64,000 nt of DNA. It comes from Proteus mirabilis ATCC 29906 (GTDB lineage: Bacteria > Pseudomonadota > Gammaproteobacteria > Enterobacterales > Enterobacteriaceae). Shown piece by piece: positions 1 through 64,000 of this stretch. The DNA lies in the NCBI RefSeq assembly GCF_000160755.1, contig NZ_GG668576.1:1260308-1324307 (forward strand). Reading direction: 5' to 3'. The first letter of the stretch is position 1. Each line of letters begins with the position of its first letter. The notes beneath the pieces were generated by a model. It was given only the letters and a program-made list of their open reading frames with translations, was not told where the DNA came from and ran no database searches. A program made the translations under genes and the position numbers.

Positions 1-369
1 CATCTCTTTAACGGACGTTTTACCCGAAGAGCCCGTTAACGCCACAATTTTAGCATTGCTAAGCGAACGGATATAAGCGGCAATATGCCCCATTGCTAAA
101 CGGGTATCTTTTACGATGATTTGTGGACATTCAACATCGATTTTCCGATTAACTAAAACCGCAACGGCACCCTTTTGTTTGACATCAGCAATAAAGTCAT
201 GAGCATCAAAACGATCACCTGCTAAAGCAATAAACAGACATGCATCATCAATTTTACGGCTATCGGTAGAAATTGATTTGATCATTAATTGATTGGCTTG
301 GCTTTGAGTAATAGTACTCAACGTGCCTTGAGTGACTTGTGCAATAGTTTCGAGAGAAAGCGCTATCAT
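1..369 (-). CDS. murF: UDP-N-acetylmuramoyl-tripeptide--D-alanyl-D-alanine ligase, N-terminal part (cut by window edge)
   Basis: The reading frame starts at an ATG that overlaps the murE stop (ATGA) and stays open to the left edge, giving the first 123 residues. It begins [15 protein letters not shown], has the STDSR segment of the Mur ligase N-terminal domain near residue 35, and ends in the ATP-binding loop [12 protein letters not shown] at about residues 112-123. MurF adds D-Ala-D-Ala to UDP-MurNAc-tripeptide in the cytoplasm, the last soluble step of peptidoglycan precursor synthesis. Position straight after murE matches the conserved dcw cluster. The central and C-terminal domains lie outside the window. 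Confidence 0.93.
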
Positions 370-1853
370 GCGATCACCCCCAATAACCGTGCAACAGTTA
401 ATCGGTCAGAATAATCAAGACGGCGAGTGCCAACGATTTGATAATCTTCGTGCCCTTTTCCTGCCACTAAGATCATATCAGCGGGAGAGGCTTGCATTAC
501 TACATTCGTCACGGCTTCTGCTCGACCTTCAATCGCTAATGCACGACCAGGATCCATTAACCCAGAAAGGATATCTTGAATAATGGCTTGAGGCTCTTCA
601 CTACGTGGATTGTCATCGGTGATAACCACTTTATCGGCAAACTGCTCTGCTACAGCTCCCATTAGTGGGCGCTTACCTTTATCTCTATCACCACCACAAC
701 CAAAGATACACCACAGTTTGCCAGTACAGTGTAAGCGTGCCGCTTGTAACGCTTTTTCTAAGGCATCTGGCGTGTGGGCATAATCAACGATCACCGTAGG
801 ACGATTATCCGCACTAAATACTTCCATACGACCACAAACGGGCGTTAATGCACTGGAAGCTTTAATCACTGCATCAAGAGGGTATTCAAGTGCCAAAAGT
901 GTAGCTAAAGCACAGAGTAAGTTACTGACATTAAAAGCCCCCATTAATGGGCTTTCAATTTCACCTTCTCCCCAACTTGAATTAAAATGGATAGTGGCAC
1001 CCGCATCATGGTAATTGATTTGTGTCGCTTGCACATAGCGTCCTTGCCAATTTGCCGGCAATTTATCCGCCATAGTCACCGCCACTGCATCGGGTAGATG
1101 CGTCAACCATTTATGCCCTACCGCATCATCAGCATTAATGATTTTTTCGCCACTATGGTGGGTCGAAAATAACAACCATTTAGCCTGTTCGTAATTGGCC
1201 ATATCACCATGATAATCAAGGTGATCGCGACTTAAGTTGGTAAATACGCTGGCGACAAAAGGTAGCGCACTAACGCGCCCTTGAACTAAACCGTGTGACG
1301 AAACCTCCATTGCGGTAAAGGTAGCGCCTTGATTAACTAATTGCTGTAATTCTAATTGGATATCAACCGCTGAACCGGTTGTATTCATTGCCGGAACAAT
1401 ATGATCTAATAACCCATTGCCTACCGTTCCCATAACGGCACTGACTTCACCTAAACCTTGCGCCCACTGTGCTAACAATTGTGTTGTTGTCGTTTTTCCG
1501 TTAGTACCAGTGACACCAATCAGCTTTAATTTATTCGCTGGCTGATGATAAAAAATTCCTGCAAGTTTTGATAATTGACAATTTAGGTTTTCAATATAAA
1601 TAACGGGTATACCATGACTTTCACGAATTTCGCCATGAGTAGCAATACCTTCAGCTTCCGCTAAAACAGCGCAAACACCTTGTGCAATTGCCTGAGGAAT
1701 ATAGCGTCTACCATCCGTTTCATGGCCTTTAATTGCCACAAACAGATCACCACTCGCGGCTTTTCGGCTATCGAGTGTCATGTCTTTAAGCGTTAAAGAC
1801 GGTGCTTGTATCCCGAGTGCCCCTAATAGGTCACTTAAATTAGGATCTGCCAC
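366..1853 (-). CDS. murE: UDP-N-acetylmuramoyl-L-alanyl-D-glutamate--2,6-diaminopimelate ligase
   Basis: MurE adds meso-diaminopimelate to UDP-MurNAc-L-Ala-D-Glu using ATP. The 495-residue product has the usual enterobacterial length. The P-loop GTNGKTT lies at residues 116-122, and the DNPR motif that recognises meso-DAP rather than lysine begins at residue 414, so a Gram-negative DAP-type wall is expected. The start overlaps the end of ftsI by 14 bases and the stop overlaps the murF start, consistent with translational coupling in the dcw operon. Confidence 0.97.
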
Positions 1854-3636
1854 TTGTATCCTCTTTTTTATTAATCACTATTTCACTTTTATCGTCTGGC
1901 GTTAATGCATCAGGCTCTACATTCATCGTACGTAGAACCGCGCCCATAATTGTGCCAAACACTGGTGCAGAAACTGCACCCCCATAATATTTGCCCGCTT
2001 TTGGCTCGTTAATGATCACTACTAAGGCAAAGCGTGGACGGCTTGCCGGTGCAACACCGGCTGCATAAGAAATGTAGGCATTAATATACTTTCCATCTGG
2101 GCCGACTTTTTTCGCGGTCCCGGTCTTAATCGCAACACGATACCCTTTGATCGCAGCACGAACGCCACCACCGCCCGGTAAGGCGACACTTTCCATCATA
2201 TGAACCACTGTTCTCATGACTTTTTCAGGAAAAACGCGAGTACCCGGTACAGGAGGGTCAACTTTAGTAATAGAAAGCGGTCGATAAATACCAAAACTAC
2301 CGATAGTTGCATAGACACGCGCTAACTGTAATGGCGTTACCATTAGCCCATATCCGAATGAGAAGGTGGCCCTTTCAAGATCGGACCACCGTTGTTTTTT
2401 TATTGGAAATATGCCACTACTTTCACCAACTAGCCCCAAGTTAGTTGGTTTTCCGAGGCCAAAACGGGAATAAACATCTACCAGTTCAGACGCCGGCATC
2501 GCTAACGCAAGGCGAGATACCCCTACGTTACTCGATTTCTGTAAAATTCCAGTTATCGAAAGCTCACGATAAAGCGCAACATCTTTTATCTGATGACCAC
2601 TAATTCGATAAGGAACAGTATTAATAACGGTATTTTCTTTAATAATATTATTGTTTAGCGCACTCATAACCACCATCGGCTTTACCGTAGAGCCTGGCTC
2701 AAAAATATCGGTGATAGCTCGATTACGCATCGCATCTTTCGGCGTTCCCGCTAAATTATTCGGGTTATAGGATGGGCTATTTGCCATCGCTAACACTTCG
2801 CCTGTATTGACATCAACCAAAACCGCCGTACCTGATTCGGCTTTATTTTCAATGACTGCATTGGTTAACTCTCTATACACAACAGATTGTAAACGCTCAT
2901 CAATGCTTAACATTAAGTTGTGAGCAGCTTGGCTATCTGTTTGAGCGATATTTTCAATCACACGGTTAAAGCCATCTTTGCGTACAACTCGCTCTCCGGG
3001 GGCACCGGTAAGCCATTGGTTAAAGCTTTTTTCAATCCCTTCAATACCATCGCCATCAATGTTTGTAACACCAATGATGTGAGCGGTCACTTCTCCTGAA
3101 GGATAATAGCGTTTGGACTCTTGGCGCATGTTTATCCCTTTGATTTTCAGCTTACTTATGTAATCACTAATTTCAGGATTAACTTGGCGCGCAAGATAAA
3201 TAAAACGAGCGGAAGGTGTTGCAGAAATTTTTTGAGAAATTTGATTAACGGGAAGTTTTAATGCGTCAGCAAGTGCTAACCAACGTGAATCGGTCATATC
3301 AGGGTTAGCTTCTAACACAACTTTAGGATCAGCCCAAATAGCATATACAGGGACACTCACCGCCAATGGTCTTCCCATACGATCGCTTATCATGCCACGA
3401 GCAGTGGGGACTTTTTGCACACGTAAAGAGCGCAGATCCCCTTCGCGGATCAGGGGATCTGGGTTAATAATCTGTAAATAGGCAACTCGTATTAATAACG
3501 CCGCTAAAGCAATACCAATACCACCGCAAAGCAACGCAAAACGCCAACTCACAAATCCTGTTTTTTCTTCAGGTTTACGGAGTTTGGCATTTGACTTTGT
3601 CTTTGTCTTCGCTTTTGCCGAACGTGAAAATTTCAT
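1840..3636 (-). CDS. ftsI: Peptidoglycan D,D-transpeptidase FtsI (PBP3)
   Basis: Septum-specific transpeptidase of the divisome. The 598-residue product has a basic cytoplasmic N-terminus rich in Lys, one membrane anchor at about residues 33-55, a PBP dimerisation region, and the three penicillin-binding motifs: STVK at 316-319 (nucleophile S316), SSN at 368-370 and KTG at 504-506. It sits 11 bp after ftsL and overlaps murE, the normal dcw order. It is about 10 residues longer than E. coli FtsI, mostly at the Lys-rich N-terminus. Confidence 0.97.
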
Positions 3637-3647
3637 ACTTGCCTTAA

Positions 3648-3965
3648 TTATTTAGTAACCACAATATTCTCTTTAGTTGGATCAACATGAACCATGCCTA
3701 ACTGTTCACTTGCAAAACGTTCAACTCGGCTATGGTCCGCCAATGCATTTTCCTCAAGGATCAAGTTGCGCCATTCAATATCCAATACATTTTTTTCTAA
3801 CACTAAGCGCTCTTTTTCTGCTGTCAGTAAGCGTGTTTTATGTGCTGTCGTTACCACATAGATCGCGGAGATAATAACGGCGAAAAAAAGAATAAGTGGC
3901 AATTTGCCATGACGCAGTAAATCTTGTCCTATTACTCCCGGTAATGAATGGCGTTCAGTAGACAT
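3648..3965 (-). CDS. ftsL: Cell division protein FtsL
   Basis: Small bitopic divisome protein of 105 residues that partners FtsB and FtsQ and activates FtsWI. A short cytoplasmic N-terminus is followed by a single hydrophobic segment at about residues 22-43 and then a periplasmic heptad-like helix with repeated Leu ([20 protein letters not shown]), as expected for the FtsL-FtsB coiled coil. Assignment rests on length, topology and the invariant position between rsmH and ftsI. Its start codon abuts the rsmH stop. Confidence 0.93.
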
Positions 3966-4913
3966 TTATTCCTCAATACGCTGTGCGACGCGTAAAACAG
4001 AACTTCGCGCTCGTGGATTCTCCTCAACTTCAACACCGGTAGGTTTCATTTTATGAATGCTACTCAGGCGAGCACTTCCTAGTGCTTTAATTTGTTCTTC
4101 TGTTAATGGGATCCCCGCTGGAACAACAGGCCCTTTACTTTCATCTCTTATAAAGCGTTTAACTAATCGGTCTTCTAAAGAGTGGAAACTAATCACCGAT
4201 AAACGCCCTGCTGGCGCTAAAATAGACACGGCGCCTTTTAATGCTTTTTCAATCTCATCTAACTCACTATTGATATAGATACGGATCGCTTGAAAGCTAC
4301 GTGTTGCAGGGTGCTTATGTCGCTCTTTTACTGGACTTGCTTCACTAATCAAATCCGCTAACTGTTTAGTACGTGTTAATGGCTCTTCAGTTTTATTACG
4401 CGCCACAATGGCACGGGCAATGCGTTTCGCGAAACGCTCTTCACCGAAGGTTTTTAGCACCCAAGTAATATCATCTTCTTCGGCATTCATTAACCACTGT
4501 GCAGCTGATTGTCCTGTGGTTGGGTCCATACGCATATCGAGTGGCCCATCACGCATAAAAGAGAATCCTCGTTCAGGATCATCTAATTGCGGTGAAGAAA
4601 CGCCTAAATCTAATAATACGCCATCAACTTTGCCACTTAAACCTAACTCATTGATATAGTGTTCAATATTTGAAAAAGGCCCATGAATAATAGAGAATCG
4701 TGGATCATCAATTTCATTTGCCACTGCGATAGCTTGTGGATCTCTATCAATCGCAATGAGACGGCCTTGTTCACCTAATTGCGATAAAATCAGACGAGAG
4801 TGCCCGCCACGGCCAAAAGTACCGTCAATATAAATACCTGAAGGTTTAATATTCAGGCCGTTTACTGCTTCATCCAGTAATACACTGGTATGGCTAAAAT
4901 TATTCGTTGTCAT
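3966..4913 (-). CDS. rsmH: 16S rRNA (cytosine-1402-N4)-methyltransferase
   Basis: SAM-dependent methyltransferase (formerly MraW) that methylates N4 of C1402 in 16S rRNA. The 315-residue product starts with the family signature [10 protein letters not shown] and has the SAM-binding segment [10 protein letters not shown] at residues 31-40, [10 protein letters not shown] around residue 102, and [14 protein letters not shown] toward the C-terminus. The gene lies 3 bp downstream of mraZ and directly abuts ftsL. Confidence 0.97.
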
Positions 4914-4916
4914 TAT

Positions 4917-5375
4917 TTAAAGTGATAAATCCAATAGTCGTGTCGATAACGGTTCCTGTGAGGTTTGCTCTGCCAAAATGTCTTCTTTGATCTGTTGATA
5001 CCAGACCTGTTCATCCCACAATTCAAATTTATTGAATTGACCGACTAACATGACCTCTTTGGTTAGCCCCGCGTGCTGTCTTAGCGTGCTAGCTAACAAA
5101 AGACGTCCTGCGCTATCCATTTGGCATTCACTGGCATGCCCAAGTAATAAACGCTGCACTCTTCGTTCGGCGGGATTCATGGAAGAAAGCGCCGCCAGTT
5201 TTAACTCAATTTTTTCCCATTCAGGAAGGGTGTACAGCAATAAACATGGCTGATTGAGATCAATGGTACAGACCATTTGACCTTCAGAAGCCTCGTTCAG
5301 CGTTGTTCGATAACGGGAAGGAACTGTTATTCGCCCTTTGCTGTCGAGATTAACGAGTGTTGCACCACGAAACAT
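4917..5375 (-). CDS. mraZ: Transcriptional regulator MraZ
   Basis: AbrB-like DNA-binding protein that opens and represses the dcw operon. It contains two MraZ repeats, the first beginning [20 protein letters not shown] and the second including [11 protein letters not shown] chose the ATG at 5375, which gives the usual 152 residues, because GAGGG sits 8 bases upstream of it. The in-frame ATG at 5381 is only 2 bases from that Shine-Dalgarno. Tandem MraZ boxes lie just upstream, which implies autoregulation. Confidence 0.95.
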
Positions 5376-5403
5376 CCTCATTTCCCTCAGCGTTATAATT
5401 TAC

Positions 5404-5464
5404 ACCACATTATCCCACAAATCCCCACAAATAGAGTTTACGGATGGTATGAAAACGTTGTCAA
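5404..5464 (-). promoter_or_regulatory. mra promoter with three tandem MraZ boxes
   Basis: On the minus strand a perfect TTGACA (5459-5464) is followed after 18 bp by TAAACT (5435-5440). Directly downstream are three direct repeats in exact 10-bp phase, read on the plus strand as CCCACA at 5424-5429, CCCACA at 5414-5419 and ACCACA at 5404-5409, that is TGTGGG-type boxes. E. coli MraZ binds TGGGN direct repeats with 5-nt spacers, which is the same 10-bp phase. The boxes cover the predicted start of transcription, fitting repression. Confidence 0.82.
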
Positions 5465-5990
5465 GCCAGTTGTAGGACGCTTTATTGATATTTACAGTAA
5501 TTTTATAATCTCATCGAAATGAACAAATTATCAGCAGGCTAAAAAAGCAGAATATTAACACTATGATTCCTATCGGTTATTTTTTATTTTTCTTATTTGT
5601 TCTCAAATAGTGATTATTTATAGAGATGAAAAAGGGAAAAATAAGATAAAGAAGTCATAAAAAGAAAATGACCTATTTAATGAGATAATGCCTATTTATT
5701 GTCGTTCATTTACCTTTAACCAACATAACAATACAAAGCCCTCTTTAAATTAAAAAACCGGCTTAATCTACTGAAAAAATAATGTGATATCATGTAGATA
5801 ATTTTTTACTGTCGAGTTTTCTTTCTGCAAAGTTAATAAATAAATTATTTTATTTAAGTAATATCACTTATAGAAATATCAAAATTTCACCCGCGAATTA
5901 AACAAAACACGATAAATTGTAAAAAAACGTTTAAGATTAATCTCAAATTTTATTTTATTTAAGTCACCCGACATTATTTAACCAAATAAA
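5465..5990. other. AT-rich gap between mraZ and cra
   Basis: About 525 bases without a convincing gene. It is very AT-rich, and a short segment (TTATTTTATTTAAGT) occurs twice, near 5847 and 5949. I see no RNA gene and no ORF with a ribosome-binding site. In E. coli the cra-mraZ gap is of comparable order. Confidence 0.5.
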
Positions 5991-6024
5991 CTATCCCTGC
6001 TTTAATTTAATAAAGCAGGGATAG
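5991..6024 (-). terminator. cra terminator
   Basis: Perfect 14-bp inverted repeat: CTATCCCTGCTTTA (5991-6004) pairs with 6011-6024 around a 6-base loop. It lies about 40 bases past the cra stop and is followed on the minus strand by a loose T-rich tract. Confidence 0.8.
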
Positions 6025-6062
6025 TCATTATAAAAAATGCTGAGTCAGAAAGTGAACGCTAA

Positions 6063-7070
6063 TTAACGAGTACGTCCTAAACTACCTCGGCGACATAAAT
6101 CACGTCGAATACGCGTAATACCCGCTTGTGGTTTTTGCTCTTCTTCAAGACTTGCCAAAACCAGCTCTAATACACGTTGTGCAATATCACGATGTCGCTG
6201 AGCCACCGATAATACTGGACATTCGAGGAAATCTAATAATTCATGATCACCAAATGTAGCAATCACTAACTGCGTAGGTAAGCGTCCACTTCTTTGCAAC
6301 GTTACATCCATCACACCTTGTAATAGCGCAAAAGAGGTCGTAAAGAGTGCATCAGGCATCGGGTTATTATTTAACCATTCCGAAAATACCTCCGCCGCCG
6401 CTTCTCGTTCATAACTATTCGCATAAAGATAAGTCACTTGTCGTGGATCATCTTGCCACACACTACGAAAGCCCTGTTCACGTAAAAAACTGACTGATAG
6501 TTCGGGCAATGCGCCTAGATAGAGAACCGATTGAGAAGGAAAAGCTTTAAGCTCACTCGCTAACATTTTTGCGTCTTCTAAATCATCACCGACGACGCTA
6601 ATAAAATGTTCACTCTCTAACGCCCTATCTAAGGCAATGATAGGCAACGAACGATTAGCCCAACGCTGATAAAATGGGTGCTCTGGGGGTAATGCCGTTG
6701 ATACAATAATGGCATCAACTTGGCGTTGTAGTAGATGTTCTACACAACGAATTTCGTTGTCAGGTTGATCTTCTGAGCAGGCAATCAGCAATTGATAACC
6801 ACGTTGACGCGCTTGTCGTTCAAGATAATTGGCAATTCTGGTATAACTGGTATTTTCCAAATCAGGAATAACCAAACCTATAGAACGCGTACGACCAGCA
6901 CGTAATCCCGCGGCAACAGCGTTCGGGTGGTAATTGTGCTCTCTGACCACCGCCATCACTTTTTCAACAGTCTTGTCACTTACACGGTACTGTTTAGCTT
7001 TACCATTAATGACATAACTCGCTGTTGTTCGTGAAACACCAGCCAAGCGGGCGATTTCATCCAGTTTCAC
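6063..7070 (-). CDS. cra: Catabolite repressor/activator Cra (FruR)
   Basis: LacI-family regulator of central carbon flux whose DNA binding is relieved by fructose-1-phosphate or fructose-1,6-bisphosphate. The 335 residues begin [20 protein letters not shown], the LacI helix-turn-helix and hinge, then a periplasmic-binding-protein-like sensor from about residue 60 ([19 protein letters not shown]). Length and sequence match enterobacterial Cra. As in E. coli it lies upstream of mraZ on the same strand. Confidence 0.96.
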
Positions 7071-7255
7071 TTTAGCCTCTTCTAATTATTAATAGGGTAT
7101 TTATTACATTATTGCTATGGTTTTCAGTCATCATGCTGATCTGAATCTGCATTTTAACACAATTTACTGATAAAACCGTATGCGTCAACGTTTCCGTTTA
7201 TACCTTTTACCAATTACTTGCATTGTTACTGCCTATGACTTACCTAAAGTGCAAT

Positions 7256-7283
7256 AAAAAAGCACCTTTACGGTGCTTTTTTA
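7256..7283 (-). terminator. Terminator after the acyl-CoA ligase
   Basis: Stem GCACC (7262-7266) / GGTGC (7272-7276) with flanking A and T runs that extend the pairing. In the minus direction it follows the ligase stop by 10 bases and ends in a T run. It could also work in the plus direction. Confidence 0.85.
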
Positions 7284-7291
7284 TCTGGTGA

Positions 7292-9100
7292 TCACGACTC
7301 TTGATACATCTGCTCAATTTCATTTCGATAGCGTTCAGAAATTATTTTACGTCTTAATTTTAAGGTAGGTGTCAATTCTCCAGACTCCATCGTAAACCCT
7401 TCCGCTAATAGGGTAAATCGTTTAACTTGATGGAAACTAGCAAAATTACGTTGCATTTCACGCAAGCGTTCATCAAATAATTCTTTGATCTTAGTATGGC
7501 GTAATAACTCTATCCGATCGTGATATTTTAAATTTAATGCTCGAGCATGTTCTTCTAATGCATCAAAGCAAGGCACGATCAGTGCAGAAACAAATTTACG
7601 GGTATCTGCAATCACAGCGATATGCTCAATAAAGCGATCTTGCCCTAATGTACCTTCAATCATTTGCGGTGCAATATATTTTCCATTTGAGGTTTTCATA
7701 AGATCTTTCAAACGTTCGGTAATATATAACATCCCTTCTTCATCTAATGCACCCGCATCACCGGTACGTAACCAACCATCTTCAGTAAACGCAGCAACTG
7801 TCTCTTCAGGCTTATTAAAATAACCTTTCATCACGATACTACCGCGCACTTGGATCTCGTTTTCTTCGCCTATACGTACCTCAACCCCCGGTAACGGAGT
7901 ACCAATAGAGCCTAGTTTATAATGGTTCTCTTCCCAACAAGATACCGTGGCACAAGTCTCTGTCATGCCATAACCATATTTAATATTAATACCAGCAGCT
8001 AAGAAAAAGCCGATCACCGCATCATCTAAACGAGCGCCTGCGGCAGGTAAAAAACGAACTCGCCCACCTAAAATTTGACGTAGTGGTTGAAGAACTTTTT
8101 TATCCGCAAAGCGATAACACCATTGAGATAGCATGCCTAATGAACGTCCAGCTAAGTGTGCCTGACGTTGTTTTTCACCCTGTTTAAGAGCCCATTTAAA
8201 CATCCATTGGCGTAGTCGAGGTGCTTGAGAAACTTTCTCTTGAATGGCGCTATATACTTTTTCGTAAAAGCGTGGCACTGCACACATAACCGTTGGTTTT
8301 ACTGCAGCCATTGCTTCCCTTACGGCATGGGTATCTGTGAGATAAACATTAATAGCCCCAGTATGCATAACATAGAAGCTCCATGCCCGTTCAAATACAT
8401 GTGATAACGGTAAAAAGCATAATGAAACATCTTTATCCGATAATGAAAGGCGCTGATCATGCAGATAAAGTTGAGAAGCCAGATTGGTGTAATCAAGCAT
8501 AACACCTTTAGGCTCACCTGTTGTACCCGAGGTATAAATCAGTGTAAACAAATCATCTAAACAACATTCATCAATACGTTGTTGTAGCAGAGAATCATAT
8601 TGAGATTGACAGTCACTGATTAAGTTTGTCAGATGATAAGAAGGTATTGTCGGATTTAAAACGACCTGAGAATTAAACACAATAATATGTTTAAGTTGCG
8701 GGCATAATAGCGCTAACTCAGAAACAACGTCATATTCCTTTTGGTCACCAACAAAAAGAATACGAATATTCGCATCGTTGATGATATAAGCGGCTTGTTC
8801 CACACTACTTGTTGCATAAAGAGGAACTGTGACAGCACGCAACTGCAAAGTAGCAATATCGGCAATAGACCAATCAATGCTGTTTTGGGAAAAAATCCCC
8901 ACATTTTCTTGAACAGCCACGCCCATATCGAGTAATGCATTTGAGAGTGCACGTGTTTTCTTTGCTACTGACGCCCATGACATGGCGATTTCAGACTTAG
9001 CATCCCACTGACGATAAGCCGTTTTTTCCCCAGAAGATGAAAATTGCATCTGCAATCTTCTAATTATATGATAATCATATAGATTATTATTATTTATCAT
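7292..9100 (-). CDS. Long-chain fatty acid--CoA ligase (AMP-forming, FAA1/FadD15 type)
   Basis: ANL-superfamily adenylating enzyme of 602 residues, predicted to activate long-chain fatty acids to acyl-CoA. Motifs seen: the AMP loop YTSGTTGEPKG at 189-199, YGYGMTETCA in the middle, and WLRTGDAGALDEEG followed by the lysine-containing ERLKDLMKTSNGK of the C-terminal lid. It resembles the larger eukaryote-like FAA1/FadD15 class (COG1022) rather than E. coli FadD. Start at 9100 has AGGA at good spacing. It sits where E. coli carries ilvIH between leuO and cra; transcription appears to be single-gene. Exact substrate chain length is not visible. Confidence 0.88.
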   Translation of the reverse strand: MINNNNLYDYHIIRRLQMQFSSSGEKTAYRQWDAKSEIAMSWASVAKKTRALSNALLDMGVAVQENVGIFSQNSIDWSIADIATLQLRAVTVPLYATSSVEQAAYIINDANIRILFVGDQKEYDVVSELALLCPQLKHIIVFNSQVVLNPTIPSYHLTNLISDCQSQYDSLLQQRIDECCLDDLFTLIYTSGTTGEPKGVMLDYTNLASQLYLHDQRLSLSDKDVSLCFLPLSHVFERAWSFYVMHTGAINVYLTDTHAVREAMAAVKPTVMCAVPRFYEKVYSAIQEKVSQAPRLRQWMFKWALKQGEKQRQAHLAGRSLGMLSQWCYRFADKKVLQPLRQILGGRVRFLPAAGARLDDAVIGFFLAAGINIKYGYGMTETCATVSCWEENHYKLGSIGTPLPGVEVRIGEENEIQVRGSIVMKGYFNKPEETVAAFTEDGWLRTGDAGALDEEGMLYITERLKDLMKTSNGKYIAPQMIEGTLGQDRFIEHIAVIADTRKFVSALIVPCFDALEEHARALNLKYHDRIELLRHTKIKELFDERLREMQRNFASFHQVKRFTLLAEGFTMESGELTPTLKLRRKIISERYRNEIEQMYQES

Positions 9101-9629
9101 GATTTTCCTGTTATTTATGGAAAAGCGTAGGAATAATTAAGTTGAAATAAAGAATAATGTCATCTTCTAATTTCAGCTTACACCTGTTCGCTGACTTATC
9201 TGAAAGTCTAAGTGATCCGCAAAAATAAAGGAATCTAATTTTACATAAATTTGTAAAATTGTGAGTCATGAAAAGTTTTGTCAATTTCATCATACTAATG
9301 AAAATGTAAAAATGAGCCTGAACACTTTGTGAACAAACAAAGTATTAACAAGAAAAATATAATAAAATCAAAAGCTAATTATAAAAATTTATTCATTTAC
9401 AAGATTAATAACAGAGAAAATAAAGAAAAAAATCGATTAGATGACAATAGTTGCAACTGATAGGGATAGGATAACAATTAGGGCAAAAATAGTGACAGCT
9501 ACCCAAGAGACTTATCTTTACTATTTACTATTAAAGAATATCTTTTATTGGTTATTAGCAGTAAGCTAACGTTATCTGCCACTATTTCTGCATAATTAGC
9601 ATAGAGTGCTAATTATGAGTGAATCACTC
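9101..9629. other. AT-rich gap between leuO and the acyl-CoA ligase
   Basis: No credible gene. It holds a perfect 11-bp inverted repeat (9591-9601 with 9607-9617, 5-base loop) and a smaller palindrome GAGTGAATCACTC (9617-9629) just after the leuO stop. The larger hairpin is AT-rich and lacks a following T run, so it may end leuO transcription only weakly. The ligase promoter must also lie here, but I could not place it. Confidence 0.5.
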
Positions 9630-10574
9630 TTAGTTTTGACAAACCTCACTAAGTAAATTTTTCATCCATAAATGGCCTTTATCTCGTGCCGTTGACTCAT
9701 GCCAAATTAAATAGCATGGACGTTCTACCTTCTCCCAAGGTAATGATATCGCCTTAATGTTCAATTGTTCTGAATAGCTTTCAACTAACCATCTAGGCGC
9801 AATAGCGACCGAATAAGTTTTTGAGACTAGATTTAATACACTATTTAAATCAGTACCTTCATAAGTAATTAAATCTTCTAACTCTGTATTCTTATAATAA
9901 GCCGCACTAAAAGACCCCACATCTTCTAAAGAAACAATAGAATGATGCTCATTTAATAACATCTCTTCAGTAACGCTTTCTTTAATTCGTGGGTGTTGGT
10001 TAGAGACAGCCAAAACCACTTCATCATTGAATAAAGGGTGTGAATGAAACTCTGGTTTATCAAATTGTTTATAATTAATAAAGAACTCAACTTCCTGATA
10101 TTTTAATTGGTGTTCAATATTACTATTCAAATAAGACTTAATATTTACATTAATATTAGGGGTTTTATTTTTTATTCTCTCTACAATTTTTGGCGCTAAC
10201 TTGATATCTAATGGACTGCAAATAGATAAGCTAAACACACGATCACTTTGTTCCGGTTCAAATCCCGCCCCTGGCAATTCATTATGGACTAATTGTAATG
10301 CTTGTCGAACAGGGCCAAATAACTGTTTGGCTCTTAATGTTGGTTGAATACCTCGGCCATACCGAACAAATAACTCGTCATTAAACATGATCTTAAGACG
10401 AGAAACTGCATTACTGACTGCCGGTTGAGACATACCTAACACCTGTGCTGCTCGTGTGACATTTTGCATTTGCATAACAGCATCAAACACCGTTAATAAA
10501 TTAAGATCAACATTACGTAAATGCATATCTGCTGACTCTTTATTGGTCGTTGTTGCTGATGTGTAATCCGTCAT
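9630..10574 (-). CDS. leuO: LysR-family global regulator LeuO
   Basis: 314 residues, the same length as E. coli LeuO, with the diagnostic HTH stretch [14 protein letters not shown] (about residues 23-36) followed by [20 protein letters not shown] and [16 protein letters not shown]. The rest is a LysR effector-binding domain. LeuO antagonises H-NS silencing and controls stress and surface genes in enterics. It is divergent from leuLABCD as in E. coli, with a long AT-rich region between them typical of H-NS-bound DNA. Confidence 0.96.
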
Positions 10575-11213
10575 TTTTTACTCCACTATGTTATTATAAT
10601 TGGCGAATTAAAACTTATTAATAATATAAAAGCATATTAATAAATTATATATCTAACCATGACTGTAACTTTTATAAAAATATTACTACTTATTATTCAT
10701 CATCCATGTACATCACAAAATGTATAACACAAACACCAAAAAATAATTCATCTTTATATTAAAGAGAATAAATTGACATTTAAATTACATATTAATGAAA
10801 TGATTATACCGATATATATTACAACCTGTTTTACCTTATGCCTTGCAAATAATAAAACAAAATATGATAAAAATCATAATAAAATAATAAAATCTATCAC
10901 CTTACAGGACACTTTCAGAACTATTACAGTCACCACGGTAATAATTTTTATTCTTATATTCAAAATGTTGCTCAAATTTATTGATATTGTTGTTAACTAC
11001 AACCGCTCATCCCCCTGATAGTTAGTTGTTCAAAAAAAAAGCAAACAATTGTTTAATTTTTTATTTCACTCCCCGAGAGCGATTATGTGAAACATTAACC
11101 TAATCAATGATTGTTTGATAGATATAATCATTACTAAAAATTTAGATATTAGTCAGAATTACTAAGAATAAAATATAATTCACACATCAAAACAAATTAA
11201 AAAATTCCAATGC
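10575..11213. other. leuO-leuL divergent intergenic region
   Basis: About 640 bases of very AT-rich DNA with many A and T tracts, as expected for an H-NS/LeuO-controlled divergent region. An 81-codon frame at 10773-11018 has no Shine-Dalgarno and low-complexity composition, and I do not accept it as a gene. No RNA element was recognised before the leu promoter. Confidence 0.5.
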
Positions 11214-11242
11214 TTGACATGATGATTGGTATCCGGTATCAA
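11214..11242 (+). promoter_or_regulatory. leu operon promoter
   Basis: Perfect -35 TTGACA (11214-11219), 17-bp spacer, -10 TATCAA (11237-11242), about 40 bases before the leader peptide. Its TTGACAT and GGTATCC segments resemble the E. coli leu promoter. Confidence 0.8.
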
Positions 11243-11280
11243 TAAATAAACATTATTAAGAACAAATGTAAGGATGTTTC

Positions 11281-11358
11281 ATGTTAAACGCAATTTTACT
11301 ATCAAGCCTACTACTATTCGCAACATTGATGCGCGGTCGGCTGATGGGTAAAAAATGA
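11281..11358 (+). CDS. leuL: leu operon leader peptide
   Basis: A 25-residue ORF preceded by AAGGA at 6-base spacing. Eight of its 25 codons are Leu (TTA, TTA, CTA, CTA, CTA, CTA, TTG, CTG), with three consecutive CTA codons at positions 10-12 forming the control stretch. A terminator hairpin follows. Ribosome stalling at the Leu codons when charged tRNA-Leu is scarce would favour antitermination. The peptide sequence differs from E. coli LeuL but the architecture is the same. Confidence 0.93.
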   Translation: MLNAILLSSLLLFATLMRGRLMGKK

Positions 11359-11379
11359 AACATACCTACCCTTAGAGAA

Positions 11380-11406
11380 AAACCCGCGCTAATCGCGGGT
11401 TTTTTT
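11380..11406 (+). terminator. leu attenuator
   Basis: GC-rich stem AAACCCGCG (11380-11388) / CGCGGGTTT (11394-11402), 5-base loop, then a run of T to 11406. It lies 21 bases after leuL and 50 bases before leuA, the expected site of transcription attenuation. Confidence 0.92.
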
Positions 11407-11456
11407 ATACCTGGGAGAGCGCAAAAAACGAAATAAAAAAGTATAAGGAACAGATT

Positions 11457-14113
<2,657 letters not shown>

Positions 14114-14114
14114 C

Positions 14115-15524
14115 ATGGGTAAAACATTATATCAAAAAATTTACGATGCACATGTTGTCAGAGAAGTAGCGAATGAAACACCTATTATATATATCGATAG
14201 ACATTTAGTGCATGAAGTGACTTCACCTCAAGCTTTTGATGGTTTAAGAACCAAAGGTCGTGCTGTTCGTCAACCCAACAAAACCTTTGCCACAATGGAT
14301 CACAACGTTTCAACTCAAACCAAAGATATCAACGCCTGTGGTGATATGGCGCGTATTCAAATGCAAGAGTTAATGAAAAACTGTCAAGAATTTGGTGTGA
14401 CCTTGTATGACTTAAATCACCCATATCAAGGAATTGTTCATGTTATGGGGCCTGAACAAGGCTTAACTTTACCAGGCATGACAATTGTTTGTGGCGACTC
14501 ACATACAGCAACACATGGTGCCTTTGGCGCATTAGCTTTCGGTATTGGCACTTCTGAGGTTGAGCACGTATTAGCGACACAAACCTTAAAACAATCACGT
14601 GCTAAAACCTTAAAAATCGAAGTACAAGGCAAAACAGCCAATGGCATCACGGCAAAAGATATCGTATTGGCGATTATCGGAAAATTGGGTAGTGCGGGAG
14701 GTACGGGGTATATCATTGAATTTACGGGAGAAGCTATTGAAGCTTTGAGTATGGAAGGGCGAATGACGTTATGCAATATGGCGATAGAGATGGGGGCAAA
14801 AGCAGGCTTAGTTGCTCCTGATGAGACTACATTTGCTTACTTAAAAGGACGTCAATTTGCCCCTCAAGCCCCATTGTGGGATGAAGCTGTCGCCTATTGG
14901 AAAACGTTAAAGTCGGACGAAGATGCTATTTTTGATGCTACTGTGACGATTAATGCCGCAGAGATTGCACCACAAGTGACTTGGGGGACGAATCCGGGAC
15001 AAGTGATTGCTATTGACCAAATTGTTCCGCGATTGAACAGTTTTAACGATCCTGTTGAACGAGCTAGCGCCGAAAAAGCCTTAGCTTATATGGGATTAAC
15101 TGAAGGTGTTAACTTAACTGATATTACAATAGATAAAGTTTTTATAGGCTCTTGCACTAACTCTCGTATTGAAGATTTACGCGCAGCAGCAAAGATAGCT
15201 AAAGGGCATAAAGTCGCCTCCCATGTACAAGCAATTGTTGTTCCCGGCTCAGGCCCTGTTAAAGCCCAAGCAGAAGCAGAAGGTTTAGATAAAATTTTTA
15301 TTGAAGCCGGTTTTGAATGGCGTTTACCCGGTTGCTCAATGTGCTTGGCAATGAACAATGACCGATTAAATCCCGGAGAGCGTTGCGCATCGACCAGCAA
15401 TCGTAATTTTGAAGGTCGCCAAGGTCGTGGTGGCAGAACTCATTTAGTCAGTCCGGCAATGGCCGCTGCCGCCGCCATTCATGGACATTTTGCTGATATT
15501 CGCACTTTTGCAACAGTATCATAA
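14115..15524 (+). CDS. leuC: 3-isopropylmalate dehydratase, large subunit
   Basis: Aconitase-family subunit that isomerises 2- to 3-isopropylmalate with LeuD. Start at 14115 ([15 protein letters not shown]), one base after the leuB stop and preceded by AGAAGGGG; 469 residues. The 4Fe-4S ligands are C347 (GSCTNSR), C407 and C410 (CSMC), the same numbering as E. coli. [20 protein letters not shown] is present. Confidence 0.97.
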
Positions 15525-15535
15525 AGGAGACCCTA

Positions 15536-16138
15536 ATGAATAAATTCACACAACACACTGGAATTCCAGTACCTTTAGATGCTGCTAACGTGGATACTGA
15601 TGCGATTATTCCCAAACAATTTTTACAAAAAGTCACTCGCACAGGATTTGGTAAACACTTATTTCATGATTGGCGATTTTTAGATGATGAAGGCACCCAG
15701 CCTAACCCATCATTTATTTTAAATCAGTCCATCTATCAAGGTGCTTCTATTTTATTGGCGCGCGAGAATTTTGGTTGTGGATCTTCTCGCGAACATGCGC
15801 CTTGGGCGCTCACAGATTATGGCTTTCATGCGGTGATCGCGCCGAGTTTTGCTGATATTTTTTACGGCAATTCCTTTAATAACCAGTTATTGCCAATCAA
15901 ATTAAGCGATGAGCAAGTTACACAGTTATTTAATTGGGTAACAGAGCATGCTGGTATGCCTATTACCGTTGATTTAGTTGCCCAACAAGTGATCGCCGGT
16001 GAATTATGCTTCTCATTTGAAATCGATGCATTTCGCCGTCATTGCATGATTGAAGGATTAGACAGTATCGGATTAACGTTACAACACCAAGCAGAAATAA
16101 GTGCTTATGAAGCTAAACAACCTGCTTTTATGCGTTAA
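15536..16138 (+). CDS. leuD: 3-isopropylmalate dehydratase, small subunit
   Basis: Swivel-domain partner of LeuC, 200 residues. It has the family signature [14 protein letters not shown] near the N-terminus and [16 protein letters not shown] in the centre, which carries the substrate-binding loop. It follows leuC by 11 bp with AAAGGAG as ribosome site and ends the operon; a terminator follows. Confidence 0.97.
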
Positions 16139-16202
16139 TCACTGACTCAATTACCTTATTTCACTGTTTGTTATCTGTAAAAATTTAAACTTTGTCATTC
16201 TC

Positions 16203-16231
16203 GCCGCTATTTACCTCGCGGCATTTTTTTT
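16203..16231 (+). terminator. leu operon terminator
   Basis: Stem GCCGC (16203-16207) / GCGGC (16218-16222), followed by a run of eight T at 16224-16231, 65 bases after leuD. Confidence 0.8.
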
Positions 16232-16244
16232 CAGTAAAACGAAC

Positions 16245-16370
16245 AAAAAAGCCAGTGAACTATTATCACTGGCCGGTAATCACCGCATGCTCAAAGGGGG
16301 AGTCTGTTAGTATTCATAATTTGTGATAACTAACATAAGAGCTAACTTTAAACACAAACATTATCGGTCT
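16245..16370 (-). ncRNA. sgrS: Probable SgrS small RNA (glucose-phosphate stress)
   Basis: On the minus strand, divergent from sgrR, is a strong rho-independent terminator: GCCAGTGA / TCACTGGC (16251-16258 and 16266-16273) followed by six T (16245-16250). It is preceded by a small hairpin CGGT-GATT-ACCG. No minus-strand protein gene reads into it, so it should end a short untranslated transcript. Its tail resembles the E. coli SgrS 3' end (TGAG-A/C-AT..GGTG..CACC/ACCG, GCCAG.., CTGG, T run), and divergence from sgrR is the SgrS position. The complement of the segment before the hairpins reads CATGCTCAAAGGGGGAG, like a ptsG ribosome site. The 5' end is a guess. No SgrT ORF was identified. Confidence 0.55.
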
Positions 16371-16419
16371 AATATAAGGAAATTAAAATTGATCACTTTA
16401 ATAAGGTATTTCCTCTTTT

Positions 16420-18099
16420 ATGACATCACCCCGCTTAGAGTTGCAATTTATTCGCTTATGGCAAGCTTTTGAGGGAAAAGAGACTGAAACCACATTACAA
16501 GAGCTTGCTGAAACATTACATTGCACTCGTCGCCATGTGCGTTCGTTACTAAACAAAATGCATCAAACTGGTTGGATAGATTGGCAAGCAGAAGTAGGAA
16601 GAGGAAAAAAATCCACCCTGACTTTTCATTCTAACGCCTTTGACATCCAACAAAGCCGAGCAGAGCGATTACTGGAAGAAAATGATATAGAAAAGCTCGT
16701 TGCACTGATGGGCGATAAAGACTCGTTACGGCAAATGGTGCTTTCACAGATTGAAAAAAGCTTTCACCCTAGCCAACAACGTCTACGAATAATTTACTAT
16801 CGCCCTTTTCGTAATTTATTACCCGGTACGCCGCTTCGGCGCTCTGAATTACATTTAATGAGCCAAATATTTAATTCATTACTTCACTTAAAAGAGGAAA
16901 ATGGGGAAGTCGAAGCGGAATTAGCCCATCACTGGCAGATGCTCAGCGAGCAACATTGGCGCTTTTATTTACGCCCTGCTATCTATTTTCACCATGGACG
17001 AGAATTAACCATAGAGGATATCAGCACCTCTTTAATGAGAATGAAAGTCTGCAATCCACTTTATGCACATATTGAGAAAATAACCTCACCGCAACCTTAT
17101 GTTATTGATATTTATTTAACCGTACCGGATAAACAATTTGCCACCCTATTAGGTAGCCCACAAGCAGCGATCTTGCCCCAAGAATGGCGAACTCTCGCTA
17201 ATTTTTCTCAGCACCCCATTGGCACAGGGGCATACCAAGTGATGAGCAATGATCAACATAAACTGCAAATCAAAGCGTTTGATAGCTATTTTGGTTTACG
17301 CGCACTATTAGATAACATCGATATTTGGGTGGTTCCTGAATTAAAAGACAAAATGGTTTGCTCTACCCTTCATTTAACCGATGATGATACTCATAACAAC
17401 TCACTGGAAAGCCGCAAAGAGGAAGGCTGTTATTTTTTACTTTACGATAGTCGTTCAACACAATGCCAACAACCTGAGATCCGCGAATGGCTTAGTAGTG
17501 TATTAACACCGGTGAATATGTTGGCCCATTGTGCGCCCTCTTATCAACGCCATTGGTCACCTGCTTATGGTTTATTGTTACACTGGCACCATAGCAAACT
17601 GATCCCACCGCATACTAAACCCGCTTCACTCACAAAACTGACCATTACACTGTATAAAGAGCACCACGAATACAGCACTATTGCTGAACTGATCAAAAAA
17701 ATCTTATCTGACTATGATATCGAATTATCCATTCAAGTGCTTGATTATGAACAGTGGTATTATGGTGATGCAAAGAGTGATATCTGGTTAGCTACCGTCA
17801 ATTTCTATAAACCGCTCGAGTTTTCTATTTTTGCAGCACTTTATGAACTGCCCCTATTTCACCAGTGCATGGGTGAACGTTATGAAGATGCCCTAGCCTT
17901 ATGGCGTCAAAAAGTATTACCGCTTGAAGAGTGGTGTCGCCAATTAACACAAAATAATTGGCTTTTCCCGTTATTTCACCATTTACTTGAATTACAAGGG
18001 CAACGTACGATACGCGGTGTAAAAATGAATACCTTTGGTTGGTTTGATTTTAAATCGGCATGGTTTATACCTGATTTAGAAACGCCCCCATTAAAATAG
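16420..18099 (+). CDS. sgrR: Transcriptional regulator SgrR
   Basis: Activator of the glucose-phosphate stress sRNA SgrS. 559 residues: N-terminal winged helix (residues 1-110; CTRRHVRSLLNKM, VGRGKKSTLTF) and a C-terminal solute-binding-protein-like domain (RIIYYRPFRNLLPGTPLRRSE, YFHHGRELT, HPIGTGAYQV). It ends with MNTFGWFDFKSAWF, nearly the same as E. coli SgrR. Here it directly follows the leu operon instead of facing setA. Confidence 0.95.
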   Translation: MTSPRLELQFIRLWQAFEGKETETTLQELAETLHCTRRHVRSLLNKMHQTGWIDWQAEVGRGKKSTLTFHSNAFDIQQSRAERLLEENDIEKLVALMGDKDSLRQMVLSQIEKSFHPSQQRLRIIYYRPFRNLLPGTPLRRSELHLMSQIFNSLLHLKEENGEVEAELAHHWQMLSEQHWRFYLRPAIYFHHGRELTIEDISTSLMRMKVCNPLYAHIEKITSPQPYVIDIYLTVPDKQFATLLGSPQAAILPQEWRTLANFSQHPIGTGAYQVMSNDQHKLQIKAFDSYFGLRALLDNIDIWVVPELKDKMVCSTLHLTDDDTHNNSLESRKEEGCYFLLYDSRSTQCQQPEIREWLSSVLTPVNMLAHCAPSYQRHWSPAYGLLLHWHHSKLIPPHTKPASLTKLTITLYKEHHEYSTIAELIKKILSDYDIELSIQVLDYEQWYYGDAKSDIWLATVNFYKPLEFSIFAALYELPLFHQCMGERYEDALALWRQKVLPLEEWCRQLTQNNWLFPLFHHLLELQGQRTIRGVKMNTFGWFDFKSAWFIPDLETPPLK

Positions 18100-18143
18100 C
18101 GTTTTCACTTATAATTATGTTAATTCACAGAAACCCGCAAAGT

Positions 18144-18520
18144 TATAAACACCAACAGTAAGGCCTAGGGGATTTATTCACTTTTTCTGTGGATATCTAT
18201 GTGAAAAAGAGTGAGATAATCAGGGTATAGTTTTTATATTAGCCTACAGACTGTTGAAACATTTTTTAAAATATCACTTATAATTCAAATTAGTAGATAA
18301 GTTTTTATCCCTATTTCAACGATTGGATAAACCAATGAATAAAGTCCAATGGTTAAATTGTACGAAAAACAACCACAGTCGGTTTTATCCACAGGTTGTG
18401 CCGATTAGTTAATCGAAATAGGCAGATTTTGGGGAATATCGGCAAAAGTCAAGGCTGTAAATCAGAACAGTGATCTCACTTTTGCGGAGTTATCCCACAA
18501 AGCTGTGGATAACCTAGTGC
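18144..18520. promoter_or_regulatory. DnaA-box cluster, probable DARS2-like element
   Basis: In the 600-base gap before mutH there are two perfect 9-mer DnaA boxes: TTATCCACA at 18385-18393 (plus) and TGTGGATAA at 18504-18512 (minus). There is also a one-mismatch box at 18188-18196 (minus), a weak TTATAAACA at 18144-18152, and a near box with one inserted base (TTATCCCACA, 18490-18499) facing the 18504 box head-to-head. E. coli DARS2, which regenerates ATP-DnaA, lies in the gap upstream of mutH. A possible IHF-like site (CAACGATTGGATA) occurs near 18318. Role is inferred from position and boxes. Confidence 0.6.
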
Positions 18521-18701
18521 AAAAGCCTGTTTATGATCTAAGGATAACCCTGAACAACTTATATCATTTATTATTAAAACCTCGATTCACATAAAAAAAT
18601 GATGATATATCATGCTATTATGTTTTAACTTAAATCAGTGAAAAAACATTTTCCATCATCCTTTTTTTCTGTTTATTTATTGTACAGGAAGACAGTTATT
18701 T

Positions 18702-19379
18702 ATGTTTACGCCACCAGCAGCACCTGAAAATGAATCCGTTTTATTCGCACGAGCACAAGCGCTGGCTGGTTATACCTTCGGTGAACTCGCTGCTTTTGCA
18801 CAGCTTCCTATTCCTGAAAATTTAAAGCGTGATAAAGGTTGGGTCGGTATGCTATTGGAATACTATTTAGGTGCCAGTGCCGGCAGTAAACCTGAACAAG
18901 ATTTTTCTCATATCGGTGTTGAGCTAAAAACCATCCCTATCGACCGTTTTGGTATGCCATTAGAAACGACCTTTGTTTGTGTTGCCGCACTTACAGGAAA
19001 CAGTGGGATCACATGGGAGAATAGCCATGTAAAACGCAAGCTGTCAAAAGTATTATGGGTACCTGTAGAGGGAGAACGGGAGATCCCATTAGCACAGCGT
19101 AGAGTCGCTTCCCCGCTACTTTGGAGCCCCAATCATCTTGAAGAAGAGCTACTGCGTCACGATTGGGAAGAGTTAATGGATATGATTGTCTTAGGAAAAG
19201 TAGAAAGCATTACTGCGCGTCACGGACAAGTATTACAAATTCGCCCTAAGGCTGCTAACAGTAAGGCATTAACCGAAGCCATTGGTGAAAATGGACAACG
19301 CATCATGACACTTCCCCGTGGTTTTTATTTAAAAAAGAACTTTACAGCGCCACTGATTGCTCGTTATTTCCAACTTTAA
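18702..19379 (+). CDS. mutH: DNA mismatch repair endonuclease MutH
   Basis: Nicks the unmethylated strand at hemimethylated GATC sites during methyl-directed mismatch repair after activation by MutL. 225 residues, close to the E. coli 229. The catalytic triad is present as D67, E74 and K76 in the [11 protein letters not shown] segment. [11 protein letters not shown] and [21 protein letters not shown] are conserved. Its presence implies a Dam-methylated genome. Confidence 0.97.
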
Positions 19380-19394
19380 TGCGTTACAGTAAAC

Positions 19395-19434
19395 AAAATG
19401 CCCCGAGTTATCTTAGTGAATAACTCGGGGCACA
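19395..19434. repeat. 40-bp hairpin repeat, copy 1
   Basis: Identical over 40 bases to 20245-20284. Each copy is a hairpin: TGCCCCGAGTTAT and its complement around an 8-base loop. This copy lies between the converging ends of mutH and the toxin-antitoxin pair and could end either transcript. Confidence 0.9.
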
Positions 19435-19457
19435 TCGTATTTTTTGCTGGTAAATTA

Positions 19458-19802
19458 TTAAACACAGTGAGTTGATGCTAATCGAACGCCTACTGCTCTG
19501 GTGATTTCTGTCAATGTTGTCAGTGTTGGATTACCATTTTCAGATAATGCTCGATAAATATGTTGTCGAGATAATCCTGATTTTTTCGCAATCACGCCCA
19601 CTCCACCATGAGCCTCAATAATTTGCCGTAATGCAATTAAAAATGCACCTATTCCCCCAGGCTCATAAATACCTTCTAACGCCGTTTGCAAATACACCTC
19701 AGCATAATCAGGATCTTCTCGTAGTTCATTTATCATCTCTAAATCATGGTCAAGATATGCAGGAACAGTTTTTCTTTTTACTACATCTATTTTATTGGTC
19801 AT
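19458..19802 (-). CDS. Antitoxin of HI1420 type (XRE-like HTH)
   Basis: 114 residues. N-terminal segment followed by a C-terminal helix-turn-helix (GGVGVIAKKSGLSRQHIYRALSENGNPTLTTL, about residues 67-98), the pattern of addiction-module antidotes of the HI1420 family. It follows and overlaps the toxin gene by 11 bp, the toxin-first order usual for this family. It would bind its own promoter and neutralise the RelE/ParE-like partner. Confidence 0.85.
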   Translation of the reverse strand: MTNKIDVVKRKTVPAYLDHDLEMINELREDPDYAEVYLQTALEGIYEPGGIGAFLIALRQIIEAHGGVGVIAKKSGLSRQHIYRALSENGNPTLTTLTEITRAVGVRLASTHCV

Positions 19803-20133
19803 TTTTCATCCTTACATGATAATCTTCAAGATAGTTCACTGCTTTATCAATATCTGCTTGTTGAGTACTTTTATTCCCTCCAACAAGTAAAAGAATAATA
19901 AATTCATTTTCTATTGAATAATAAACCCGATATCCCTGCCCGAAGTTTATTCGTAAAGCCCAGACTCCATCACGAACAAATTTATGATCGGCGAAGTTAC
20001 CATAACATGCTCGAGTTACTTGTACTTCAATTTTAGCAGCCGCTTGAGGATCTCGTTTCCTAAGCTTTTGTATCCACTCTCGATAGGGTACTTTTTGGTT
20101 TCTGTCCTGATAACGCACTATTTTATATGGCAT
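19792..20133 (-). CDS. RelE/ParE-superfamily toxin of HI1419 type
   Basis: 113 residues resembling phage-derived Gp49/HI1419 addiction-module killer proteins: basic N-terminal half (YREWIQKLRKRDPQAAAKIE), GVWALRINFGQGYRVYYSIE in the beta sheet, and LLLVGGNKSTQQADIDKA near the end. The Gly-x-G-x-R-hydrophobic-Y-Y segment is typical of the fold. Probably an mRNA interferase. The pair lies precisely between two identical hairpin repeats, which suggests mobility. Confidence 0.85.
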   Translation of the reverse strand: MPYKIVRYQDRNQKVPYREWIQKLRKRDPQAAAKIEVQVTRACYGNFADHKFVRDGVWALRINFGQGYRVYYSIENEFIILLLVGGNKSTQQADIDKAVNYLEDYHVRMKNDQ

Positions 20134-20244
20134 TTGCTTTCCTTATTGCCAAAGTCCTAATTGTTGCTTATAAATCACACTAAAAATGTAACTTATAACA
20201 GACAAAAATCAAAGAGGAAATATTTTTCGTACACATATCATAAA

Positions 20245-20284
20245 AAAATGCCCCGAGTTATCTTAGTGAATAACTCGGGGCACA
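20245..20284. repeat. 40-bp hairpin repeat, copy 2 (budC terminator)
   Basis: Identical to 19395-19434. In the minus direction the hairpin is followed by seven T (20242-20248) and lies 30 bases past the budC stop, so this copy is a good budC terminator. Confidence 0.9.
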
Positions 20285-20313
20285 AATAACAATTATGATT
20301 AAGTAATCAATAA

Positions 20314-21093
20314 TTAACGATAGACAATACCGCCATCGGTTAAGATAGCTTGGCCCGTAATATAGTCGGAATCATCACTTGCCAAGAAGGAAACTAACGC
20401 AGCTACGTCATCAGGAGTTTGAGCACGACCTAGAGCAATACCGTCCACATATTTTTTATAGGTCTCACCTTTTGGTGCTCCAGTAATTTCAGCAAAACGC
20501 TCGTCAATCTCAACCCACATATCAGTGCCAACAATGCCCGGGCAATAAGCATTAACAGTGATGCCTGCGCTTGCATACTCTTTAGCTGCCGCTTGTGTTA
20601 ATGCACGTACTGCAAATTTAGTGGCAGAATAAACCCCTAACATGGCAAAACCATCGTGCCCAGCAATAGAAGATGCATTAATAATCTTCCCTTTATGGCC
20701 TAATGCTTTAAATTTCTCAGAAGCGGCCTGAATACCCCACATCACACCATTAACGTTAATTTTGAAGATCCGATCCATATCTTCCGGGGTCACATCTGCA
20801 AGAGGTTTCACCTGTGCAATACCTGCGTTATTGATCATAACATCAAAACCGCCTAAGGTTTTTTCAGCATGTTCAACTGCCGCAAAGACTTCATCACGGT
20901 TGCTAATATCTGCAGCAAAGGTCGTTACTTTACGCCCTAACGCTTCAATTTCTTTTGCTACATCGGATAATTTATCTGCTTTTAAGTCAACCAGAGCAAT
21001 ATCGGCACCCTCTTTAGCAAGACGTAATGCGATACCACGACCAATTCCCTGAGCAGCACCTGTAACTAAAATTACTTTACCATTCAAAGCCAT
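20314..21093 (-). CDS. budC: (S)-acetoin/diacetyl reductase, 2,3-butanediol dehydrogenase type
   Basis: Short-chain dehydrogenase of 259 residues: Rossmann motif [10 protein letters not shown] (11-20), NNAG in the central sheet, catalytic Ser in NASSIAG and YSATK (Tyr/Lys pair), and a C-terminal GQAILTDGG. The segments [26 protein letters not shown] and the sheer similarity to Klebsiella BudC point to interconversion of diacetyl, acetoin and 2,3-butanediol with NADH. No budA/budB neighbours are seen, so the pathway role is inferred. Confidence 0.82.
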
Positions 21094-21276
21094 TGTCTTT
21101 CTCCTGAATATTTACAGATGAAAAAGCTCTTCCAAAAAAGAACTTTATTAATAATTTAACAGTAGCAATTAAAGTGCGATGTGACAAAGAAATGATCATT
21201 CACTAGTAAACACAATAAGTAGAATAGAATATAGTGAAAATAATTATCATTTAGAATAACAAGTTACCAAAAGGCC

Positions 21277-21310
21277 ATCATCTGTTGCAAAAGAGCAGAT
21301 GATCTTTTTT
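21277..21310 (+). terminator. Orphan terminator-like hairpin upstream of budC
   Basis: ATCATCTG (21277-21284) pairs with 21296-21303, followed by C and six T in the plus direction. No plus-strand gene precedes it between budC and here; in the minus direction it has no proper T run. It may end a short unrecognised plus-strand RNA, or be a chance hairpin. The rest of 21094-21361 holds nothing else I can name. Confidence 0.4.
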
Positions 21311-21361
21311 ACTCATTAACTTTATAGTTAGCAAAAAATGCTTAACTCATTCATTTAATGG

Positions 21362-21397
21362 ATAAAAATAAGGCAATATCTAAATAGATATTGCCTT
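21362..21397 (-). terminator. speB terminator
   Basis: 13-bp stem AAGGCAATATCTA (21370-21382) with 21385-21397, then a T-rich tract in the minus direction, 26 bases past the speB stop. Confidence 0.85.
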
Positions 21398-21422
21398 GAC
21401 ATTATTTATGACAAAAAAGTAA

Positions 21423-22343
21423 TTATTTTTTAGCCGCTTGCAGATATAGCATATCAAGTGCAATGGTTGCTCCGGCAAGGGCAGTAATATCTGATTGATC
21501 ATACGCTGGCGATACTTCAACTAAATCCATGCCTACAATATTTAACGGCTGTAGAGCACGCAGCATTTTCAGCGCCTTATCCGTGGTTAATCCACCCACA
21601 ACCGGTGTTCCTGTACCCGGTGCAAATGCGGGATCAAGGCAATCAATATCAAAAGTCAAATAAACAGGAAGTGAACCCACAATCTCTTTAATTTGCGCGA
21701 CTAAATCATCAACCCCACGATCATTAACTTGTGCAGCATCCAAGACAGTAAAGCCGTTATTAGTGTCATGCTCGGTACGAATACCAATTTGCACTGAATG
21801 CTGTGGATCAATCAAACCTTCATTAGGAGCATGATAGAACATCGTACCGTGATCAAACTTACTGCCATTAGCATAAGTATCGGTATGAGCATCAAAATGC
21901 ACCAAAGCCATTTTGCCAAAGTGTTTAGCGTGAGCACGTAATAGAGGTAATGTCACAAAGTGATCACCACCAAAGGTTAAACATCTTTTACCTGCTGCTA
22001 GCAATTTTTCCGTATGAGCTTGTAGCTTATCACTCATATCTTGCGCATCACCGAAGTTAAATACTAAATCACCACAATCAACAACTTTGAGGCGTTCACG
22101 CATATCGAAGTGCCAAGGCCAGCGATGTCCTTCCCACGCTAAGTTAGTCGAAATCTGGCGAATAGCGCCGGGCCCATGGCGAGTACCTGCACGACCTGAA
22201 GTTGCCATATCAAAAGGCACCCCAGTGATCACCCAATCAGCATCACTGCTATAAGGTTGAAAATTCAGTGGAAAACGTAAAAAACCAAATGCATTTGAGA
22301 TCAAAGAATTATCAGTCTCATTACCTAACGTACAATTTTTCAT
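21423..22343 (-). CDS. speB: Agmatinase
   Basis: Hydrolyses agmatine to putrescine and urea. Start at 22343 ([14 protein letters not shown]) chosen because AGAGG lies 8 bases upstream and the 306-residue length equals E. coli SpeB; the longer frame upstream is not similar. The Mn-binding arginase motifs are present: [20 protein letters not shown] and [17 protein letters not shown]. It lies 98 bp after speA on the same strand. In P. mirabilis the speA/speB putrescine route is known to support swarming. Confidence 0.96.
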
Positions 22344-22441
22344 GCCATTACCTCTGTTACTTATTTTAACAAGCAACATATAAATCAATATGATAGATAA
22401 AGAGTGATGTATCAACACCACTCTGCATTAGGAAGTAAGCA

Positions 22442-24349
22442 TTACTCCTCTTCTTCCAGATAGGTATAACCGTATAAGCCACTTTCAAATTCAGTTAGGA
22501 ACTGCTCTTGGAGTGCTTTATCTAACTGTGCATTTTTCACTTGAGTACGGAAGCGCTCCAACAATACCGCAGGATTAAGTTTTACATATTGAAGCATATC
22601 CGCAACGGTATCACCCTCTTCACTCAACTGATAAGTAAGATTGCCTTTCTCATCAAGATAAACATCAACAGCAGCTGTATCACCAAATAAGTTATGCATA
22701 TTTCCAAGGATTTCCTGATACGCCCCCACCATAAAGAAGCCAATCATTGGTGGATATTCAGGATCATAAGCTGGCATTGGCATCGTGGTTTCGACCCCAT
22801 CACCATCGACATAATGATCGATAATACCATCTGAATCACAAGTGATATCTAGCAATACTGCACGCCGATCGAGCGGTTTATCTAAACCTTCAATTGGTAA
22901 TACAGGGAATAATTGATCAATTCCCCAAGCATCAGGCAATGACTGGAACAGTGAAAAGTTGACATAGAACTTATCTGACATACGCTCTTGCAGTTCATCA
23001 ATAATCGGGCGATGGGCTCGATTACTTGGATCTAAATCATATTGAATATGACGACAGATATTCAGATATAACTCTTCCGCCCATGCACGCTCTGTCAGAC
23101 TTAACATACCGTGTACATATTGAGTATGGACATCATGTAAATCTAATTGGCTATCATGTAGCCATTCACGTAATGAACGGCTATTCCCTTTGGTTTGCAT
23201 CTCTTCCCATGTTTCCCAAAGGCTTGCGATAGGTCTTGGAGCATCTTCGGCCGGTGGCGTGATTGCAGTAAATTCGTTACGTTCAACACCAATAACATTG
23301 GAAATAAGCACCGTATGATGCGCAGTTAATGCTCGACCTGATTCTGTAATAACGGTTGGATGAGGTAATTCATTTTCATCACAAGCATCACCAATCGCCC
23401 AAATCACGTTATTAGCGTATTCATTAAGGCCATAGTTAACAGAGCAATCAGATTGTGAGCGCGTACCTTCATAATCAACGCCCAAGCCACCACCAACATC
23501 AAAATACTGAATATTGACCCCTAACTTATGTAGCTCAACATAAAAACGGGCTGATTCACGCACACCTGTCGCAATATCACGGATATTAGCCATCTGTGAT
23601 CCAAGGTGAAAATGCAATAACTGCAAACTATCTAAACGACCAGCTTGGCGTAGCGTATCAATCAGTTGTAGTACTTGTGTTGCAGCAAGGCCGAATTTTG
23701 ATTTTTCACCCCCACTGGCTTGCCATTTACCGGAGCCTTGAGAAGCAAGGCGAGCACGAACCCCTAAGCGGGGGATCACTTCTAAACGTTCGGCTTCTTC
23801 AAGTACCATTTTTATCTCAGACATTTTTTCAATGACCAAGAACACTTTATGACCGAGCTTTTCCCCTGTAAGGGCTAAACGAATATATTCGCGATCTTTG
23901 TAACCATTACAAACAATCACCGAACTGGTCATGTTGGCATGAGCAAGCACTGCCATTAATTCAGCTTTAGAGCCAGCTTCTAATCCTAATGGCTCTCCAG
24001 CATTAATTAGCGATTCAATCACACGACGCTGTTGATTGACTTTAATTGGATAAACTAAAAAGTAATCCCCTTTGTAGCCATAAGACTCACGTGCACGATG
24101 AAAAGCGGCATTAATTGAGCGCAAACGGTGCTGTAAAATTTGTGGAAAACAAAACAGCGCAGGAAGGCGTAAATGTGAATGCTCTTCTTGTACTTGCTTA
24201 ACTAATTCTGTTAAATCCAGCGTTGCTTCAGGCACATCAGGATTTGGGCAAACACTAATATTGCCGCGATTATTCGCGCAGTAGTATCCTCCCCCCCAAT
24301 ATGTGATGTTATAAGTCTGTTGCATCTTACGAGCGATGTTATCATTCAT
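22442..24349 (-). CDS. speA: Biosynthetic arginine decarboxylase
   Basis: PLP enzyme that decarboxylates arginine to agmatine. 635 residues, fold III (alanine-racemase-like). The PLP lysine is K103 in YPIKVNQQ; other marks are [19 protein letters not shown] and [11 protein letters not shown]. The C-terminal motif with the active-site Cys is [10 protein letters not shown]. The start at 24349 has AAGGAG upstream. Together with speB it makes putrescine from arginine. Confidence 0.96.
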
Positions 24350-24980
24350 GACATTCTCCTTAGGGAGTATGAGTTTATACCTTGCCTGTCACTATAGTAG
24401 TCAATAATTTCATGGCTAGCTGAAATGACCGATAAATAACAGTTAGAAGTAATGACTCACTATATATTTTTGTATGATTATCCAGCCTAACGCAGGATAT
24501 AGTAGTAGAAAGCGATGAAGTTAACCGACTAATAGTTAACACAATCACCTATTGGCAAGTAACAGACAACTTCGCTCTAAAGAAAAAGAGCTCAAAGAGG
24601 AAATCACTCTAGACATACTACGGGTATAGTATTGGCGAGTACTGTTTTGGTTTTTGAAAAGAATAACCAGTAGACAATGGATCATTACCCATTCACTCCA
24701 CACATGGCTTAACCTTATAAGCCATTTCCCTAACAGAGAAACAGGATCAGCAATCCTGCGGTTTACACTGTGATTCAGTTTTCACAGTAACGGCGAGGTT
24801 ATACCTGTAGTTGAATCAAAATGCAAAAACAAAATAGATAAATCGCTTTTTTTTATTATTTTTCTTTTTGCTCACTTGAAAAATTGTGTCACACAAAAAA
24901 TGATATCAACTATTGGATGCGAGTTTATCCCTATATTTGATTAAAAAAAGCTGGAATTAAAGAGAAAACAGTCCTAAAAT
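24350..24980. other. speA-metK divergent intergenic region
   Basis: About 630 bases. It holds small inverted repeats (AGGATCAGCAATCCT near 24752; ACTGTGA with TCACAGT near 24770-24785), which in the minus direction would lie in the speA leader. I recognise neither a YqgB-like ORF nor a known riboswitch. Promoters for speA and metK must lie here but could not be placed safely. Confidence 0.45.
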
Positions 24981-25004
24981 GGACGTCTAGATGTTAAAAC
25001 ATCC
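24981..25004 (+). promoter_or_regulatory. Tandem MetJ boxes upstream of metK
   Basis: Three contiguous 8-mers: GGACGTCT (7 of 8 to AGACGTCT), AGATGTTA and AAACATCC, with a further AGACCATCT at 25011. Tandem met boxes are bound by MetJ with S-adenosylmethionine, giving end-product repression of metK. Confidence 0.7.
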
Positions 25005-25040
25005 ATCCTTAGACCATCTGTATTAAGGTAACGAGATATA

Positions 25041-26195
25041 ATGACTACACACCTTTTTACTTCTGAATCAGTATCAGAAGGTCATCCAGACAAAATTGCG
25101 GATCAAATTTCTGATGCCGTATTGGATGCAATTTTAGAACAAGATCCAAAAGCACGTGTTGCCTGTGAAACTTACGTTAAAACAGGCATGGTGATGGTAG
25201 GCGGAGAAATTACCACCAAAGCTTGGGTTGATATCGAAGAGATCACACGTAAAACAGTACGTGAAATCGGTTATACCAGTTCAGATATGGGCTTTGATGC
25301 TAATTCCTGCGCCGTTATCAGTGCGATTGGTAAACAATCCCCAGATATCAACCAAGGTGTTGACCGCGCAGATCCTCTTGAACAAGGTGCCGGTGACCAA
25401 GGCTTAATGTTTGGTTATGCCACTAATGAAACTGACGTTCTGATGCCAGCGCCTATTACTTATGCTCACCGCTTAGTCCAGCGCCAAGCTCAAGTACGTA
25501 AAAATGGCACACTACCATGGTTACGTCCAGATGCTAAAAGCCAGATCACTTTCCAATACGACAATAACAACATTGTTGGTATTGATGCCGTGGTTTTATC
25601 AACTCAGCATGCTGAAGATATTTCACAAAAAGACTTACATGAAGCGGTAATGGAAGAGATCATTAAACCTATTCTGCCAACAGAATGGTTAAATGAACAA
25701 ACCAAATATTTCATTAACCCAACAGGTCGTTTTGTTATCGGTGGCCCAATGGGCGACTGTGGATTAACAGGTCGTAAGATCATTGTTGATACTTATGGTG
25801 GTATGGCACGCCACGGCGGTGGGGCATTCTCTGGTAAAGATCCTTCCAAAGTTGACCGTTCTGCGGCTTATGCTGCACGTTATGTTGCAAAAAATATTGT
25901 TGCTGCGGGCTTAGCAGATCGCTGTGAAATTCAAGTGTCTTACGCTATTGGTGTTGCAGAGCCAACATCTATTATGGTCGAAACATTTGGTACTGAAAAA
26001 ATCCCTACCTCACAACTGATCTTATTAGTACGTGAGTTCTTTGATTTACGCCCTTATGGCTTAATTCAAATGCTGGATTTACTGCATCCGATCTACCAAA
26101 AAACAGCAGCATACGGTCATTTTGGTCGTGCTGAATTCCCTTGGGAAGCAACAGATAAAGCTGAGATTTTACGTGAAGCTGCGGGTTTAAAATAA
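25041..26195 (+). CDS. metK: S-adenosylmethionine synthetase
   Basis: Makes SAM from ATP and methionine. 384 residues, the E. coli length. N-terminal [18 protein letters not shown] (ATP and metal binding), [11 protein letters not shown] and the P-loop-like [19 protein letters not shown] are intact. It stands next to speA as in E. coli, and SAM links it to polyamine synthesis. A MetJ operator lies about 40 bases upstream, and a terminator follows. Confidence 0.98.
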
Positions 26196-26223
26196 ATTTC
26201 CCTTGTTTCATAGCAAACTCATT

Positions 26224-26252
26224 AAACCACATCTTTTAGGTGTGGTTTTTTT
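26224..26252 (+). terminator. metK terminator
   Basis: Stem AAACCACA (26224-26231) / TGTGGTTT (26241-26248) followed by a T run, about 30 bases after metK. Confidence 0.88.
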
Positions 26253-26282
26253 ATTCCTGAAATTTATCTGTTTGTTAACCAT

Positions 26283-26308
26283 AAAAAAACCCCGCAATAT
26301 TAACGGGG
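26283..26308 (-). terminator. bcsG terminator
   Basis: In the minus direction CCCCG / CGGGG (26304-26308 and 26290-26294) with seven T after it, about 50 bases past the bcsG stop. Confidence 0.82.
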
Positions 26309-26355
26309 AACTCAAAGTCAGTAAGAGAACAGGGAGTGATGATGAAATAAACAAA

Positions 26356-28065
26356 TCAATCAGGGTAGTCTATCCACTCTCCTTCATTTAATTTGATATA
26401 AGATTTCCCTTGATAATCAACCACAATGGTATTTTGATTTTCTGATACTGTCGCGGTTTGTGGTAATTCACGGGTTAAAGCATTCCAATCTATGGTGGAT
26501 TGATTAAAGATATCGCCATTCACATTACGGAGAATAAAATCGGATAACGCTAAATAACTGCTTGGTTTATCGATCATCATAGGCGTATGAGGTAAACGTT
26601 GATTTTTAAGTCCAGTAAAACGAATACCGACAGGAACCGTAGTAATACTTTGGCTTGGAATATCTCGCAAACCAGACATCTGAGTTATATCACCTTGTAA
26701 TGCGGCTCCATGTTCAGGAACAATCACTACCATCACTCTTCTGCCACGTTTATCAAGGGTATTAATAAAAGCATTTAAGTTATCAAGTAGTGCTGAGGCT
26801 CTTTTGCCATAATCAGCCGTTGTATTTTCGCCAACGAACCTATTACCATCATGAAGTGACACTAAATTGACAAAGGTCACCGTCCGTTTTTCATCTGATT
26901 TTTCTCGTGCTTTTAACCAACGCTCTAAGGTCTCTTTATCGTTATAGATTTTAGAGCCATCAAAAGCGGTAATTTGATGAGAGAGTCCGCTTTGATCTTG
27001 CAACGGCACATTAAGATTACCTAACTCCCTAATTTCTTGAAGATAATGACCAAACTCGCCATTATGATCGAGCACCAATTTCTTCTCAAAACCTAAAGCA
27101 GCCAGATTATCCATCAATAAGCATTGCATATCGGCAGGATCATACAAATCAGCGTGTTGTGTTTGCCCACAACTGGCTCTTAATAAACGTAATGAAGCGG
27201 GACCACTATAAGAAGCAACACTATTAAAGCGATTAAATAACACATCAAAGTTACCCCAAATAGGATGTTGCTGTAATCCGACGGCTGCCGCATCAGCGGT
27301 AGAGAGTGAACAAATATTAATAATTAAAATATCAAAGGGTTGTGCATGAGAAGAGAGCTGAGCGGGAGCCGGTGTGCTGCGTTTATTTTCGTAACGATAA
27401 AACTGAGCAAGCCATTCATCTAACACTTTGTTATTAGCTGGCTGTTTTTGTGGCGGGTAAGGTGAACTCAGTACGTTATTATTTTGCGCTCTAGTCTGCG
27501 CTGTCGATAATATTTCTGTATTTTGCGGTTGTGGCTGATCGATAGATGTGTTGGTTTGCTGAGTAAAGCTATTGGCAGAAACAGCAGAAACCATAGCGCC
27601 TGAAAAATGGGTAAAACCACTAATATTAAGCCACACTACACCCGCGATAATAAACACCGACACTCTTACCCACTGTTCAATAAAGAGATACCCTACCAGT
27701 AAAATAAATGCCACCCCGATCATCTTTAAGTTAATAAAATTAACAGCTAATTCAATGAGGTAAGAGAATGAAAAATTTTTTAACTGCCCTCCTTGTTCTA
27801 ATACCGTTGAAAAACTAGGTAGCCAAGTGTCGTGGTAGAAAAGCATAACCCCTATAGGGATCGCTATCCAATTACGTAATTTATGCCAAAATGTTTTCGG
27901 TAATGGAAATAATAAAAATGCTAGAAAGAGTAAATTGCTAAATGCATCAAATTTTAAATAACCATACCAAAGCAAAACAAACTTTAGCAAAAAATAAAAA
28001 TTCCAGGCGCCCAACCCATGCCAGTAATGTAAAAAACTGAACCGAGTTGTTTTAGTCTTGTTCAT
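26356..28065 (-). CDS. bcsG: Cellulose phosphoethanolamine transferase BcsG
   Basis: Inner-membrane enzyme that decorates cellulose with phosphoethanolamine. 569 residues: several N-terminal membrane segments (about 20-60, 65-78, 100-150), a Gln/Pro-rich linker, then a periplasmic alkaline-phosphatase-superfamily domain. The probable nucleophile is S298 in LLRASCGQ, matching Ser278 of E. coli BcsG; VVIVPEHGAALQGD carries metal ligands. It is divergent from bcsRQABC. E. coli has bcsE and bcsF before bcsG; neither is seen here, so bcsG stands alone. Confidence 0.93.
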   Translation of the reverse strand: MNKTKTTRFSFLHYWHGLGAWNFYFLLKFVLLWYGYLKFDAFSNLLFLAFLLFPLPKTFWHKLRNWIAIPIGVMLFYHDTWLPSFSTVLEQGGQLKNFSFSYLIELAVNFINLKMIGVAFILLVGYLFIEQWVRVSVFIIAGVVWLNISGFTHFSGAMVSAVSANSFTQQTNTSIDQPQPQNTEILSTAQTRAQNNNVLSSPYPPQKQPANNKVLDEWLAQFYRYENKRSTPAPAQLSSHAQPFDILIINICSLSTADAAAVGLQQHPIWGNFDVLFNRFNSVASYSGPASLRLLRASCGQTQHADLYDPADMQCLLMDNLAALGFEKKLVLDHNGEFGHYLQEIRELGNLNVPLQDQSGLSHQITAFDGSKIYNDKETLERWLKAREKSDEKRTVTFVNLVSLHDGNRFVGENTTADYGKRASALLDNLNAFINTLDKRGRRVMVVIVPEHGAALQGDITQMSGLRDIPSQSITTVPVGIRFTGLKNQRLPHTPMMIDKPSSYLALSDFILRNVNGDIFNQSTIDWNALTRELPQTATVSENQNTIVVDYQGKSYIKLNEGEWIDYPD

Positions 28066-28893
28066 TTTAATTACCTACTTATTCGTATCTATATAATATC
28101 CGACATTGATATGAATATTCATATTTGCCTTTTTATACTTCTTATTTTTATAAATAACTATAAAGTTAATTCTTAATAGAATATTCCCCCATTAATTAGT
28201 AAAACTACTTATATGCAAAAAGAAAGAGTACATAAAAATAAATTACTGACAAATAAATATAAGCAATCAACTTAAAAATAATTAAGTTGATTAATAAACA
28301 AAACGCCACTTTATATTTATATAATAGACATAAATTTTATAGTTGTGTTGTTATTTTAAAAAATAAATAGCAACACAGAGTTATCTTATTTTCTTATATC
28401 CAAAACCAAACAAAATAATCACAAATAGAACGGTTAAATTAACAAATACATTACAAAACAAACACTACAAGAACATAAAGCTAAAAAACAAAATAAAAAC
28501 AATAACAAACAGATGATTTAACTAATTTAATGGTATTTTACTTGATAAAAATCAAATCTTTTTTGATCATCTAAAAAAGACTATCTTAGAATTTGTTATA
28601 AATAGGTAATTTACAATTATCTTATATTTAGTTTTTTTGACTAATAATGGTTTATTTATTATTTAAATGAATTTATTGAGAATATTATCATTGTCAAAGA
28701 GGGTTATTATTTATTCCCAATGGAATTTAAATTCGCATATTTAATTTATGTATTTATACGTAATTGAAATAACTATTTTTAAGGCATATCCTTAAATAAA
28801 GAATATTAATATTTTATTTAACACTTACCCCTTCTTTGACTAAGAAAAATAAAATTACAGGTTAAGAACTTATTTTTATATGAGGGTTCAAAA
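28066..28893. other. bcsG-bcsR divergent regulatory region
   Basis: About 830 bases of very AT-rich DNA between divergent cellulose genes, without a credible ORF. No bcsE or bcsF gene is found. It must contain both promoters and is a likely target of nucleoid proteins; no specific operator was recognised. Confidence 0.5.
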
Positions 28894-29085
28894 ATGGAAA
28901 ATAAAAAATTTATTCGCTCGGAGATAAAAAGAGAAAAAGAGAGTACAAACCAAGACATAAATAAATTAAAGAAATTATTTTCAATAAACAACTATCACTA
29001 TAGAGATATTAATAACGAAGAAAATCAACATAGCCTTATTTATCGTTGGCCATTACTCAACACATTTAATTCAATAACTAAATGA
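28894..29085 (+). CDS. bcsR: Cellulose biosynthesis protein BcsR
   Basis: 63-residue protein recognised by its C-terminal half, LKKLFSINNYHYRDIN followed by YRWPLLNTFN, which parallels E. coli BcsR (LKQAFSLPDIDYADI and RWPLLAEF). GAGGG stands 8 bases before the ATG. BcsR works with BcsQ in assembling the BcsA-containing synthase complex. Its stop overlaps an ATG of bcsQ. The N-terminal half is more Lys-rich than in E. coli. Confidence 0.85.
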   Translation: MENKKFIRSEIKREKESTNQDINKLKKLFSINNYHYRDINNEENQHSLIYRWPLLNTFNSITK

Positions 29086-29093
29086 GAAAAACT

Positions 29094-29825
29094 ATGCCAC
29101 TAATTGTATTAAAAGGGCTCAGAGGTGGAGTAGGAACCACCTCAATAACCGTTGCACTGGCTCGCCAATTTCATCACCATAAATACAATGTCATTGTTAT
29201 CGATAACTGTGTGAATAATATCTTACATTTCTATTTTCCAGAAAAATCACAAGTCACCACATTAGGACAAGCACTACTCGCGCATACCCCAATAGAACAA
29301 GCGATTTGTGATTATCAAAACGGTTATCAAATTTTACCTTTTGGAGTCGTTAATTCAGAAGATAAATTGCACTTGCAAGCATCTGCCACTGCCAACCAAC
29401 ATCTACAGCATTTTTTTACCGCTTTTACTCAACAATACCCAGACACTTTAATTTTTCTCGATTTACAACCAGAGCACGATACCCTTTTTAAATCATGGGT
29501 TGCGAAAGCCAATATCGTATTAACCGTTACCACACCTGAAAGTAACTGTCATATTCGGCTTAACCAACATACCTTTGCTGCCAATGAGTATATTCTGGTG
29601 AATCAATTTTGTGCCACTAGCCAAATCCATCAAGATTTTTATCAATTTTGGCAAACCAGTCAGTTTCCTTTCTGCCCAATAAAACTTCATCGCGATGAAG
29701 CATTATTAGAAGCCTGTGCTTCACGCTTACCTTTATATGATTACCGCGCTAATTGCATGTTAGTTGAAGAAATTAATCAACTTCTACAATGGTGTTTGCC
29801 TTTATTGTTAAGCAAAAAAGGATAG
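29094..29825 (+). CDS. bcsQ: Cellulose biosynthesis MinD/ParA-like protein BcsQ
   Basis: SIMIBI-class ATPase-like protein needed for polar placement and secretion of cellulose. LRGGVGTTSITVALA is the deviant Walker A also seen in E. coli BcsQ; SNCHIRLNQ, ILVNQ and LHRDEALLEACASRLP are conserved. I prefer the ATG at 29094 (MPLIVLKGLRGG, 243 residues), with GAGA 8 bases upstream, over the overlapping ATG at 29082, which has no Shine-Dalgarno. Confidence 0.92.
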   Translation: MPLIVLKGLRGGVGTTSITVALARQFHHHKYNVIVIDNCVNNILHFYFPEKSQVTTLGQALLAHTPIEQAICDYQNGYQILPFGVVNSEDKLHLQASATANQHLQHFFTAFTQQYPDTLIFLDLQPEHDTLFKSWVAKANIVLTVTTPESNCHIRLNQHTFAANEYILVNQFCATSQIHQDFYQFWQTSQFPFCPIKLHRDEALLEACASRLPLYDYRANCMLVEEINQLLQWCLPLLLSKKG

Positions 29826-29830
29826 CCACA

Positions 29831-32428
29831 ATGTCAACCATCGATTATCCAGAGAAAAAAGCGTCCCGCTCGATAAGGCAACAGGCTACTGTGCAGCCGC
29901 ATATCTTAACCCGTTATTACAAATTTTATCGTCATAATGGGGCTTCATTCAGTGCGGCTATCGTGAATGAGCTTTTCTGGGTATTAATGTGGCTCTTTTT
30001 GCGTATGGAATCCCCTTTTTGGCAGAAAATAGCACAAAAACAACAACAACTATTTCCTCATATTAATCCGCGTCGCCCTAAATTATGCGATCCGATCCGA
30101 TACTTATTACAAAGTATTTGGCTTATTTGCCATTATTTGATGCTCACCTTGGTGAAAAAACCGATTCAATTTATTGTCTATATTAGACAGTATTATCAAA
30201 ATCTCTTTGCTCGCTTATCTCCTGTTGCGCGAGATATGATCCATCATAAGAAAACAAACACGCCACTATGGCAATACGCTCTATTATCGCTCGTTGCTGT
30301 TTTTGCCATTTTTATTATCTTATTAAGTATTACTCAACCTTTTGATTTAAAACTACAATTTGTTTTTGTTCTCGTGATTTGGCTGATAGCCTTAGCTATC
30401 CGCGATATCCCTGGCCGACTGTCTTCTATTACCATTATTATTTTATCGCTGACTATTGCTTGCCGATATATTTGGTGGCGCTATCAATACACACTCTACT
30501 GGGTGGATAATCTGAGCCTTTTCTTTGGGATCTTACTATTACTGGCTGAAACCTATGCATGGATTGTGTTATTTCTTAGTTTTATGCAATGTATTTGGCC
30601 ACTCCATCGACAACCTATTTCAATGCCTCAAGATACAACACAATGGCCTACTGTCGATATTTTTATTCCCACATATAACGAAGCGCTACAAGTTGTAAAA
30701 CCAACACTTTATGCCTGTTTAAACATTGATTGGCCTAAAGATAAATTAACTATCTATTTATTAGATGATGGCTCTCGCCCTGAGTTTGCGGCTTTTGCTA
30801 AAGAAATTGGTATTCGGTATATCACTCGCGAAAAACATGATTTTGCCAAAGCCGGTAATATCAACCATGCATTGAGCAAAGCCTGCGGAGAATATGTGGC
30901 TATTTTTGACTGTGACCATATTCCGACACGCTCATTCTTACAATTTACTATGGGCTGGTTCCTAAAAGACGAAAAAATGGCATTGGTACAAACACCACAC
31001 CATTTTTTCTCTCCTGATCCCTTTGAACGTAATTTAGGCAATTTCCGCGAAACACCGAATGAAGGCACGCTTTTTTATGGATTAGTGCAAGATGGTAATG
31101 ATACTTGGAATGCGGCTTTTTTCTGTGGCTCCTGTGCTGTATTACGTCGTTGTGCTTTGGATGAAATTGGCGGGCTGGCAGTTGAAACTGTGACCGAAGA
31201 CGCACATACCTCATTACGCTTACATCGCCATGGTTGGACTTCTGCTTATATTCGTATCCCTCTTGCCGCAGGATTAGCAACAGGATCACTTTCAGCACAT
31301 ATTGGCCAACGCATACGTTGGGCAAAAGGAATGATACAAATATTTCGTTTAGATAATCCACTCTTTGGCAAAGGGCTGACACTGCCACAGCGCTTTTGTT
31401 ACCTCAATGCCATGTTGCACTTTTTATCAGGCATACCAAGGATGATCTTCTTATTAGCACCACTAACGTTCCTTATCTTTCATGCCTATATTATTTACGC
31501 ACCCGCCATCGCTATCGCTTTGTATGTCGTGCCTTATTTATTACACATTTGGTTAGCCGCGACCAAATTACAAGGTCCTTATCGCCACTCATTTTGGGGA
31601 GAAATTTATGAAACGATTTTAGCTTGGTACACCACTCGTCCCGTATTAAGCACCCTATTCTCACCTTATAAAGGTAAATTTAATGTCACAGAGAAAGGGG
31701 CAATCATGAAGAAAAGTTTTGTCGATTGGCAAATTAATCGCCCCTATATTCTGTTTCTTAATCTTAATTTGCTAGGAATTCTATTTGCTTTCTGGCGTAT
31801 CGCAACAGGCGATCCCGATGAAAGGTTAGCCGTACTCATGTGCTTAGTTTGGGTATGCTATAACTTAGTATTACTAGGTGTTGCCATTGCTGTTTCTGTA
31901 GAAGCAAAGCAAGAGCGACAGTTCCCACGGGTACGTCTAAGAGTACCCGCAATGCTATTACTCCAAGACGGTTCGCTTTATTCTTGTCAGCTCAATGACT
32001 TCTCTGATAATGGCTGTGCCATTGTATTACCAGATAATTTTACAGTTCCCTTATCTTGTCACCAAGAGATCACCGTTATTCTCAAACAAAATCAACGTGA
32101 ATATGCTTTTGAAGCACGTATTTTACGGATTGATAATCGCATTATTGGCTTACAACTGCTTAATATGGATACACAAAAATCCATTGATTTTACCGCCTGT
32201 ACTTTTGAACGAGCCGACACTTGGGCTAATTGGCAACACGCTCTCCCTGCCGATAATCCACTGAATAGTTTAAGAAATATCATTTATATCAGTATGCGGG
32301 GCTATAACACCTTACTTAAACGCGCCCCGTATCTTGTTTACCTCTTATTTCGTTTATTAGGGCAGTGTTTATTGTGGCTATTATCGCTACTTCCACGACG
32401 TGTCAATGTTTCACAAATATTTCATTAA
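29831..32428 (+). CDS. bcsA: Cellulose synthase catalytic subunit BcsA
   Basis: Membrane glycosyltransferase (GT2) that polymerises UDP-glucose into beta-1,4-glucan. 865 residues from ATG 29831, with AAGGA 8 bases upstream (a longer frame exists inside bcsQ). All catalytic elements are present: DDG at 312-314, DCD at 360-362, TED with D457, and QxxRW at 493-497. Multiple TM segments flank the GT domain. A C-terminal PilZ domain has RxxxR at 696-700 and DFSDNGC, so activation by cyclic di-GMP is expected. Confidence 0.97.
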   Translation: MSTIDYPEKKASRSIRQQATVQPHILTRYYKFYRHNGASFSAAIVNELFWVLMWLFLRMESPFWQKIAQKQQQLFPHINPRRPKLCDPIRYLLQSIWLICHYLMLTLVKKPIQFIVYIRQYYQNLFARLSPVARDMIHHKKTNTPLWQYALLSLVAVFAIFIILLSITQPFDLKLQFVFVLVIWLIALAIRDIPGRLSSITIIILSLTIACRYIWWRYQYTLYWVDNLSLFFGILLLLAETYAWIVLFLSFMQCIWPLHRQPISMPQDTTQWPTVDIFIPTYNEALQVVKPTLYACLNIDWPKDKLTIYLLDDGSRPEFAAFAKEIGIRYITREKHDFAKAGNINHALSKACGEYVAIFDCDHIPTRSFLQFTMGWFLKDEKMALVQTPHHFFSPDPFERNLGNFRETPNEGTLFYGLVQDGNDTWNAAFFCGSCAVLRRCALDEIGGLAVETVTEDAHTSLRLHRHGWTSAYIRIPLAAGLATGSLSAHIGQRIRWAKGMIQIFRLDNPLFGKGLTLPQRFCYLNAMLHFLSGIPRMIFLLAPLTFLIFHAYIIYAPAIAIALYVVPYLLHIWLAATKLQGPYRHSFWGEIYETILAWYTTRPVLSTLFSPYKGKFNVTEKGAIMKKSFVDWQINRPYILFLNLNLLGILFAFWRIATGDPDERLAVLMCLVWVCYNLVLLGVAIAVSVEAKQERQFPRVRLRVPAMLLLQDGSLYSCQLNDFSDNGCAIVLPDNFTVPLSCHQEITVILKQNQREYAFEARILRIDNRIIGLQLLNMDTQKSIDFTACTFERADTWANWQHALPADNPLNSLRNIIYISMRGYNTLLKRAPYLVYLLFRLLGQCLLWLLSLLPRRVNVSQIFH

Positions 32429-32494
32429 TCTTAACGGTAAAACTCAGCTTTTTGGGAATTTATTAATGAACAATAAGATCTATGGGTAATAATA

Positions 32495-34786
32495 ATGAAA
32501 AAATATTTTCTACTATTCGCCTTACTTATGCTTTCCGGTTTAGCTTATAGTGATGACGAAAAAGAAGTGCCAGCGGTTATAACGGAACAACCTTTCATAA
32601 AGGTTGAAGAAGAGAAAGTCACTTTAACATCACCGGATCAGATAATCCCATCTCGCCAAGAAACACGACTATTTGCAACAACAGCACCTACTTATGGTGC
32701 TCTAAAATTACAAGGCGCTAGCCCTGATGGTTATCTAGAATTTGGTGTTCGTAGTGATGAATATGTTTCACAGGCAATATTAGATCTAGAGTTTACCCCC
32801 TCGCCTTCATTACTGCCTATAGAATCACATCTTAATATCTATTTAAATGATGAAATCATGGGCGTGATCCCCCTGAAAAAAGAAGATCTCGGCCATAAAA
32901 ACCACATTACATTACCGCTCGATCCACGGTTTATTCAAGATTTTAATCATTTAAAATTTACTTTTATCGGCCATTACCGAGAAATTTGTGAAAACCAAGC
33001 CAATACCACCTTATGGCTTGATATCAGCAAAAATAGCCAACTGCATCTCACCTATCAATCATTGAAATTGAGTAACGAATTAGCCAATTTCCCCGAGCCT
33101 TTCTTTGATAGTCGCGATTTTGGTACTTTTACCTTACCTATGGTGTTTAGCCAATCCCCTAATCTTACCCAACAAAAAGCGGCGGGAATACTCGCTTCTT
33201 GGTTTGGTACACAAGTCGATTGGCGCCAGCAACACTATCCTGTGTATTACAATCAGTTGCCCAATCAACACAGCATTGTATTTGCCACTAATAAACAGCG
33301 CCCCGACTTTCTTAATACACATGCCAATGTCAATGCTCCCACCATTGAATTAGTCTCACACCCAACGGATCCTTATGTAAAACTGCTGTTAGTAATGGGT
33401 CGCGATGACAATGACTTAATTACCGCCGTCAATGGTATTGCCCGGGGACAAGTTATTTTTAGAGGGGATACCGTCACCATTAATGATGTCAATCTATTGG
33501 CACCACGTGAGCCTTATGATGCACCTAAGTGGGTACAATTAAATAAACCAATCTACTTTAATACCTTGCAAGATTATCAAGGTCAGTTGCAATCTCGTGG
33601 ACTAGAGCCTGCTCCCATCACACTCAATATGACCTTACCTCCTGATTTATTTATGTTTAATAATACAGGACTACAGATGCAATTGCGTTATCGTTATACC
33701 GCTCCGGCATTTCAAGATGATTCTCGTATGTCGATTTCAGTCAACGATCACTTTATCAAAGCCTACCCTTTAGAGAGAGATAAAAAAGAGAACTTTATTG
33801 TGGCTTATCTACCGTTAATTCAAGGTTGGATCGAAAACAAAAATCTCCTCAATATCCCCGCGGTAAAATTAGGTGAACGTAATCAGATCCGTTTCTCTTT
33901 TGACTATACAAATCCGATCCCCGGAGGCTCCGTTGATCAATGTATTACTTATCACCCAGTCCCTAACACGGTAGCATTAGATGAATTATCAAGCTTTAAT
34001 TTTACTGGTAACTATCGCCACTATATTGCTCTACCTGATTTGCGTGTTTATAGTCATGCTGGGTTCCCATTTAGCCGTTATGCCGATTTGTCAGAAACCC
34101 TTATTTATGTCAACCAATCCCCTTCACCTGAGCAATTAACAACGTTATTGATATCATTAGGTAATATTGGTGCACAAACTGGCTATCCCGCGTTAAATGT
34201 CTCTTTAACTGCATCATTAGAGGAATTATCAAAACAAGAAGCTGATTTATTATTAATCGGGACAATTCCCCCAGCACTCAATAATGATAAACAGATGAAT
34301 GTCTTGATTGATAAAGCACGTAGCGAAATTACACTGCCATCACGTGAAATCACCATTTTTAGTCATACCAATTATCAAGATCTAGATAAGCGTCCAGATA
34401 GCAGAACATCTTTAACATCAACCGGATCACTCGGCACTATTATTGGTTTTCAATCTCCGTTCTTTTCACAGCGTAGTGTCGTGGCGCTATTAGCCGATAG
34501 TCCCCAAGGTTATCGATTATTAAATGAAGCGATAAGTGATAGTGGTAAACGTGATGCAATGCATGGCTCTGTGGTATTAGTCAGAGAATCTGGTGTCCAT
34601 AGTTTACGTGTTGGTGATACCTATTTCGTCGGTTATTTACCTTGGTGGGAAGAGGTTTGGTATGTTTTTGCTTCACACCCTATTTGGCTGGGGTTAGCTG
34701 CCATTGTCGGTATTGTGCTTATTTCTCTTCTTATTTGGCGAGCAATGAAAATAAGAAGCCAACGTCGTCTTGCGGATAAGGAGTAA
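32495..34786 (+). CDS. bcsB: Cellulose synthase periplasmic subunit BcsB
   Basis: Periplasmic, membrane-anchored partner of BcsA that guides the glucan. 763 residues: signal peptide MKKYFLLFALLMLSGLAYS, alternating carbohydrate-binding and flavodoxin-like domains (LKLQGASPDGYLEFGVRSDE; FNHLKFTFIGHY; SSFNFTGNYRHYIALPDLRV), and a C-terminal TM helix at about 728-750 followed by a basic tail. 66 bp after bcsA and 3 bp before bcsC. Confidence 0.95.
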   Translation: MKKYFLLFALLMLSGLAYSDDEKEVPAVITEQPFIKVEEEKVTLTSPDQIIPSRQETRLFATTAPTYGALKLQGASPDGYLEFGVRSDEYVSQAILDLEFTPSPSLLPIESHLNIYLNDEIMGVIPLKKEDLGHKNHITLPLDPRFIQDFNHLKFTFIGHYREICENQANTTLWLDISKNSQLHLTYQSLKLSNELANFPEPFFDSRDFGTFTLPMVFSQSPNLTQQKAAGILASWFGTQVDWRQQHYPVYYNQLPNQHSIVFATNKQRPDFLNTHANVNAPTIELVSHPTDPYVKLLLVMGRDDNDLITAVNGIARGQVIFRGDTVTINDVNLLAPREPYDAPKWVQLNKPIYFNTLQDYQGQLQSRGLEPAPITLNMTLPPDLFMFNNTGLQMQLRYRYTAPAFQDDSRMSISVNDHFIKAYPLERDKKENFIVAYLPLIQGWIENKNLLNIPAVKLGERNQIRFSFDYTNPIPGGSVDQCITYHPVPNTVALDELSSFNFTGNYRHYIALPDLRVYSHAGFPFSRYADLSETLIYVNQSPSPEQLTTLLISLGNIGAQTGYPALNVSLTASLEELSKQEADLLLIGTIPPALNNDKQMNVLIDKARSEITLPSREITIFSHTNYQDLDKRPDSRTSLTSTGSLGTIIGFQSPFFSQRSVVALLADSPQGYRLLNEAISDSGKRDAMHGSVVLVRESGVHSLRVGDTYFVGYLPWWEEVWYVFASHPIWLGLAAIVGIVLISLLIWRAMKIRSQRRLADKE

Positions 34787-34789
34787 GTT

Positions 34790-37700
34790 ATGATGTGGCG
34801 CATTTGTTATCAATATCGCCAATATCTCCTTGCTCTTGGTTTGCTGGCAGGCATATTGCCTGTCACGCAAGCCGCAGATGATCCGACTGAAACTTTTTTA
34901 TATGAGCAAGTTAGACTAGGTAACTCGAAAAGTAACGATGTTTTAGTTTCTCAATCACTGTATCGTTTATCACTTATAAAACCGAACGATCCTAGTGTGT
35001 TGTTAATGCGTATCCAATTTGCTGTAAAACAAAAAGAAACAGCAAAAGCACAACAACTGATTGAGCAATTACGTATGCATGGCGAAAATACTGAACAATA
35101 TCAACGTGCGATTAAGCTACTATCATTAACCCATGAAGATAACCGCCAAATCCTACAAAAAGCCTACCTTTATCAGACTGCGGGGCGTTATGATGAAGCC
35201 TTGCAATTATATGATGATATTTACCAAGGCACGCCCCCCGATGAAGGGTTAGCCCTTGAGTATCTCAATGTATTAATTGCTACAAACCATGCCAACAAAA
35301 TGGCGCGTATTAAGCAAATTTATCACACTTATCCCAATAACCAACAGATAGCTAATATCTATCAGCAATATCATCTTACCCCAGCATTATCTACTGCCTC
35401 AGCGACCTCTGCCCCCAATAACACAATATCTATTCGTGCATTAAAACAGCAGTTACGCCAGCAGCCTGATAATGCAGATATAATCGGAACATTAGGCGTG
35501 CGCTATTCGCGCGCAAATCAACGAGCACCCGCGATTTATTATCTTTCTCAAGCACTCACATTGGCTCCCAAACACAACGATAGTGATTTGTGGCGTACGT
35601 TGTTGCAATCAAATCAATATTGGCATTTACTTGCCAAGGCTGATGAAGCGTTATTAAATCAAGAGTACTCTGTCGCTAAGCGCTATTTTACCCAAGTACG
35701 TCAACTCAGCCCCTATAAAAGTGAAGCTTATATTGGTTTAGGGGATATCGAGTTGGCGCAACATCAATTAGAACAAGCTGAACGTTATTATCAACAAGCG
35801 CTACAATATCAGCCTAATGATGCGGCGACTTTGCATAGCCTGACCAAGCTCTATCGTCAACAATCGCATCAAAAAGCCGCCCAATTTATGGCTAACTTAA
35901 CATCACAGCAATACAAAAATTTAGCCCAAGACTATGGGTATATCATTTCAGGTATACAACAAGACTTAGCTGCTGATGATGAACAGCAACAACACTATCT
36001 CAGTGCGATTGAGAAACGTAAGGCTATCGCTAAAGCGTATCCTGATGAAGTCTGGAATATTTATCGTCTGGCGGATGATTTACTTATCACTCAACAACCC
36101 CAACTTGCTGAGGATTACTTTAATCAACTTAATCAACGACGACCTAATGATCCCTCTCGACGATATGCCTATGCGTTATATCTCAATAAAACAGGGCGAG
36201 CACAACAAGCACTTAACACCTTAAAGACGATCCCTTTATCGCAGCGCAGTGAAAGTATGAACGCCTTAGATAGCCAATTACGTTTTGGTCAAATTATGGC
36301 GCATGCACAATCACTAAGAGAACATAACCAACAACAGCAAGCTGTCGAATATCTTTTCACCCATATTCCTCCTGAGCAAAAAATAGAAAGCTATCTGTTA
36401 TTAGCGCAATGGGCCGAAGAAGATGACCAACTCAATCAAGCATTAAATTATTATCATACAGTATTAAATTTAGCGCCTAATAATGAAACAGCACTATTAG
36501 GTGCAACAGAGATATCTTTAGCGCAACATCAAATAGATCAAGCTCGTTATTACTTAGCTCAGATAGAACAATTATCTCCTGAAAAATTTAACCACTATTC
36601 ACTAAGACGTTTAGCAAACGCTGAAAAAACGGCGGGAAATATTGATAAAGCCAAACACTATTTTATCTATTTAGCTCGCCAAGTTGACAAGGAGCCAGAT
36701 AGTGCTGATGGATTAATTTTACGTGATATTGGTCGTTTTTATCGTGATAGCCAACAAGTTCAATCCGCTCATCACTATTATCAACAAGCGATGCTAAAAG
36801 AGGGTATCACGCATACACTGCCAAAAAACAATATTGAATACACCACACTTATGCGTAACAACCCAAATGATAATTGGCTATCACGTAGTGTACGTGATGA
36901 TGCAAGTACCCTTTATCGTCAACAAGAGTGGCGTTTTACCCTAGAGCATGATTATTGGGGATCAAATGGCAGTGAGGGGTACTCTAAATTACGCGCTCAT
37001 ACCACCATGTTACAACTGGATCATCCTATTTATCATGGCCGTTTCTTTTGGCGTACTGATTTTGTGCACTTAAATAGTGGCACATTAGGTACAGCGCCAT
37101 ACGATGCTAAATTTGGTAGTTGTTATCGCACAGGTTGTTTCCCTCTAAAGCAAAAAGCCTTTGGTGTTAGTCCTGCTATCGGTTGGGAAAATGAGCAATG
37201 GCAATGGGATTTAGGTACCACGCCACTCGGTTTTAATGTGACTGATTGGGTAGGTAAAATTGCTTATAACGATAGTTTTTATCATCTCGGTTGGAGTGTA
37301 GATCTTCACCGTCGCCCGGTAAATAGCTCATTACTTGCCTTTGCAGGCCAACGTGATAGTTGGACCAATCAAGTTTGGGGGGGAGTAAGAAAAACGGGGC
37401 TTCGTTTAAGTGGCAGTTATGATCTGGGAGGCAAGGATGGGTATTGGGGAGAAATATCGTTTGATAGATTAACAGGAAAAAATGTTAAAAATAACAGCAG
37501 TGTAAAAGCCATGGGTGGTTATTACTATAAGTTAATCAATGAAAATGATCGCCACATTTCTGTTGGCTTAAATAGCATGCTTTGGCATTACAATAAAGAT
37601 CTTAGTGGCTATACCTTGGGGCAAGGGGGTTATTATAGCCCACAACAATATCTCTCATTCTCACTGCCCGTTAATTACCGTCAACGTACTGAAAATTGGT

Positions 37701-38065
37701 CATGGGAAGTATCTGGCTCTCTCTCTTGGTCTTATTCAAAAACCGATGATAGCAGACGTTATCCATTACAAAATCTCGTTTCAAGCGATAAATTTAATTC
37801 TGATCCCATAAAAGAAATATTTAAGCATGAGAGAAATATCATTGATAAGGGGGATTCGGGTCATGGTTTTGGTTATACAGCAAGAGCATTAATTGAACAT
37901 CGAATAACACCACATTGGTTTATAGGTGCCGCTATCGATATTCAGCAAGCGAAAAACTATACGCCAAGCCATGCACTAATGTATTTACGCTATTCATTTG
38001 ATGGATGGAATGGTGATTTAGATCTTCCGCCTAACCCGCTTATTCCTTACGCAGATTTTAAATAA
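34790..38065 (+). CDS. bcsC: Cellulose export outer-membrane protein BcsC
   Basis: 1091 residues: signal peptide ending near ILPVTQAAD, a long TPR superhelix (about residues 40-700; for example ALQLYDDIYQGTPPDEG, AERYYQQALQYQPNDAATL), and a C-terminal BcsC beta-barrel (about 750-1091, ending PLIPYADFK). AAGGAG lies 6 bases before the start. It follows bcsB by 3 bp: the cellulase gene bcsZ that lies between them in E. coli is absent. Slightly shorter than E. coli BcsC (about 1157). Confidence 0.95.
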   Translation: MMWRICYQYRQYLLALGLLAGILPVTQAADDPTETFLYEQVRLGNSKSNDVLVSQSLYRLSLIKPNDPSVLLMRIQFAVKQKETAKAQQLIEQLRMHGENTEQYQRAIKLLSLTHEDNRQILQKAYLYQTAGRYDEALQLYDDIYQGTPPDEGLALEYLNVLIATNHANKMARIKQIYHTYPNNQQIANIYQQYHLTPALSTASATSAPNNTISIRALKQQLRQQPDNADIIGTLGVRYSRANQRAPAIYYLSQALTLAPKHNDSDLWRTLLQSNQYWHLLAKADEALLNQEYSVAKRYFTQVRQLSPYKSEAYIGLGDIELAQHQLEQAERYYQQALQYQPNDAATLHSLTKLYRQQSHQKAAQFMANLTSQQYKNLAQDYGYIISGIQQDLAADDEQQQHYLSAIEKRKAIAKAYPDEVWNIYRLADDLLITQQPQLAEDYFNQLNQRRPNDPSRRYAYALYLNKTGRAQQALNTLKTIPLSQRSESMNALDSQLRFGQIMAHAQSLREHNQQQQAVEYLFTHIPPEQKIESYLLLAQWAEEDDQLNQALNYYHTVLNLAPNNETALLGATEISLAQHQIDQARYYLAQIEQLSPEKFNHYSLRRLANAEKTAGNIDKAKHYFIYLARQVDKEPDSADGLILRDIGRFYRDSQQVQSAHHYYQQAMLKEGITHTLPKNNIEYTTLMRNNPNDNWLSRSVRDDASTLYRQQEWRFTLEHDYWGSNGSEGYSKLRAHTTMLQLDHPIYHGRFFWRTDFVHLNSGTLGTAPYDAKFGSCYRTGCFPLKQKAFGVSPAIGWENEQWQWDLGTTPLGFNVTDWVGKIAYNDSFYHLGWSVDLHRRPVNSSLLAFAGQRDSWTNQVWGGVRKTGLRLSGSYDLGGKDGYWGEISFDRLTGKNVKNNSSVKAMGGYYYKLINENDRHISVGLNSMLWHYNKDLSGYTLGQGGYYSPQQYLSFSLPVNYRQRTENWSWEVSGSLSWSYSKTDDSRRYPLQNLVSSDKFNSDPIKEIFKHERNIIDKGDSGHGFGYTARALIEHRITPHWFIGAAIDIQQAKNYTPSHALMYLRYSFDGWNGDLDLPPNPLIPYADFK

Positions 38066-38080
38066 TCCCGTAACAAGATT

Positions 38081-38123
38081 AAACAACAAACAGACAGCTA
38101 ATGCGGTCCGTTTGTTGTTTTTT
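38081..38123 (+). terminator. bcs operon terminator
   Basis: 11-bp stem AAACAACAAAC (38081-38091) / GTTTGTTGTTT (38110-38120) with a T-rich end, 16 bases after bcsC. Confidence 0.8.
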
Positions 38124-38149
38124 ATCGCGTGTGATTAAAATAGTGATGA

Positions 38150-38563
38150 TTATTGTGGTTTGCGAATTAACCCAATAAATAGCCACCCAACAATCATAGC
38201 TGACACAAATAATACACCTTGGGTAAAACCACCCCCCGCTAATACCAAACCGGGTCCAGGGCAAATACCCGCAAGCCCCCATCCTAAACCAAATAAGATA
38301 CTGCCGAAGACGAGAGGTTTATCAATCACTGTTTTAGTTGGAATGGCCAGAGGACAGGCTAATAAACTTTGTTGACGATGACGTGCAATTTGGTAACTAA
38401 TAGCACTGACGATAAGACCCGCCCCCATAATAAATAACAATGACGGATCCCAATCTCCACGAATATCTAAAAATGCCAAGATCTTTTGTGGGTTGCTCAT
38501 ACCACCGATGATCAATCCAGCACTAAATAATAGGCCACTAATAAAAGCAATTAATTTGGTCAT
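38150..38563 (-). CDS. YeeE/YedE-family sulfur transport protein, second half (DUF6691 type)
   Basis: 137-residue membrane protein with about four TM helices: LIAFISGLLFSAGLIIGGMSNP, LLFIMGAGLIVSAISY, ILFGLGWGLAGICPGPGLV and a last helix near the C-terminus. The Cys in GICPGPG corresponds to the sulfur-relay Cys of YeeE-like proteins. Start at 38563 is supported by GGAGG 8 bases upstream. It follows the partner gene by 4 bp; such split pairs (PmpA/PmpB type) are thought to import thiosulfate or other reduced sulfur. Confidence 0.85.
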   Translation of the reverse strand: MTKLIAFISGLLFSAGLIIGGMSNPQKILAFLDIRGDWDPSLLFIMGAGLIVSAISYQIARHRQQSLLACPLAIPTKTVIDKPLVFGSILFGLGWGLAGICPGPGLVLAGGGFTQGVLFVSAMIVGWLFIGLIRKPQ

Positions 38564-38567
38564 TATC

Positions 38568-39002
38568 TTAGCCTCCGATGACATGGCGTTGAATATACAC
38601 AGTCACAAATGCCGTCACCATAAAGACAAGAACTGCAACAATAGAACGACGCGATAATCGTGCTAATCCGCAAATTCCATGCCCACTGGTACAGCCATTC
38701 CCCAGACGTGTACCTGCTCCCACCAGTACACCGGCAATGATCAACTGCCAAGGTGAAACGTCGATAATAGGTGTTAACGGTTTATCAAATAGATAAAATA
38801 GTGTCGGTGTAATCAACATACCGAGTAAAAATGCCCATCGCCACCCATTACCTTGTTGGTTAGTGGTTAATACTCCTCCTAAAATCCCACTAATACCTGC
38901 AATACGACCATTAAACAGTAATAAAATAGCCGCTGCTAAACCTATTAATAGCCCACCCAATGCCGAGCTCCAAGGCGTAAAGTGAACCCAATCTATATTC
39001 AT
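38568..39002 (-). CDS. YeeE/YedE-family sulfur transport protein, first half
   Basis: 144-residue membrane protein with the YeeE/YedE signature GTRLGNGCTSGHGICGLARLSRR read in two parts (GTRLGNGC and SGHGICGLARLSRRS), plus AGISGILGG near the N-terminus. The Cys residues would pass sulfur through the membrane. It is encoded between an ArsR-type regulator and the second half-transporter, all within a few bases, so the three form an operon likely responding to sulfide or persulfide. Confidence 0.87.
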   Translation of the reverse strand: MNIDWVHFTPWSSALGGLLIGLAAAILLLFNGRIAGISGILGGVLTTNQQGNGWRWAFLLGMLITPTLFYLFDKPLTPIIDVSPWQLIIAGVLVGAGTRLGNGCTSGHGICGLARLSRRSIVAVLVFMVTAFVTVYIQRHVIGG

Positions 39003-39005
39003 AAG

Positions 39006-39329
39006 TTAACCTGCTATAGGACAATATAGCTGATAAAGTGTATTTAATAGCACCAATACTTTTTCATCAGCAATAGAATAAAAAATACGTTTTCCATCAC
39101 GACGAGTATTCACAAGCCCTTCATTTCTTAACACAGTAAGTTGTTGAGAAAGCGTAGGCTGGCGGATCCCTAAACTTTCTTCCAATTCACTGACACTTTT
39201 TTCGCCCTGACTTAATTGGCACAGTAAGAGTAGTCGATCACCATTACCTAGCGTTTTCAGCATACTAGAGGCTTCATTAGCCGCTAATTTCATGGCTTCC
39301 AATAAATCAGGTTGAACTCGTTGTGTCAT
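39006..39329 (-). CDS. ArsR-family persulfide-type regulator (YgaV/BigR-like)
   Basis: 107 residues with a winged helix (LGIRQPTLSQQLTVLRNEGLVNTRRDGKRIFYSI). Two Cys, one in RLLLLCQLSQGE and one in LYQLYCPI, sit where YgaV/BigR/SqrR proteins carry the thiol pair that senses persulfides, not in a metal-site ArsR pattern. Start at 39329 (MTQRV) has GGAG 6 bases upstream; earlier in-frame ATGs do not. Three bp upstream of the YeeE/YedE genes, it probably represses its own operon. Confidence 0.87.
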   Translation of the reverse strand: MTQRVQPDLLEAMKLAANEASSMLKTLGNGDRLLLLCQLSQGEKSVSELEESLGIRQPTLSQQLTVLRNEGLVNTRRDGKRIFYSIADEKVLVLLNTLYQLYCPIAG

Positions 39330-39421
39330 GGTAAACTCCATAATCAATATACTTTTTAATAATATGTTAATTTATATATTGTGCAAGTTTTCTTTTATTG
39401 CGTGTTTTAATAAGGCGCTAT

Positions 39422-39940
39422 ATGCTCTCTAATATGAAAACAGTAAGAGTCCCTATCGCCTTAGTGCAAAGTGTTATGCGTACACTGCGTGAAAAACTGC
39501 AACAGGCCAATAAATATCTTAATACAGATTACCCAGAACCCACTCTACAATATAACCAGAGAGGAACTATTGCAGGCAGTGCCTATTATGCAAATTGGGA
39601 AATCCGTCTTAATCCTACATTATTGATTGAAAATAAACAGAATTTTATTGAAGAAGTTATTCCTCATGAATTAGCACATCTGCTAGTTAGTCGCCATTTT
39701 GGTCGTGTGGCACCTCATGGCAAGGAGTGGAAATGGATGATGGAAACTGTGTTACAGGTTAATGCGAAACGGACCCACCATTTTGATATCAGCAATGTAA
39801 CAGCAAAAACGTTTAGCTATGCTTGTCGCTGCCAAGAAATACACCAGTTAACTCTTCGCCGACACAATAAAGTACAACGAGGAGAAACCCAGTATCGTTG
39901 TCGTCATTGTCAGGCGATTTTACAATTAATTAAAGAGTAA
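39422..39940 (+). CDS. sprT: SprT family zinc metalloprotein
   Basis: 172 residues from ATG 39422 (AAGG 6 bases upstream). Zinc-metalloprotease signature HELAH in [11 protein letters not shown] followed by [17 protein letters not shown], and a C-terminal zinc ribbon (CRCQ and CRHCQ). E. coli SprT is close in sequence; its physiological role is uncertain. In E. coli sprT lies next to galP and metK, so here it marks the far side of the bcs insertion. endA, which follows in E. coli, is not present. Confidence 0.94.
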
Positions 39941-40053
39941 AAAAAAGTAAGCTTGGTCTTTAAGACTAAACGTCAGCCGAGGTTCTGAGTGACACTGAGC
40001 AGGGATGTTAGTATAAACACTGGCAATAAAACTGCGGGAAGTCATTTCAAATT

Positions 40054-40298
40054 TTGATGAATTCAAATGATCAATTAAGTAAAAGTATATCAGGCAAAAA
40101 GATAGAGAAATTTATTGAATTTTATGCAAACTATATTCAAATACTTCACAAAATTACAGTGAATTTATCAAGCGTTGCATCATTGCAAGTAAGGAAGTTT
40201 ATGATGAAAATAGAAAGGCAAATGCAATATCGCATGTAATTCAAGTAAAGCCTGAAGAGCCAAAGAAAAATATTCCTCCTAAAAAAGATCAAGAGTAA
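40054..40298 (+). pseudogene. Decayed small gene with a frameshift
   Basis: A frame opens at ATG 40054 (MMNSNDQLSKSISGKKIEKF, ending in a frame that stops at 40239). From about 40150 another frame reads coherently, YSEFIKRCIIASKEVYDENR then a Pro/Lys/Glu-rich tail ending KNIPPKKDQE, with stop at 40296-40298 and no start codon of its own. Both halves have protein-like composition, which suggests one gene broken by a frameshift. I do not recognise the family. The flanks 39941-40053 and 40299-40428 show no gene. Confidence 0.45.
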
Positions 40299-40428
40299 TT
40301 TCTCACTGAGTCATATAGCCAAGATCAAATCATCTAGCCCATCCTTGAGATGGGTGATGGTATATATCCTTTAGCTTTAAATGATGTATACTTTGTATGC
40401 GTATCTATTTCAGCGAAGGTAATAAACT

Positions 40429-41025
40429 ATGATTTCTGAGGCTATTATGATGGCAATGCTATCAAATCCAATGGATAAAAAAGATGTGGATTCAGGCTTG
40501 GCTAATTTAGCCATGTCGATAGCTACCATTGTTGATAAAAAGGCAAAAGGTGATGTATCACCAGATGAAATTATGGATTTAATTGTTGGTGGTAAGACCG
40601 TGCTAACGACCCTTGTTACATCAATCGATGAAATAGTGGCTTTACTTGATGACCCAACAAAAGATGACATAAAAAAATATGCAGGTAATAACCCTGATGA
40701 GGTTATGCGTGAATTGGAACGAGTGATTAACCATGGTAATAATGTAATTATGATGATTGAGGCAATGTATAGCATTGCTAAAACTACCAAGGCTTTTCAT
40801 CCATTTGAAAGCATAGCTGATGGTTACTTCAAAGAAGTTATTCTTAAAATGGCTGCACTAAGAAACCATACACAAGCACTTTATAGACAATTTAATCAGC
40901 ATATTAACCCGTTACCCGCAATGGAGGTTGAAGATGGATTCGGTGAAGAGGATATAGCATTGTTTAATTCCTCAATAGCTGAATTTAATCAAGATCTGCT
41001 TGCAGGTAACTTGCAATGCCGATAG
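40429..41025 (+). CDS. Unknown helical protein, putative partner/antitoxin of the YafO-like toxin
   Basis: 198 residues, not recognised. Predicted almost entirely helical (SGLANLAMSIATIVDKKAKG; VINHGNNVIMMIEAMYSIAK; YFKEVILKMAALRNHTQALY) with an acidic C-terminus (VEDGFGEEDIALFNSSIAEF). No signal peptide, no TM segment, no Phd/YefM or HTH signature. GAAGG lies 9 bases before the start. Its end overlaps the start of the YafO-like gene by 10 bp, so the two are translationally coupled. An antitoxin role is inferred only from context. Confidence 0.75.
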   Translation: MISEAIMMAMLSNPMDKKDVDSGLANLAMSIATIVDKKAKGDVSPDEIMDLIVGGKTVLTTLVTSIDEIVALLDDPTKDDIKKYAGNNPDEVMRELERVINHGNNVIMMIEAMYSIAKTTKAFHPFESIADGYFKEVILKMAALRNHTQALYRQFNQHINPLPAMEVEDGFGEEDIALFNSSIAEFNQDLLAGNLQCR

Positions 41026-41426
41026 TCACAATCACGCCCAGATATAAAGATAACGATGTTTATCGGAAGTATGCGGCTAAGCTATCAGCTGCTCTTAATG
41101 GCTCATCCCTCTCTGGGTATATAGGTAAATTTGCTGATTTTAGGAATAGCGCCATAGCGCGTCAGTCATTTATTGAAAAGGTTCATATAAGAACGCCAAA
41201 TGAAAAACCTTGGGATGGCGAAACTCGACAGGCTGTTAGAGTGAGCGATAACTTTTTAGTGTTTTGTAAGCACTGTATGTACGATGATTATTACCAAATT
41301 CTGGCAATCATAACTCCTGATGCACATGCTCGTTCAGATGCGTTGCTTCCAATATTGGCAGATATGGCAGAAACTTATTTTCATTCTTTATCGCTTAAAG
41401 AGTTAGCTGGATTAGATCAGTTCTAG
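41016..41426 (+). CDS. YafO-family toxin (type II toxin-antitoxin, putative)
   Basis: 136 residues. From about residue 50 it lines up by eye with E. coli YafO: VHI..NE.P......RQ....SD..LV.C followed by LAIITPDAHARSD and MAE near the end, against VAHIH..NENNPF..LRQF..TNDE.HLVYC, LIAILKPEPH and MAE. YafO is a ribosome-dependent mRNA interferase. The N-terminal 50 residues diverge. The upstream partner is not YafN-like, which makes the assignment notable. The stop is followed by non-coding sequence. Confidence 0.62.
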   Translation: MPIVTITPRYKDNDVYRKYAAKLSAALNGSSLSGYIGKFADFRNSAIARQSFIEKVHIRTPNEKPWDGETRQAVRVSDNFLVFCKHCMYDDYYQILAIITPDAHARSDALLPILADMAETYFHSLSLKELAGLDQF

Positions 41427-41526
41427 CCACACATAGCTCAAGGACGACTTGCTTGAGATCACATAGCGGGTGGTTTTATATTTAAGACGCTGACGCGACT
41501 TAAACAGGCTAAAGCCCATAACAAAA

Positions 41527-41563
41527 AATAAAGCCGATAACTTGTTAGTTTATCGGCTTTATT
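41527..41563 (-). terminator. mgtE terminator (possibly bidirectional)
   Basis: 13-bp perfect stem AATAAAGCCGATA (41527-41539) / 41551-41563 with an 11-base loop. In the minus direction it ends in a T-rich run and is 28 bases past the mgtE stop; in the plus direction it could also serve the YafO-like module. Confidence 0.88.
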
Positions 41564-41590
41564 CGGTATAAATAAGGGAGGATTGATATA

Positions 41591-42664
41591 TTAAGCAAAC
41601 ACACTCATAGTATGAGATGCTATTTCAAAGTAGATAATAAGCCCAGTACCATCAATAAATGTTGCAATAAAAGGTGCAGACACCACCGCTGGATCAACAC
41701 CAATACGCTTTAATACCATTGGAATAATAGAAGAGACAATAGCACTCCAAACCGTAATTGAAATTAGCGTTAATCCCACCACTATCATCACTTCCATGCC
41801 AACCCCTAAGGTCCAAGCACGAATAAATCCTGCTATTCCCATGGTTAAAGCCACCATTATCGAGGTCGTGATCTCTTTTCTTAATACTGACCATACATTA
41901 CGCAAGCTCACCTCACCTAATGCCATGGCACGTACTAATGTTGAGGTAATTTGTGTACCGCTATTGCCACCAGTACCAATTAATAATGGAATAAAGAAAG
42001 CTAAAGAGATAGCAGCTTCAAGTCTGTCTTCAAAAGCATGTAACACCGTACTGGTATAAGCTTCAGCAATAAACAGCATTAATAGCCAGACAACACGTTT
42101 ACGCCACAAAGTAACCGGACTTGTCTCTAAATAAGGTTGTTCTAATGGCGACGTTGCCCCCTGCATTTGTGCATCTAGCGTATTTTCATCTTCAATTAAA
42201 TCAGCAATATCTTGAGGCCGTAATACACCAACTAACTTACCAAAATGCATCACAGGTACACTGTCTAAACCACTTTGGCTAATTAACTGATAAACATCAT
42301 GTCGGCTTTGCTCCGGTGAAACTGAGAAAAATGTTTGGCGCATAATATCCGAAACAAAAAGCCCATTATCAGCAAGTAGTAATGATTTAACCGGCAAAAT
42401 ACCGTTAAGATAATTATCTTTATCTACGACATACAGATAAGTTGGAATTAATTCATCTTTTAAATCATTAACCAGCTGTGCTTTTACATGTTCAACCGAA
42501 TCTGCGACAGAAACAGAAATATAATTCTGGCTCATATAAGCACTAACGGTAGCATCATCTTTTAAACGATGATGTTGCTCTTGTATTGAATGATTATTGG
42601 GTGTGTTTAAGGATGCGCCTGCCATTAATGCAGCATCCATTTTATGTTGAGGAGTAAATTTCAT
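41591..42664 (-). CDS. mgtE: Magnesium transporter MgtE, short form
   Basis: 357 residues against roughly 450 for full MgtE. A CBS-domain pair occupies about residues 40-165 (MSQNYISVSVADSVEHV; SDIMRQTFFSVSPEQS; VGVLRPQDIADLIEDE), then a five-helix membrane domain with the signature PLLIGTGGNSGTQITSTLVRA and DPAVVSAPFIATFIDGTGL. The MgtE N-terminal superhelical domain is missing; no start further upstream would supply it, since an M-box lies there. Imports Mg2+ (or Co2+), gated by Mg2+ at the CBS domains. Confidence 0.93.
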   Translation of the reverse strand: MKFTPQHKMDAALMAGASLNTPNNHSIQEQHHRLKDDATVSAYMSQNYISVSVADSVEHVKAQLVNDLKDELIPTYLYVVDKDNYLNGILPVKSLLLADNGLFVSDIMRQTFFSVSPEQSRHDVYQLISQSGLDSVPVMHFGKLVGVLRPQDIADLIEDENTLDAQMQGATSPLEQPYLETSPVTLWRKRVVWLLMLFIAEAYTSTVLHAFEDRLEAAISLAFFIPLLIGTGGNSGTQITSTLVRAMALGEVSLRNVWSVLRKEITTSIMVALTMGIAGFIRAWTLGVGMEVMIVVGLTLISITVWSAIVSSIIPMVLKRIGVDPAVVSAPFIATFIDGTGLIIYFEIASHTMSVFA

Positions 42665-42749
42665 TTTTTTGGTTCCCTATGACTGTTTGTGTTTAGCAAA
42701 TCAGTTCTCAATAGGGGCGAAACCAGATGCGAGAATGCAAAAGCTATCT

Positions 42750-42910
42750 ACACGTCTCGGTTTTAGCACTATACAACGTATCCGATGAATACTGGAAGTT
42801 ACATGGAGATATACCTTCGGTCGATATATCTTGTCCTAATCTTGGGCGTCTCTCGACGTCGTCAGATCAGTAACCTGTGTTTGTATAGGAGCCTCGCCTA
42901 ACGAGATACT
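42750..42910 (-). promoter_or_regulatory. M-box (ykoK) Mg2+ riboswitch
   Basis: In the 5' leader of mgtE the minus strand reads CGTTAGGCGAGGCTCCTATA near its 5' end, then ACTGATCTGACGACGTCGAG and AGACGCC, then ACCGAAGGTATAT, ATGTAACTTCCAGTATTC and GTGCTAAAACCGAGACG. These are the conserved blocks of the M-box aptamer in the right order (GTTAGGTGAGGCTCCTATA, ACGTC-AGAGACGCC, CGAAGG, GGTATTC, TGCTAAA-CC-ACG). High Mg2+ would lower mgtE expression. The remaining leader, about 85 bases to the start codon, should hold the expression platform. Confidence 0.9.
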
Positions 42911-43092
42911 GCACTTTTCTTGCGAATGCGGCGCGCATTATAACCACTCACATTATAATGAAAAGTCTCATCGTAGTTTTGTTTAAGTTCTATTGATAAA
43001 TCTTAAATCGCTTATTTTTTACATCATTAATTAAATACTCACCTCAAATAGAGATGAATAAAATAGTTTTAAATAAATTGGTTATTAATTGA

Positions 43093-43425
43093 TTATTTTA
43101 ATGCTAATTTTTGTACTTTTATTTCTTCAGCTTGTGAGAAGATCTCATTGACTGTTTTACCATCTAACGATTGACACATTTTTCGCGTGATCATATCAGC
43201 ATTTTTATTGCGCCCAGCAATGACTAAATCATTAAAATTAATATCATTTAGCATGGCTAATTCTATTGCTTCATCAAAGCGTTGCTGCTCTTCAAGCGGT
43301 AATGAATTGCGCATTTCTACAATCGATATTCGTAATGACTCAACATTAGAGCCATCTAGGGTTTGATTTTTTTCGCAACCAGAAAGTATGACAGTAAATA
43401 AACAAATAAATAACAATTTTCTCAT
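43093..43425 (-). CDS. Small putative lipoprotein (DUF6694-like)
   Basis: 110 residues with a lipoprotein signal: basic MRK, hydrophobic core, lipobox LSGC with Cys17. The mature part is mostly helical and includes VESLRISIVEMRNSLPLEEQ followed by FDEAIELAMLN, a pattern I associate with DUF6694-family enterobacterial lipoproteins. Function unknown. A purine-rich GGGGGGA tract precedes the start. Monocistronic by context. Confidence 0.75.
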   Translation of the reverse strand: MRKLLFICLFTVILSGCEKNQTLDGSNVESLRISIVEMRNSLPLEEQQRFDEAIELAMLNDINFNDLVIAGRNKNADMITRKMCQSLDGKTVNEIFSQAEEIKVQKLALK

Positions 43426-43574
43426 ATATCCCCCCTTTCCCTATCATAAATTAAATAATAGCAGAATGTGTATCAGTAAACTGCTAATTAAGTAAAATAA
43501 ATATTTAATTCATTATAGCTTTACGTGTTATATATTATATTGAATAAATAAACTCTCTTTTTAAAAATAATAAC

Positions 43575-43602
43575 AAAAAACCCCGCTAATAAATTAGCGG
43601 GG
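43575..43602 (-). terminator. hcp-hcr terminator
   Basis: Stem CCCCGCTAAT (43581-43590) / 43593-43602, loop AA, followed in the minus direction by six T, about 45 bases past the hcr stop. Confidence 0.9.
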
Positions 43603-43645
43603 TAAAATAGAAGGATAGATAAAGAATAGATAATAAAATGAATGA

Positions 43646-44650
43646 TTAGGCTAGTTCAACATCACCTGTTAATCGACAACTACAGGCTAAAACATAACCT
43701 TGTGCTATCTCATCAGCAGTTAAAGTACTGGTGCTGGTGACCTCATAATCACCTTTCACAATGCGTGTTTTACAGCTACCACACACTCCAGCACGACAAG
43801 CAGCCAAAACAGGAACACTATTTTCTTCCATCGCTGTTAATAATGTCATCCCCACCGGTACGTTAATTTGCTTTAACGGATGACGAATAGTCATAGTAAG
43901 TTGTTGTGCTTCATCAACACACATTGGCTCATCACCAAAACGTTCCATAAAAATATTCTCTGCACAAACACCAAGATTTTTGGCAAAACGCGCAGTATCT
44001 TCCATATAACTATTAGGCCCACAACACATAACAGTACGATTGGCAATATCAGGCACTAAAGCGGCTAGTTTTTCTTGTGAAATACGTCCACTAAAAATTC
44101 CCTTATCATCCGGCAACTTAGGCATCATAATAAAATTGAGATTATAAGGATAAGCATTAGCTAACTCTAACCACTCTTTTTCAAAAATAAATTGGCTCTG
44201 TTCGCGAATATTAAAAATGACCGTGATATCCGCTTTAGGTTGATTATTTAACAACCAACGCGTCATCGACATAATAGGGGTCACACCGCACCCCGCAGCG
44301 AGCATTAAATAACGCGTTCCTTCTCTATCTGCACAGGTGAACTCCCCTTGTGCATCTGATAACCAGAGATAATCACCCGGCTTAACTTGAGATGTTAACC
44401 ACGTTGACCCCACCCCATTGTCGATACGACGAACCGTTAAAGAGACAAAAGGACTTAATCCCGGAGAAGACGAGAGCGTATAAGCTCGCATTGTTTCATC
44501 GCTATTATTAATACTGACTAGTGCAAATTGGCCGGGTTTATAACGATAAAAATCATGGTTAATTAAATTCAGTGTCCACACTTCCGGGGTTTCCTGATGG
44601 ATAGAGTGAACTTGCATACGATTAGGACAAAGAGCTGTTGGCATCGTCAT
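43646..44650 (-). CDS. hcr: NADH oxidoreductase Hcr (HCP reductase)
   Basis: Reduces the hybrid-cluster protein Hcp with NADH. 334 residues from ATG 44650 (MTMPTALCPNRMQVH, as in E. coli), with AAGGA about 10 bases upstream. FAD-binding RAYTLSSSPG, NAD-binding LAAGCGVTPIMSMTRW, and a C-terminal plant-type 2Fe-2S ferredoxin domain with CRAGVCGSC and a final Cys. It lies 57 bp after hcp. Confidence 0.95.
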   Translation of the reverse strand: MTMPTALCPNRMQVHSIHQETPEVWTLNLINHDFYRYKPGQFALVSINNSDETMRAYTLSSSPGLSPFVSLTVRRIDNGVGSTWLTSQVKPGDYLWLSDAQGEFTCADREGTRYLMLAAGCGVTPIMSMTRWLLNNQPKADITVIFNIREQSQFIFEKEWLELANAYPYNLNFIMMPKLPDDKGIFSGRISQEKLAALVPDIANRTVMCCGPNSYMEDTARFAKNLGVCAENIFMERFGDEPMCVDEAQQLTMTIRHPLKQINVPVGMTLLTAMEENSVPVLAACRAGVCGSCKTRIVKGDYEVTSTSTLTADEIAQGYVLACSCRLTGDVELA

Positions 44651-44666
44651 GGATATTGCTTCCTTA

Positions 44667-44686
44667 CCGAAGCCTTTAGGCTTCGG
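44667..44686. repeat. GC-rich hairpin in the hcp-hcr spacer
   Basis: Perfect palindrome CCGAAGCC-TTTA-GGCTTCGG, just upstream of the hcr Shine-Dalgarno. With no T run it is not a terminator; it could stabilise the hcp message or adjust the hcp:hcr ratio. Confidence 0.75.
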
Positions 44687-44707
44687 CAATGATGATGAAT
44701 AAATAAA

Positions 44708-46360
44708 TTAAGCAGAAAGAATTTCTTGAAGATCTTGTTCTGGCGTGGTGATCGCACGCATACCAAATTTTTCATTAAGTATTGCGAGCAAATTATCGGT
44801 TAAAAATGCAGGCGCAGTCGGCCCAGTATAAATATTTTTTACCCCTAATGAGAGTAGGGTTAATAAAATAACAATCGCTTTTTGTTCAAACCACGACAAA
44901 ATCAAGGACAGGGGTAAATCATTTACACCACAACCTAATTTTTCTGCAAGATTAACCGCTAGCATAATCGCAGAGTAGGCATCGTTACACTGACCCACAT
45001 CAAGTAAGCGCGGTAAGCCCTCTAATGTGCCAAAATCAAGTTTATTAAAGCGATATTTACCACAAGCTAATGTCATAATTAAGCAATCTTGGGGAATGGC
45101 ACGAGCAAGATCGGTATAGTAGCTACGTTCACCACGACTACCATCACACCCCCCAACTAAGAAGACATGACGAAGTTTTTTCTGTGAAACTAAATCAATC
45201 ACTGTATCAGCCGCATTTAAGAGTGTTTGACGACCAAATCCAACAGTAATTAAGTGTTCAATTTCACTGTACGGAAATCCCTCTAAAGAGAGCGCTTGCT
45301 CAATCATTTCAGAGAAATCATCACCTTTAATGTGTTTCACACCCGGCCAACCAACAATACTACGCGTCCAAATACGATCGCCATAGTTCCCCACATTAGG
45401 ATCAATAATACAGTTAGATGTCATTAACACAGGGCCAGGAAATTTGGCAAATTCACTTTGTTGATTCTGCCAACCACTTCCGTAGTTACCGACTAAGTGT
45501 TTATATTTTTTCAGCTCTGGATAACCATGGGCGGGTAACATTTCACCATGCGTATAAACATTAATGCCTTTACCTTCGGTTTGTTCAAGTAGCATCTGTA
45601 AATCTTTCAGATCATGGCCTGAAATTAAAATAGCTTTACCTGCTACTGGGCGTACATTAACGGAAACAGGGGTTGGATCACCATAAGCTTGAGTTTCACC
45701 TTTATCCAATAATGCCATAATACGAAAGTTCATTTGACCAATGCCCATTGCATTGTCTAGCAACTCATTCATATCCGCAGGATCGGTACCTAACCATGCC
45801 ATGTAACGATGATATTCAGCATAAATTTCATCATCGTACTGGCCTAAAACATGAGCATGCTCCATATAAGCAGCAGCACCTTTTAAGCCATACAAGCAAA
45901 GCATACGTAAACCATGTAAATCATCCCCCACTTGCGCTTTATCATTATTTAATGCAAAGCGTTGGGCTTGTTTCTGTAGACTGGCTAAGTCGTTGCCTTC
46001 TAATTGAATTTCGGCTTTAGGATGAGCGACTTGGATGGCTGCATTTTTGGCTAACGTACGTGATTTTAAGCTTTCACGTAAATAAATAGCCTCTTTGGCA
46101 TATCCAACAATACGTTCAGAATCAAAATTAACATTGGTTAACGTCGAGAAGAAAGCCCGTGGCGCAAAGCTGTCTATATCGTGATCAATAATATCAACAC
46201 TACGGGCAGCTAATGCCCATGCTGACAGCCCTTCTAATACTGCCACCAATAAGTCTTGTAGATCAGAAGTTTCTGCTGTTTTACCGCACATACCTTGTGC
46301 ATAGGCACAACCATTACCAACAGGTGTTCTCATTGTTTGTTCACATTGCACACAATACAT
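44708..46360 (-). CDS. hcp: Hydroxylamine reductase / hybrid-cluster protein Hcp
   Basis: 550 residues. N-terminal Fe-S ligands C3, C6, C18 and C25 have the spacing of the enterobacterial 2Fe-2S Hcp class. Hybrid-cluster ligands are in [32 protein letters not shown] and [11 protein letters not shown]. Hcp is a high-affinity NO reductase and a protein S-nitrosylase under anaerobiosis. An NsrR operator and a possible FNR site lie upstream. Forms an operon with hcr. Confidence 0.97.
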
Positions 46361-46397
46361 ATCGAATTCCTTCTATAAGATGACGCTTTATTTTTAT

Positions 46398-46420
46398 AAG
46401 TTGCATTACATATGCAACAT
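46398..46420. promoter_or_regulatory. NsrR operator upstream of hcp
   Basis: 23-bp imperfect palindrome centred at 46409 with arms AAGTTGCAT and ATGCAACAT, matching the NsrR consensus (AAGATGYAT and its mirror) at most positions. About 40-60 bases before hcp. NsrR with its Fe-S cluster represses; NO relieves. Confidence 0.8.
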
Positions 46421-46477
46421 AAGAATACGCCATTTTTATAGTAGGAAAAGTGTCAGATGAAATAATCTGCGCCATGT

Positions 46478-46491
46478 TTGATCTAACGCAA
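46478..46491. promoter_or_regulatory. Candidate FNR site upstream of hcp
   Basis: TTGATCTAACGCAA: one perfect half (TTGAT) and a 3-of-5 second half at the correct 4-base spacing. It lies 75 bp upstream of the NsrR box, an arrangement like the E. coli hcp promoter, where FNR acts from about -72. The rest of the 46361-46845 gap contains no gene. Confidence 0.4.
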
Positions 46492-46845
46492 TTTATTGCT
46501 GTGCTTAAGAGCTTGCTTTTTTTCCTGTTGATTTGGCTTCACACCTCGTAAGAGGGTGAGTAAACAAACTAAAGGGCTTTTCTTATAAGGGAAATTGAGA
46601 AGAAATGTTGCAGTGTCGCACGGGATGATTTTGTTACATCTCAGCTAAAAAAGAGTGAGATGAATCGATTAAATTAATTAGTTCTCATTGTATATATAAT
46701 ATCTATTTATTATTTTTGATAGTTAATATTACCTATTGCATCAATAGCTAATAAAATTACTACAATTGATATATTTTAATAGTACGAGTATTACGAAATG
46801 AAACTATAGAATTTGACGATACTCCCCCTACACTGGAGATTAAAA

Positions 46846-48327
46846 ATGATTAAATTAAATAATGTTCCATCCGAATTTCGTCCCTTAGAAAGCTACAAAA
46901 TGTTAATTGGCGGCGAATGGGTATCCAGTACATCGCAACAAACGACCAAAACCTATAGTCCCGCAACCGGTGAGTTATTAAGTGAATATCCATCAGGTAC
47001 AGCTGAAGACGTTGATCTTGCTGTAAAAGCGGCTCGTAAAGCTTTTGATCATTGGCGTAAAACCTCTCCTGCTCAACGCCAAGCGCTATTATTAAAAATT
47101 GCTGACCGTTTAGAACAAGAGCAAGAACGTTTTGCTTGGATTGAGTCTCTTGATAACGGTAAACCACTCAATGAATCGAAAAACATCGATTTACCCGCCT
47201 CTATTGACCATTTTCGATATTTTGCAGGCGTGATACGCTCTCATACCGATGAAAGTGCTGTCTTAGACGAAAATACCCTGAGTCTTGTTATTCGTGAGCC
47301 CATTGGTGTCGTTGGACAAATTATTCCATGGAATTTTCCATTATTAATGGCTGCTTGGAAATTAGCCCCTGCCATCGCCGCTGGAGATACCGTTGTTATT
47401 AATCCAGCCACACTCACCTCACTTTCATTATTAGAGCTAGGTCGTATTTTAAATGAAATATTACCAGCCGGTGTTATAAATATTGTTACTGGTCGTGGAT
47501 CTGTTGCTGGACAAGCTATTCTAGAACACCAAGACATTGATAAACTAGCATTTACCGGTTCAACCAATGTAGGTTATACCGTTGCAGCTGCGGCGGCGAA
47601 AAAAATGGTACCAGCCACTTTAGAATTGGGGGGTAAGTCAGCCAATATCGTCTTCCCTGATGCGAATATGAAAAAAGCCGTTAAATATTCCGCATTAGCG
47701 ATATTAATGAACCAAGGACAGGCCTGTGAATCTGGCTCCCGTTTATTCTTACATAGAGATATTCATGACGCATTCTTAAAAGAGTTAAAAGCAGAATTTG
47801 AGCGTATCCGTGTTGGTGATCCACTTGATCCTAATACACAAATGGGTACCCAAGTCAGCCAAGCGCAAATGGATACCATTTTAGGTTATGTTGAGCTGGC
47901 CAAAAAAGAAGGTGCAACCATACTCACAGGAGGTGAGCGTATTACGGGTGAAGGGTTTGATGATGGCTTTTTTGTTCGCCCAACCATTATTATCAATGCC
48001 ACAAACCAAATGCGTGTCGCACGTGAAGAAATTTTTGGCCCTGTATTATGTGTGATCCCATTTGATAATGAAGAAGATGTTATTGAAATGGCTAATGACT
48101 CTGAATATGGCCTTGGTGGTGGTGTCTGGACTCAAGATATTAACCGCGCACTACGAGTTGCAAAAGCCGTTAGAACTGGCCGTATGTGGGTAAATACTTA
48201 TCATGAACTTCCTGCTCATGCACCATTTGGCGGTTATAAAAAATCAGGCTTAGGTCGTGAAACGCATAAAATGATGTTAGATGCCTACAGCCAAGTGAAA
48301 AACATCTTCATTAGTACCAAAGAATAA
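46846..48327 (+). CDS. Aldehyde dehydrogenase (NAD(P)-dependent)
   Basis: 493 residues from ATG 46846 (GGAG 7-9 bases upstream). Typical ALDH superfamily member: cofactor segment PWNFPLLMAAWKLAPAIAAG, FTGSTNVGY, general-base Glu in LELGGKSANIV, nucleophile Cys in NQGQACESGSR, and EIFGPVLCVIPF. It resembles the AldB/betaine-aldehyde-type group; the natural aldehyde cannot be read from sequence. Divergent from hcp; possible role in clearing toxic aldehydes. Confidence 0.88.
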   Translation: MIKLNNVPSEFRPLESYKMLIGGEWVSSTSQQTTKTYSPATGELLSEYPSGTAEDVDLAVKAARKAFDHWRKTSPAQRQALLLKIADRLEQEQERFAWIESLDNGKPLNESKNIDLPASIDHFRYFAGVIRSHTDESAVLDENTLSLVIREPIGVVGQIIPWNFPLLMAAWKLAPAIAAGDTVVINPATLTSLSLLELGRILNEILPAGVINIVTGRGSVAGQAILEHQDIDKLAFTGSTNVGYTVAAAAAKKMVPATLELGGKSANIVFPDANMKKAVKYSALAILMNQGQACESGSRLFLHRDIHDAFLKELKAEFERIRVGDPLDPNTQMGTQVSQAQMDTILGYVELAKKEGATILTGGERITGEGFDDGFFVRPTIIINATNQMRVAREEIFGPVLCVIPFDNEEDVIEMANDSEYGLGGGVWTQDINRALRVAKAVRTGRMWVNTYHELPAHAPFGGYKKSGLGRETHKMMLDAYSQVKNIFISTKE

Positions 48328-48381
48328 TTAACCTCTAGTTAAGCATATTCTTATAAATATAATTATCTATACTCATCTCTT

Positions 48382-48405
48382 AGCCTTCTCCCCAGAAGGC
48401 TTTTT
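48382..48405 (+). terminator. Aldehyde dehydrogenase terminator
   Basis: Stem AGCCTTCT (48382-48389) / AGAAGGCT (48394-48401), loop CCCC, then T run. Confidence 0.85.
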
Positions 48406-48420
48406 ATTTGCTGTAAGCAA

Positions 48421-48475
48421 CAAAAAACCGTATGCGCTTTTCCTAATATCTAATATTAACTGCTCACATACGGTT
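48421..48475 (-). terminator. Possible terminator of the AGCS symporter
   Basis: AACCGTATG (48426-48434) pairs with 48467-48475 across a long 32-base loop and is followed in the minus direction by TTTTG. It lies 43 bases past the symporter stop. The big loop lowers confidence. Confidence 0.5.
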
Positions 48476-48517
48476 ATTCGTTTAGATGGTCATTTAGCCT
48501 TAGATAAACAAACGCGT

Positions 48518-49918
48518 TTATTCCGCTTCTGCTTCTTTTTTGCTTACAGAATTCACTTGTTCATTTAGATCAATATCAACCGCATTAACATCTTTTATAT
48601 AGTCTTTTGTTAGACGATAAACGATGGGGCTAAGCAGTGCTAATGCAATTAAGTTAGGAATAGCCATCATCGCATTTAATGTATCAGCAAGTAACCAAAC
48701 AAATTCTAAGGATTGAGTCGCGCCAATTGGCAAGGCAATTAACCATGCAATACGAAAAGGCATAATGGCTTTCGGTCCAAATAGATATTGCACACATTTC
48801 TCACCGTAATAGCTCCAACCTAAAATAGTGGTAAAAGCAAAAACAGCCAATGCGATCGCAACAATATAGTTACCTCCAGGGATAGCCATAGAGAACGAAC
48901 TTGCAGTAAGTGTTGCCCCACTTTGCCCTGTCAGCCACTGTCCGGTGATCACAATCGTTAATCCGGTGACAGAACAGACAATAATGGTATCAATGAAAGT
49001 CCCCAACATGGCAATTAAGCCTTGACGGATCGGGTTTTGTGTTTTGGCTGTCGCATGAGCAATGGGTGCACTACCTAATCCTGCTTCATTGGAGAATACA
49101 CCTCGTGCAACACCAAAACGTATTGCCGCCCAAACAGCCGCACCAGCAAACCCACCTTGCGCAGCAACCGGTGTGAAAGCAGATTTTACAATCAACATAA
49201 ATGCATCAGGAATAGCAGTAATATTCAGTGCAAGTACGACAATCCCTGCCCCAAAATACCCTACTGTCATAATGGGCACTAATTTACCGGCAACATCAGC
49301 AATACGCTTAATTCCACCAATTAATACAGCACCGACTAAAATAACTAATGCAATTGCTGTCACTGTGGTAGAAATACCAAAATTACTTTGCAAAACATCC
49401 GCCACTGAGTTTGCCTGTACCGTATTACCTATACCGAAGCCGGCAAAACTACCAAAAATAGCAAATAGCGTTCCTAACCAAAGCCATTTTTTACCTAAAC
49501 CGTTTTTAATATAATACATCGGTCCGCCAACGTAGTTGCCGTATTTATCAACCTCACGAAAACGTACCGCTAACACAGCTTCTGAATATTTAGTCGCCAT
49601 ACCGACTAAAGCAGTCATCCACATCCAAAATAGCGCTCCCGGTCCACCTAATACAACCGCTGTAGCGACTCCAGCAATATTGCCCGTACCGATAGTGGCA
49701 GAAAGCGCCGTCATTAATGCATTAAAAGGTGAGATTTGCCCCTCACCTCTTTTATCATTTTTCTCAAATAAGAGTTTAAATCCTGTACCTAATTTTCTAA
49801 TTGGCAGAAAAGAGAGTCTAAACTGCATAAATAGACCGATGCCTAGAATGCCGACTAACATCGGTACTCCCCACACCACGCCATTAATAGCGCTTAATAT
49901 ATTTGTGATGAAATCCAT
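48518..49918 (-). CDS. Sodium/alanine(glycine) symporter, AGCS family
   Basis: 466-residue polytopic membrane protein with the AGCS marks ISPFNALMTALSATIGTGNIAGVA, GGPGALFWMWMTALVGMATKYSEA and RFGVARGVFSNEAGLGSAPIAHA. About 10-11 TM helices. Predicted to take up alanine or glycine with Na+ (AlsT/DagA/YaaJ-like). It faces the aldehyde dehydrogenase gene; an own promoter is expected in the 196-bp gap before clcA. The C-terminus is acidic and cytoplasmic. Confidence 0.93.
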   Translation of the reverse strand: MDFITNILSAINGVVWGVPMLVGILGIGLFMQFRLSFLPIRKLGTGFKLLFEKNDKRGEGQISPFNALMTALSATIGTGNIAGVATAVVLGGPGALFWMWMTALVGMATKYSEAVLAVRFREVDKYGNYVGGPMYYIKNGLGKKWLWLGTLFAIFGSFAGFGIGNTVQANSVADVLQSNFGISTTVTAIALVILVGAVLIGGIKRIADVAGKLVPIMTVGYFGAGIVVLALNITAIPDAFMLIVKSAFTPVAAQGGFAGAAVWAAIRFGVARGVFSNEAGLGSAPIAHATAKTQNPIRQGLIAMLGTFIDTIIVCSVTGLTIVITGQWLTGQSGATLTASSFSMAIPGGNYIVAIALAVFAFTTILGWSYYGEKCVQYLFGPKAIMPFRIAWLIALPIGATQSLEFVWLLADTLNAMMAIPNLIALALLSPIVYRLTKDYIKDVNAVDIDLNEQVNSVSKKEAEAE

Positions 49919-50114
49919 ACGTTACCCTTTTTATCCAAATGTTATGTAAATATATATTTTTTGTTATCAGATACACTAAAGATGAAAAAAAGGAAATATG
50001 CTAGAAAAAAAACCGACTAATTATGAAATTGATTACATTATGTGAGAAATATCACTTGATGATTAAATTACGCTATTATTAGATACATTGTTATTTATAT
50101 ATAAAACATAAATT

Positions 50115-51515
50115 ATGTATCAGCGAAACACGATCAAAAAATCGCAAAATCAACAACGCTTTAATTGGTTTAGAAAAGCGAAAGAAACTAACCTTGCCCC
50201 GGTGAAAACGCTTATTCTTTCCGCCATTATCGGTACGTTAGCCGGATTAATTGGGGTACTATTTGAAAAAGCCGTTGGCTGGGTCATTCATTTAAGACAA
50301 GATAAATTAGCCGAGGTATTAACCAACCCTTATCTTTTGGCTATTGGCACGTTACTTGTTTCCTCTCTTTTAGCCATGAGTGGCTACTACTTAGTGAAGA
50401 AGTTTTCACCAGAATCTGGTGGTTCAGGTATACCGGAAATCGAAGGGGCAATGATAGATATTCGGCCAGTTCGTTGGTGGCGGGTATTGCCAGTAAAATT
50501 TATAGCCAGTATCGGTACCTTAGGCTCAGGTATGGTACTTGGTCGTGAAGGCCCCACCGTGCAACTAGGGGCTAATATTGGTCAACTCGTTAATGATGTC
50601 TCTCGCGTTAAAGATAAAGGAACGCGCCAAACACTATTAGCCACAGGGGCTGCTGCCGGTTTAACGGCTGCCTTTAATGCTCCCTTGGCAGGCATTCTAT
50701 TTATTATTGAAGAGATGAGACCACAATTTAAATATAATCTTATCTCTATTAAATCCGTCTTCATTGGCGTGATCATGTCTTGTATTGTATTTCGCCTAAT
50801 TAATGGTGAAGGAGGCGTCATACAGATAGGTAAATTTTCTTCAGCGCCGATGAATACACTGTGGCTCTATTTAGTGTTAGGAATGTTATTTGGTGTTGTT
50901 GGGGTTATTTTTAGTAAATTACTGTTTTATGTTCAAACACAATTCCAACATTTTTATCAAGATAAAACCTCACGTTTTGTTTTAGCCGGTGGCGTGATTG
51001 GTGGTGCATGTGGTTTACTTGCGTTGATTATTCCTGAAATAACCGGAGGCGGTTTTAGTATTATTCCTGCATTAAGTGCCGGAGGATATTCGTTAACTGC
51101 ACTGCTAATATTTTTTGTGTTACGTACCATCACCACCATTATCAGCTTCTCCTCCGGTGCACCAGGAGGAATTTTTGCCCCCACATTAGCCTTAGGCACA
51201 CTCTTTGGTAGCGCTTTTGGATTAATGGCAACCTATCTTTTCCCTGATTATCAAATTCAAATTGGCACTTTTGCTATTGCTGGAATGGGTGCTTTATTTG
51301 CCGCAACGGTGAGAGCACCACTAACTGGGATTGTGTTAGTTCTAGAAATGACCGATAACTATCAACTTATTTTGCCAATGATAATTACCTGTCTTGGCGC
51401 AACCATGCTGGCGCAATTATTAGGCGGGCGACCTATTTATACGGTTCTACTCGAAAGAATACTACAACGCTCAGAAGCCAAAGAAAAAACAGAGGCTCCC
51501 AAAGAGCCCCTATAG
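50115..51515 (+). CDS. clcA: H+/Cl- exchange transporter ClcA
   Basis: CLC-family 2Cl-/H+ antiporter, 466 residues, used in extreme acid resistance. Selectivity motifs GSGIP (103-107), GREGP (143-147, gating Glu E145), internal proton Glu E200 in [16 protein letters not shown], and the C-terminal Tyr in [11 protein letters not shown]. All residues needed for exchange rather than channel activity are present. No convincing Shine-Dalgarno is visible before the ATG at 50115. Confidence 0.95.
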
Positions 51516-51529
51516 TTTTCAAATACTAA

Positions 51530-51563
51530 AATACCCTCGCTGTGATCTAACGAGGGTATTTTT
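51530..51563. terminator. Bidirectional terminator between clcA and tehB
   Basis: 10-bp stem AATACCCTCG (51530-51539) / 51551-51560 with 11-base loop, T run on the plus side and T-rich sequence on the minus side, between converging clcA and tehB. Confidence 0.88.
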
Positions 51564-51578
51564 CTCACCATCTATTTA

Positions 51579-52433
51579 TTATTTTTTACGCGCAATTAAT
51601 GTCGCAAAATTAAGTTGAATACGATTACCATTAGCATCAGTTTTATGTAGATGCCCTGGATTTTCATTATATTTAATAATATCCCAGCCTTGGTAATAAT
51701 CCGCTAACTCACCTTGGCGCAAGAAGGTTTTGAAAGGAACTTCAGCAGATCCACTATTTGCTGTTTCAACAGGACAAACAATGACATTAATCCCCTCTGG
51801 ATTTGTACACTCCTGCATATTTTTAATAATATCTGCGATACGTTGACGCTGGCAAAACATCAAAACCACAGTAGAAATAATAATATCGTATTTCTCATTT
51901 AATGCTGCTTCATTTATATCATATAAGCCGCTTTTGATCGCTAAACCGGTTTTAGCTTTGACGGCTTCAATCGCATCAATATGAGCGGCATTAATATCTA
52001 ATGCGGTCACATCATAACCTTGTAATGCTAAATAGAAGCTATTACGACCACGCCCTGCGCCTAAATCAAGCACTTTACATGGGGTAGTCAATGTTGCCAT
52101 ATAACGCACTTCCGAATGAGGTAATGACAAATCATTTTCTTTAAAAAATTTATCTTCGGGAGTGCATAAAAAAGAGAGCTGGCAAAGTACATCATCACTC
52201 GCTTTATCGATTTTATGCCATTGCTGAGGTTGAATAAGCGGAGGCTGATTTTCGCTATCACACTCTAAGAACACTTGTTCTCCATCATCCTTAAATAGCA
52301 CAAATGTCATACTCCCTTGTAATATCCGCATTTGCGCATAAGTGCCTTCTTTTGTGTTATGACGCTCTAATAATGCTAAAGGGATCGCTGTTAAGTGCCA
52401 TTCAGGTAGCGTTTTATACGTAACAAGTTCCAT
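51579..52433 (-). CDS. tehB: Tellurite-resistance SAM methyltransferase TehB, cupin-fused form
   Basis: 284 residues. An N-terminal cupin-like TehB/DUF1971 domain (about 1-90; ILQGSMTFVLFKDDGEQVF, QPQQWHKI) is followed by a class I methyltransferase with SAM motif DLGAGRGRNS at 123-132 and acidic loop DINAAHIDAI. This long form resembles Haemophilus TehB; E. coli TehB lacks the N-terminal domain. No tehA is adjacent. A near-perfect NsrR box stands just upstream, so induction by nitric oxide is predicted. Confidence 0.92.
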   Translation of the reverse strand: MELVTYKTLPEWHLTAIPLALLERHNTKEGTYAQMRILQGSMTFVLFKDDGEQVFLECDSENQPPLIQPQQWHKIDKASDDVLCQLSFLCTPEDKFFKENDLSLPHSEVRYMATLTTPCKVLDLGAGRGRNSFYLALQGYDVTALDINAAHIDAIEAVKAKTGLAIKSGLYDINEAALNEKYDIIISTVVLMFCQRQRIADIIKNMQECTNPEGINVIVCPVETANSGSAEVPFKTFLRQGELADYYQGWDIIKYNENPGHLHKTDANGNRIQLNFATLIARKK

Positions 52434-52448
52434 AATTCAACCTCTATT

Positions 52449-52471
52449 AAGATGCATTTTAAATACATCTT
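52449..52471. promoter_or_regulatory. NsrR operator upstream of tehB
   Basis: 23-bp palindrome with arms AAGATGCATTT and AAATACATCTT, an essentially perfect match to the NsrR consensus, 16-38 bases upstream of the tehB start. In E. coli tehAB is in the NsrR regulon. Confidence 0.9.
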
Positions 52472-52514
52472 ATTGCAATCACTCTCTTAGGTAAAGGGTG
52501 ATTTTTGACATACA

Positions 52515-53684
52515 TTATTTTAAATATTTATTGATTAATAAATCAGTAACATCAGACGAATTAATAGATTCACCACAAAGGACTTTCATCATAATTTCTT
52601 TGCCTAACGAAGCTAAAGACAACAGCATATCTGGACGTAATCGACTTATTTTTTCTCTATTCTCATCTTTATTAATGATAGTGATTAATTTCGCTTGAAG
52701 GTCTGGACACTCTTGAATAGTTAATAAAATAAAGGTATTTTCCGCATCACTTTCAGATAACGTCGCCACCCAACTCGCTTGGCGAATATTTGCCGTTTGT
52801 AATGTTTTTACATTGGTTGGATCACCTTCAATAATATTGGCTTCTTTATCATACATGGCTTGCTTTTTATCCGAACAAATCGCAATAACCGGTTTACCTT
52901 GCTCTCTAAGCCCTTTCTCTAATTGTGCTGCCAACATTGAAGAGCCAATAATAATAAAATGATCATGCATTTTAGCGATCCTTTTCTTCACAATATCGCG
53001 AGTACCACGAGCCAAAAATCCCATCACATAAACAATAGAAGTCGTAAAAACAGTGATCCCCAAAATAACCACTGTTAGGGTAAACATTCTCGCATTACTT
53101 GAGATAGGAACGATATCGCCAAAACCAAGTGTTGTCATACAGACAATGGAAAAGTAGAAAGCATCCATTAACGTTGTGATATGTGGTTTAAATTCATCAC
53201 CAATATAGAGGCTGCCTAACATAGAGAAACTCAGTAGCGAAATCGTACAGATAAAAGCAACAAAACCGGCACTGGTTAAGCTATGATGAGGAAAAGCACG
53301 CCGGCTGATAACCAATACAATGGCTAATGCTAATGAAGTATAGGCTTGAGTACCAGCTTGGTGATAAACCGCGACATCTAAAAAAACGATCGTCACTAAT
53401 AATATTAATGAAACGCACCACGCAATCCGCGCCCCCATATACATAAAGAAAGAGAGCAAAATAAGTGCACTCGCTAACATCACTTTAGGAATATCAAGTA
53501 ATTTCAATATACCTAACGATTTTAGCCAGTCAGCAAAACCGTGTATTTCCCAATCAAGATAAACACCACGAGAAAGTAATATCGAGTAAATAATAAAAAG
53601 ACTATTCAAGATCAATAAGAAAGACATCATCTTTCTGCTAAAAGACGATGTCTCCATAAAATTAACGACTGCCGATAACTTCAT
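52515..53684 (-). CDS. Kch-like potassium channel with RCK domain
   Basis: 389 residues: six or so N-terminal hydrophobic segments (20-38, 66-85, 89-107, 114-127, 140-160, 196-222), a pore loop with filter TTLGFGD at 184-190, then a cytoplasmic RCK/TrkA-N domain (DHFIIIGSSMLAAQLEKGL, IEGDPTNVKTL). The filter departs from the canonical TVGYGD by Leu and Phe. Similar in plan to E. coli Kch. It follows the choloylglycine-hydrolase-family gene by 16 bp, so the two are probably cotranscribed. Confidence 0.87.
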   Translation of the reverse strand: MKLSAVVNFMETSSFSRKMMSFLLILNSLFIIYSILLSRGVYLDWEIHGFADWLKSLGILKLLDIPKVMLASALILLSFFMYMGARIAWCVSLILLVTIVFLDVAVYHQAGTQAYTSLALAIVLVISRRAFPHHSLTSAGFVAFICTISLLSFSMLGSLYIGDEFKPHITTLMDAFYFSIVCMTTLGFGDIVPISSNARMFTLTVVILGITVFTTSIVYVMGFLARGTRDIVKKRIAKMHDHFIIIGSSMLAAQLEKGLREQGKPVIAICSDKKQAMYDKEANIIEGDPTNVKTLQTANIRQASWVATLSESDAENTFILLTIQECPDLQAKLITIINKDENREKISRLRPDMLLSLASLGKEIMMKVLCGESINSSDVTDLLINKYLK

Positions 53685-53700
53685 TTTTATCTAATTTCTA

Positions 53701-54786
53701 TTAATTTTGTATTGGTATATTTTCTAACCCTTTAAATTTAAAAGGTTTCGCTGGCTTAAACTGAGAGCTTGCATCTCCTGAATAAATCGTTGACTGCTCT
53801 TGGCCTAACGCTAACATCATCACTTTTCCTGTTTCTTTTGAAAAATCAATTTGTTTCAAATCAACCCAAAAAGTATTTGGTGATAATGCAGATTCAAAAA
53901 AGTAGAGCTGATTTTTATGATCAGCGACAGTTCTCCAACGAGTCGATGATATTTCTGGAGATTCTACGGTACTTAATCCATAAGGCACCGAAACATTGCG
54001 GATCACCCCAAATACACTGGCAAGTGATTTTTTGCTCGATTGCGATTTAGGAATAGCATTAATATAAAAAGAGGCTCTTGCAAAACGATCCGATGCTCTA
54101 TTAGTACCCGGTAACATTACCGTACCACCAATCTGCTGCCAATAGCTATTTAATGCTAACTGTTCAGAAAATATAGGGGAGTTAGTCATCACTTGATATT
54201 TTCGGCTATGGTGGATCACCTGTTTACCATCAATATATTCAATAATTGCGCTATCACCAGAACTGTCAGACAATGATAAATGTAACGTTGCGACTCTATC
54301 CTGTCCGGGTACTTTGTCTGTTAAGACAATAAAAGGCTCATCTTTTAAAGCAGTTACCGCCTCTTCAACAGTAGCAAAATTATCTAATACATATTGTGCC
54401 CATGCAGAAATAGCCATTGCAGGCTTATCTTTGGAATAACTTGGGTAATCTGATTCAGCAAGCCATAATAAATTAGCCACTAATCCTTTTTCATTAATAC
54501 CATCAGTAGTAGAAATATCATAACCTGATGCAATCACACTACCATATTTTGATTGCCATTGAACTGAATTATCACCAGCCTCACCAGAACGTTGCATTCC
54601 TTGAGGGAATATCCATAAATTAGTACCAATTTCGTATTTCCAGTCCATAGAACGAGCGGTAATTATTTGGTTATTTTCACCTAAATAAACAACTCGGGTA
54701 CAAGCTTGCGCCGTAGTTATACTACTTAAAAAGGTACCTGAAATAATTAATGTACTTAATAAAGTATGTCGTAATTTTTTTAGCAT
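53701..54786 (-). CDS. Exported choloylglycine hydrolase / penicillin V acylase family protein
   Basis: Ntn-hydrolase of 361 residues. A signal peptide (MLKKLRHTLLSTLIISGTFL...) ends in TTAQA immediately before Cys29. Signal-peptidase cleavage there would make the nucleophilic Cys the new N-terminus (CTRVVYLG), removing the need for autoprocessing. ARSMDWKYEIG supplies the conserved Arg and Asp, and SDSSGDSAIIEYIDGK is typical. Substrate could be a bile-salt amide, N-acyl homoserine lactone or other linear amide; sequence alone cannot say. Periplasmic. Confidence 0.88.
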   Translation of the reverse strand: MLKKLRHTLLSTLIISGTFLSSITTAQACTRVVYLGENNQIITARSMDWKYEIGTNLWIFPQGMQRSGEAGDNSVQWQSKYGSVIASGYDISTTDGINEKGLVANLLWLAESDYPSYSKDKPAMAISAWAQYVLDNFATVEEAVTALKDEPFIVLTDKVPGQDRVATLHLSLSDSSGDSAIIEYIDGKQVIHHSRKYQVMTNSPIFSEQLALNSYWQQIGGTVMLPGTNRASDRFARASFYINAIPKSQSSKKSLASVFGVIRNVSVPYGLSTVESPEISSTRWRTVADHKNQLYFFESALSPNTFWVDLKQIDFSKETGKVMMLALGQEQSTIYSGDASSQFKPAKPFKFKGLENIPIQN

Positions 54787-54953
54787 AATTTTTCACCTTT
54801 AAATTATTAGATAAGCTTAATCTTATTTTCCTCATTTTGACCACTTTCTTATCACTTATAAAAAATAAACTCTCTAATAATTAATAACGATTTATCTATC
54901 TTACAGAAATTTTCTTAAGTAAGTATAAGACAAGTTACGTATCTTAAGTAAAA

Positions 54954-54982
54954 AAAAACTGATGCTAAAAGCATCAGTTTTT
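54954..54982 (-). terminator. yceJI terminator
   Basis: 13-bp stem AAAAACTGATGCT (54954-54966) / 54970-54982 with T runs outwards on both strands; about 50 bases past the yceI stop. Confidence 0.88.
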
Positions 54983-55031
54983 AATCTATTAGGTGATATC
55001 GCAAATTATTGCTTACCAATATTCGCTACGT

Positions 55032-55610
55032 TTAATTTTTTTTCACACCTTCAACAGAGATGATTAATTCTGCTTCTTGCGATTTTGGTCCTAAATCTGA
55101 TTTAAAGTTAAACTCTTTCAGATTAACTTTACCTGTTGCTTCAAAACCAGCGCGATACCCTTTCCACGGATCAGTACCTTCACCAATTAATTTTGCATTT
55201 AGTGAAATTGGTTTTGTAACGCCATTAAGTGTTAAATCACCCGTCACCGTATAATTTTCACCATCACGAGTCACTTTGGTTGAGACAAACTTAGCTTCAG
55301 GATATTTACTGACGTTAAAAAAATCAGCACTACGTAAGTGTTTGTCACGTTCAGCGTGATTAGTATCTAAACTACCCGTTTTAATCACAACATCGACTTT
55401 ATCTTTTGAAGGATCTTCTTTATCGTAAGTGAAGCTTCCATCAAAATCTTTAAATGTGCCGTATAACCAGCTATAACCTAAGTGTTGGATACGAAATTGC
55501 ACAAAAGCATGTTGCCCTTGTTTATCAATTTGATAATCAGCCGCTAATGCTGAACTAGCATTAAATAATAATGCACCTGCAGTTAAACTCAATAACGCCT
55601 TCTTAAACAT
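55032..55610 (-). CDS. yceI: Periplasmic YceI-family lipocalin-like protein
   Basis: 192 residues from ATG 55610 ([16 protein letters not shown]), with GGAGAG 7 bases upstream; the ATG four codons earlier overlaps that site. Signal peptide ends ALA|ADYQID. The mature protein follows E. coli YceI closely ([53 protein letters not shown]). The family binds isoprenoid chains in a lipocalin-like barrel. Cotranscribed with yceJ, 45 bp away. Confidence 0.94.
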
Positions 55611-55655
55611 TGTTCTCTCCATAATATTGTTATTAACAGGGTAATATAAATTTAA

Positions 55656-56210
55656 TTATTGTGTTTTTATGCCAAGCATACGTTTCAATGTAATATCTTT
55701 ATCTATAAAGTGATGTTTTAATGCACCCGCGGCATGTAATAGCGATAACACAACAACCGCCCAGGCTAAATAAAGATGTACATCACCGGCTAAATCAGCT
55801 TGTTCCCCTTCCCCTGTGAAAACAGCAGGTACTGAGAACCAATCGAATACAGATATTGGCTGACCATCAGCAGTAGAAATTAAATAGCCACTTATAATGA
55901 TGGCAAATAAAATTAGATATAACAGCATATGAGCCACATGGGCACTAATGCGAGTAAGTCGACTATAGCTGGATAATGCTGTTGGTGGAGGAGAAATCCA
56001 ACGCCAAATTGCTCGGAAAAGAAGAACAATAAATAGAATTATCCCTATACTTTTATGTATTTCAGGGGCTGAATGATACCAGCTATCGTAATAGCCTAAA
56101 TTTACCATCCACAATCCTAGGGCAAACATGCCATAGACGGTTAATGCTGTCCCCCAATGTAAAAGAAGCGACAAGTGCCCATAGCGAGTAGATGTATTCC
56201 GCCACTGCAT
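55656..56210 (-). CDS. yceJ: Cytochrome b561 YceJ
   Basis: 184 residues from ATG 56210 (MQWRNTSTRYGHLSLLLHW), with AGGA 7 bases upstream; matches the E. coli YceJ start. Four TM helices with paired His for two b hemes: H in LLLHWGTAL, HKSIG, HVAHMLLY and HAAGALKHHF. Probably transfers electrons across the inner membrane, as in the CybB family. First gene of yceJI. Confidence 0.94.
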   Translation of the reverse strand: MQWRNTSTRYGHLSLLLHWGTALTVYGMFALGLWMVNLGYYDSWYHSAPEIHKSIGIILFIVLLFRAIWRWISPPPTALSSYSRLTRISAHVAHMLLYLILFAIIISGYLISTADGQPISVFDWFSVPAVFTGEGEQADLAGDVHLYLAWAVVVLSLLHAAGALKHHFIDKDITLKRMLGIKTQ

Positions 56211-57286
56211 AATGATCCTCAATCGATATTTTATTAACAAGCCGTTAACTATATTAGTAGATTAAATATAAAATGTTAGTCTAAAATTCAACAAATTATT
56301 TGTTTATCTTTTTCAATAATAATCAATGAGTCATTATCGCTTATTAGTTGCCTTATTGATTAATTTATCAATATAATTATTGATTATAATATATACAAAA
56401 AACAGTATATAGGCGATTTATGTAACAGTAAAGTCGAAGGTGTAACAAAAAATTAACTTAATATTATTACTGTATTAATATTGTTACGATAAAAGAAAAG
56501 TAGCGAAATGAAATGAGAATAAATAGGCGAGTCAGTTAATTTTAATATCGAAAAAATTTACAAAGCTATATATGATTTACTTAACATCGCCTAAACTCAA
56601 GAATTAGAAAAAATGAGTCCAACCACAAAAATTAACAGCGGTAGTGTAAAAAAAACAGATAGCCAGCGCATTTCATGAATAATACCCCAAATAATTCCAA
56701 TAAAGCTAATAATAAAAATAACTGAAATAAGTTCAGAATAGTGTTCATGAAAATAACACATCAAGAAATAAAACCAAACATCCTCACTATCCATACAACA
56801 ATCTAAGCCTTCAAAATAATTTAAAATAAAGATAGCAATAAATTACTATTATTATCTAATAAGGCAAGTAACCTATTATAAATATTAGCCATTGCGCACA
56901 AAAACACTAATCTATTTTAAATTAGTAATAAACACCAACAAAACAACTTAAAATATGGTAATAAATTAAATTTAAAATGAATTAAAAAACACAATCACAA
57001 ATAAAAAATAGCCCACCATAAGACTTAAAATAATATAATGGGTTTTACTTTAGACTTGAAATAATTATTTCACCCAAAGTTAAACTCAAAAAAATAGTTT
57101 CACATTATGATAATAAACCATCTTACTTTTAACACGAATAGAGATTTTAACATTGAATAATTACCTTTAGGTTATTTATTTAATTAAAATTAACTCATGA
57201 TTTCATTTTAATAGTTATTAACTAAAAACATTCAATTTGACTTGAAAAAACACTACAATTGTAGCCGTATTTTTATTGAGGGCACT
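56211..57286. other. Long AT-rich gap between yceJ and the RpiR regulator
   Basis: Over 1 kb, very AT-rich. It contains one possible small membrane-protein ORF (56597-56794, listed separately). A 12-bp palindrome CTACAATTGTAG at 57253-57264, just before the regulator start, could be an operator. Nothing else was recognised. Confidence 0.5.
56597..56794 (-). CDS. Possible small two-helix membrane protein
   Basis: 65 codons: MDSEDVWFYFLMCYFHEHYS, then two hydrophobic stretches (LISVIFIISFIGIIWGII and WLSVFFTLPLLIFVVGLIF). Composition with Trp, His and charged loops looks protein-like. The only upstream purine block, GAAGG, is 13 bases from the ATG, too far for a good site. Family not recognised. 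Confidence 0.4.
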   Translation of the reverse strand: MDSEDVWFYFLMCYFHEHYSELISVIFIISFIGIIWGIIHEMRWLSVFFTLPLLIFVVGLIFSNS

Positions 57287-58111
57287 ATGTCTACTGCAAC
57301 AAATCTGAATGAACTACAGGAACAAGTTCGCTCCCGCTATAATGGATTAAGTAAAAGGCTACAGCAGGTTGCACATTATCTTTTGGATAATAAAAACAGT
57401 GTAGCATTTGATACAATCGCGATCCTTGCAGATAAAGCAAATGTTCCTCCATCAACATTAATCCGTTTTGCCAATGCATTTCATTTCAAAGGATTTAATG
57501 AAATGAAACTTTTATTTCAACGTCATTTAATGGGTGAAATGGATAATGAAAAATTAACCTATAAGCAGCAATACAAAAAGGAACCACCAAACTTAAATGA
57601 GCCAGATTATATTCTGCAAGAGTTTGCACAAGCCAATAGCCACGCTTTGCAACAGTTAGCTCATCAAACCCATAAGGATATGTTAAATAAAACTATACAA
57701 CTACTTGAGTATGCAGAAACTATCTATATAGGTGGTTTTCACCATTCTTTTAGTGCTGCGAGCTATTTTTTTCACGCGCTTTCTCATATCCCTTGTGAAA
57801 CCGTCTTTGTTAATTGCCTAGGGGGAATGTATAAAGAACAACTTAGGAATATTACACATAGAGATGTGCTGTTTGGCATCCATTTCCACCCTTATTCAGA
57901 AGAAATGCAAAAAATGTGTGAGATTGCTGCTTATAAAGAGGCTAAACAAATTATTGTAACAGATAGCCCCATAAGCCCATTAGCAAGTCTAAGTGATGTT
58001 TGTTTAACTGTAAAAGAAGCACAAATAAAAATGTTTCGTTCTCAAACCTCAACATTATGTTTACTACAAGCACTTTCAGTTGCATTCGCTTTTAGAAAAA
58101 AGAGCCATTAA
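57287..58111 (+). CDS. MurR/RpiR-family transcriptional regulator
   Basis: 274 residues from ATG 57287 with GAGGG 4 bases upstream. N-terminal HTH_6 domain (about 1-80: LSKRLQQVAHYLLDNKNSVAFDT, ADKANVPPSTLIRFANAFHFKGF) and a C-terminal SIS sugar-isomerase-like sensor (about 120-260: ETIYIGGFHHSFSAASYFF, IVTDSPISPLA). The family senses phosphosugars or related metabolites. The regulated genes are unknown; the downstream surface genes are candidates. Confidence 0.9.
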   Translation: MSTATNLNELQEQVRSRYNGLSKRLQQVAHYLLDNKNSVAFDTIAILADKANVPPSTLIRFANAFHFKGFNEMKLLFQRHLMGEMDNEKLTYKQQYKKEPPNLNEPDYILQEFAQANSHALQQLAHQTHKDMLNKTIQLLEYAETIYIGGFHHSFSAASYFFHALSHIPCETVFVNCLGGMYKEQLRNITHRDVLFGIHFHPYSEEMQKMCEIAAYKEAKQIIVTDSPISPLASLSDVCLTVKEAQIKMFRSQTSTLCLLQALSVAFAFRKKSH

Positions 58112-58121
58112 CATATTATTT

Positions 58122-58151
58122 AAAACTGCATCTTATATAAGGTGCGGTTTT
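58122..58151 (+). terminator. Terminator after the RpiR regulator
   Basis: Imperfect stem AAAACTGCATCTT / AAGGTGCGGTTTT with G-T pairs, about 10 bases after the stop. Confidence 0.65.
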
Positions 58152-58314
58152 ATTAAAAATAGAATAAATAATAATTAATAAAAATAAATTAAATAGCATG
58201 CTATATTAAACAAAATTAATTTTAAGAGTGATTTCATTTATTCTAGATTGTGATGAGAAAAAGAATCATTTAGCATTTATTGGCAACTCTGTTATCCATT
58301 ACAGGACGAATAAC

Positions 58315-59070
58315 ATGCTATTAAAAAAAATATTTTTAGTGTCTTTTTTATTCCCTACTCTCTCTTACGCTAATACCTTACCAACATCAAATATAGATAA
58401 TTCACTAACTCCCAACCATGATAATCTTGCCCGTTTTTCACTCGGTGACAATAGTCAAGCATCCGGCAGCGGTGCCACTGCTATAGGTATCAATAGCCAA
58501 GCCACCAATACTCGTTCGGTTGCTATTGGTTATGGTGCATTAGCCAATGAGGAAAATACGGTTTCATTTGGTAATAGTGAAGAGAAACAAACAGCACGAC
58601 TCACCAATGTCAGTGAAGGTAAAAATAATACTGATGCAGTCAATCTGGCACAAACAAAAGCACTACTTAGTAAAAATAAAAGGTTAACTGATAGCCAAAT
58701 AAATGTTTTTAGAAATCAAACTAATAATAACTTAAACACCATCAAAAAAACCATTCATGAGTTTGATGATTATTATCGAAGACGCCAAGCATCAATTACC
58801 GATGCAATTGAAGCACTTGATAAAAAAGTTATTTCATTAGAAAAAAAAGTCTATGCAGGTATTGCTTCCTCAATTGCCATGAGCAATATTCCTTATCTTA
58901 CTCATCATACTTTTAGTGGTGGCCTCGGTATTAGTAATTATCGTACTGGCATAGCACTTGCTGGAGGTATCCAATATCAGCCAAATAATGATATAGCATT
59001 TCGATTTAACTCATCAATTAATAGTGAACAAGAGCTTATTTTTGGCGGCGGATTAGCTTATGGCTGGTGA
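58315..59070 (+). CDS. Small YadA-type trimeric autotransporter adhesin
   Basis: 251 residues from ATG 58315 (AGGA 8 bases upstream). Signal peptide MLLKKIFLVSFLFPTLSYA; two or three YadA head repeats (ASGSGATAIGINSQA, TRSVAIGYGALA), neck LTNVSEGKNNTDAVNLAQ, a short coiled-coil stalk (about 130-190), and a C-terminal YadA membrane anchor (about 190-251; VYAGIASSIAMSN, FGGGLAYGW). Very short for the class. Proteus mirabilis AipA and TaaP are trimeric autotransporters; kinship to either is possible but not shown here. Confidence 0.88.
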   Translation: MLLKKIFLVSFLFPTLSYANTLPTSNIDNSLTPNHDNLARFSLGDNSQASGSGATAIGINSQATNTRSVAIGYGALANEENTVSFGNSEEKQTARLTNVSEGKNNTDAVNLAQTKALLSKNKRLTDSQINVFRNQTNNNLNTIKKTIHEFDDYYRRRQASITDAIEALDKKVISLEKKVYAGIASSIAMSNIPYLTHHTFSGGLGISNYRTGIALAGGIQYQPNNDIAFRFNSSINSEQELIFGGGLAYGW

Positions 59071-59279
59071 TCTTATTAATTAACCTCACCTCTTAATAAG
59101 AAAGTTTTTTATTATTTAAGCAGTAGTATCCTTATTGCTGCTTAACAATATTTTTCTAAATAAAATAAATGCATAACACTTATTAAAAAGATAAGCTTAT
59201 CTTCTGTTTTTATTCCCTTTTGTGATAGTGACATTTTTCCTATAATGACATAATTCTCCATGACTAAAAGAGACACAAC

Positions 59280-59768
59280 ATGAGTTATCCATTACGAAAA
59301 ATGACCTTCGCTGATATCAAAGCAGTGACTTCATTACTACAAGAAAACTCACAGTCACAGCAAGGTGGATTATATGGTGATTATCCACACGATAAAGTTG
59401 AAGCTATGTACCAAAGTAGTACCAATGCCATAGTCGCAACTGACCAAGAACAGATTATAGCGGTTGTTTTCAGCTTTCCGGTCAGTTCTTTTTCTCTTCC
59501 ACCTATTGCTCAAGAAATTAATCGACGTTTTCCTAGCCTTACATACAATAATTGGTTTTACGGTCCTGTATGTATTGATAAATCATACCGCGGAAAATCG
59601 CTATTAACCGAGCTTTACCAATATATTGGTGCGTTACAAGGTGGTCGCCCGATTGCATTTATTAATAGTGAAAACATCCGCTCGCTAAAAGCACATCAAA
59701 AATTAGGTATGAATATTGTTGAAAATTTTCAATTTCAAGGAAAAGCATGGTGGGTAATTAGTGGATAA
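59280..59768 (+). CDS. GNAT-family N-acetyltransferase
   Basis: 162 residues with a GNAT fold pattern: MTFADIKAVTSLL at the N-terminus, VCIDKSYRGKSLLTELYQYI (acetyl-CoA loop, RGKS variant of RGxG) in the middle, and AFINSENIRSLKAHQKLGM near the C-terminus. GAGACAC precedes the ATG. Substrate not deducible; monocistronic. Confidence 0.85.
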   Translation: MSYPLRKMTFADIKAVTSLLQENSQSQQGGLYGDYPHDKVEAMYQSSTNAIVATDQEQIIAVVFSFPVSSFSLPPIAQEINRRFPSLTYNNWFYGPVCIDKSYRGKSLLTELYQYIGALQGGRPIAFINSENIRSLKAHQKLGMNIVENFQFQGKAWWVISG

Positions 59769-60099
59769 TGAAAACAAATGAAAGAAAAAGTACGCATATG
59801 TATTCTTCAATGAGTTACGATATAGAACAGTGATAATGAGTATTATTTATAACAAAAATCAATTTATATATAAAATTAATTAAAAATCAATCAGTTATTA
59901 ATATTTCATAAATTAACTCATAATTATTAACAATATTTGAATCCGACTTTTCTCTATCAAATTGCTTACAATTTGACACCATTCTGTGATCTCTCCTTCA
60001 ATTCTAGATCTTTCGTTAACTTACTTTTTGATCTTACATAAAAGTATAAATAAGATAAATACCACCAATTCGAAAGCAAACGTAAAATAGGAGGAAGCA
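59769..60099. other. Promoter region of the sulfatase gene
   Basis: 330 bases, no gene. Contains a palindrome with 8-base arms, TCAAATTG-CTTA-CAATTTGA, at 59957-59976, which could bind a dimeric regulator about 125 bases upstream of the sulfatase start. Confidence 0.45.
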
Positions 60100-61659
60100 A
60101 TGACTGTTTCCCGTAGAACTTTTATCAAAGGTCTTGCCGCCAGTGGGGCTGCAATCTCTGTTTCTACACCTGCTCTTGCTACTTCAGGTGACTTTACAGC
60201 AAGCAAACGCACTCGACCAGAAAATGCACCTAACTTATTAATTGTTTTTCCTGATGAAATGCGAGCCCATGCTCTACAGTTTATGGGGGAAGATCCATCG
60301 ATTACACCAAATCTTAATAAATTTGCCAAACAAGCCAAAGTAATGACACAAATGGCATCAAATTACCCTCTATGCTCCCCTTTTCGAGGCATGTTTATGA
60401 CAGGTCAGTACCCTGTGCGTAATGGTATCACAGGTAATGCCCATGATTACGGTGGAAAAGTAGGTATTGACTTGTCTCCTTACGCAAAATGCTGGTCTGA
60501 CGTACTTAAATCCTTAGATTATAGCACTGGGTATATTGGCAAATGGCACCTTGATGCTCCCTATGAGCCTTTTATTGAAAGTTACAATAATCCAATGGAA
60601 GGTCGTTATTGGAATGAATGGGCTGCTCCAGATAGGCGTCATGGTTTTGATTTTTGGTATTCTTATGGTACTTATGACTTACACTTGAAACCGATGTATT
60701 GGGCAAACGATACACCTCGTGATAAACCGATTTATATCGATCAATGGGGGCCTGAACATGAAGCCGATATGGCAATCAAGTTCCTCAAAAATGAAAATAA
60801 TCAATTTAGAGATAATTCAAAACCATTTGCATTAGTGGTTTCAATGAACCCACCTCACTCTCCTTATGATCAAGTACCGAAAAAATACCTCGATGCTTAT
60901 CAAGGTAAGACATCAAAAGAGTTAAATACACGCCCTAATGTACAGTGGGACAGTGAATATCAAGAAGGTTATGGGCCTCAATATTTCAAAGAATATATGG
61001 CAATGGTCAACGGTGTTGATGAGCAATTTGGTCGCATTGTCGATGAATTAGAAAAACAGGGCCTTGCAGATAATACTCTCGTCGTTTTCTTCTCTGATCA
61101 TGGCAGTTGCTTAGGATCAAATGGACAAGCAACAAAAAATAATCCGTATGAAGAATCGATGCGTGTCCCTATGATGTTTCGCTTACCGGGTAAAATCAAA
61201 CCAGGTTTTGATGATGCATTAATGTCAGCACCTGATATTTACCCAACTATTTTAGGGTTACTTGGTTTATCAGAATGGATCCCTGATTCAGTAGAAGGCA
61301 CAGATCTTGCAGATAGAGTCATCACAGGCAAAGGCGACACAGCAAACTCTCAGCTTTATCTTTTTATTCCTTATGGTGAACCTTCATTCGGTAAACGAGG
61401 TGTAAGAACAAAAACTCATACTTTGGTGATAGATAGGCAAGATGGGCAACCATTAAAATATACTTTATATGACAATGTGAACGATCCATATCAAATGAAA
61501 AATATTGCCAAAGATAATATGCCTTTAATTGATAAATTAATTAAAGAAGAATTAACCCCTTGGTTAGAAAAAACAGGAGATTCTTGGAGAGCGACTGAGT
61601 TTATTACAGCGACAACGAATAAATTAAATAAAAAAATATCAATATGTGAAGAAAAATAA
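60100..61659 (+). CDS. Tat-exported type I sulfatase
   Basis: 519 residues. Twin-arginine signal SRRTFIKGLAASGAA at the N-terminus, cleavage near ALA. Sulfatase signature C92-S-P-F-R96 followed by GMFMTG: Cys92 should become formylglycine. Metal and substrate motifs: PNLLIVFPDEMR (metal site with DE rather than DD), IGKWHLD, MNPPHSPYD and FFSDHGSCLG. Strong AGGAGG 8 bases upstream. Sulfate-ester substrate unknown. No maturase is in the window. Followed by a porin gene. Confidence 0.9.
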   Translation: MTVSRRTFIKGLAASGAAISVSTPALATSGDFTASKRTRPENAPNLLIVFPDEMRAHALQFMGEDPSITPNLNKFAKQAKVMTQMASNYPLCSPFRGMFMTGQYPVRNGITGNAHDYGGKVGIDLSPYAKCWSDVLKSLDYSTGYIGKWHLDAPYEPFIESYNNPMEGRYWNEWAAPDRRHGFDFWYSYGTYDLHLKPMYWANDTPRDKPIYIDQWGPEHEADMAIKFLKNENNQFRDNSKPFALVVSMNPPHSPYDQVPKKYLDAYQGKTSKELNTRPNVQWDSEYQEGYGPQYFKEYMAMVNGVDEQFGRIVDELEKQGLADNTLVVFFSDHGSCLGSNGQATKNNPYEESMRVPMMFRLPGKIKPGFDDALMSAPDIYPTILGLLGLSEWIPDSVEGTDLADRVITGKGDTANSQLYLFIPYGEPSFGKRGVRTKTHTLVIDRQDGQPLKYTLYDNVNDPYQMKNIAKDNMPLIDKLIKEELTPWLEKTGDSWRATEFITATTNKLNKKISICEEK

Positions 61660-61670
61660 TAAAAACATCT

Positions 61671-61690
61671 GCGCCATAACCTTATGGCGC
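61671..61690. repeat. Hairpin after the sulfatase gene
   Basis: Perfect 9-bp stem GCGCCATAA-CC-TTATGGCGC, 12 bases past the sulfatase stop, without a T run. Possible weak terminator or message-end stabiliser. Confidence 0.7.
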
Positions 61691-61803
61691 TATATATAAA
61701 CCTAATTCGCTAATATAAAAATCCTTTTAATAAAATAAAAGGAAGACGTCCTACATCTAAAAATAGATATAAATAAAAGCGAATAAAGAATTGGATATAG
61801 ACC

Positions 61804-62688
61804 ATGAACAAACTTCGTATTGTGCTTTTCTTACCTCTTTTTGGCTTAGCTTTAACTTCTTTTCATTCTCACGCAGCAACAGTTAATGCGATGTTCTCGT
61901 GGGAATCTGCTGATTATGATACATCGAATAACTATTCTGGTTATCGTGTTGATTTTAATATTAATCCAGACAAATCGAACTGGTATTTTGACGTCGGTTT
62001 TCGTCAGCGTGAACATGACAATAAAAATCGTTATCAGCGTTATGATTTACAAGGTAGTTATCGTTTTAAATTAAATAATGGTTGGATACAACCAGGATTA
62101 AAAATACGTCAAGATTTAACTAACTATGATAATGGTAGCCGTTTAACTATCGACTTTTATGAATCAAAAACAAATTATCAATTTCCTATTAATAAAGACT
62201 GGGTTTTAACCGGTAGTGTTTTGTTTGGATTACAAAAAAAAGAGGACAAACGAAGTAATGGCGTCACTAATACGGATTATTTAGGTTGGGAAATTGAACC
62301 CGGTATTCGCTACTTTATCACCCCGAATCTCAATACAACAGTGGCTTATTTTGATGGTGGAAAACAAGCAATAAGACATGAAGAGTATGATACAAAAGAA
62401 ACAAATCACAACCAGCAATTACGTATGTATGTAAACTGGACGACACCTATCGGTGTTATTATTTCTCCCTCAATGCGTAAGTCTATTTTTGGAAAAATAG
62501 AAGACAGAACAAATAAAGGTGAATATATCGATAAAGATATGACTCGTTATACCTTACAAATGGCTTACCAAATATCTCCTCAATGGCGTGTTATGACAGA
62601 ATATTATAATGAGCGTGTTGAGAATAAAAATAACGGCAGCAAGTCAACTCAAGATTATTTTAAAGTATCGGTAAGAGCAACTTTCTAA
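61804..62688 (+). CDS. Outer-membrane beta-barrel porin (OmpG/KdgM-like)
   Basis: 294 residues: signal peptide ending HSHAA, then alternating amphipathic strands with aromatic girdles (WYFDVGFRQRE, YDLQGSYRFKL, WIQPGLKIRQDL, WEIEPGIRYF) and a C-terminal Phe (FKVSVRATF) typical of outer-membrane barrels. Length and strand pattern fit a monomeric 14-strand porin such as OmpG; the KdgM oligogalacturonate family is shorter. Lies between a sulfatase and an autotransporter; may import oligosaccharides released by a sulfatase system. Confidence 0.78.
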   Translation: MNKLRIVLFLPLFGLALTSFHSHAATVNAMFSWESADYDTSNNYSGYRVDFNINPDKSNWYFDVGFRQREHDNKNRYQRYDLQGSYRFKLNNGWIQPGLKIRQDLTNYDNGSRLTIDFYESKTNYQFPINKDWVLTGSVLFGLQKKEDKRSNGVTNTDYLGWEIEPGIRYFITPNLNTTVAYFDGGKQAIRHEEYDTKETNHNQQLRMYVNWTTPIGVIISPSMRKSIFGKIEDRTNKGEYIDKDMTRYTLQMAYQISPQWRVMTEYYNERVENKNNGSKSTQDYFKVSVRATF

Positions 62689-62725
62689 TAATTAAAACCA
62701 TATAATAGTCATAAGGTTATATCTC

Positions 62726-64000
62726 ATGAAAAATAAAAATTTGTTATTTTTAAGTGCTGCTGTCCTTTCAGCTATATATGGCTCAGCCGTAGCGGCTGAT
62801 TGCGATAGTACTTTAACCATTTGTGAAACCGTAAACATTAATAATGGCGATACAGCGCAAATAAATAAAGATGTTAATGTATCACAAGGTGACGGTGTAG
62901 TATTTAATGGCTCATCAACAGAATATAAAGCTCAAGCAATTACAAAAAATATTACTGTTACTGGTAATGGAGCAAATGCAATTAAAATAAATCAGGGAGC
63001 TACTTTTAGTAGTAATATTAATTTAAATGGCGCTAACGTTACTAGTGAAAATGGTACAGCAATATTAGTTGAAGGTAACTTTCCTAAACGAGGAACAGGT
63101 GTTTATATCCGAGATGGCGCTATTATCAGAGGAAAAACCGCAGCGATTGATTTTAGCACTTTAAAAACAGGCTTTAGAAGTGATGTTAATGGCGAGATCC
63201 ACGGTGATATTTTAGGGAATAATCATGTGGATACCAAAATCAATTTTGCTTATCAGGGAGGAGCACAAAATGCATTATTTGACGGCTATAAAATTACCGG
63301 TGTTCCTTTAATTGAAAACCATGGCAATTTAACTATCCAAGGTAAAGATAAAACCATTCAATGGGAAGGTAACTTCATGAATAAGGAAAATAGCCAGCTT
63401 ATTTTCCGCCTTGATGATAATACCAATACTGATGAAACTATCTTACATGTTACCGGCGATGTCACCTTTAAAAAAGGTAGCCAAGCAAAACTTGATTTTA
63501 AAGGCACCAGTGTTGATAACATCATTAATAAAGATATTGTATTAATTGCTTTAGACTCGGCAATTAAAGATGAAGCGGGCATTACAGTGACTGATGCAAA
63601 TGCCATAGCGCCAGATATTTCACCTTTATTAGAAAAAACAGATTCATGGTTAGAAACGACACCACCAAATATTAGCGGTGGTGTCAGTGGTAATCAATTA
63701 ATTGCGCGTTATGGTATTAGCTACGAAGGGGGGGATAATTTTATTAGCGCTGCTGAACGTGGCAATGTCACAGAGAATGGATTAGCAGCAGCTAAATTTA
63801 TTATTCCAACAGTATTAAATGAATTTAATAATACACGTAGCCAGATTTCAGATGAAGCATTAAGTTTATTAGTCGCCGCTGGTAATAATGATAATAATAT
63901 TGCTGCACTATCAAATGATCTGGCGCCCATTGCTGACGGTAGTGATATTCAAGCAGGATTAATCATGGTTGAAGATATGCGCAACAATATTGCTCATCGC
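62726..64000 (+). CDS. Type V autotransporter, N-terminal passenger (cut by window edge)
   Basis: Open from ATG 62726 to the right edge, 425 codons; AAGG lies 9 bases upstream. Signal peptide MKNKNLLFLSAAVLSAIYGSAVA, then a passenger rich in Asn, Gly, Thr and Asp with beta-helix-like repeats (ITKNITVTGNGANAIKI; NINLNGANVTSENGTAILVE; INKDIVLIALDS). Near the edge come LAPIADGSDIQAGLIMVED and MRNNIAHR, the sequence type that precedes the autotransporter beta-barrel. Two Cys near the start (CDSTLTIC). No serine-protease GDSGS is seen in the visible part. Probable adhesin. Confidence 0.85.
   Translation, partial: MKNKNLLFLSAAVLSAIYGSAVAADCDSTLTICETVNINNGDTAQINKDVNVSQGDGVVFNGSSTEYKAQAITKNITVTGNGANAIKINQGATFSSNINLNGANVTSENGTAILVEGNFPKRGTGVYIRDGAIIRGKTAAIDFSTLKTGFRSDVNGEIHGDILGNNHVDTKINFAYQGGAQNALFDGYKITGVPLIENHGNLTIQGKDKTIQWEGNFMNKENSQLIFRLDDNTNTDETILHVTGDVTFKKGSQAKLDFKGTSVDNIINKDIVLIALDSAIKDEAGITVTDANAIAPDISPLLEKTDSWLETTPPNISGGVSGNQLIARYGISYEGGDNFISAAERGNVTENGLAAAKFIIPTVLNEFNNTRSQISDEALSLLVAAGNNDNNIAALSNDLAPIADGSDIQAGLIMVEDMRNNIAHR

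What the first reader, a model, noticed from the sequence alone, without database searches (positions are those of the whole stretch)
40429..41426. YafO-like toxin coupled to an unrecognised 198-residue helical protein: a possible new toxin-antitoxin pairing
The 136-residue second gene aligns by eye with the conserved C-terminal part of YafO, but the upstream gene, overlapping it by 10 bp, is twice as long as YafN and shows no Phd/YefM or HTH signature. Toxins often swap antitoxins; an all-helical antitoxin with an acidic tail would be a new type for this toxin. A decayed gene just upstream and loss of endA next to sprT suggest an accessory island.
Basis: partly seen in the sequence, partly recalled or inferred. 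Interest (0 to 1): 0.8.

Follow-up and report, generated by a model that had tools for sequence, protein, structure and literature searches.

The report
Phage-borne YafO toxin with helical partner
Two overlapping bacterial genes look like a toxin of the known YafO family and a previously unnamed, larger all-helical partner that travels with it in phages, prophages and phage-like plasmids, probably as its antidote; that has still to be tested at the bench.

Summary
The 136-aa gene (T) belongs to Pfam YafO_toxin (E 3e-19); AlphaFold predicts a RelE/HigB-type fold (pLDDT 95.8). The 198-aa gene (P) matches no named family. P is not a chance neighbour: a profile of phage-borne P proteins, built without the window, finds just two places in the whole own genome, this P (E 3.7e-14) and the partner of a second YafO-like gene (E 4.3e-4). 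In E. coli, 90 of 90 matching records carry both genes. Of 120 loci with T (repeats included, search biased to P-partnered T), 107 have a coupled upstream ORF, 42 clusters of 160-216 aa. YafN-YafO pairs form a separate branch (94/89). The window pair lies in a ~1.58-kb insert between sprT and mgtE that 19 of 19 other genomes of the genus lack; 95% identical toxins occur in viral contigs. Most likely it is a type II-like toxin-antitoxin cassette of temperate phages with an unrecognised, fast-evolving antitoxin family. Toxicity, neutralisation and any phage-defence role are inferred. 'Loss of endA' is not supported as a mark of the island.

The parts
40429..41025 (+). P: 198-aa all-helical protein, putative antitoxin (first gene)
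   Evidence: ORF; found by profile A5 built without it, E 3.7e-14 in own genome; AlphaFold helices 15-39, 45-73, 89-118, 121-159, loop ~160-172, C-terminal helix 173-191, mean pLDDT 74, pTM 0.60; dN/dS 0.15-0.19
41016..41426 (+). T: 136-aa YafO-family protein, predicted BECR/RelE-type fold (second gene)
   Evidence: PF13957 E 3e-19; AlphaFold pLDDT 95.8, pTM 0.90; first 30 VIA-align rows all RelE/HigB/YafQ/YoeB-type toxins or a RelE domain
41016..41025 (+). 10-bp overlap of P end and T start (translational coupling likely)
   Evidence: same overlap in L007-L010 and L029
40332..40428 (+). upstream block that moves with the pair: hairpin at its left edge; TATACT (TATAAT in relatives) -10-like element at 40387-40392
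   Evidence: similarity to L007-L010 and L029 begins at 40332-40335 and the DNA upstream of it is not alike; hairpin z -2.4 in window, -2.9 in L008, -1.1 in L029; the -10 element was seen by eye, the consensus scan did not list it
39947..41523 (.). about 1.58-kb insert between sprT and the mgtE terminator; no integrase or transposase ORF noticed in it
   Evidence: alignments to 19 other same-genus genomes stop near 39927-39946 and resume near 41519-41591
40054..40239 (+).
41527..41563 (.). inverted repeat (14-nt arms), likely terminator of mgtE, right border of the insert
   Evidence: not listed by the terminator scan

Best explanation
The two genes are a type II-like toxin-antitoxin cassette. 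T is a YafO-family, RelE-fold mRNA endonuclease. P, made first and translationally coupled to T, is its cognate protein antitoxin: a helical bundle joined by a flexible loop to a C-terminal helix that I expect to cover T's active-site cleft. The cassette (about 97 bp of upstream DNA plus both genes) moves as cargo ('moron') of temperate phages and phage-like plasmids and reached this chromosome between sprT and mgtE. In a lysogen it most likely limits superinfection or stabilises the element. Shown: genes, family of T, homology and linkage of P, insertion. Predicted: both folds. Inferred: toxicity, neutralisation, which part of P binds T, autoregulation, biological role.
For: T: PF13957 E 3e-19; predicted RelE/HigB-type fold; G37, H57, R75, P101, H104 conserved in P-partnered (41-42 of 43) and YafN-partnered (3-5 of 5) rows. 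Linkage: 90 of 90 E. coli records; 8 of 8 named phage/plasmid regions opened from the hits have a 167-210-aa ORF directly upstream of T (GArcari-2022b is unannotated and was read by ORF); 20 of 20 loci fetched with two phage P proteins have T next to P (mostly contigs already seen); 107 of 120 T loci with a coupled ORF of 150 aa or more. P homology. P-first order, spacing -17 to +9 bp in 106 of 107 (the T start was taken as the start codon nearest the P end, which favours tight spacing). P and T pairwise distances correlate, r 0.96, 0 of 2000 permutations as high: no sign of partner exchange in the 40 pairs. Toxin broken with intact P: L031 in-frame stop, L042 T cut short.
Against: No experiment. 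L088 has an intact T with a frame-shifted P in a draft viral contig 99.7% identical in P to an intact one: slip or a real exception. In the less biased sample, Pfam-profile matches in bacterial genomes, long partners are not dominant: order-wide 8 of 17 matches (2 of them from the own genome), against 5 YafN-type and 4 other; class-wide, 4 further matches, 3 YafN-type and 1 with a 59-aa upstream ORF. P's model is only moderate and matches nothing known; no P-T complex was modelled. Some P relatives carry signal-peptide-like N-termini, odd for a cytoplasmic antitoxin. Several groups of long partners (Pasteurellaceae, L019/L101, L024, L015, L020, L169) are not securely linked to the core family.
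Confidence: 0.77

Rival explanations
1. A phage exclusion module in which P is not an antitoxin but a sensor or membrane-linked activator and T the RNase effector, silent until infection; T alone would not be toxic.
For: Cargo positions near phage regulators or within late genes; signal-like N-termini in 21 of 46 P by a crude test against 9 of 38 control ORFs, 0 of 46 T. Prophage mTmII, with a yafO-like gene, confers phage resistance, gene responsible unknown (PMC9836087, one section and passages read).
Against: Gene order, tight coupling and the YafO family, whose studied member is toxic alone and rescued by its partner (PMC2814082, passages). Whether mTmII carries a P gene was not checked.
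Confidence: 0.13
2. P is a separately useful phage gene that merely shares an operon with a YafO-like toxin whose antitoxin lies elsewhere.
For: P has no antitoxin-like fold or DNA-binding motif that I could recognise; helical bundles fit many roles.
Against: Linkage holds in different phages and plasmids with different flanks, and the shared unit ends at T's stop codon in all but one of the related copies.
Confidence: 0.06
3. Inactive remnant in this genome.
For: The rest of the insert is unrecognised DNA; window-type P is absent from the 98 other genomes.
Against: Both frames intact, dN/dS well below 1, the invariant T residues present.
Confidence: 0.04

Closest known systems
YafN-YafO (dinB operon TA of E. 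coli)
   Same: Toxin family, conserved residues, antitoxin-first bicistronic order
   Different: There the partner is a ~97-aa Phd/YefM-type YafN; here a 198-aa helical protein without detectable relation (hhalign E 0.38); separate group in the toxin tree; often carried by phages
RelE/ParE (BECR) superfamily TA modules such as HigBA, DinJ-YafQ, YefM-YoeB
   Different: Sequence family and antitoxin type
PHROG 1651 (T) and PHROGs 18235, 35514, 20546 (P groups), all 'unknown function'
   Same: Phage members of the two gene families
   Different: Kept as separate families there, with weak cross-matches at best (E 0.007); the window P matches none
SLING-predicted unknown partners of YafO_toxin in E. 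coli (PMC10790755)
   Same: Adjacent unknown partners of YafO-family genes: 6 toxin and 13 partner clusters, proportion known 0.08 (passages)
   Different: Predicted by adjacency, not described in the passages seen; whether they include P is unknown. The paper gives a 150-aa limit in its methods and 200 aa elsewhere for antitoxins, which would leave out many or a few P proteins

Membership tests
YafO toxin family (PF13957) | Profile score above Pfam gathering cut-off | tested here: met
   69.4 bits against 25
YafO toxin family (PF13957) | BECR/RelE-type fold | tested here: met
YafO toxin family (PF13957) | Translation-dependent mRNA cleavage and growth arrest | not testable with these tools
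   bench assay needed
YafO equivalog (NCBIfam NF007377) | Score above 153 bits | tested here: not met
   33.7 bits: a family member, not shown to be an orthologue of E. coli YafO
YafN-YafO system | Phd/YefM-type antitoxin YafN upstream | tested here: not met
   No Phd/YefM match; hhalign to YafN group E 0.38
Type II toxin-antitoxin module | Two adjacent co-directional genes, tightly coupled, co-inherited | tested here: met
Type II toxin-antitoxin module | Antitoxin binds and neutralises the toxin | not testable with these tools
   no complex modelling or bench work available
Type II toxin-antitoxin module | Operon autoregulation by antitoxin | not tested
   P shows no recognised DNA-binding family; the conserved upstream block was only described
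P family of this report | Window P found by a profile of the other phage-borne P proteins | tested here: met
   E 3.7e-14, positions 2-174 of 193; 7e-19 against 3e-4 for the best of 200 shuffles
P family of this report | C-terminal (S/E)HxxLG-type motif (common, not universal) | tested here: not met
   31 of 42 clusters have it, the window copy does not
Known antiphage systems (PADLOC 2.0.0) | Match to a PADLOC model | tested here: not met
   none for either protein up to E 5

The most novel reading that the evidence does not exclude
P is an envelope-directed antitoxin: its N-terminal hydrophobic segment, signal-peptide-like in many relatives and a short hydrophobic helix in the window copy, ties the toxin's control to membrane insertion or export, so that phage entry or envelope damage withholds P and frees T. 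That would be a new way to trigger a type II toxin.
Probability: 0.08. Interest if true: 0.85.

Novelty: new variant of a known kind. Interest (0 to 1): 0.52.

Why it matters
YafO-family genes in prophages and plasmids have been listed without an antitoxin (PMC10449497, PMC12066637, PMC8151138; passages). In the one of these that I opened, Pseudomonas phage vB_PaeS-D14L, a 167-aa gene annotated 'hypothetical protein' sits 8 bp upstream, and it matches the profile of one P group (E 2e-7; best of 200 shuffles 3e-3). If P is the antitoxin, such lone toxins become complete modules, a large fast-evolving antitoxin family without Phd or HTH features joins a well-studied toxin superfamily, and length limits in TA-mining pipelines deserve a second look. 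It also offers a simple, testable candidate for lysogen-borne phage resistance.

Tried and rejected

The 13 of 120 T loci without a coupled ORF of 150 aa or more: five YafN-type (L012, L013, L014, L016, L017; the T of L012 and L013 has a stop), L046 (decayed), and seven with none by the rule: L108 (contig edge), L031 (T broken), L088 (P broken), L023 (start unclear; a 220-aa ORF overlaps), L022, L026, L027 (short or unclear partners).

Full report
What is there. P (40429-41025, 198 aa) and T (41016-41426, 136 aa) overlap by 10 bp on the + strand. T is a member of Pfam YafO_toxin (E 3e-19) and PHROG 1651; it scores below the NCBIfam equivalog cut-off. P has no match above a curated cut-off in Pfam or NCBIfam and none up to E 5 in PHROGs or PADLOC.

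Recurrence of the pair. T relatives came from own-genome, order-wide, genome-contig and viral-contig searches and named phage and plasmid regions; five loci (L007-L011) came from P searches. Of 120 loci with T, 107 have a coupled upstream ORF of 150 aa or more, in 42 clusters whose representatives are 160-216 aa long; in 106 of the 107 the gap is between -17 and +9 bp, the exception being L063 with 92 bp. Three cautions: several loci are repeats of one place (four for the window, for example); the T start was taken as the start codon nearest the P end; and searches used an alignment (A1) of P-partnered T only, so they favour this kind. The less biased sample is the Pfam profile: order-wide 17 matches in 16 of 394 genomes, of which 8 have a long partner (two of them in the own genome), 5 a YafN-type one and 4 neither by my rule; class-wide 4 further matches, 3 YafN-type and 1 with a 59-aa ORF upstream. 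As a rough control, 16 of 84 ORFs of 110-165 aa elsewhere in the loci have a coupled upstream ORF of 150 aa or more. Coming from the other side, 20 of 20 loci fetched with two phage P proteins carry T directly downstream, mostly on contigs already seen. In 5,426 E. coli genomes three versions of the pair match 37, 9 and 44 genomes, and in all 90 records the best place covers 100% of both genes; frames were not checked one by one.

One family of partners. P diverges faster than T (mean pairwise distance 0.80 against 0.62). Pairwise hhalign of 14 P groups links the core groups (best 7e-14) and links the window group to the Enterobacter plasmid group (8e-5), the Pantoea group (1e-4) and the phrog_35514 group (6e-4); the window group against YafN gives 0.38. 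The clean test is: a profile of 20 P proteins without any window-type row, run against the whole own genome at E up to 10, returned exactly two places, the window P (3.7e-14) and the partner of the second YafO-like gene (4.3e-4). With 200 shuffled sequences beside them the same profile gives the window P 7e-19, the best shuffle 3e-4. The partners in Pantoea plasmid pPAT9B03 (L170) and Pseudomonas phage D14L (L168) match the group of the second own pair (4e-36 and 2e-7, best shuffle 3e-3), while that of L169 and the groups from Pasteurellaceae, L019/L101, L024, L015 and L020 are not securely linked to the core.

Toxin tree and residues. In a tree of 53 T rows the five YafN-partnered rows group together (94/89) on one side of a 99/97 split, and 42 rows, all but three of them P-partnered by my rule, lie on the other; three rows with long partners (L015, L020, L024) fall on the YafN side with long, uncertain branches. 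G37, H57, R75, P101 and H104 are shared by both kinds.

Setting and mobility. In 18 of 19 other genomes of the genus the sprT block and the mgtE block are 6-104 bp apart; one has a 764-bp insert without the pair. Window-type P is absent from the 98 other relatives searched. The window's extra DNA runs from about 39947 to 41523. Viral-contig copies (L007-L010) and a Providencia stuartii copy (L029) match from 40332-40335 to the T stop at 41426 at 90-91%, one copy running 39 bp further, with nothing alike upstream, so the unit that moves is about 97 bp plus the two genes. L009 lies among phage tail genes and L029 near phage regulator genes by Pfam. Elsewhere the pair sits beside Arc/Mnt-type regulators in phage CUS-3 and in UTI89, after the tape measure gene of phage Tbat2_3, within baseplate genes on a Shigella phage-like plasmid, next to regulator genes on an Enterobacter plasmid and in E. 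coli CX21, in P. aeruginosa phage D14L, on a 111-kb Enterobacter plasmid, on a Pantoea plasmid and, by ORF, in Klebsiella phage GArcari-2022b. The genus of the window is inferred to be Proteus from the second pair, whose neighbours (a DJ-1-like and a thiI-like gene, named from recall) are shared with two Proteus genomes; no call names it.

How it works. The economical reading is a type II-like toxin-antitoxin module: a YafO-family mRNA endonuclease held by a co-translated protein. E. coli YafO arrests growth and is rescued by YafN (PMC2814082, passages). That T is toxic, that P neutralises it and that the C-terminal helix is the blocking part are inferences. A lysogen-defence role is a further inference; prophage mTmII, which carries a yafO-like gene, confers phage resistance by an unknown gene (PMC9836087, one section and passages), and its neighbour was not checked. 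That paper pairs yafO with ydaS as a possible toxin-antitoxin system.

What is in print. A 2025 review of the RelE/ParE superfamily lists YafO with antitoxin-toxin order (PMC11980606, passages). A SLING survey of 950 E. coli isolates lists 13 mostly unknown partner clusters for YafO_toxin (PMC10790755, passages); it gives antitoxin length limits of 150 aa in one place and 200 aa in another, so P may or may not be among them. YafO toxins are listed without antitoxin from P. aeruginosa prophages and a Klebsiella plasmid. I found no description of P in the searches listed under Tried and rejected.

Verdict. A real, widespread, unnamed partner family of YafO-type toxins; very probably antitoxins; a new variant of a known kind.

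Noticed in passing
window 42741-42912 (-): M-box magnesium riboswitch (RF00380, 140.6 bits) upstream of the MgtE-like gene 41591-42664 (-) (gene name from recall).
   Followed up: no
L002 905-1872 (own genome, contig C52): A second P-T pair in the same genome, between a DJ-1-like gene and a thiI-like gene; same place in Proteus alimentorum and P. columbae (L042, L044), where the L042 toxin is cut short.
   Followed up: partly
L022, L027, L122: Diverged YafO-like genes with a third kind of upstream neighbour, ORFs of 53-59 aa.
   Followed up: no
L144 about 2030-2794: Another genome of the genus has a 764-bp insert without the pair at the same sprT-mgtE site; its right end resembles an inverted repeat at the right edge of the window insert.
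   Followed up: partly
L015, L020, L024, L045, L101, L107, L109, L169 and others: Long partners with signal-peptide-like N-termini; 21 of 46 by a crude test, 9 of 38 control ORFs, 0 of 46 toxins.
   Followed up: partly
plasmid records, for example L169: 99 plasmid records, 98 typed non-mobilizable, mostly Enterobacter (76), carry a YafO-like gene; the 111-kb plasmid opened has a 174-aa gene overlapping it upstream.
   Followed up: partly
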